A stretch of DNA of 24,612 nt. Source: a virus. Under the pieces are notes generated by a model. The model saw nothing but the letters and a program-made list of their open reading frames with translations, searched no databases and was not told the origin of the DNA. Position numbers and translations under genes: made by a program. The stretch lies in the IMG/VR virus record IMGVR_UViG_3300032116_001260, positions 1 through 24,612 of that record; one strand, 5' to 3'. Below, piece by piece: positions 1 through 24,612 of this stretch. Position 1 is the stretch's first letter. Each line of letters starts with the position of its first letter.

Positions 1-2
1 TA

Positions 3-2075
3 TATACAGCACCGGGGGGCGGATTGTTTACATTTCATATTTCATTATCAGTATCAATTACAGGCACAATATCTACGACTGCATTTAATAACTTTCAAGT
101 ATTCATTGTAATCAATGGCGGTACGCCACAATTCCTTGATTCTTGGTTTATTCGTAATTTGCTTTTTATAGATTTTAACTATGGCGTAAACTTACTTGCG
201 GGTGATACAGTAGAATTTGCATTTAGATGGGAATCTGCAACAGGATTTGCAGCAACATGCACAATAAACGCTGGCAGTGGTGACTTGGGTAATTCATTGA
301 TTGAACTCATCGGTACACGCTTTAATTATGGATCAACATTCATTTACAATCTGAACGCACCTGACATGCGGCAGATTGATTTCTTGAGTGATGTTATTAA
401 GATGCACAACTGTGCTATTGTGCCTGACCGTATCAATCCAAAGAAGATTAGCATTGTGCCATACAATAGCTACATCGGCAGTGGTGATGATAAAGACTGG
501 AATGCGAAGCTAGACATCAGCAAAGACATCACCATTTATAGCACGGTTGAATTACAAAAGAACAAGACCACATTCACCTATACGGCGGGTGAAGATTACT
601 TGTCTAAGTTCTACAAAGACAACGGGCGAATCTATGGTGATTACAAAGCGGAAGGTTATACTGTTAACCCTGATACTACACCTAGCAGCTTCACCACTGG
701 AGATAACAGCGTGCAACTCATTACGCGCAGTATGCCGTGCGGACTTATTCCCGGAACTGATGTAGCCGTGCCACAATTCCTTAATGATAAAAATGAGTTC
801 ATTGTGCCGGGGCCGCGCTGTGGATATAACATCGGCGCTATCTTTATACAGATGTATGATGACAGCGCAGGAGTTGAGGCGGCTGTCGGTTATGCGGTGC
901 CTACCCTATCACATTACAGTGATCCATTCCCTTCACTTGATGACTTTGATTTGAACTGGGCACCTGAAGTACCACCGTCGCAGATTAATGCTAACCCGTA
1001 CAACAACCTGTTCAACTTGTATTGGCGCAATGCGATGAATGAACTCTACTCGCCCGATGCAAGAATCATGGAGGCGTATTTCGCGCTTGACTTATCCGAC
1101 ATCCTCACATTCAAGTTCAATGACATCATCTTTGTAAACAACGCGCAGTGGCGCATACTTGAGGTAACGGATTACAAGGTGGGCAATTTTGAGTCGACAC
1201 GTGTGAAGCTCATGAAGTACCTGCGCACGGAGGCTGACTGTTCATCTACTCCCGGCACAATTAGCACAAATGGTATTGTAAACTTTGTAGATGGCAATGG
1301 TGACCCCGTAGCATCAACACAAAGTTGTTGTGTGCGTTACGGCTATTCATGGAGTGAGAGTGAGGCTGAGTGCTATGCGTTTAATCAGGGCGGTGATAGA
1401 CCAACCAACGGCATCATAGGTACAACCACTGCGCCTACACCACGCAATGTTGTTTTACAGCAGAACAACGGTAATTCAGGCAGGACTGTTTCGGGTGCTG
1501 GCATCGACATCATCGGTGGTAACAACAACACATTAGCCGTTGGTGACACCCTCAAACTTGATGCAGAAGTAAGGGGCAATAGCATGGTGGGTAAAAACGT
1601 CTTAATCAGTTCTAGTGGTTTTCACTTGGGTGGTGGATGGAAGGGAGATGACCGCACGCAACCAGAAGGCTCAACGCAACATGGTGTAATCATGCATGGT
1701 GATGAAATCACATTGACATTATCGGGGCAAATAATCACACCACCAATCGAGAATATAGCAAACAACTTTCTTGTGATTCCTGATGAAAGTTATTGGGTGG
1801 CACTTATGCACATCACAATTTTTAATCCTGTATCAGGTGAAAACTATACAGGCTTATTTCACGCTACGTTATGGAAAACCACAGGTGTTAGTGTAGCGAG
1901 TAGCCCTTTATTGATTAGCGAAGAAAACTTGTTTGGTGGCGGTATAACATTTTCTCCGACCATCGACACATCGTCAGACTCAACACAGCATAGATTTGAT
2001 ATTACCGTAAGTGGTTCGGGCTTTCCACGCACATTTAAAACAACATTAGCACTACAATACACAGCAGTACGATGA
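3..2075 (+). CDS. Tail hub/baseplate-like structural protein, 5' end cut by the window edge
   Basis: The reading frame is open to the first base, so the true start lies outside; about 690 residues are visible. The first two thirds are mixed alpha/beta with a segment around residues 105-160 (DFLSDVIKMHN, then NPKKISIVPYN) and a later block around 330-410 (LYWRNAMNELYSPDARIM, then FKFNDIIFV) that I associate with large tail proteins of Bacteroidota phages. A short Cys-containing stretch (about 410-460, with CC and GYSW) separates this from a Gly/Thr/Ser-rich beta-type C-terminal part that could be a receptor-facing or trimeric region. It is followed without a gap by a small membrane protein and the tape measure gene, which supports a tail role. 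Exact function is inferred from position and resemblance only. Confidence 0.6.
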   Translation, partial: YTAPGGGLFTFHISLSVSITGTISTTAFNNFQVFIVINGGTPQFLDSWFIRNLLFIDFNYGVNLLAGDTVEFAFRWESATGFAATCTINAGSGDLGNSLIELIGTRFNYGSTFIYNLNAPDMRQIDFLSDVIKMHNCAIVPDRINPKKISIVPYNSYIGSGDDKDWNAKLDISKDITIYSTVELQKNKTTFTYTAGEDYLSKFYKDNGRIYGDYKAEGYTVNPDTTPSSFTTGDNSVQLITRSMPCGLIPGTDVAVPQFLNDKNEFIVPGPRCGYNIGAIFIQMYDDSAGVEAAVGYAVPTLSHYSDPFPSLDDFDLNWAPEVPPSQINANPYNNLFNLYWRNAMNELYSPDARIMEAYFALDLSDILTFKFNDIIFVNNAQWRILEVTDYKVGNFESTRVKLMKYLRTEADCSSTPGTISTNGIVNFVDGNGDPVASTQSCCVRYGYSWSESEAECYAFNQGGDRPTNGIIGTTTAPTPRNVVLQQNNGNSGRTVSGAGIDIIGGNNNTLAVGDTLKLDAEVRGNSMVGKNVLISSSGFHLGGGWKGDDRTQPEGSTQHGVIMHGDEITLTLSGQIITPPIENIANNFLVIPDESYWVALMHITIFNPVSGENYTGLFHATLWKTTGVSVASSPLLISEENLFGGGITFSPTIDTSSDSTQHRFDITVSGSGFPRTFKTTLALQYTAVR

Positions 2076-2245
2076 GCACACAAATCAAACACAGCATCAA
2101 CTACATCAAGGCAGGAGTGAATCCACACACCAAACACAACAAGGCGTTAAAGCCGTGGCAGCGTATGCTATGGAAGGTCACGCTGTGGTCTTGGCGTTTA
2201 TTCATCCTGTCACTAATTGCAATCGCTATATATAACCTATTTTAA
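2072..2245 (+). CDS. Small single-TM membrane protein between hub and tape measure genes
   Basis: A 57-residue frame whose ATG overlaps the preceding TGA (ATGA), a typical sign of translational coupling, and which ends 2 bases before the tape measure ATG. The N-terminal half is basic (KHSINYIKAG, KHNKALKPWQ) and the C-terminal 20 residues (about 37-56, WSWRLFILSLIAIAIYNLF) form one hydrophobic helix, so a tail-anchored protein with a cytoplasmic basic domain is likely. No family recognised. It could be a holin-like or membrane-adapter peptide, but the real lysis cluster lies 10 kb away. The exact fit between two genes makes it likely to be coding. Confidence 0.6.
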   Translation: MSTQIKHSINYIKAGVNPHTKHNKALKPWQRMLWKVTLWSWRLFILSLIAIAIYNLF

Positions 2246-2247
2246 AC

Positions 2248-4278
2248 ATGGCTGATACTATCGTTAAAAAGTTTGTAATTGACACCACTGAAAGTGAGCA
2301 GAACCTGAAGGAACTGAACACGCAAATCAACGCCACATCGACGGCGGTGAATAACACTGCACAGTCCTTTGACAATGTTGCGGCGGCTGAGAATGAAGTT
2401 TCTACATCGTCCAAATCACTCAAGGCACAGCTGCGTGAATTACAGGCACAGCTTGCGGCTACTGAACCTGACAGCGAAAAGTACCGTGAACTTGCGGCAG
2501 CAGCGGGTGAACTTAAAGACAAAATAAGTGATGCAGCCGAAGCGGTAGGTACACAGGCGGGTGGTGCATTTGAGCGCGTTGGTGGATCACTAGGATTAGT
2601 GACCTCACGTATATCTAATCTAGATTTTGAAGGTGCGGCTGAGGGTGCAAAACAGTTAGCGGCAAACATCGGGCAGGTTAAGCCGGGTGATATTGCAAAA
2701 GGCATAAGCAGTATAGGTAGCGCATTTGCATCCGTTGGTAAGGCACTATTGACTAACCCAATATTCCTTATCGGTGCAGCCATTGCCGCTGCTATTGTGT
2801 ATGCGGATGAGTTGTTGAGTTTGATTGACGGTGTAACCGATGCTGAAACTGAACGCTTAAATGCACAAACAGAAAGTGCGGCTAAGTCTAAAGAACAACT
2901 AGATGCAATAGGCCAGCAAGAAAACATCTTGCGATTAGCAGGAAAGACTGAAAAGGAAATATTGCAGACCAAGATAGCGCAAGCTCAACAGGCTATACTT
3001 GACCAAAAGGCAGTGATTGAGACGCTACGCATACAAAGAGATGCACAGATTCAAGCAGCCGAAAGGAATCGCGATATTCTCAAAGGACTATTAAACTTTG
3101 TTAGCTTACCGATTACAGCACTGCTTGCGGGTGTTGATTTATTAACTGAAAAACTTAACTCGCTTGGTTTAATTAGCAATGAAACTTTTGCAAAGTTTGG
3201 TAATCTGCGTGACAAGTTCACTACATCGGTAGCGGAATTGGTATTTAATCCAACGGAAGTAGCAAAAGAGGGTGATGATGCTTTAAAGGCTGCTGAAAAA
3301 ACACTTAAAGACTTAGAGAATGCACAGGCTGGATTTCAGTTGTCGATTAACGAAATAAATAAAAAAGGTGCGGATGAAAGACAAAAGCAAAGAGATGAGG
3401 AATTAGCCAATGAGAAAAAGTTATCGGAACAAATACTAGCTACACGTCGCAAGACTGCAGAAGAATCCGCAAAGATTACGGAGCAAATACGCAAGGATGC
3501 GGCTAAGCCTGTTGAGTCTACTAAGACTGAACTCACAAACTACGATGCTGAATTAAAGGCGTTGCGTGATTCACAGGAAGCGCAGATTATGTTGATGGAG
3601 GAGGGGGTAGATAAAGAGATTGCACTTGCTGACCTGAAAGCTATGAAGCTGCGTGATGGCGCAAAAGGCAATGCTGATCAACTCAAAGCAATTGCGGCAC
3701 AGAATGCTGCCGATGTAGATGCGATACAACAACGTGCAGCACAAAAGGAGTTAGCAGATGCACAGGCTGTGCAAGATGCAAAACTTGCATTAGCATCACA
3801 GTCACTCGGAGCCATTTCCAACCTTGCTACGGCATTCGGTAAAGGTGATGAGGCACGCGCTAAAAAAGCGTTCAAGATTCAGAAGGCGGCAAGCATTGCA
3901 CAGGCAACCGTTGACACCTACAAAGGCGCACAGGGTATCTTTGCAAACGCTGCAATCAATCCTGCTACCATATTATTCCCGGCACAACCATACATTCAGG
4001 CAGCACTTGCTGTGGCTGCTGGTCTTGTCAACGTAAAGAACATTGCATCGCAACAGTTCCAAAGTAGTGGCACGCCACCATCGACAAGCACACCACCACC
4101 ATCAACGGGCGGCGGCGGCGGCGGTGAATCACAGCCAGCACAGTTCAACCCACTTGCGGCGCAGTTCATCCAAGATAGACCAGAACAATTAACGCCACGC
4201 GCATTTGTTCTTGCGGGTGATGTAGCTTCGCAAGTTGAAGTAAGAGAGAAAGTGCAAGACCTTGCACGTTTAGGATAA
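2248..4278 (+). CDS. Tail tape measure protein
   Basis: This 676-residue protein sets tail length and is threaded through the tail tube, later ejected with the DNA. The sequence shows the usual plan: a long Ala/Glu/Lys/Gln-rich coiled coil (about 10-100), a hydrophobic segment (about 166-186, LLTNPIFLIGAAIAAAIVYA), a second one near 283-300, further long coiled coils (about 200-270 and 340-540), and a hydrophobic helix near 570-600 followed by a Pro/Ser/Thr and poly-Gly linker near 610-627. At roughly 0.15 nm per residue the length would match a tail of about 100 nm (inference from the general tape-measure rule). It sits directly after the hub-like gene rather than before it, which is the reverse of the usual order. 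Confidence 0.85.
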   Translation: MADTIVKKFVIDTTESEQNLKELNTQINATSTAVNNTAQSFDNVAAAENEVSTSSKSLKAQLRELQAQLAATEPDSEKYRELAAAAGELKDKISDAAEAVGTQAGGAFERVGGSLGLVTSRISNLDFEGAAEGAKQLAANIGQVKPGDIAKGISSIGSAFASVGKALLTNPIFLIGAAIAAAIVYADELLSLIDGVTDAETERLNAQTESAAKSKEQLDAIGQQENILRLAGKTEKEILQTKIAQAQQAILDQKAVIETLRIQRDAQIQAAERNRDILKGLLNFVSLPITALLAGVDLLTEKLNSLGLISNETFAKFGNLRDKFTTSVAELVFNPTEVAKEGDDALKAAEKTLKDLENAQAGFQLSINEINKKGADERQKQRDEELANEKKLSEQILATRRKTAEESAKITEQIRKDAAKPVESTKTELTNYDAELKALRDSQEAQIMLMEEGVDKEIALADLKAMKLRDGAKGNADQLKAIAAQNAADVDAIQQRAAQKELADAQAVQDAKLALASQSLGAISNLATAFGKGDEARAKKAFKIQKAASIAQATVDTYKGAQGIFANAAINPATILFPAQPYIQAALAVAAGLVNVKNIASQQFQSSGTPPSTSTPPPSTGGGGGGESQPAQFNPLAAQFIQDRPEQLTPRAFVLAGDVASQVEVREKVQDLARLG

Positions 4279-4297
4279 CCTTTAAAACAAAAACAAA

Positions 4298-4894
4298 ATG
4301 GAAAAAAGAAAAGTAGTTAAGTGTGTGATAGATGAGGAAGGCCGTTTGGGTATTACAGCGATGGGCTTAGTAGATAGCCCTGCTATTGAAGAGAATTGGA
4401 TTGCACTATCAAAGATGCAGCTGAGCGCATTGAATGACGAACGCCGTATGCTATACGGTGCTGCCCTCATCCCGGATAAAGAGATATTGCGCTATGATGA
4501 AAATGGTGAGCCATACTACGTGTACTTTGAAAAGGCCACCGTGCAAGCCATCGCGCATCAGTTCTTTAAAAAGAATCTGCAACACACAACCAACTTGCAA
4601 CACGAAATACCTGTGACGGGTGTGACGGTTGTTGAGTCATGGATTAAGGAAGGCAAGCAGGATAAGTCTATGCAACTTGGACTATCTGAACTACCAGACG
4701 GCACATGGTTCATCGGTACGCATGTCGATGATGACAGCGTGTGGCAAGATGTAAAAGAGGGTAAGGTAAAAGGGTATAGCATTGAAGGCTTTTTCAACGA
4801 AGTTGGTGTAGCGATGAGCGGCGTTAAGAACTACGAGGCTGAATTGCTGCTAGAGATTGACCAACTATTAAGCACTGTAAATCCATCCAAATGA
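4298..4894 (+). CDS. XkdF-like prohead maturation protease
   Basis: A 198-residue protein with the signature of the XkdF / S78-like phage serine protease family: LVDSPAI near residue 24, a block with GAALIPDKEILRYDENGE (54-71), NLQHEIP with His102, VVESWI (111-116), GTWFIGTHV (135-143) and VKGYSIEGFF with Ser161. His102 and Ser161 are the likely catalytic pair by analogy with the prohead protease fold. Such enzymes trim scaffold and capsid proteins during head maturation, which fits the scaffold-like and capsid genes 2.4-3 kb downstream. The ATG follows an A-rich leader (AAAACAAAAACAAA). The end overlaps the start of the subtilase gene by 4 bases (ATGA), so the two proteases are translationally coupled. 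Confidence 0.85.
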   Translation: MEKRKVVKCVIDEEGRLGITAMGLVDSPAIEENWIALSKMQLSALNDERRMLYGAALIPDKEILRYDENGEPYYVYFEKATVQAIAHQFFKKNLQHTTNLQHEIPVTGVTVVESWIKEGKQDKSMQLGLSELPDGTWFIGTHVDDDSVWQDVKEGKVKGYSIEGFFNEVGVAMSGVKNYEAELLLEIDQLLSTVNPSK

Positions 4895-6942
4895 AAATAA
4901 ACGCGGTAAAGTTCAAGGACAAGAAATCCTTTGACAAAAACAAAACAAAAAGCAATGTGCTCTCGGTCTTTGAACCGTTCGGCATTGTAGTCTTTGAAGA
5001 TGATAAACACGTTGTGCCCGATGCGGCAAAGGTGTTGCAGGTGAACGAGGTTGATAGATCACTAGATAAAATATCTAGCGGTCTTGCAATCTGCATCACT
5101 AGCAATCTGAAATCTGCCGTTGAGTTCTTAGAACTAAAGCAGGTAGAGATTAAGGAAGTGTTTGAGGCAACCAACACACTGTTTGTAGAAGTGCCTGCAT
5201 TCGCTAGCTTTGATGAGTTCTATGAGTCGCTCATGCGCACTAAGTTATTCATTAGTGTTGAGCCTGATTATATCCAACCATTCGAGGCTAATGCTGAATT
5301 GTCAATCCCTGCACAGTGGCATCTTCAAAACTTCCGTGCTACCGAGGCATGGTCACTTATTCCCGCAAATGCATACGGTGAAGTGGCTGTTTTGGACGTA
5401 GCGTGTGAAGTTGATCACGAGGATTTGGTAGGCACTATAAGTGACCTGTCATGGAACTGTGCATATGACACAGCAGATGTGCGACCCATTAGCCCATATG
5501 AGAATCACGGCACACCATGTAGCGGATTGATTTGCGCTAAGACCAGCAATGACATCGGAGTGAGTTCGATTGGTAACAACAAACTCAAAGTGCAGTTTTT
5601 GCACATAGCAATGAACTCAAACAGCGGCGGTGGTTTCTTTACATCGGACACAATCGTAACACGCGCAGTCAACAAGGCAATCGCTAACCCTAACTGCCTT
5701 GCAATTTCCATGAGTTGGGGCGGTGGCAACACATATACCATGTTTGCAAACGCACTCACCGCGGCTAAGAACACTGGTCGTGGTGGAAAAGGTATTTGTG
5801 TCTTTGCATCTAGTGGCAACAACTACTCATCGACCGTAAACATTAACCCCGCAGGATTGCCGATGGTGCATGCCGTTGGTGCATCTGCTCAAAACAACAC
5901 ACGCGCAGGATTCTCTAACTATGGTACCAAACTTTTTGCTGCTGCTCCGGGTGTGGCTACACCAACAACAGACCGCATGGGCGCAAATGGCTACAAGGCT
6001 GATTCAAACTATACGAATTTCAGCGGAACATCTGCTGCTTGTCCTGTTATGGCTGGTTGTGCTGCTGCTATTATACTTGCTAATCCTACACTAACCGAAA
6101 AGCAAGTGACCGACATCATCGCTACTACTGCGTTAAAGAGTGGCGGGTATGTTTATGATGCAAATGGTAAGTCATTAGAACTCGGTTACGGTGTTGTTGA
6201 CTTGTATTCTGCAATCGTGAAGGCTCAAAGCGGCGAGCTACCACCACCACCACCACCATCTGAACTTAGCAACCTATACGGCACAGTAAGTTCACCCGCA
6301 TCTGCTAACCAGGGGGCGCAGGTAACAGTATCTTACACGGTGCAACTTGACAAAGTGCGTGATGCTGACACAGTCACAAACATTGCGCTGGAGTTCATCC
6401 GCCCTGATGGATCTAAGTCAACATTCTACACTGGCAATGTGACCATCTTAAAAGGCCAACTGTTGTTTACAGGTACGCTCCCATACGTAGTGCCTAACAA
6501 CGTGACGGGAATAGGTAAATTCAACCTATACATTGATGTTGCAGGTTCGGTAAATGAAAGCAATGAAAGCGATAACATGGCAACTACGTCTATTAACGTA
6601 ATCGCTCCTGTGCCTGTGGGTAATTATGACTTAGAATTGAATTCAACAGGTTACACTTGGCTAGCACCTGACCGTGTGCGCATAGGTACACGCATAACAA
6701 ATCGTGGTGCTGCAACAGTGACTAGCTACAAATTAAAATGGGAGTTTGACGGACGCACTGGATTTTGGGATAGACCTGTAACATTGAATCCGGGACAAAG
6801 TAACGGGTCAGGCAACGTGATGTATCCGACTGTAAACACAAAGTTTCCTGCAACATTCAAAGTTAGCGTGGTAAGTGTGAACGGACAGCCTGACAATAAT
6901 CCCGCGAATGACGTAGTCACTACGATAGTTCAGGCAATGTGA
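4891..6942 (+). CDS. Subtilisin-like (S8) serine protease with prodomain-like N-terminus and two CARDB-like domains
   Basis: A 683-residue protein. Residues 1-130 look like an I9-type prodomain ending in VEPDYIQPF. The peptidase domain (about 135-445) has all catalytic positions: Asp169 in VAVLDVACEVDHEDL, His206 in NHGTPCSG, the oxyanion Asn310 in FASSGNN and Ser381 in SGTSAACPVMAG. A proline linker (451-456) leads to two Ig-like repeats (about 460-575 and 580-683) with the CARDB pattern, including NESNESDN and the second copy's QPDNNPANDVV. No signal peptide is seen, so it probably acts in the cell or in the virion. It is coupled to the XkdF-type protease upstream. A role in capsid maturation, or as a virion-borne protease acting on the host surface, is inference. 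The fold assignment itself is firm. Confidence 0.9.
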   Translation: MKINAVKFKDKKSFDKNKTKSNVLSVFEPFGIVVFEDDKHVVPDAAKVLQVNEVDRSLDKISSGLAICITSNLKSAVEFLELKQVEIKEVFEATNTLFVEVPAFASFDEFYESLMRTKLFISVEPDYIQPFEANAELSIPAQWHLQNFRATEAWSLIPANAYGEVAVLDVACEVDHEDLVGTISDLSWNCAYDTADVRPISPYENHGTPCSGLICAKTSNDIGVSSIGNNKLKVQFLHIAMNSNSGGGFFTSDTIVTRAVNKAIANPNCLAISMSWGGGNTYTMFANALTAAKNTGRGGKGICVFASSGNNYSSTVNINPAGLPMVHAVGASAQNNTRAGFSNYGTKLFAAAPGVATPTTDRMGANGYKADSNYTNFSGTSAACPVMAGCAAAIILANPTLTEKQVTDIIATTALKSGGYVYDANGKSLELGYGVVDLYSAIVKAQSGELPPPPPPSELSNLYGTVSSPASANQGAQVTVSYTVQLDKVRDADTVTNIALEFIRPDGSKSTFYTGNVTILKGQLLFTGTLPYVVPNNVTGIGKFNLYIDVAGSVNESNESDNMATTSINVIAPVPVGNYDLELNSTGYTWLAPDRVRIGTRITNRGAATVTSYKLKWEFDGRTGFWDRPVTLNPGQSNGSGNVMYPTVNTKFPATFKVSVVSVNGQPDNNPANDVVTTIVQAM

Positions 6943-6953
6943 TTATATTAGCC

Positions 6954-6976
6954 GCTCATCTACGGATGAGTTTTGG
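6954..6976 (+). terminator. Short hairpin with T-run just after the subtilase stop
   Basis: CTCATC (6955-6960) and GATGAG (6965-6970) form a perfect 6-bp stem with a TACG loop, a G-T pair can extend it, and TTTTGG follows. It starts about 12 bases after the stop codon of the subtilase. A weak intrinsic terminator or an mRNA 3'-end stabiliser. Confidence 0.45.
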
Positions 6977-7006
6977 TTTAGTGATAAACATCGTTTAGGG
7001 TTAAGC

Positions 7007-7042
7007 AAAAAAAAGGGGGGCAAACGAGCCTCCCTTTTTTCT
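7007..7042. terminator. Bidirectional intrinsic terminator between convergent genes
   Basis: An A-run plus GGGGGG (7009-7020) pairs with CCTCCCTTTTTT (7029-7040) across an 8-base loop, with a single G-T pair. T-runs follow the G/C stem on both strands, so it can stop the rightward subtilase transcript and the leftward ribbon-helix-helix transcript. The position between two convergent genes fits this exactly. Confidence 0.75.
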
Positions 7043-7059
7043 TTTGTGTTTGTCACTGA

Positions 7060-7197
7060 TTAACCTAGAATTGACAACCTGATGTATTCTGCAACCGTTG
7101 TTTTTGATTGCTTCGCTGCCTTTGTGATTGCTTTAAATTCTTTTTCGGTCACTCGCGCACTGATGCGCATGTCTTTTGTCTGTGGTTGTGCTTTCAT
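7060..7197 (-). CDS. Ribbon-helix-helix DNA-binding protein, 45 residues
   Basis: A very short gene, the only minus-strand one inside the structural block. The protein is MKAQPQTKDM, then RISARVTEKEFKAITKAAKQ, then SKTTVAEYIRLSILG. This is the minimal ribbon-helix-helix pattern seen in CopG/Arc/MobC-like proteins: a beta strand (RISARV), helix A (TEKEFKAITKAAKQ), the turn and helix B (TVAEYIRLSIL). Such proteins dimerise and bind short palindromic operators, often repressing their own promoter. It is convergent with the subtilase gene and divergent from the scaffold-like gene. A promoter-like sequence and two palindromes lie directly upstream. Likely role: a local or phage-wide transcriptional regulator (inference); a relaxosome accessory is possible, but no relaxase is in the window. 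Confidence 0.7.
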   Translation of the reverse strand: MKAQPQTKDMRISARVTEKEFKAITKAAKQSKTTVAEYIRLSILG

Positions 7198-7213
7198 TAT
7201 TTTGATTTTATAC

Positions 7214-7258
7214 GGCTAATGTAGCCACAATTCCCCATGCAACAAAACGGCGGTTTTG
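7214..7258 (-). promoter_or_regulatory. Promoter with two palindromes in front of the ribbon-helix-helix gene
   Basis: Read on the minus strand, TTTG (7243-7246), a 19-base spacer and TACATTAG (7216-7223) match the Bacteroidota promoter with one mismatch. Each box lies in a palindrome: GGCTA-ATG-TAGCC (7214-7226) covers the -7 box and CAAAAC-GGCG-GTTTTG (7243-7258) covers the -33 box. This is a plausible operator pair for autoregulation, and the same region is the leader of the plus-strand scaffold-like gene. Confidence 0.5.
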
Positions 7259-7280
7259 CTACAATACCAAAATTACCAAA

Positions 7281-7892
7281 ATGTCAGATATCAAAAATCA
7301 AATCAAAGCTGTATTTGCAAAATACAACATTGAACCATCTGCACTCGGTATCAAGTTTGAAGATGAATCAGCTGACGCAGCCGAAGCGACTGCAACGGAG
7401 GTAAAGTTTGCCGTAGAAGGCACACTTGCTGACGGCACCAAAATCTACTCAACTGCGGATGAGTGGACAGTTGGCGTTGACATCTACACGCAAGATGCCA
7501 AAGGCAATCCTGTACCAGTTCCTGCGGGCGAATACATCCTTGAGGATGGCGTAACGAAAGTTTACGTAGCCACGGACGGTATCATTTCTGAAATCGAACG
7601 CGAAGAACAGTCAACTGAAATGAGCAGCGAGGATCTCGTTGCCGTAATCGGTCAACTGTCTGAGCGCATCGCAGCACTTGAAGTTGAAAAGACTGAGCTT
7701 GCTGCCGCTGTTGAATCTGCTAAGAAAGATACGGACGCTGTTAAGGCTGAGCTTGCCTCAGTTAAAAAAGCCCCTGCCGTTCCTAGCGTTAAGTCTCAAG
7801 AATTTAAAAAGAATGCGGCTCCAGTTGTAGCATCGAATGGTAACTCCTTCGCTGACTTCATGGAGAATATCCGTAACAAACAAAGCAAATAA
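7281..7892 (+). CDS. Scaffold-like head assembly protein
   Basis: A 203-residue acidic protein placed directly before the major capsid gene, where phages usually keep a scaffold. The first 115 residues are an Ala/Glu/Thr/Val-rich domain with several beta-type stretches (EVKFAVEGTLADGTKIYS, then YILEDGVTKVYV). Residues about 115-165 form a clear coiled coil (QLSERIAALEVEKTELAAAV, then KKDTDAVKAELASVKK), followed by a flexible Ala/Pro/Lys stretch and a short C-terminal motif (FADFMENIRNK) that could contact the capsid shell. A scaffolding role and cleavage by the upstream XkdF-type protease are inferences from position and composition; no catalytic motif was found. Confidence 0.55.
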   Translation: MSDIKNQIKAVFAKYNIEPSALGIKFEDESADAAEATATEVKFAVEGTLADGTKIYSTADEWTVGVDIYTQDAKGNPVPVPAGEYILEDGVTKVYVATDGIISEIEREEQSTEMSSEDLVAVIGQLSERIAALEVEKTELAAAVESAKKDTDAVKAELASVKKAPAVPSVKSQEFKKNAAPVVASNGNSFADFMENIRNKQSK

Positions 7893-7918
7893 TCAAGAAT
7901 AAAAAAAAGTAAATTAAT

Positions 7919-8815
7919 ATGCCAACTACAACTAGTTTAACTACAACCTATGCCGGCGAGCTGGCAGGTGAGATAGTAGCAAAGGCTCTGCTATCTAACG
8001 TATCTACTCAGTACGTGACAATGAAGCCTAACGTACCTTACAAATCAGTAGTACGTAAAATTGATGACACTGTAACTTTTGCCGCTGGCACTTGTGACTT
8101 TACCCCTACAGGTACTATCACTTTGACTGAGCGCATCTTGACTTTGGAAGAGTTCCAAGTTCAACGTCAAATCTGTAAAAAGGATTTTTTCATTGACTGG
8201 ACTACTGCTGACGTAATGAGCGGACGTGTAAACACACAAATCCAAGACGCTATCATCGGTCGTTTGGTAGGTGGTATCGCTGCTGCCAACGAAACAATCA
8301 TGTGGTCAGGTGTTAACGCTACTGCTGGTCAGTACGACGGATTTGAAACATTGATTAAGGCAGGTGGTTCAGGTGCTGTATCTGCGGGTTCAGGTGCACT
8401 TAATGACACTAACATCATCGCTACCATTTGGGACGTAATCAACACTGCCCCTGCTGCTGTTAAAGGTGCTGCTGAAAAGCCAGCTATCTACATGGGACAG
8501 GCTGCATGGGAATCTTACATGCAAGCGCAAATCGCTGCGGGTAACGGTTGGTACTTGACAGGTGGTCCTGAGGTTAGCCGTCGCTTCGTAGGTATGTACG
8601 AAATCTACGTTTGCCCGGGTATGACTGCAAACAACATCATCTTCGCTCAACCTAGCAACTTGATGCTCGGTACTTGGCAGGAGAACCAAATGAACGAAGT
8701 GTTCATCTTGGACATGCAGAACTTGGATGGATCGCAGAACGTTCGCTACGGTGCGCGTTTCTACCTCGGTGCGCAGATTGCAGTTGGTGAAGACATCACC
8801 TACTGGGGAGCATAA
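7919..8815 (+). CDS. Major capsid protein
   Basis: A 298-residue protein that I assign as the main shell protein. It follows the protease and scaffold-like genes, has a long A-rich leader (AAAAAAAAGTAAATTAAT) suited to high expression, and the rapid alternation of Gly/Ala/Thr segments seen in capsid subunits. Features: an N-terminal arm (1-25), a strand-rich part including VVRKIDDTVTFAAGTCDF (45-62), an alpha-helical stretch (IQDAIIGRLVGGIAAANETI, about 107-126), a GSGAVSAGSGA loop, and a C-terminal part with QNVRYGARFYLGAQIAVGED. HK97-like fold is expected for this context but not shown by sequence alone. A strong hairpin follows the stop. Confidence 0.75.
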   Translation: MPTTTSLTTTYAGELAGEIVAKALLSNVSTQYVTMKPNVPYKSVVRKIDDTVTFAAGTCDFTPTGTITLTERILTLEEFQVQRQICKKDFFIDWTTADVMSGRVNTQIQDAIIGRLVGGIAAANETIMWSGVNATAGQYDGFETLIKAGGSGAVSAGSGALNDTNIIATIWDVINTAPAAVKGAAEKPAIYMGQAAWESYMQAQIAAGNGWYLTGGPEVSRRFVGMYEIYVCPGMTANNIIFAQPSNLMLGTWQENQMNEVFILDMQNLDGSQNVRYGARFYLGAQIAVGEDITYWGA

Positions 8816-8826
8816 TCTTTAATAAC

Positions 8827-8851
8827 AGAGGGGGTGTAACAGCCCCCTTTT
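8827..8851 (+). terminator. G/C hairpin with T-run after the capsid gene
   Basis: AGAGGGGG (8827-8834) pairs with CCCCCTTT (8843-8850) over the loop TGTAACAG, one pair being G-T, and a fourth T follows. It lies 11 bases after the capsid stop and only 13 bases before the next ATG. It may act as a partial terminator or as an mRNA 3' stabiliser that raises capsid output. Confidence 0.7.
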
Positions 8852-8864
8852 AAAACTATATACC

Positions 8865-9407
8865 ATGGCTTGTGAATTAACAACAGGTTTTACACTCGGA
8901 TGCCTTGAAGGTATCGGAGGTGTCAAAGAAGTATTGATTGCTAACTACGAAGACTTTGAAACAGGTATCGCTTACGGTGGTACTGATGGCGAAGTTGACG
9001 CGTTGCCTACTGCAACTATCTACCGTTATGTGCCATTCCGTAACTCAGGTTCTTACGTTGAAACTGTCAACAAGAATCTTGAGACGGGCACATTGTTTTT
9101 CTCACAGGAAGTGGGATGGACTTTCGGTAAGTTGAACCAAGACATGCGCAACGAATTCTTGAACGTTGCAAAAGCAAAGATGATTGTATTTGTACGCACT
9201 AACGATGACCAAATCTTGTTGGTGGGTGCAGGTGAAGGAGCACAGCTGACTGCTGGTACCGTTCAATCAGGTGCTCAAAAGGCTGACCTTATGGGTTATC
9301 AGGTTACATTGGTTGCAGAAGAACTTGCACCAGCGGTACACCTTGAGCCATTCACCACTGTGCCATTCGACAACTTCGCAGGAATTACAGTAAGCCCCGC
9401 TTACTAA
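8865..9407 (+). CDS. Tail-tube-like structural protein
   Basis: A 180-residue protein starting MACELTTGFTLGCLEGIGGV, a start pattern that I associate with a conserved Bacteroidota phage virion protein. The body is beta-rich: VKEVLIANYEDF (20-31), TIYRYVPFRNSGSYVETVNK (about 51-70), then TGTLFFSQEVGWTFGKLNQD with a helix (MRNEFLNVAKAKMIVFV) and a strand pair ending GYQVTLVAEE near residue 150. This strand-helix-strand plan fits a tail tube or head-tail completion protein. It lies right after the capsid gene and is flanked on both sides by similar G/C hairpins, suggesting that it is a high-copy virion component. A decoration protein is the main alternative. Confidence 0.5.
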   Translation: MACELTTGFTLGCLEGIGGVKEVLIANYEDFETGIAYGGTDGEVDALPTATIYRYVPFRNSGSYVETVNKNLETGTLFFSQEVGWTFGKLNQDMRNEFLNVAKAKMIVFVRTNDDQILLVGAGEGAQLTAGTVQSGAQKADLMGYQVTLVAEELAPAVHLEPFTTVPFDNFAGITVSPAY

Positions 9408-9446
9408 TCGTGCTTGCTGATTGTTTTTGTGTTTTTCATTGATTAA

Positions 9447-9476
9447 GAAGGGGGTGGTGTAATAGCTGCCCCCTTT
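9447..9476 (+). terminator. Second G/C hairpin with T-run, similar to the one after the capsid gene
   Basis: GAAGGGGG (9447-9454) pairs with CCCCCTTT (9469-9476), the outermost pair being G-T, over a 14-base loop containing GTGTAATAGC. The loop resembles that of the 8827-8851 hairpin (GTGTAACAGC). It lies between the tube-like gene and the next ATG at 9490. Confidence 0.65.
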
Positions 9477-9489
9477 CAATATAGACGAT

Positions 9490-9879
9490 ATGATATATCT
9501 CCCAGTAAATACAGCGAATCAGACTATATATCTATCACTAGATGAGGCTCGGCAGTACTATGCAACAGCCTTTACACATTACTTGATTGTGCTAACGCAT
9601 GAGGAAAATAGCACGGCAGGAGATTCGCTAGCGCAGGTGGCAACGATTGTGAATGAAAATGTGCGTATTACACAGCTATCAGTTACTACGGTTGGTCTTA
9701 CATTAGCGGGCAGGTATCGCTACGAAGTGTACGGACAAAACTCAGCTGTAAATATCAACCCAACAAACGCCGCAGTAGTCGGCATTGTTGAACGCGGCTA
9801 TGTAGTTTTGACTGACAATACCACTTGGTTTGATGTACCACCTAGTATAATACCAAATGATATAATCTATGAACCATAA
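9490..9879 (+). CDS. Small structural protein of unknown role, before the portal gene
   Basis: A 129-residue protein. The visible pattern is a strand-helix start (YLPVNTANQTIYLSLDEARQ), THYLIVLTHEENSTAGDSLA (about 29-48), NENVRITQLSVTTVGLTLAG (about 54-73), RYRYEVYGQNSAVNINPTNA (about 74-93) and VVGIVERGYVVL. The combination 'RYRYEVYGQNS...NPTNA..VG.VERG' is one I associate with a small conserved gene in Bacteroidota phage structural blocks, function not known to me. Beta-rich, so a virion adaptor or fibre-anchor is plausible. The gene overlaps the portal start by 11 bases, pointing to coupled translation. Confidence 0.6.
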   Translation: MIYLPVNTANQTIYLSLDEARQYYATAFTHYLIVLTHEENSTAGDSLAQVATIVNENVRITQLSVTTVGLTLAGRYRYEVYGQNSAVNINPTNAAVVGIVERGYVVLTDNTTWFDVPPSIIPNDIIYEP

Positions 9880-11806
9880 CGAATCAAATATTGTATCACT
9901 AAAACTTAGCGAGTACGTTGCTAAGTCAGATGCTGAAAAGATTGACCGCAAAGGTTGGATTAACTACGGAGCAACTAACGACTTTCCGCAGTACTTGCGT
10001 GACTTGTCGCATGAATCGCCCGTGCATGGTTCGCTTATCGTGGCAATCGGTGACATGATAGCCGGGAAGGGTATTAAGTCAGAGCAATATCAGGCTGAAC
10101 TTGACGCACTCAAGATTGATGAATTGACGTATGCGTGTGCGCATGACTTGAAATTATTTGGCGGTTTCTTTATCGAAGTGATTTGGTCAAATGACCGCAC
10201 TGTAATCAGCAAGTTGAATGCACTGCCATTTGAGGAATGCCGCATTGCTGTGAATCAGGATGACGAGAACGAAATCGGAATCTATCACAGTTACGATTGG
10301 TCAAACACTCGCAAGAAAAAGAATACACCTGAGTTCATTCCGAAATATAATTACCTCACACGTAACGAAGAGCCTCGTCAAATATATTGGTGCTTCACCT
10401 ATACAGGCTCACAAAGCTACCCACGCCCTGACTACTGGAGTGCGATTAACTACATCGAACTCGACAAGCAGATAAGCATCTTCCACATCAACCAAATTAG
10501 CAACGGTCTTTTCCCTTCAACCATTATAAACTTCTACAATGGTCAGGCAACACCTGAGCAGAAGCAGCAGATGATGATGGACTGGGAGAACAAGATGAGC
10601 GGCGCACGCAATGCGGGCAAGGTGGTAATGTTCTTCAACGAACGTGATCAACCCAAGACTGAGATAACACCATTTCCCGTGAATGATGCTGACAAACAGT
10701 ATCAACTTATGGATACTACCGCACAGCAGAAGATTATAACAGCACACCGTGTAACAACACCGCTTCTGTTTGGTATTCGCGAAACGTCAGGATTTGGTAG
10801 TAACAAAGATGAAATGAATACGGGGCTTGAGATATTCAATAAACAAGTCATTCAGCCCTATCAGGAAAAGATTAACAAGAGCATTGAAGAACTCCTTAGC
10901 AATCAGTTGCCGGGAGTATCATTTGAAATTGTACCAAACACACCACTTGTAGCAGAACAGGCATCAGTTGTTACCGATGCGAATGCAACAGGCTCGACAA
11001 CTGATGTCGCTGCTACGGCGTTGAATGGTGCGCAGATTAGTTCACTCATTGACATCGTTATGCAATCTGCTGCGGGTGCTGTGCCTGTGACAAGTGCTAA
11101 GGCTATTGTGGGGGCAGCGTTCCCAACATTACCAGCGGCCACTGTTGATGCAATCTTTGCCGATGTTATAGCGGGTTCTTTACAGCCTAGCGAAGTCGTT
11201 GCAAGTACGCAGCTAAAAAAAAAAGTTGATGAAAGCACAGTAGGCGATGCACTTATTGCGCTTGGTGAGGATGAGAACGCAGATTGGATTCTAATTGATT
11301 CGTTCAATGCGGATGATGAAATTCAACACGAGTTTGCGGTACGTACAGGAGCTGCCCGCCCTGCTGCTAAAAGCGAGCAGGATGCTGTTATCGATGGCAA
11401 GTACTTTATTACTCGTTACGTTTACGCAGGTAGTTTTACTCATGATAATATGCGCCCATTCTGCAAGAAGATGATGGAGGCGGGCAAGCTATACCGCAAG
11501 GAAGATATTGTGTCGATGGAAAATGTAGCAGTCAATCCCGGATGGGGGCCTGAAGGTGCTGACACTTATGATATTTGGTTTTACAAAGGCGGCGGCAACT
11601 GCAAACACTTTTGGGAGAAGCGTGTGTATGTAGATGCAAAGGGCGCAAAGATTAACCCTAATGACCCTGATGCAAAGAGAATCGCTGTGAGCATGGCTGA
11701 ACGTATGGGCTATAAGGTGCGCAATAATTCACTCGTTGCAAAGCTGCCTGAGGACATGCCTTACAATGGCTTTTTACCAACTAATCCCGTCTACGGTAAT
11801 CAATAA
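9869..11806 (+). CDS. Portal protein with a fused C-terminal extension
   Basis: A 645-residue protein. Residues 1-360 carry the portal pattern: INYGATNDFPQYLRDL (about 31-46), a clip/wing region with FGGFFIEVIWS (about 98-108), YWSAINYIELDKQISIFHIN (about 190-209), then FPSTIINFYNG and MMMDWENKMSGARNAGKVVM, and FGIRETSGFGSNKDEMNTGLE. Portals form the 12-fold DNA gate for packaging and the head-tail joint. After an Ala/Thr-rich linker (about 370-450, interrupted by a run of ten A bases at 11215-11224) comes a separate domain (about 470-645) with FAVRTGAARP, RPFCKKMM, NPGWGPEGADTYDIWFYKGG and CKHFWEKRVY. The extension resembles, only loosely, the C-terminal end of SPP1 gp7/Mu gpF-type head morphogenesis proteins. 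Confidence 0.8.
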   Translation: MNHNESNIVSLKLSEYVAKSDAEKIDRKGWINYGATNDFPQYLRDLSHESPVHGSLIVAIGDMIAGKGIKSEQYQAELDALKIDELTYACAHDLKLFGGFFIEVIWSNDRTVISKLNALPFEECRIAVNQDDENEIGIYHSYDWSNTRKKKNTPEFIPKYNYLTRNEEPRQIYWCFTYTGSQSYPRPDYWSAINYIELDKQISIFHINQISNGLFPSTIINFYNGQATPEQKQQMMMDWENKMSGARNAGKVVMFFNERDQPKTEITPFPVNDADKQYQLMDTTAQQKIITAHRVTTPLLFGIRETSGFGSNKDEMNTGLEIFNKQVIQPYQEKINKSIEELLSNQLPGVSFEIVPNTPLVAEQASVVTDANATGSTTDVAATALNGAQISSLIDIVMQSAAGAVPVTSAKAIVGAAFPTLPAATVDAIFADVIAGSLQPSEVVASTQLKKKVDESTVGDALIALGEDENADWILIDSFNADDEIQHEFAVRTGAARPAAKSEQDAVIDGKYFITRYVYAGSFTHDNMRPFCKKMMEAGKLYRKEDIVSMENVAVNPGWGPEGADTYDIWFYKGGGNCKHFWEKRVYVDAKGAKINPNDPDAKRIAVSMAERMGYKVRNNSLVAKLPEDMPYNGFLPTNPVYGNQ

Positions 11807-11814
11807 TAAAAACT

Positions 11815-12384
11815 ATGGCAGAAGTACTTTTAATATCAGAGAACTTCGTTAAGAAGTATACAACGGTTAACGGTAGTGTTGACCCTAATCTAATCTATCC
11901 TGCTGTGTATTTGGCGCAGGATAAGTGGCTACTTCCATTTTTGGGAACTGATCTAATGAACAAGATTAAGACCGATGTAGCAGCGGGTACGATTAGTGGC
12001 AACTATCAAACATTGCTTGAGGACTACATTCAAAAACCTTTGTTATGGTGGGTGATGCTTGAACTTATGCCACAGTTGATGTACCGCATGGACAATGGCA
12101 CACTGGTGCAGCGTCAATCTGAGGACACTGTGCCTGTATCGGATGCAGTTATGAAGGACATGCTTGACCGTGCAAGGCAAAATGCAGAGCATTACACCAC
12201 ACTGCTCGTCGATTACTTGTGCGCTAACGCTTCACTGTTTCCTGAATATCAAACAGCGCAATGGCCTGACCGCTCACCGCGAACTGATGTCACCAATACA
12301 CTCAATTACCAGTTCAGCAGCGGCAACACGGCTACATCGTACAGGCCGACTTACTCACGTAACATCATCAATCGAATACCATGA
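11815..12384 (+). CDS. Head-tail connector-like protein
   Basis: A 189-residue, mainly helical protein directly after the portal gene. It begins MAEVLLISENFVKKYTTVNG, followed by a predicted bundle (YPAVYLAQDKWLLPFLGTDL, about 28-47; LLEDYIQKPLLWWVMLELMP, about 67-86; AVMKDMLDRARQNAEHYTTL, about 110-129) and an extended Ser/Thr/Arg-rich C-terminal tail. The opening pattern with 'QDKWLLPFLGTDL' is typical of a Bacteroidota phage family (I believe DUF6712) found beside portals, in the place of the gp6-like head completion protein. Assignment as connector rests on helix content and location. The stop overlaps the next ATG (ATGA). Confidence 0.6.
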   Translation: MAEVLLISENFVKKYTTVNGSVDPNLIYPAVYLAQDKWLLPFLGTDLMNKIKTDVAAGTISGNYQTLLEDYIQKPLLWWVMLELMPQLMYRMDNGTLVQRQSEDTVPVSDAVMKDMLDRARQNAEHYTTLLVDYLCANASLFPEYQTAQWPDRSPRTDVTNTLNYQFSSGNTATSYRPTYSRNIINRIP

Positions 12385-12500
12385 GTGATAAGAAGAACTT
12401 AAAGCAAGAATATACCGAGCGTTTGCGCAAGTATGAGCGTGAACTTTCGCTAAAACTTAGAGCCAATGCACCCAAAGAGCAAGATAAAACTAAACGGTAA
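12381..12500 (+). CDS. 39-residue charged helical protein
   Basis: The ATG overlaps the stop of the connector-like gene (ATGA), which is the usual coupling in this operon. The protein (MSDKKNLKQEYTERLRKYER, then ELSLKLRANAPKEQDKTKR) is almost wholly Lys/Glu/Arg with an amphipathic helix and no hydrophobic core. The last 35 bases overlap the start of the membrane protein gene in another frame. No family recognised. It may be a real small protein or mainly a device that carries ribosomes from the connector gene into the lysis block. Confidence 0.5.
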   Translation: MSDKKNLKQEYTERLRKYERELSLKLRANAPKEQDKTKR

Positions 12501-12876
12501 CGCACGGCCTAAGTCCCTGCGCTATCTGCTGCAACTCTATGACGGGGTGTGGTCGATACCGCTTGCATTTTTGCTTTTCTTTCTTGCCGGCTATGGTAGT
12601 TATACCTACTTCGGCGATGCACTTATTAGCACCGAATACATCCAGTATATAGTTCTTGCCGCACTTGTCATGGTTGTGGCAAACTTTGTCGTATTCATGG
12701 GGCTGTATTTCAATTTTCGCACACTCCAACGCATGGTCTACTCAGCACAAATCAAACAGCAGGCACTAACTGATTTGAGCACATGGCAAAAGATAGTGTT
12801 ATACGTGGGCTTATACTTTGCCTACTTTGCTGCCTTCCTGTATATACTTCACTTGCTGATGACGGTTACTGCGTAA
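12466..12876 (+). CDS. Three-TM membrane protein, holin candidate
   Basis: A 136-residue protein with a basic N-terminus (HPKSKIKLNGNARPKS) and three hydrophobic segments: about 29-49 (WSIPLAFLLFFLAGYGSYTYF), 59-83 (YIVLAALVMVVANFVVFMGL) and 109-132 (YVGLYFAYFAAFLYILHLLM). Size, basic terminus and position just before a secreted peptidoglycan hydrolase fit a holin, but no holin family motif is recognised and other membrane roles are possible. The third TM segment is encoded by DNA that also encodes the endolysin signal peptide in a second frame (12783-12876). Confidence 0.6.
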   Translation: MHPKSKIKLNGNARPKSLRYLLQLYDGVWSIPLAFLLFFLAGYGSYTYFGDALISTEYIQYIVLAALVMVVANFVVFMGLYFNFRTLQRMVYSAQIKQQALTDLSTWQKIVLYVGLYFAYFAAFLYILHLLMTVTA

Positions 12877-13355
12877 GGGTAACTGCTGCAAGCTATGTAG
12901 GTGTAAAGGAGAAAGGCGGTAATAATATGGGCTTTAACAGCCCACAATTCACTGCACTTATGATTGAAAGTGGCTGGAAAAAAGGCCACGCATGGTGTGC
13001 GTATTTCGTGCATGCTATGTTGAATGAGTGTGGAATACTCAACACAATTACAGGTTGGTCACCCACTGCCTATAACCGCAAAGATGTGATATTCGATGGC
13101 GGCAAGTTCTTAAAGTCTTTCAATGATGGAGATGTGTTAGTGATGACGCTGGCATATTCAAGTTTAAAGGGCAGGTATAAGAGCATAGGCCACACAGGCA
13201 TCGTAGATAAGATAGGCAAGTACTCAGTGCGCACTATTGAAGGCAATACAAACGAACAAGGCATGCGTGATTCGCGCACACGTGACGGCGTATACTACAA
13301 GATTCGACCACTATCTAAAAGCATACATATAACTCGATGGAAAAGGCAAGAATAA
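12783..13355 (+). CDS. Secreted CHAP-like cysteine peptidase, probable endolysin
   Basis: A 190-residue protein with a clear signal peptide (1-25: basic start, VIRGLILCLLCCLPVY core, SLA cleavage site) and a papain-fold/CHAP-like peptidoglycan hydrolase: YVGVKEKGGNNMGF (38-51), the nucleophile Cys72 in HAWCAYFVHAML, His137 in GHTGIVDK, and the GN-type site TIEGNTNEQG (151-160), giving a Cys-His-Glu/Asn arrangement. It would cut host peptide cross-links after export, so it may not need a holin to cross the membrane. Its start lies inside the upstream membrane gene and its end overlaps the next gene by 19 bases. No downstream start leaves the catalytic core intact, so the overlap is real or the start is upstream. 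Confidence 0.85.
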   Translation: MAKDSVIRGLILCLLCCLPVYTSLADDGYCVRVTAASYVGVKEKGGNNMGFNSPQFTALMIESGWKKGHAWCAYFVHAMLNECGILNTITGWSPTAYNRKDVIFDGGKFLKSFNDGDVLVMTLAYSSLKGRYKSIGHTGIVDKIGKYSVRTIEGNTNEQGMRDSRTRDGVYYKIRPLSKSIHITRWKRQE

Positions 13356-13756
13356 ATCCGATGTTGATCTACGCGCTTGGACTATTAGCAACAGGTGCAG
13401 TGATAATTCTACTATTTAAAGGGTGCGGAAGGCCGCAGACTAACCCGGCAGTAGATAGATTGTACAAGATGAATGACAGTTTGTACAAAGTGATTGAGAG
13501 TAACACGGCAAAAGCAGACTGTTTGTATTCACGCATTGATAGTTTGACCATGCAGCGCGATACCATTATTCAACGTCAAGAAATAACCAATGAAATATAC
13601 CGCAATGAGACATATAATATCCTTAGTTCTGATGCTGCTGGTAGTGATAAGCAGTTCCGCGCAACGCTCCAAAAATCAGACAGCCTCCTCAAGTCTGGAT
13701 TTTACACCAAGACTTACAACCTACGAGCTGCAACTTATGAATCTAAACTACAATAG
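13337..13756 (+). CDS. i-spanin-like membrane protein with coiled coil
   Basis: A 139-residue protein with one N-terminal TM helix (about 8-28, YALGLLATGAVIILLFK) followed by a periplasmic-type coiled coil (MNDSLYKVIESNTAKADCLY, then SRIDSLTMQRDTIIQRQEIT), the topology of lambda Rz. It lies directly after the endolysin gene and overlaps both neighbours. A Cys at 30 follows the TM helix, but FKGC is not a good lipobox. The C-terminal 55 residues overlap the next gene in the +1 frame, as Rz1 does with Rz. Function as a spanin subunit is inferred from topology and place. Confidence 0.6.
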   Translation: MEKARINPMLIYALGLLATGAVIILLFKGCGRPQTNPAVDRLYKMNDSLYKVIESNTAKADCLYSRIDSLTMQRDTIIQRQEITNEIYRNETYNILSSDAAGSDKQFRATLQKSDSLLKSGFYTKTYNLRAATYESKLQ

Positions 13757-14045
13757 CATGATGTACTGGTATGACACCAGTATGGAGATTGACTCATTGT
13801 ATCAATTAGAAAAGTTAAAGACGCATTATTACAGCAAAATAACAGGCATACAGGCAAACAGCTACGAGACACTCAAAACAATTTACGAAAACAAGCAAGC
13901 TATTGAAAAGGCAATAGCACAGGAGAAAGAAATGCAGATTAAAGATTTAAAGAAACGCAATCGCAAGCTAATACTTCACAACACCGTGCTAATCATCGGC
14001 CTTAGCGCACTAGCAATCTCAACTGTTTACTTCGTCATCTTATGA
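13590..14045 (+). CDS. Signal peptide plus coiled coil plus C-terminal TM protein, spanin partner candidate
   Basis: A 151-residue protein whose first 55 residues lie in the +1 frame inside the preceding gene. A signal-peptide-like N-terminus (ATG at 13590, or MRHIIS at 13605; core SLVLMLLVVISSSA) is followed by a coiled coil (about 60-126, ending EKEMQIKDLKKRNRK) and a C-terminal TM helix (about 128-150). This is the shape of a unimolecular spanin, which has an outer-membrane anchor and an inner-membrane TM helix, except that no lipobox Cys is present. The stop overlaps the next ATG (ATGA). Either a two-component spanin with the gene upstream or a u-spanin-like protein; both are inference. 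Confidence 0.6.
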   Translation: MKYTAMRHIISLVLMLLVVISSSAQRSKNQTASSSLDFTPRLTTYELQLMNLNYNSMMYWYDTSMEIDSLYQLEKLKTHYYSKITGIQANSYETLKTIYENKQAIEKAIAQEKEMQIKDLKKRNRKLILHNTVLIIGLSALAISTVYFVIL

Positions 14046-14338
14046 TCAACATCGAACCGAAAGACATTTTCACTATCGTAGCGGGTGCGATATCACTATC
14101 TGGACTTTACTACGCACTAAAGCGCAACGTGGACAAACTCAACATTACTGTACGCACTATGGACACACATCACAAAAGAGAAATCAGTGCGATACACCAT
14201 CGCATCGATGAGATTAAAGATGACACGAAAGAAAGCATCAACAAGTTGGATGGGAAGATTGATGCGATACAGCAGCAGAACTCAACCATAGCAAGTGCGC
14301 TTGCTGAGTTGACTGGCTACATCAAAGCAAAGCACTAA
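14042..14338 (+). CDS. Small TM plus coiled-coil protein of the lysis block
   Basis: A 98-residue protein with an N-terminal hydrophobic helix (about 8-26, DIFTIVAGAISLSGLYYAL) and a long coiled coil (about 44-97: ISAIHHRIDEIKDDTKESIN, then KLDGKIDAIQQQNSTIASAL). This shape recalls XhlA-type haemolysin or holin helpers and small spanins, but no family signature is visible. It is translationally coupled to the gene before it by an ATGA overlap and lies 10 bases before the phosphoesterase gene. Membrane action in lysis is inferred from its neighbours. Confidence 0.55.
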   Translation: MINIEPKDIFTIVAGAISLSGLYYALKRNVDKLNITVRTMDTHHKREISAIHHRIDEIKDDTKESINKLDGKIDAIQQQNSTIASALAELTGYIKAKH

Positions 14339-14348
14339 TCAATCAGAT

Positions 14349-15434
14349 ATGGCAAGTAAATACATCCCCGTTTATGAATCAATCTACAACGGTAGCGGCA
14401 CGCTAGGCGATAGAGTGAGAATGGCAATGGAAGAATACTCCGTGCCACTTGCGTACAAATCATTTCACCGCATGTACCAAGCGTGGCGTAACCATAACTA
14501 CGGTGCTGAGAAAAATGTTTCGTTTGCTGCTGCTAAGTTGCAAGACCATGTTCCTGATGTCAGGAAAACGATGCAGCCTACTGGCCATCTTGACAAGTTG
14601 AAGCATTCACTTAGTGAATTCAATGACATCTTGAGTGAGTTGAAACCTGAAGCGCACAACCCGCTAGACCTGCCCCCATCGCAGGAGTCAAACTATCAGC
14701 CATACAAGCTACCGATAAACCACAACAACATCCTTTTAATCGGTGATATACACGTCCCATACCACAACATACCTGCGCTCACTCTTGCGTTGAAATATGG
14801 GCTTGAGAATGAGGTAAACACCATACTGCTAAACGGTGACATCATAGACTTCTATGCTATCAGTCGTTTTGAAAAAGACCCGCGCAAAAGAAACTTCGGA
14901 CATGAGGTATTGATGACACGCCAATTCCTTACAACTTTAAGGCAGTTATTTCCAAATGCAGCGATCTATTACAAGTGCGGGAATCACGATGTGCGCTATG
15001 ACCACTATATCATGCGCAATGCACCCGACCTTTTAGGCATGAATGAATTTAGTTTTGAGAGTTTGATGAAGCTCGATGAGTTAAACATCACATTCATTCC
15101 CGATAAACAAATAATCCGTGCCGGGAATCTTACAATACTTCACGGGCATGAACTCGGACAGTCTGTGTTTAGTCCTGTGAACATCGCTCGTGGTTTATTC
15201 CTGCGTGCAAAAGACAATGCGCTGTGCGGTCACCATCACCAGGCATCTGAACACAGTGAGCCAAACATCAATGGCAAGTTGACAACGTGCTGGAGTGTGG
15301 CATGCCTGTGCGAGTTGCATCCTGACTACATGCCTATCAATAAACACCACCACGGCTTTGCACATGTGAAGGTGATGGATACAGGAGAGTTTGAGGTGAG
15401 CAACTATCGAATAGTGAACGGAAAGATTAGATAA
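14349..15434 (+). CDS. Calcineurin-like metallophosphoesterase with N-terminal helical domain
   Basis: A 361-residue protein. All metal-binding motifs of the family are present: Asp133 and His135 in IGDIHVPYHN, Asp164 in NGDIIDF, Asn212-His213-Asp214 in CGNHDVRYD, His265 and His267 in LHGHELG, and His295-His297 in GHHHQAS. These coordinate two metals that hydrolyse phosphoesters; the substrate (nucleotide, DNA end or protein phosphate) is unknown. Residues 1-100 are helical (MAMEEYSVPLAYKSFHRMYQ, HNYGAEKNVSFAAAK, then a coiled stretch), possibly DNA-binding, and are not part of the catalytic fold. It closes the plus-strand lysis/virion block. A role in DNA repair, packaging or cyclic-nucleotide signalling is open. 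Confidence 0.85.
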   Translation: MASKYIPVYESIYNGSGTLGDRVRMAMEEYSVPLAYKSFHRMYQAWRNHNYGAEKNVSFAAAKLQDHVPDVRKTMQPTGHLDKLKHSLSEFNDILSELKPEAHNPLDLPPSQESNYQPYKLPINHNNILLIGDIHVPYHNIPALTLALKYGLENEVNTILLNGDIIDFYAISRFEKDPRKRNFGHEVLMTRQFLTTLRQLFPNAAIYYKCGNHDVRYDHYIMRNAPDLLGMNEFSFESLMKLDELNITFIPDKQIIRAGNLTILHGHELGQSVFSPVNIARGLFLRAKDNALCGHHHQASEHSEPNINGKLTTCWSVACLCELHPDYMPINKHHHGFAHVKVMDTGEFEVSNYRIVNGKIR

Positions 15435-15435
15435 C

Positions 15436-15459
15436 AAAAAGCCCCCACGTTAGGGGGCT
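15436..15459 (-). terminator. Intrinsic terminator at the end of the minus-strand early unit
   Basis: AGCCCCC (15440-15446) and GGGGGCT (15453-15459) form a 7-bp stem with a 6-base loop. On the minus strand TTTTTG follows the stem, the usual U-run; on the plus strand no T-run follows. It therefore most likely ends the leftward early transcript, about 320 bases beyond its last gene. Confidence 0.6.
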
Positions 15460-15519
15460 AATTGCATCAATCTAATCATATGCAACAAATACACATAAGA
15501 TTCGTCAAAGGTAAAACAA

Positions 15520-15765
15520 ATGAAGCGCAAACAACATCCAAAGGTTATACATCGCAAACTTGGTCGTGAGAAAGCCGATGGATTGTATTGTGATAACGTG
15601 ATAGAGATTGACCCTACGTTACCACCGATGCGCTATCTGATTGTTTTAATTCATGAGTACCTGCATCACATCCAACCTGAATGGAGTGAAGAAAAGGTGG
15701 ATGCTGAAGGCGAGGCACTGGGCAGGTTTCTTTGGAAGCATGGATATCGCAAAGTGTCACAATAA
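15520..15765 (+). CDS. Small HExxH metallopeptidase-like protein
   Basis: An 81-residue protein with a minimal zincin motif: LIHEYLHHIQ gives His45-Glu46-X-X-His49 and a Glu in DAEGEA (about 63) is a candidate third ligand. The rest is short: KVIHRKLGREKADGLYCDNV, EIDPTLPPMRY (26-39) before the helix. The motif fits a small zinc-dependent protease like the SprT/ImmA-type domain, but the length is far below SprT, so specificity is unknown. It lies alone on the plus strand between the early minus-strand terminator and the last early gene, 86 bases after the phosphoesterase. It may be a late gene of the same transcript. Confidence 0.55.
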   Translation: MKRKQHPKVIHRKLGREKADGLYCDNVIEIDPTLPPMRYLIVLIHEYLHHIQPEWSEEKVDAEGEALGRFLWKHGYRKVSQ

Positions 15766-15780
15766 TTCATAGAACTGTAA

Positions 15781-16002
15781 CTAAAACTTATCCGCTATCC
15801 CGGAATCAAGTAATTGTTCGTGCAACCATTCGCGCACCTTAACAATAATCTCGTACTGCTCTTCGGTTAGGTCTTGGTACTTTTCAAGTGAGCGCAAGTG
15901 CTGCCTTACTTCATCAAGAATATCGTAATACTTTTTGCCGTTGATCGCACAATCGAAAGAGTGCTGGTCATCTGTTAGGTTAAAGGTTAGTGTTGCTTTC
16001 AT
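15781..16002 (-). CDS. Small acidic conserved phage-type protein, 73 residues
   Basis: MKATLTFNLTDDQHSFDCAI, then KYYDILDEVRQHLRSLEKY and LTEEQYEIIVKVREWLHEQL. The start (beta-type KATLTFNL) and the two helices are typical of a small phage family known mainly as hypothetical. The first 23 bases overlap the end of the next-upstream gene in the other frame, suggesting coupled translation in a tight operon. It is the last gene of the early leftward unit. No function is known to me. Confidence 0.6.
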   Translation of the reverse strand: MKATLTFNLTDDQHSFDCAINGKKYYDILDEVRQHLRSLEKYQDLTEEQYEIIVKVREWLHEQLLDSGIADKF

Positions 16003-16219
16003 CTGATTCTATTTTACTTCTGTTTGGTAATCCTGCTTTGCAATCTGTGTAGCCGTCATTGTAGGCATTGATGATATGATTCATCTCAATAGTTTGCGCG
16101 GCGTTAAGTAGTCCTTCCATCTCTGCCCACGTCATGCGTATGGCTTGGCCTTTGAACTTACGTCTCAAGGTTATGTGCAAACGGCGCAGAGCGGTTTCTT
16201 TTTTAGCTTCTGTTGTCAT
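15980..16219 (-). CDS. Small helical phage protein, 79 residues
   Basis: A basic N-terminal helix (TTEAKKETALRRLHITLRRK) is followed by a second helix (AIRMTWAEMEGLLNAAQTIE) and a third (NHIINAYNDGYTDCKAG). The pattern 'ALRRLHITLRRKFKGQAI' may be a nucleic-acid contact. Its ATG overlaps the stop of the winged-helix gene (ATGA), and its end overlaps the 73-residue gene by 23 bases. No family recognised. Confidence 0.55.
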   Translation of the reverse strand: MTTEAKKETALRRLHITLRRKFKGQAIRMTWAEMEGLLNAAQTIEMNHIINAYNDGYTDCKAGLPNRSKIESDESNTNL

Positions 16220-16518
16220 TCTGCTTTTGGATTTTGGTTGATACGTCTCGCAGGGCGAGTGCGATTACCCACAGGGGTACTGATACTATTATTGCTGCTA
16301 TCATTTTGGATAATTGTATATGCACCGTATGTGGTGCGGTTTAGTTTAAAACCTAGTTCGTTAAACATTGCAAGGTAGCGATAAGCTGTGCGCTCTGTTA
16401 CCTGCAACTCTTTTGAGATTACGTGTACGTGCATCGGGCGTGTCTGCATTTGTATCATCAGGTTCAACACGTTCCTAATTTTTGCAGCATACACTCTTTG
16501 CCTTGATGTAGATTTCAT
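16216..16518 (-). CDS. Helix-turn-helix DNA-binding protein
   Basis: A 100-residue protein starting at the ATG at 16518 (MKSTSRQRVYAAKIRNVLNL). An in-frame GTG 39 bases upstream is possible but weaker and would run deeper into the gene before it. Residues about 27-56 form a clear helix-turn-helix of the DeoR/HTH_11 type (HVHVISKELQVTERTAYRYL, then AMFNELGF), followed by a wing-like strand (LNRTTYGAYTII) and a Ser/Asn/Arg-rich tail with RPARRIN. A transcriptional regulator of phage genes is likely, acting as repressor or activator. It lies in the middle of the small-gene block, 44 bases inside the gene upstream. Confidence 0.7.
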   Translation of the reverse strand: MKSTSRQRVYAAKIRNVLNLMIQMQTRPMHVHVISKELQVTERTAYRYLAMFNELGFKLNRTTYGAYTIIQNDSSNNSISTPVGNRTRPARRINQNPKAE

Positions 16519-16648
16519 CGTTGATTCTTTTAATGATTCTGCCAAGTTTGTAATCACGTGCGGGATTGATTGGTTGTTCAGCTAGGAACCGATGCCGGAG
16601 CATGCGTAGTTCGTCACGGCTGAACTGGCTGAGTTCTTTGCGGGTCAT
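16475..16648 (-). CDS. Small charged protein, 57 residues
   Basis: MTRKELSQFSRDELRMLRHR, then FLAEQPINPARDYKLGRIIK and a basic end with KSVCCKN. It overlaps the C-terminus of the 93-residue gene by 35 bases and the start of the helix-turn-helix gene by 44 bases, the same packing as its neighbours. The composition (two amphipathic helices, many Arg/Glu) suggests a folded nucleic-acid- or protein-binding peptide. No family recognised. Confidence 0.55.
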   Translation of the reverse strand: MTRKELSQFSRDELRMLRHRFLAEQPINPARDYKLGRIIKRINDEIYIKAKSVCCKN

Positions 16649-16895
16649 GCTTGCTAAGTTTTAGGAGTTCATTCTTCACGTGGTTATAGTATGCCTTCAC
16701 GGAGTAGTATTCACCAGTACCTTCAAAATCATTCACTATATCCGTTGGTGCATTCATTAGGGCTTCATCTACGGCGTACAGGGCAGCGTTGATTGCTTTG
16801 TTGTGCACCTCAATTAGACTGCCTTCCTGCTTGCCATTCTCGATGATGTCAAAATAGTTCGAGTACAGTTGCCATGCCTTTTCTTTTGCTTTCAT
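16614..16895 (-). CDS. Small conserved phage protein, paralogue of the gene at 17180-17395
   Basis: A 93-residue protein: MKAKEKAWQLYSNYFDIIEN, then the core HNKAINAALYAVDEALM and a second helix ending YYNHVKNELLKLSKH. It shares with the 71-residue gene the KEKA start, an 'ALxAVDE' helix, N-x-FE-----Y and VKxExxKL end, at similar spacing, so the two probably arose by duplication. This family is a common small gene of Bacteroidota phages, with unknown function. The proline-rich tail (PQRTQPVQP) is unique to this copy. Confidence 0.65.
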   Translation of the reverse strand: MKAKEKAWQLYSNYFDIIENGKQEGSLIEVHNKAINAALYAVDEALMNAPTDIVNDFEGTGEYYSVKAYYNHVKNELLKLSKHDPQRTQPVQP

Positions 16896-16989
16896 CTTTG
16901 AGTTTATTGATTAGTTCTATTACTTGCTCTTTGTTGTAGTAGTGCTGCATGCTGTTGCGCACATGGTCTTTGAGTTGGTCGGTTGTCAT
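16849..16989 (-). CDS. Small helical protein, 46 residues, with a Shine-Dalgarno site
   Basis: MTTDQLKDHVRNSMQHYYNK, then EQVIELINKLKDESKRKG, ending VLELF. Directly upstream of the ATG stands GGAGGTGAGC, a near-perfect Shine-Dalgarno site inside the last codons of the 65-residue gene, and the stop and start overlap (ATGA). Such a strong site is unusual for this host group. The last 47 bases overlap the start of the 93-residue gene. Unknown function. Confidence 0.55.
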   Translation of the reverse strand: MTTDQLKDHVRNSMQHYYNKEQVIELINKLKDESKRKGMATVLELF

Positions 16990-17011
16990 TGCTCACCTCC
17001 TTTGTATGTTT
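16985..17011. repeat. 27-bp direct repeat, copy 1, carrying a Shine-Dalgarno site
   Basis: Identical to 17391-17417. Each copy holds the end of a 65-residue-type gene (TYKGGEQ stop), the GGAGGTGAGC ribosome binding site and the start of a new small gene. It shows that start signals and gene tails were copied as a unit. Confidence 0.8.
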
Positions 17012-17183
17012 CGTTGTAGTAATCAATACCTGAATTGCTCCAAATTTCATTGTTTGGATTAATCCTATAAGCATCTTCAATCTGCTCACGCTCCATTGCT
17101 AATGCTTGCTCAATGTATGGGTTGTGCAATTCGGGATGTTGCATTTGTTCAGCCAACCACTCAACCGCTGTTTGTTTACTCAT
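16986..17183 (-). CDS. Small conserved phage protein, 65 residues
   Basis: MSKQTAVEWLAEQMQHPELH, then EQALAMEREQIEDAYRINPN and YYNETYKGGEQ. The start 'KQTAVEWL.EQ', the central 'A..MEREQI.DA' and the end 'YYNETYKGGEQ' are features I recognise as a frequent short gene in Bacteroidota phages and prophages, function not known. Its ATG overlaps the stop of the 71-residue gene (ATGA), and its last codons supply the Shine-Dalgarno site of the 46-residue gene. Confidence 0.7.
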   Translation of the reverse strand: MSKQTAVEWLAEQMQHPELHNPYIEQALAMEREQIEDAYRINPNNEIWSNSGIDYYNETYKGGEQ

Positions 17184-17395
17184 AGCTTTTCTATTTCTTG
17201 TTTTACTTCAACGTAGTATTGTATTTCTTCAAAATTTGAACTTATCTTGTAACTTAACGCATTGAGTATCTCATCTACTGCTATCAAAGCACATTCTTTA
17301 GTTGATTTATGTTCTTGTTGACCTTCATCGGCATAAGATGGTAGTACAAGATGAATTTTATCACACAACTCTTTTGCTTTTTCTTTTGGCGTCAT
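17180..17395 (-). CDS. Small conserved phage protein, 71 residues, paralogue of the gene at 16614-16895
   Basis: MTPKEKAKELCDKIHLVLPS, then KECALIAVDEILNALSY and a final helix VEVKQEIEKL. The 'ECALIAVDEIL' core and 'VKQEIEKL' end are typical of the family, more so than the copy at 16614-16895. The ATG is preceded by the same GGAGGTGAGCA as the 46-residue gene and by a remnant (codons reading NKTYKGGEQ then stop) of a 65-residue-type gene, so the region seems to have duplicated and lost genes. Confidence 0.7.
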   Translation of the reverse strand: MTPKEKAKELCDKIHLVLPSYADEGQQEHKSTKECALIAVDEILNALSYKISSNFEEIQYYVEVKQEIEKL

Positions 17396-17417
17396 TGCTC
17401 ACCTCCTTTGTATGTTT
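17391..17417. repeat. 27-bp direct repeat, copy 2
   Basis: Identical to 16985-17011. Here the coding tail is only a fragment (LINKRNKTYKGGEQ stop, opened by an in-frame stop), so it acts as leader and ribosome binding site of the 71-residue gene. Confidence 0.8.
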
Positions 17418-17443
17418 TGTTTCGCTTATTGATTAGTTAGCTG

Positions 17444-17608
17444 CTATTTTACCGACCACTCCGAAAGTTTGGACTTGACAACCAATTTCAGTTCATCAAC
17501 TTTTGACAATGGACATCGAAAAGCAACCGTTTTAGTTTGCTCAGAGTATTTAGGTTTAGCACCCGAACCTTGCCGAGTGCCTCCCCTTGTTTCTTTTTTC
17601 TTTACCAT
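17444..17608 (-). CDS. Small basic protein, ribbon-helix-helix-like, 54 residues
   Basis: MVKKKETRGGTRQGSGAKPK, then YSEQTKTVAFRCPLSKVDEL and KLVVKSKLSEWSVK. A Lys/Gly-rich, flexible N-terminus (GGTRQGSGAKP, common in phage DNA-binding peptides) precedes one strand (TKTVAFRCP) and a helix (SKVDELKLVVKSKLSEW), a pattern similar to the ribbon-helix-helix start of small plasmid and phage regulators. A DNA-binding role is likely but not proven. The ATG overlaps the stop of the 63-residue gene by 7 bases. Confidence 0.6.
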   Translation of the reverse strand: MVKKKETRGGTRQGSGAKPKYSEQTKTVAFRCPLSKVDELKLVVKSKLSEWSVK

Positions 17609-17793
17609 ACATTTAAGCAGTTTTTTTCTAAAGTTCCGTTGATATGAAAAAACATACTATCGTAATGCGATGGGTCAATACTGGCTAAGTAATTTATGGC
17701 TGTTAATGGTGTCATATCATCTTCATCCTTAATCACAATAATTTTGTATTCTGGGTGCTGTGCTATGTAGCGAATTAAATCTAATACTTTCAT
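17602..17793 (-). CDS. Small conserved phage protein, 63 residues, first gene after the early promoter
   Basis: MKVLDLIRYIAQHPEYKIIV, then IKDEDDMTPLTAINYLASID and MFFHINGTLEKNCLNVW. The 'V.DLI.Y....HPEY.I.V' start is a common pattern of tiny phage proteins, and a distant relative may be encoded at 22420-22602. It is the first gene after the strong promoter at 17835-17865, with an approximately 35-base leader (AAAAACAAAGAAA in front of the ATG). Function not known. Confidence 0.6.
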   Translation of the reverse strand: MKVLDLIRYIAQHPEYKIIVIKDEDDMTPLTAINYLASIDPSHYDSMFFHINGTLEKNCLNVW

Positions 17794-17834
17794 TTTCTTT
17801 GTTTTTAGTGATATGCTTAATTGCTTATCGAGTA

Positions 17835-17865
17835 CAAATATACAACCTTTATTTGAATTTGCAAA
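17835..17865 (-). promoter_or_regulatory. Perfect Bacteroidota-type promoter for the small-gene operon
   Basis: On the minus strand TTTG (17862-17865), a 19-base spacer (17843-17861) and TATATTTG (17835-17842) match the -33/-7 consensus without mismatch. Transcription would start near 17828 and serve the genes from 17793 leftward to 15781. Confidence 0.8.
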
Positions 17866-18006
17866 CTATTTCAAAGATATTTTCAAAATACTTTCTAAAG
17901 TGCTGATTATCAAATAAAAAACAGCAGCTAACAGCACCTATACGCAATTTTCCCACCGCACAAAGCCGACACGCAACTGCGTATAGCTGCAAAACGTTAT
18001 CGGCAA
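17866..18006. other. Non-coding spacer with attC-like inverted repeat (cassette-like site A)
   Basis: No gene fits here. CTATACGCA (17938-17946) and TGCGTATAG (17978-17986) form a 9-bp inverted repeat separated by 31 bases; flanking CAGC/GCTG and TAAC/GTTA pairs extend the imperfect hairpin. The 21-base motif at 17986-18006 (minus strand TTGCCGATAACGTTTTGCAGC, overlapping the stop codon) matches the site at 18422-18442 at 15 of 21 positions. A 16-bp direct repeat (17947-17962 and 18010-18025) flanks it. Confidence 0.45.
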
Positions 18007-18362
18007 CTGATTTTCCCACCGCACATCTTCATAAACCATCGGAAAGTTTTATCTACTTCATTTTGAGCATCTTCCAAGTTATCAAATAAGTGTTTGCCGT
18101 TTGATGGATATAAGTAGCTAATTGTAAATTTTAACTCTCCTTTTATATCCAATTTTTTAACCCAAGCAATTTCCCAACGGCAAACTTTACCTCTCCAAAA
18201 TCCCATATTATCAAACTTTCCTGCGTATGCAACTCTTGCCCATCTACCCATATCATCATCTTCCATAGTTGATGAATAGCGTGGAAGCCATCGCACATCA
18301 GCAGCCGATAACACGGGTTTTGCGTCATTGGGGCTTTTCGGTTTCAATTTTACTTTTGTCAT
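17997..18362 (-). CDS. Orphan protein in a cassette-like unit, 121 residues
   Basis: MTKVKLKPKSPNDAKPVLSA, then WLPRYSSTMEDDDMGRWARV, MGFWRGKVCRWEIAWVKKLD, and a last part with GKHLFDNLEDAQNEVDKTFR. It is aromatic- and Lys/Asp-rich with strands around 40-85 and a helix at 94-112. No family recognised. The gene stands alone between two similar spacers, and its stop codon TAA lies inside the first 21-base motif, as in integron cassettes where the gene end merges with the recombination site. Function unknown. Confidence 0.55.
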   Translation of the reverse strand: MTKVKLKPKSPNDAKPVLSAADVRWLPRYSSTMEDDDMGRWARVAYAGKFDNMGFWRGKVCRWEIAWVKKLDIKGELKFTISYLYPSNGKHLFDNLEDAQNEVDKTFRWFMKMCGGKISCR

Positions 18363-18444
18363 ATCATTAAATTTAGTTTTTCAAATGAGCTTTAGTGCTG
18401 GAAATCCCCAACGAACGCAAAGCCCGAAACCGTTAGTGGCAATA
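18363..18444. other. Cassette-like spacer (site B)
   Basis: The minus-strand motif TTGCCACTAACGGTTTCGGGC (18422-18442) mirrors the one at 17986-18006, and both spacers share a further CAGCACT segment (18394-18400 here) 10-20 bases before a TTTGAAAA stretch. Only short palindromic parts (AACG and CGTT) are seen. It may be a recombination-site remnant. Confidence 0.4.
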
Positions 18445-18696
18445 CTACCAAACCTCCGTATCAACAACATCTGAATATCTATTTATCTTACCATACAAAG
18501 CCCACCAAGTTCCTGTGAAAGTAATTGACAAATCCAAAGCATCATTAGTAAATTGGTGTTTATACCAAGTGCATTTCCTCCATTTTCGATACCACTTAAA
18601 TCTGTTTAAATAGTAATCCGTCCAAATGGGCTTTGACCTAAAAGTGCCACTAACATCGGTTTGGCAAGATTGGGGGTTTTGTTCTGAATTGTTCAT
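18445..18696 (-). CDS. Orphan aromatic-rich small protein, 83 residues
   Basis: MNNSEQNPQSCQTDVSGTFR, then TDYYLNRFKWYRKWRKCTWY and a Thr/Trp-rich end with LSITFTGTWWALYGKINRYS. The Trp/Tyr/Lys/Arg-rich centre (WTDYYLNRFKWYRKWRKCTW) is striking and could bind nucleic acid or membranes. The gene begins 6 bases after the exonuclease stop and is followed by cassette-like site B, so it looks like an inserted gene. No family recognised. Confidence 0.5.
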   Translation of the reverse strand: MNNSEQNPQSCQTDVSGTFRSKPIWTDYYLNRFKWYRKWRKCTWYKHQFTNDALDLSITFTGTWWALYGKINRYSDVVDTEVW

Positions 18697-18701
18697 TTGT
18701 T

Positions 18702-19511
18702 CTATTTATTAAGTTTTGTACTAAAATTGAGCGATTGTGCTTTTAATCCCCTAACCTCGCTATTAAGGTATTCACGCCACATAGGTACACGCTCCTGAAG
18801 CTTTGCGATTGCGTCTGTATCAAACTCTACAACTTTCTCATGTATGCGCTCTTGCACCGGGATGTCGTATGTCCACTCCGTTGTTTCCAAGTCTGCGTCT
18901 GGATAGTCATCTAAGAACCTGCCCATGTCATAGATCATATTCTTTTCAATGCGCTGTGCTTTCTTGACAAAGGTAGGGTCTGACTGTGCGTCAATCAAAT
19001 TCATGCGGCGTGCAAGTCTGTACTTCTCATCATTAATCATTTGCAGTGGTGCGTTCACTAACACGTAACAGAATGTGGCACGCGGTGCGCCTGTCAACCA
19101 GCAGTAGGCTTGGCCTTGCCAATAGTAATCTTTGCTAATGTCATTCTTCATAGCATCAAAGAAAGTGTGAATGTCCCATGATGATTTGATGTCGGGCACG
19201 TTTACCACTAGGTCTGTCTCATCATCTTTGATTAGAAGGTCAGGTGTGCCTTTGATAAAGTCATTTGCAAACATCTGTTCGTTTTTGAATACAATCTCGC
19301 CACGGTGTCTGCGCCACATGTCTATCGCATCATTCTCAACAGCTAGACCTTTCTCGATAAACTTGTTTGACATCTCTTTGTAGCGGCTGTATTTGTTTGC
19401 TACGTAAATCTCAAGCAGTGCGCTCTTGGTTGTTTCGCTTAGACCTGTCTTAGTCCTTGCATCGGTCATCAACTTACCTAGTTGTGACGCTCTAAATAGT
19501 GTTTGTTCCAT
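18702..19511 (-). CDS. YqaJ/lambda-exonuclease-like recombination nuclease
   Basis: A PD-(D/E)XK nuclease that degrades one DNA strand so the annealing protein can pair the other. Taking the ATG at 19511 (MEQTLFRASQLGKLMTDART) gives 269 residues; the frame continues to another ATG at 19583, but that extension contains a promoter box. Motifs: FRASQLGKLM (6-15) typical of this family's start, Glu59 in GLAVEN, Asp91 in KGTPDLLI, Asp107-Ile-Lys109 in PDIKSSWD, and Gln132/Gln134 in YYWQGQAYCWLTG. The gene lies directly after the annealing protein, so the pair forms a Red-like recombination set. Confidence 0.8.
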   Translation of the reverse strand: MEQTLFRASQLGKLMTDARTKTGLSETTKSALLEIYVANKYSRYKEMSNKFIEKGLAVENDAIDMWRRHRGEIVFKNEQMFANDFIKGTPDLLIKDDETDLVVNVPDIKSSWDIHTFFDAMKNDISKDYYWQGQAYCWLTGAPRATFCYVLVNAPLQMINDEKYRLARRMNLIDAQSDPTFVKKAQRIEKNMIYDMGRFLDDYPDADLETTEWTYDIPVQERIHEKVVEFDTDAIAKLQERVPMWREYLNSEVRGLKAQSLNFSTKLNK

Positions 19512-19531
19512 TGTGTTTTTAAATTGATAGT

Positions 19532-19564
19532 CAAATGTAGCAGCTATCAAGTAATCCTTGACAA
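19532..19564 (-). promoter_or_regulatory. Putative promoter and operator in front of the exonuclease gene
   Basis: TACATTTG on the minus strand (19532-19539) matches TAnnTTTG. TTG of a -33 element lies 22 bases upstream (19562-19564), longer than the best spacing. Between them TCAAG-TAATC-CTTGA (19547-19561) is a perfect inverted repeat and may be an operator. The site lies inside the possible N-terminal extension of the exonuclease, which favours the later start. Confidence 0.5.
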
Positions 19565-19583
19565 CTGCCACAAATTTTAACAT

Positions 19584-20288
19584 TTAGATGGATGCAATGA
19601 ATTGCCCCCTGTCTTGATTCATCAGAATCATCTGACGCTTTGCCTCAAGTTCATCACCGACCTCCGATAGCACATCACCACTGCATGACTTGCTAATCTT
19701 GCTTAGCTGTGCGAGTTCAGTCGCTTGCTGGATAAGCTCGCGCACATACTTCACGTCTTGGTCATGGCCTTGTCCTAGACTGCCCTTCAACTTGAATGGT
19801 TTATATGCGTCCTTGTTCTTACGGTTAAGGTCACGGCCAAACACTTTGCCCAAACTTTGCGCAGCGTTCTTGAGACACTCAGTCTTGAGTTTACCAAATG
19901 CCAAGTCCATTGCGTTGGCTTTCTTGTTTGATGGATTAAGTGCCCACTCATTGCGAGCCTGTGGATCATTGCGCAAATCATCGGGCACTTTATCTACCAT
20001 GATGACCACAGACGCAGCACCAGTTCTCCTTAATTCATATCCAGAAATTGGGTGAATAACCACGAGTTCTAGGGATGCCTGTACTTCATTCGCAATCGTA
20101 GACCACTTAAAATTTTCAGTACGCCAATGACCAAAGTAGATTTCATCTAGCGTCATTTCGATGTGGCTAATGACCAGCGTAGACGCTTTTTTGTCTGGGG
20201 TTAATTCTACACCTGCCGCATCGGGCTCGGCGTTTAGAAGCTGTTGGAACTTTTGCAACGCTTCCAAGTTGTCTTTGTGGAAACTCAT
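19584..20288 (-). CDS. Single-strand annealing protein, Rad52/Sak-like
   Basis: A 234-residue protein. The family pattern is visible: IANEVQASLELVVIHPISGY (about 65-84), RTGAASVVIMVDKVP (88-102) and KTECLKNAAQSLGKVFGRDL (135-154), followed by a charged tail. Such proteins coat single-stranded DNA and anneal homologous strands in phage recombination and repair. The stop directly abuts the extended exonuclease frame, so the two form the classic annealing-protein/nuclease pair. The stretch 'TECLKNAAQSLGKVFGRDLN' is close to known Sak-like members. Confidence 0.85.
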   Translation of the reverse strand: MSFHKDNLEALQKFQQLLNAEPDAAGVELTPDKKASTLVISHIEMTLDEIYFGHWRTENFKWSTIANEVQASLELVVIHPISGYELRRTGAASVVIMVDKVPDDLRNDPQARNEWALNPSNKKANAMDLAFGKLKTECLKNAAQSLGKVFGRDLNRKNKDAYKPFKLKGSLGQGHDQDVKYVRELIQQATELAQLSKISKSCSGDVLSEVGDELEAKRQMILMNQDRGQFIASI

Positions 20289-20323
20289 AGATTAAATTGA
20301 TTTTGATTTTACGAAGATAATGA

Positions 20324-20428
20324 TTAGTAGCGCATCAGGCAATCGTTTAACTCTTGGCAATAGTTAAGAATTGCAAAAACGATTAGTGCTCCGATAACGT
20401 AGCGAAGGATAGTAGAAGTGTTTTTCAT
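20324..20428 (-). CDS. Small membrane peptide, 34 residues
   Basis: MKNTSTILRYVIGALIVFAI, then LNYCQELNDCLMRY. One TM helix (about 6-23) with two Cys near the C-terminus. It lies alone between the terminase and the annealing protein, with an A-rich leader and a TAGCTTTG promoter box about 30 bases upstream, so expression is plausible. No family recognised; it might be a superinfection-exclusion or membrane-tether peptide. Confidence 0.45.
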   Translation of the reverse strand: MKNTSTILRYVIGALIVFAILNYCQELNDCLMRY

Positions 20429-20455
20429 ATTGCTTTTGATTTTAAATTGATAGGG

Positions 20456-20577
20456 CAAAGCTAGTGTAAGTTCTTACTCACACACTGTTAAAAATTGTTA
20501 AAATTGATATGGACAATTTATCCCTATAAGGGTATAGATGTGGGTGTTTTGTCACTTTTAATACCCATTAGGGTACA
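20456..20577 (-). promoter_or_regulatory. Intergenic control region with promoter box and palindromes
   Basis: Minus-strand TAGCTTTG (20456-20463) fits the -7 box. GTAAG-TT-CTTAC (20466-20477) forms an inverted repeat in the spacer. TGTTAAAA occurs twice 10 bases apart (about 20486-20503), and two related palindromes, CCCT-ATA-AGGG (20522-20532) and TACCC-ATTA-GGGTA (20562-20575), lie between it and the terminase stop. Probably the operator/promoter region of the recombination operon; the last palindrome could be a weak terminator of the terminase gene. Confidence 0.5.
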
Positions 20578-21876
20578 TCATGCCCACGAATAGCTGCCGT
20601 AGTTTGGGAATAGTTCAAAGTACATGCGCATCATGATTGCATCTGCGTAGTCAGGACTCTTGCCGTGCATGCGGGCTATCTCGTCTTTACTGATTACGGC
20701 TAACTTGCCGTCGGCTTCGGGAGTGCGGCGGCGTATCATGTCTAGTTCTTGAACTATCACATCCCGGTAGCGATCAACTTTGAACACTACTTTGTTTTGC
20801 TCGATAAGTTCTGCTAACTTAAAATAGCATTCCGCTTTCTGATTCACGTATCGGTCTGGTTGTTTAGCCCTGCCGCCGTTTAAGAAACCTCTACACTTTA
20901 AAGTATCAACTACACCACCACCTACACCATCTTCATCGCATATCACGTTCGCTAATCGGATGCTATGCTTTGTCACAAGTTCTCGAATATTTGTGACAAC
21001 AGTTGTGATTGGTTGTTTACGCAGCTCGTGAATCTCGATAAGGTGCAAGCCATGCCACACGCAAATTACTGTGCGGTCTTTTCCAAGACGTGCGATGTCG
21101 GCACTGATATACTTTTCACCTTTGCTTTCCTCATCTCGGAAGCAGCGTACCAGGTCATCGTATTGATAAAGGTTGTCTATGGATTCATCATACTCCCAAT
21201 CTCCATCCAGTAGCCTTCGCCTGTCCACTTCAGGCAGCATGCGCAGCGTTTCAATGTACGATTCGGGTAGATGGGGATTGTCATTTGGCAATGATTGTAT
21301 GAACGCAAGATGCGGCGGTAAGTTTTGCGCCTTGTATGGGGCATAGAACTCGTTATACAACCATCCTTTTGAAGGATTGCATGTGAGCAGCATCTTTGGT
21401 TTGAGGTCATATTGATTCAATTTAAAACGCATGCGGCTTTGCAGAATATCAATGGCACGCTTGCTAACCTGTGCGCACTCGTCTACGTAACAGTCTGTCA
21501 ACTCAAGCCCGCCTAATGCATGGTACTCGGGATCTGATGGATAAGCAAATAAGTCTTTTAGAATAATCTCACTACCATTCGCAAACGTGATGACGTGCGT
21601 CTGATTGTTGATTGTGTAGTGTTCATTTGGTGCAAGCCCAAACATCTGTGCTACCTCAAAGAATGTCTTGAGCGTGGTTTTTTTTAGCGTGTCAAGTTTG
21701 CTGCGACCGATTAGCCCTCGCGTGCCGGGATACTTAAACCTGCGGCTTATCTGCCATGCACAACCGATAAAAGATTTTGAGCCGCCCGCTGCACCACCGA
21801 ATAGCACCACACGCGCTGGGTGTGAATTACCCAACACGCGTAGTGCTTCATTCTGTTTCGGTAGATACTCAATCAT
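20578..21876 (-). CDS. terL: Terminase large subunit
   Basis: A 432-residue DNA packaging ATPase/nuclease. ATPase motifs: Walker A GGAAGGSKS (27-35, Lys34), Walker B CYVDE (129-133) and the coupling motif TCNPS (165-169). Nuclease motifs: Asp260 in ISADIARLGKD, Asp314/Asp316 in VICDEDGVGGG, and Asp409/Asp412 in GKSPDYADAIMM, so both activities look intact. It is coded on the opposite strand from the portal and capsid genes and about 9 kb from them, next to recombination genes. No small terminase was recognised in the window; a neighbouring small gene could play that role. Confidence 0.95.
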   Translation of the reverse strand: MIEYLPKQNEALRVLGNSHPARVVLFGGAAGGSKSFIGCAWQISRRFKYPGTRGLIGRSKLDTLKKTTLKTFFEVAQMFGLAPNEHYTINNQTHVITFANGSEIILKDLFAYPSDPEYHALGGLELTDCYVDECAQVSKRAIDILQSRMRFKLNQYDLKPKMLLTCNPSKGWLYNEFYAPYKAQNLPPHLAFIQSLPNDNPHLPESYIETLRMLPEVDRRRLLDGDWEYDESIDNLYQYDDLVRCFRDEESKGEKYISADIARLGKDRTVICVWHGLHLIEIHELRKQPITTVVTNIRELVTKHSIRLANVICDEDGVGGGVVDTLKCRGFLNGGRAKQPDRYVNQKAECYFKLAELIEQNKVVFKVDRYRDVIVQELDMIRRRTPEADGKLAVISKDEIARMHGKSPDYADAIMMRMYFELFPNYGSYSWA

Positions 21877-21888
21877 AATCTTTTGTAG

Positions 21889-22143
21889 TCAGGACTCAGT
21901 CTTTGTAAGCTCGCTCTTATGAGGCGGGTCAAGAAGTTCTCTCCAATATTGCTGCATTTCGTATGGATTTTTGACATACTCGTTGATTTTGGCCATCGCC
22001 TCTTCAGCGCTTTCAAATGGGATTGACTTGCATCCCACTCTGACTACACATCCGCGTGAACAAAATTCAATTTCAATTTTGTACTCTTGCAGGAAATAGT
22101 GGTTGCCTGGACGTTCTACTGGTGTTAATTCTGCTTGATTCAT
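21889..22143 (-). CDS. Small protein before terminase, 84 residues
   Basis: MNQAELTPVERPGNHYFLQE, then KIEIEFCSRGCVVRVGCKSI and EEAMAKINEYVKNPYEMQQY. A strand-strand start with three Cys (CSRGCVVRVGC, possible metal site) precedes a helix. It is 12 bases upstream of the terminase ATG, so co-transcribed. No helix-turn-helix is visible, so it is not obviously a small terminase. Unknown function. Confidence 0.55.
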   Translation of the reverse strand: MNQAELTPVERPGNHYFLQEYKIEIEFCSRGCVVRVGCKSIPFESAEEAMAKINEYVKNPYEMQQYWRELLDPPHKSELTKTES

Positions 22144-22173
22144 ATTTATTTAATTACTATTTAATAATTTTCT

Positions 22174-22407
22174 TTAGAAAGGCAAATCGCCAGTGCCCTG
22201 TGCATCGTCTACTTCTTCACGCTTCACGAGTGGCTCACTCATCTTACCTGAAAAGAACTTACCGCTCTTGCCTTCCTTCACCCACGCGGCTAGGCGCATC
22301 TTCTTTCCATTCACCATGATTTCACCCGTGTATTCAGGTGCGTTGTTAGTTGTCTTGTTGTTCTTGAATAGGGTGAACTGTCCCTCTTGCATTTGATAGT
22401 TACTCAT
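22174..22407 (-). CDS. Mini single-stranded DNA-binding-like protein ending DLPF
   Basis: A 77-residue protein with a beta-rich body (EGQFTLFKNNKTTNNAPEYT, then GEIMVNGKKMRLAAWVKEGK and SGKFFSGKMSEP) similar to short OB-like phage proteins of the DUF736 type, followed by a flexible linker and the end GTGDLPF, like the acidic DDxPF tip by which SSBs recruit other replication proteins. The context (replication protein, annealing protein, exonuclease) supports an SSB role. A classic full-length SSB is not visible in the window. Confidence 0.65.
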   Translation of the reverse strand: MSNYQMQEGQFTLFKNNKTTNNAPEYTGEIMVNGKKMRLAAWVKEGKSGKFFSGKMSEPLVKREEVDDAQGTGDLPF

Positions 22408-22419
22408 TGAATTGTGTAT

Positions 22420-22602
22420 TTAATTGTTTATAATTCCTATATCATCTAACATCAGGCTTATCGTGGTCTTGCCGGTAATATCGCAGGTCTCTACAACTTC
22501 GAAAAATTCGTGGTCGATGCTGTGACCATTGATAAAACCAATGTACACTTCTACATCATCAGGATACTGCGCAAGCTTATCCCACAATTCACCAATAGTC
22601 AT
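22420..22602 (-). CDS. Small conserved phage protein, 60 residues
   Basis: MTIGELWDKLAQYPDDVEVY, then IGFINGHSIDHEFFEVVETC and TTISLMLDDIG. The 'MTIGEL...L...PDD.EV' start is frequent in tiny phage proteins of unknown function; the gene at 17602 may be a distant relative. The ATG overlaps the stop of the 53-residue gene (ATGA), so translation is coupled. Confidence 0.6.
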   Translation of the reverse strand: MTIGELWDKLAQYPDDVEVYIGFINGHSIDHEFFEVVETCDITGKTTISLMLDDIGIINN

Positions 22603-22760
22603 AGCTTGTAGATGTCATTCTCAGTTAGCAGGTAAAGTTCCTCAAGTAGCAGCCACATGATTTTGTTATCCGTCATGCTTGGCCGCATACTTCGTTTAGC
22701 CGCTAAGATAAATAATTTACGCAGTAGTACGTTCTCTTTTGCAATGTCGTATTCTTTCAT
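22599..22760 (-). CDS. Small helical protein, 53 residues
   Basis: MKEYDIAKENVLLRKLFILA, then AKRSMRPSMTDNKIMWLLLE and LYLLTENDIYKL. Both ends overlap neighbouring genes by 4 bases (ATGA), which strongly suggests that the gene is real although it is short. Two amphipathic helices with a basic middle (KRSMRPS). No family recognised. Confidence 0.6.
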   Translation of the reverse strand: MKEYDIAKENVLLRKLFILAAKRSMRPSMTDNKIMWLLLEELYLLTENDIYKL

Positions 22761-23014
22761 GCTTTCATATTTTGAATTCGTTGCTCATACAATGCATCTA
22801 ACTCATCATCAGTAGTTGGTACAATTAATTGCAAACCAAATTCTGCAACAGCCAATCTTATTCCTTCGCATGCCTCATAATCTTCCTGTTGAATTAGGCC
22901 ATACAGAATTTCATTGTATTCATATATGTCAGCTCCATTAGCAATTTCGCCTTTAGTAATGTCATATATTTCTTTAACTCTTTCGACCATCTCAGTATTC
23001 GTTTTGTTGTTCAA
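22757..23014 (-). CDS. Small acidic helical protein, 85 residues
   Basis: MNNKTNTEMVERVKEIYDIT, then ADIYEYNEILYGLIQQEDYE and DDELDALYEQRIQNMKA. Mostly helical and acidic, no recognised family. Its start overlaps the end of the next-upstream gene by 23 bases and its end overlaps the 53-residue gene by 4 bases, so it is part of the same translated string behind the replication genes. Confidence 0.55.
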   Translation of the reverse strand: MNNKTNTEMVERVKEIYDITKGEIANGADIYEYNEILYGLIQQEDYEACEGIRLAVAEFGLQLIVPTTDDELDALYEQRIQNMKA

Positions 23015-23684
23015 TCAATTCGCGGTAACGCTCCATGCGGAACTCTGTGAACTGGTAAGGCTTGTTCTTGTACACTCTGAATCGCATGTCGTTGTCCCAT
23101 TGTGGCAACGCATCATACTCACGCATCAATGCTATCTCAAGTTGTGAAGGCTGTTCACGTGTTGGCTCTTGTGCCGGTGTCTGTAACATTTTAGCATCCA
23201 TTTTTGTTACGACATCTTGCATGGCTTCGGTCATCTTTGGGTGGTTGAACAGTTCGTATATGTTGTTGTTGCTTTGCTTATCGATGTTTATACGCTCACT
23301 AATGGCTTGTCTCTTTGACATAAACTTTTTGATCCACTCAAAGAACACCTGCCCATCAATGCGATTGTACAAAGGGCCGAACTCACCCTTCATTGCCATA
23401 CGAAAACAAACTTGCAGCTCATCCACTCGCAGGTAGTAATAATCCTCAAGGATTAATTCTGCTGTAAGTGCAAGTTGTTGTGCATTCATTGGTTGTTGAA
23501 GGTTAAAGTATTGCTGACATGCGTCCATCATTGCCACCATGATGTTGACAGTGGCTTGCTGGCTTTTGTCTTTACGAATTTCCGCTAACGTCGGTGATGT
23601 CTTCGTAGCCAAAATCTCGTGCAATTTCACTTCTGTACTGTTTGCGGAACTGCTCAAGTTCACTAGCGCGTTTTTCTCGTTCAT
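22992..23684 (-). CDS. Conserved replication-module protein, 230 residues
   Basis: After a Ser/Asn-rich start comes PTLAEIRKDKSQQATVNIMV (31-50), a helix with NLQQPMNAQQLALTAELILE, then DYYYLRVDELQVCFRMAMKG, EFGPLYNRIDGQVFFEWIKK and FMSKRQAI. This pattern (helical, 'YYYLxxDELxxxFxxAxxGxFGxxY') is one I associate with a Bacteroidota phage and mobile-element family (DUF6633-like) found after replication genes. A helicase-loader-like role is suggested by its place, not proved. The first 113 bases overlap the replication gene in another frame. Confidence 0.55.
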   Translation of the reverse strand: MNEKNALVNLSSSANSTEVKLHEILATKTSPTLAEIRKDKSQQATVNIMVAMMDACQQYFNLQQPMNAQQLALTAELILEDYYYLRVDELQVCFRMAMKGEFGPLYNRIDGQVFFEWIKKFMSKRQAISERINIDKQSNNNIYELFNHPKMTEAMQDVVTKMDAKMLQTPAQEPTREQPSQLEIALMREYDALPQWDNDMRFRVYKNKPYQFTEFRMERYRELIEQQNEY

Positions 23685-24369
23685 TTTGAATTACGTTTTT
23701 TGGTTTTTGATTTTTTACTTTATCCCATTCTTTGCGCATCCAGTTGCGCACTGTGCTTTGCCAATCCTTCATCGGAACTTTACCAACTATCCATCCGTTG
23801 GCCTGATAGTGATCCATAAAGGTGCGAGCGAAATTAACTAACTGGACTTCATTCAGGAAGTTTTGACCTTTTGTATTCAACTCACCCATAAAATTATAAA
23901 TATCATTTTCTGATGGTGGTGTAAACACCACTCTATTGTTTCTTGGTTTCTTTGTTTCTTGGTTTCTTTGTTTATCTATAGGGGCAGTGGTGGTGTCAAT
24001 GCTGATATCAATGCCGTTGCTATGCTGTATCAATGCCGTATCCAATGCCGTGTGCAGTGCTGTGGCTTTTTTGCTACGGCATATTGCTATTAAAGTACTG
24101 CTATATTGGTTCTTAGATTCTTTGATTATTTCAATGAATCCCCACTTGCATAAATCATCAAGTGCTGCAAGATAGGTTCTCTTGTTTCCAATGTGCAGAC
24201 CTTCCATAGTGGCATAGGTAGGCAATCCAAACTGCTCTTTCCATCCTAAACGATTATTTAGTTCAATGATCCACATGAACAAAGCAGTGTGCTGGCACTT
24301 TACCTCTGAATGCTCAAAGGCAAAATCAAACCACTTCCGAGAAAGGTCGTAACCGTTATTCGTTTTCAT
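23572..24369 (-). CDS. Winged-helix replication initiator-like protein
   Basis: A 265-residue protein. The N-terminal part (1-95) has the plan of a winged-helix replication protein: NGYDLSRKWFDFAFEHSEVK, HTALFMWIIELNNRLGWKEQ (27-46), GLPTYATMEGLHIGNKRTYL (48-67) and CKWGFIEIIKESKNQYSS. A linker (about 101-148) is rich in Thr/Ile/Asp and contains the repeats TALHTALDTALI and KQRNQETKKPRN, both produced by DNA repeats. The C-terminal part has GWIVGKVPMKDWQSTVRNWM (192-211), a known end motif of phage DnaD/O-like replication proteins. Likely an origin-binding or helicase-loading factor at the head of the early operon. Confidence 0.7.
   Translation of the reverse strand: MKTNNGYDLSRKWFDFAFEHSEVKCQHTALFMWIIELNNRLGWKEQFGLPTYATMEGLHIGNKRTYLAALDDLCKWGFIEIIKESKNQYSSTLIAICRSKKATALHTALDTALIQHSNGIDISIDTTTAPIDKQRNQETKKPRNNRVVFTPPSENDIYNFMGELNTKGQNFLNEVQLVNFARTFMDHYQANGWIVGKVPMKDWQSTVRNWMRKEWDKVKNQKPKNVIQNEREKRASELEQFRKQYRSEIARDFGYEDITDVSGNS
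23938..23973. repeat. 16-bp tandem repeat, AT-rich, inside the replication gene
   Basis: GTTTCTTGGTTTCTTT occurs twice in a row (23938-23953 and 23954-23969) followed by GTTT. The 16-bp unit is not a multiple of three, so the copies read in different frames (NQETKK, NN...). It adjoins the iteron-like repeats at 23995-24063 and could be the AT-rich part of an origin. Confidence 0.75.
23995..24063. repeat. Iteron-like repeat array, about six copies, inside the replication gene
   Basis: Units related to ATCAATGCCGT start at 23995, 24007, 24018, 24029, 24041 and 24053, spaced 11-12 bases, about one DNA turn. Two are identical (24007-24017, 24029-24039), one has a single change (24041-24051, TCCAATGCCGT), the others are degenerate. 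They code for TALHTALDTALI and the following residues. Position and phasing fit an origin-binding site of the protein that they encode. Confidence 0.6.
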
Positions 24370-24580
24370 TTGTTTCAGTTGCTTGCATAAACACAGAATT
24401 AATCAAATAATCACGCAGTGCTATTTGTTGCTGTAAGTCTAGTGTAATTGTTGCTGATTTTACTTTGCCTTCTTCATATCGCAAGACCTGCAATACAACA
24501 CCATTATTGTCTTTTACTACAACGCATCCACGGTTGTGTTGACCATTGAGAAATGATATTCCAATATGATTTTGATTCAT
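24356..24580 (-). CDS. Small protein upstream of the replication gene, 74 residues
   Basis: MNQNHIGISFLNGQHNRGCV, then VKDNNGVVLQVLRYEEGKVK and TLDLQQQIALRDYLINSVFM. A beta-rich first half and a helical end. It overlaps the replication gene by 14 bases, so it is the first visible gene of this operon. No family recognised. Only 32 bases of leader are visible before the window edge, without a clear promoter box. Confidence 0.55.
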   Translation of the reverse strand: MNQNHIGISFLNGQHNRGCVVVKDNNGVVLQVLRYEEGKVKSATITLDLQQQIALRDYLINSVFMQATETNENE

Positions 24581-24612
24581 AAAACTAAATACCCACCACT
24601 ACACACAAAGGC

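Follow-up and report, generated by a model that had tools for sequence, protein, structure and literature searches.

An iteron-bearing region within a phage initiator gene as a probable replication origin

The repeat-rich region inside the putative initiator gene of a 24.6-kb virus record (IMG/VR record IMGVR_UViG_3300032116_001260, positions 1 to 24,612, referred to here as the window) very probably serves as the phage's origin of replication, embedded in the gene for its own initiator in a manner resembling both phage lambda and the pSK41 Rep system. This assignment, made by sequence analysis, is reached because the same layout, spelled with different repeat letters, recurs in over 100 relatives. 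A candidate origin within the initiator gene had been proposed in a first-pass annotation of the DNA, and the proposal is supported by the comparison of relatives and by the replication-related profiles that homologues match. Searches of a paper library found nothing describing the origins of this Bacteroidota phage group.

The window carries portal, terminase and recombination genes. Among its phage structural genes lies a subtilase gene (Peptidase_S8, 4e-32) at 4891-6942, which is adjoined by an XkdF-like protease gene at 4298-4894. The initiator gene is an open reading frame of 265 amino acids on the minus strand (23572..24369), whose product is described as an O-like or DnaD-like winged-helix initiator without a Pfam domain of its own. 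In a PHROG profile search the protein matches phrog_15768 at 2.9e-16 and shows a weak match (0.003) to phrog_1408, 'replication initiation protein'. No O-like profile was matched among the PHROG profiles, nor were the DnaD-like and replisome-organizer profiles phrog_2514, phrog_4880 and phrog_391, from which the protein is too diverged.

An AlphaFold model places a winged-helix DNA-binding domain at residues 5-100 (24070..24357, minus strand), which is the likely iteron-binding domain, and a helical C-terminal domain with its tail at residues 154-253 (23611..23910, minus strand), which contains the motif GW.VGK..MKDW...VRNW and may form the contact with a loader or helicase. The two are joined by a disordered linker of residues 101-146 (23932..24069, minus strand), encoded by the iterons and the A-rich tract. 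The model confidence (pLDDT) is under 50 at residues 100-146, the stretch that coincides with the repeats, and the earlier placement of both repeat sets within the initiator coding sequence, in a predicted linker between the winged helix and the C-terminal domain, is thereby upheld. The tail of the initiator is interchangeable and exists in no fewer than three forms (NEREKR, ADSIAKAN and FDNVAHY), which are paired with different C-terminal variants. When the winged helix was compared with RepA_N initiator domains using VIA-align, Z scores of 8.7 (4pql), 8.1 (4pt7) and 7.5 (5kbj) were obtained, and the scores for Zur (10.1) and LexA (8.9) are equal to or above these. The modelled winged helix is a common fold that resembles ordinary repressors too, and this counts against the origin reading. 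A structure search with the initiator gave nothing specific past the winged helix, and no PDB sequence relatives were found for the whole protein or for its C-terminal domain.

The next gene (22992..23684, minus strand) is a conserved companion assigned to phrog_35728 and a possible helicase loader, which overlaps the 3' end of the initiator gene by 113 bp (23572-23684) in another frame. Its product aligns with the lambda P loader (9oa1_Y) at Z 5.7 over 75 residues, a score tied with those of unrelated Rubisco activase and AAA+ proteins, and the structural likeness to lambda P is just a hint.

Six iterons with the consensus ACRGCATTGAT occupy 23994..24063 on the minus strand. Their GCAYWG cores are located at 24060, 24048, 24036, 24025, 24014 and 24002, such that the spacing along the coding (minus) strand is 12, 12, 11, 11 and 12 bp. 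Iterons 4 and 6 are diverged, and after the sixth comes CCACTGCCC, a degenerate seventh unit. Tandem Repeats Finder reports an 11-bp array at 23996-24051 with 4.9 copies, together with a 34-bp superperiod of that array (score 92), which along with the core positions bears out the initial description of about six units every 11-12 bases at 23995-24063. Directly 3' of the iterons in the direction of the gene, on the side of the downstream gene, is an A-rich tract (AAACAAAGAAACCAAGAAACAAAGAAACCAAGAAAC; 23938..23973, minus strand), the putative DNA-unwinding element. On the coding strand, which is the A-rich one, the 43 nt of the tract comprise 29 A, 7 C, 5 G and 2 T. This tract had been annotated as a 16-bp AT-rich tandem repeat, and such an array is indeed found by Tandem Repeats Finder (23936-23973, 2.4 copies, 100% match), but it is better described as five AAAC words, starting at 23973, 23965, 23957, 23949 and 23941, that are spaced exactly 8 bp apart.

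The repeats exceed what the encoded protein would demand. When the same protein was recoded synonymously, the 20 near-identical 9-mer pairs of the iteron zone compared with a mean of 2.6, and the 41 pairs of the A-rich zone with 1.4, neither value being reached in 500 recodings. Among 1227 sliding stretches of the window, the iteron-zone pair value was reached only at the initiator locus. A milder test, in which synonymous codons were shuffled within each zone, reached the observed values in 16 and 21 of 500 trials. Synonymous recoding is also exceeded by the repeats of initiator types B, C1 and D, described below; the CATATG units of type C2 were not significant by the 9-mer pair statistic, though their 11-bp spacing is regular. 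Across 14 genes, each compared with synonymous recodings, pairing at 8/16 bp was significant (p < 0.01) in nine, whilst pairing at 11/12 bp was individually significant (p < 0.05) in only eight, and a control spacing of 13/14 also scored in two, the window's gene being one of them. The type-A word ACGGCATTGA is read as TAL and as NGI/HSI, that is, in two codon frames, and the core words of types B, D and C3 occur in all three. The type-A iteron zone has a low synonymous diversity (0.20 against a mean of 0.44, with L044 left out of these statistics), and five of 82 windows are equally low. That the 16-bp unit does not keep to the codon frame had led to the suggestion that selection at the DNA level is plausible, a view strengthened by the recoding results and by spacings of 11 and 8 bp, neither of which is a multiple of three.

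Scans of IMG/VR that used either the initiator or the next gene as query yielded about 115 distinct initiator genes. These fall into several N-terminal types: A and B, which are related winged helices; C1, C2 and C3, which are DUF1376-like, below the Pfam cut-off; and D, which is DUF6291 (E 5e-19). Each type has its own linker repeat, in which the distance between cores is 11 or 12 bp or else roughly two helical turns (22 bp). In type A the unit is ACRGCATTGAT, with GCAYTG cores 12 or 22 bp apart, and in type B it is AAAGCACTTGAC at a spacing of 11/12. Type C1 has CCACGGCAT at 11-13 bp, mostly 12, and types C2 and C3 have CATATG or CATATC at 11 bp, or at 22 and 33 bp in C2, the palindromic CATATG cores being confined to C2/C3 relatives. 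Type D has an AAGCA-centred unit every 11 bp. Iterons are kept in the type-A relatives. Among the relatives as a whole there are up to about 13 units, and copy number differs by whole units in L038 and L072. In the relatives' sequences that were read, the repeats are followed by the A-rich tract, the iterons coming first wherever both were read. While the C-terminal variants c1, c2 and c3 have been exchanged between types A and B, each N-terminal type keeps its own kind of repeat. This covariation of iteron and binding domain is no proof of binding by itself, because the two are physically contiguous. The type-B initiator was found on no plasmid.

Retention of repeats in relatives despite a changed protein linker, which had been put forward as a check on the origin, is seen in types A, B, C1, C2, C3 and D, in 12 Bacteroidota genomes and in the isolated phage Danklef. 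Relatives with no linker repeats and with replication starting elsewhere had been named as evidence that would speak against it, and one relative lacking the repeats was found: in the type-A relative L043 (2019-2754) the whole repeat linker has been lost cleanly and in frame, joining the winged helix to the C-terminal domain, and the iteron array is absent from all 4.6 kb of that contig. Hence the array may be dispensable, or the contig may be defective, misassembled or using another origin. In another contig (L044:5001-5372) the initiator is cut short, its sequence passing straight from iteron 5 into the part that codes for the C-terminal region, which suggests either a deletion or a chimeric contig. 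One more initiator-like family (WKIAEDKQFSSSEIATYFALLNYCNNLNWLNPFVCHFEYVCQT...; L265, L273, L281 and L294) has linker repeats of its own and the same 8-bp AAAC tract. An IMG/VR scan for the pattern (AAACNNNN)4AAAC found 11/12-bp repeats just upstream of 28 of 44 non-uniform tracts, many of these 28 belonging to close type-A relatives, compared with one of 28 uniform microsatellites.

A single genome scan recovered 12 homologues in Bacteroidota genomes, among them Sphingobacterium, Pedobacter, Dyadobacter, Pontibacter, Pelobium, Lacinutrix, Chitinophagaceae and others. All 12 have linker tandem repeats, mostly of 11-12 bp or double that length (23), together with A-rich repeats in the same order, and the repeat letters vary from ACRGCATTGA-like to AAAGCACTTGAC to CGCGGAAACAG. 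Of 65 AAAC spacings in 14 genes, 36 are exactly 8 bp, and six of the genes have four or more such spacings in a row. A DUF6291 gene in a Bacteroidota genome (L370:734 onward) contains 4.4 copies of the 11-bp unit AAGCAAATGCT followed by AATGTA repeats, a sequence arrangement which suggests that origin binding may be a general role of DUF6291. The AAAC-tract pattern was rejected as an origin signature in its own right after it was applied to 296 Bacteroidota genomes; the tract alone is non-specific in chromosomes because most matches are microsatellite-like and a backwards control pattern matches many too.

The link to replication comes largely through homologues. Danklef is an isolated Polaribacter phage whose homologue, annotated 'transcriptional regulator', is 38% identical to the window protein over the N-terminal half and has a different C-terminal domain. 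In its linker the 12-bp unit CAAAGCACTAGA is repeated 8.6 times and a 16-bp A-rich unit 3.7 times, again with the iterons ahead of the A-rich tract. The Danklef protein matches DnaD-like loader (1.9e-11), O-like (phrog_391, 1.5e-10) and replisome organizer (7.6e-10) profiles. Moreover, genes from Vibrio and Flavonifractor phages that share the C-terminal motif match replication-initiation profiles and adjoin DnaB-like helicase or primase/helicase genes. GC skew, which had been suggested as a check, gave a mixed outcome. In the window it is uninformative on origin position because the genes change strand near 15.5 kb. In Danklef the third-codon-position skew, calculated with the initiator gene left out, is lowest at 28.5 kb, adjacent to the gene at 29.0-29.9 kb, and the size of the swing has a permutation p of 0.026; in the all-base profile the minimum at 29.9 kb reflects the composition of the gene itself and moves to 25.9 kb once the gene is masked.

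The arrangement has precedents in several known systems. In lambda and Stx phages the origin lies in the middle of the O gene, with iterons and then an AT-rich tract towards P, the helicase loader (PMC7466680, PMC6022878). The window is similar in having in-gene iterons and an AT-rich tract on the downstream-gene side, but lambda has four to six iterons, each with an 18-bp inverted repeat, whereas the window has six direct 11-12-bp units and an 8-bp-phased AAAC tract. The window protein itself has no strong O-profile match, although its Danklef homologue has one. The Rep protein of pSK41 consists of an N-terminal binding domain, a central linker encoded by the origin with its Rep boxes, and a helical C-domain (PMC5703833). 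The window protein shares this domain layout with RepA_N initiators, and its winged helix aligns with theirs at Z 7.5-8.7, as it does equally well or better with Zur and LexA; the RepA_N Pfam domain is absent from it (Pfam search, E up to 1), and pSK41 has four Rep boxes and represents staphylococcal plasmids, in contrast to the Bacteroidota phages considered here. In SPP1, oriL is found within initiator gene 38 and is made up of direct repeats and an AT-rich unwinding element (PMC6316719), a parallel of architecture, and SPP1 differs in having a second origin. Finally, the DnaD-like and replisome-organizer proteins (phrog_2514, phrog_4880 and phrog_391) are matched by the Danklef homologue at 2e-11 to 8e-10.

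A mechanism can be proposed from this anatomy and from what is known of lambda O, SPP1 gp38 and pSK41 Rep (PMC7466680, PMC6022878, PMC6316719, PMC5703833). The winged helix would bind the six ACRGCATTGAT iterons, which are about one helical turn (11-12 bp) apart, so that initiator molecules would be aligned on one face of the DNA. Assembly of the initiator on the iterons would melt the adjacent A-rich tract, with its AAAC word every 8 bp. A DnaB-type helicase would then be recruited by the C-terminal domain acting with the protein from the overlapping next gene, leading to theta replication.

The repeats could in principle have another explanation, namely that a disordered linker grew by slippage, with selection if any acting on the protein, and that they have no function as DNA. 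The disorder of the linker, the whole-unit changes in copy number in L038 and L072, the fact that part of the type-A array stays in frame (TALHTALDTAL) and the loss of the linker in L043 all fit such a history. Neutral growth is nevertheless very unlikely, because the spacings are 11 and 8 bp, the words of most types fall in two or three codon frames, and the layout is common to different initiator types. DUF6291, the DUF1376-like domains and the A/B winged helix all share the spacing and the order, with iterons before the A-rich tract wherever both were read, and the repeats exceed synonymous recoding. An origin remains the preferred interpretation.

Two further possibilities accept that the protein binds the repeats. 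The sites might be operators, with the protein serving as a transcription regulator or as an autorepressor of its own gene, and replication starting elsewhere. Although the likeness of the winged helix to repressors and the 'transcriptional regulator' annotation in Danklef are in keeping with that role, sites in the middle of a gene are unusual for an operator, an A-rich tract comes after them, the profiles matched by homologues are those of replication proteins, and genes for a DnaB-like helicase or a primase/helicase are the neighbours in relatives that share the C-terminal domain, all of which makes regulation alone highly improbable. Alternatively, the region may be bound by the initiator without being the main origin, acting for instance as an incompatibility or copy-control site or as one of two origins. 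SPP1 offers a model for this, with its second origin oriR some 13 kb from the in-gene oriL (PMC6316719), and the array-free L043 points the same way. Against it, the type-A word ACRGCATTGA has 101 occurrences within the gene and four elsewhere in the 316 kb of type-A loci to which the count was confined, and the A-rich tract lies immediately adjacent; a secondary role of this kind is judged unlikely. The region is best regarded as the probable main origin.

Taken together, and more tentatively, the origin of these Bacteroidota phages might be viewed as an exchangeable cassette, composed of a DNA-binding domain, its cognate 11-12-bp iterons and an unwinding tract, fused to a common helicase-loading domain. 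DUF6291, the DUF1376-like domains and the unnamed A/B winged helix would then be alternative domains for origin binding, and the (AAACNNNN)5 tract might act as a phased ladder for single-strand recognition, something more than AT-rich DNA; this joint reading is possible though somewhat doubtful. What is new relative to known in-gene iteron origins is the exchangeable DNA-binding-domain-plus-iteron cassettes and the 8-bp-phased tract. The analysis provides origin predictions at base level, with an initiator, for a large and mostly uncultured set of Bacteroidota phages, and points to replication genes among those now annotated as unknown or as 'transcriptional regulator'. A role is also suggested for DUF6291 and the DUF1376-like domains. 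Moreover, the relatives form a natural set of matched pairs of binding domain and site, through which a recognition code, and the rules by which origins are exchanged, are open to testing.
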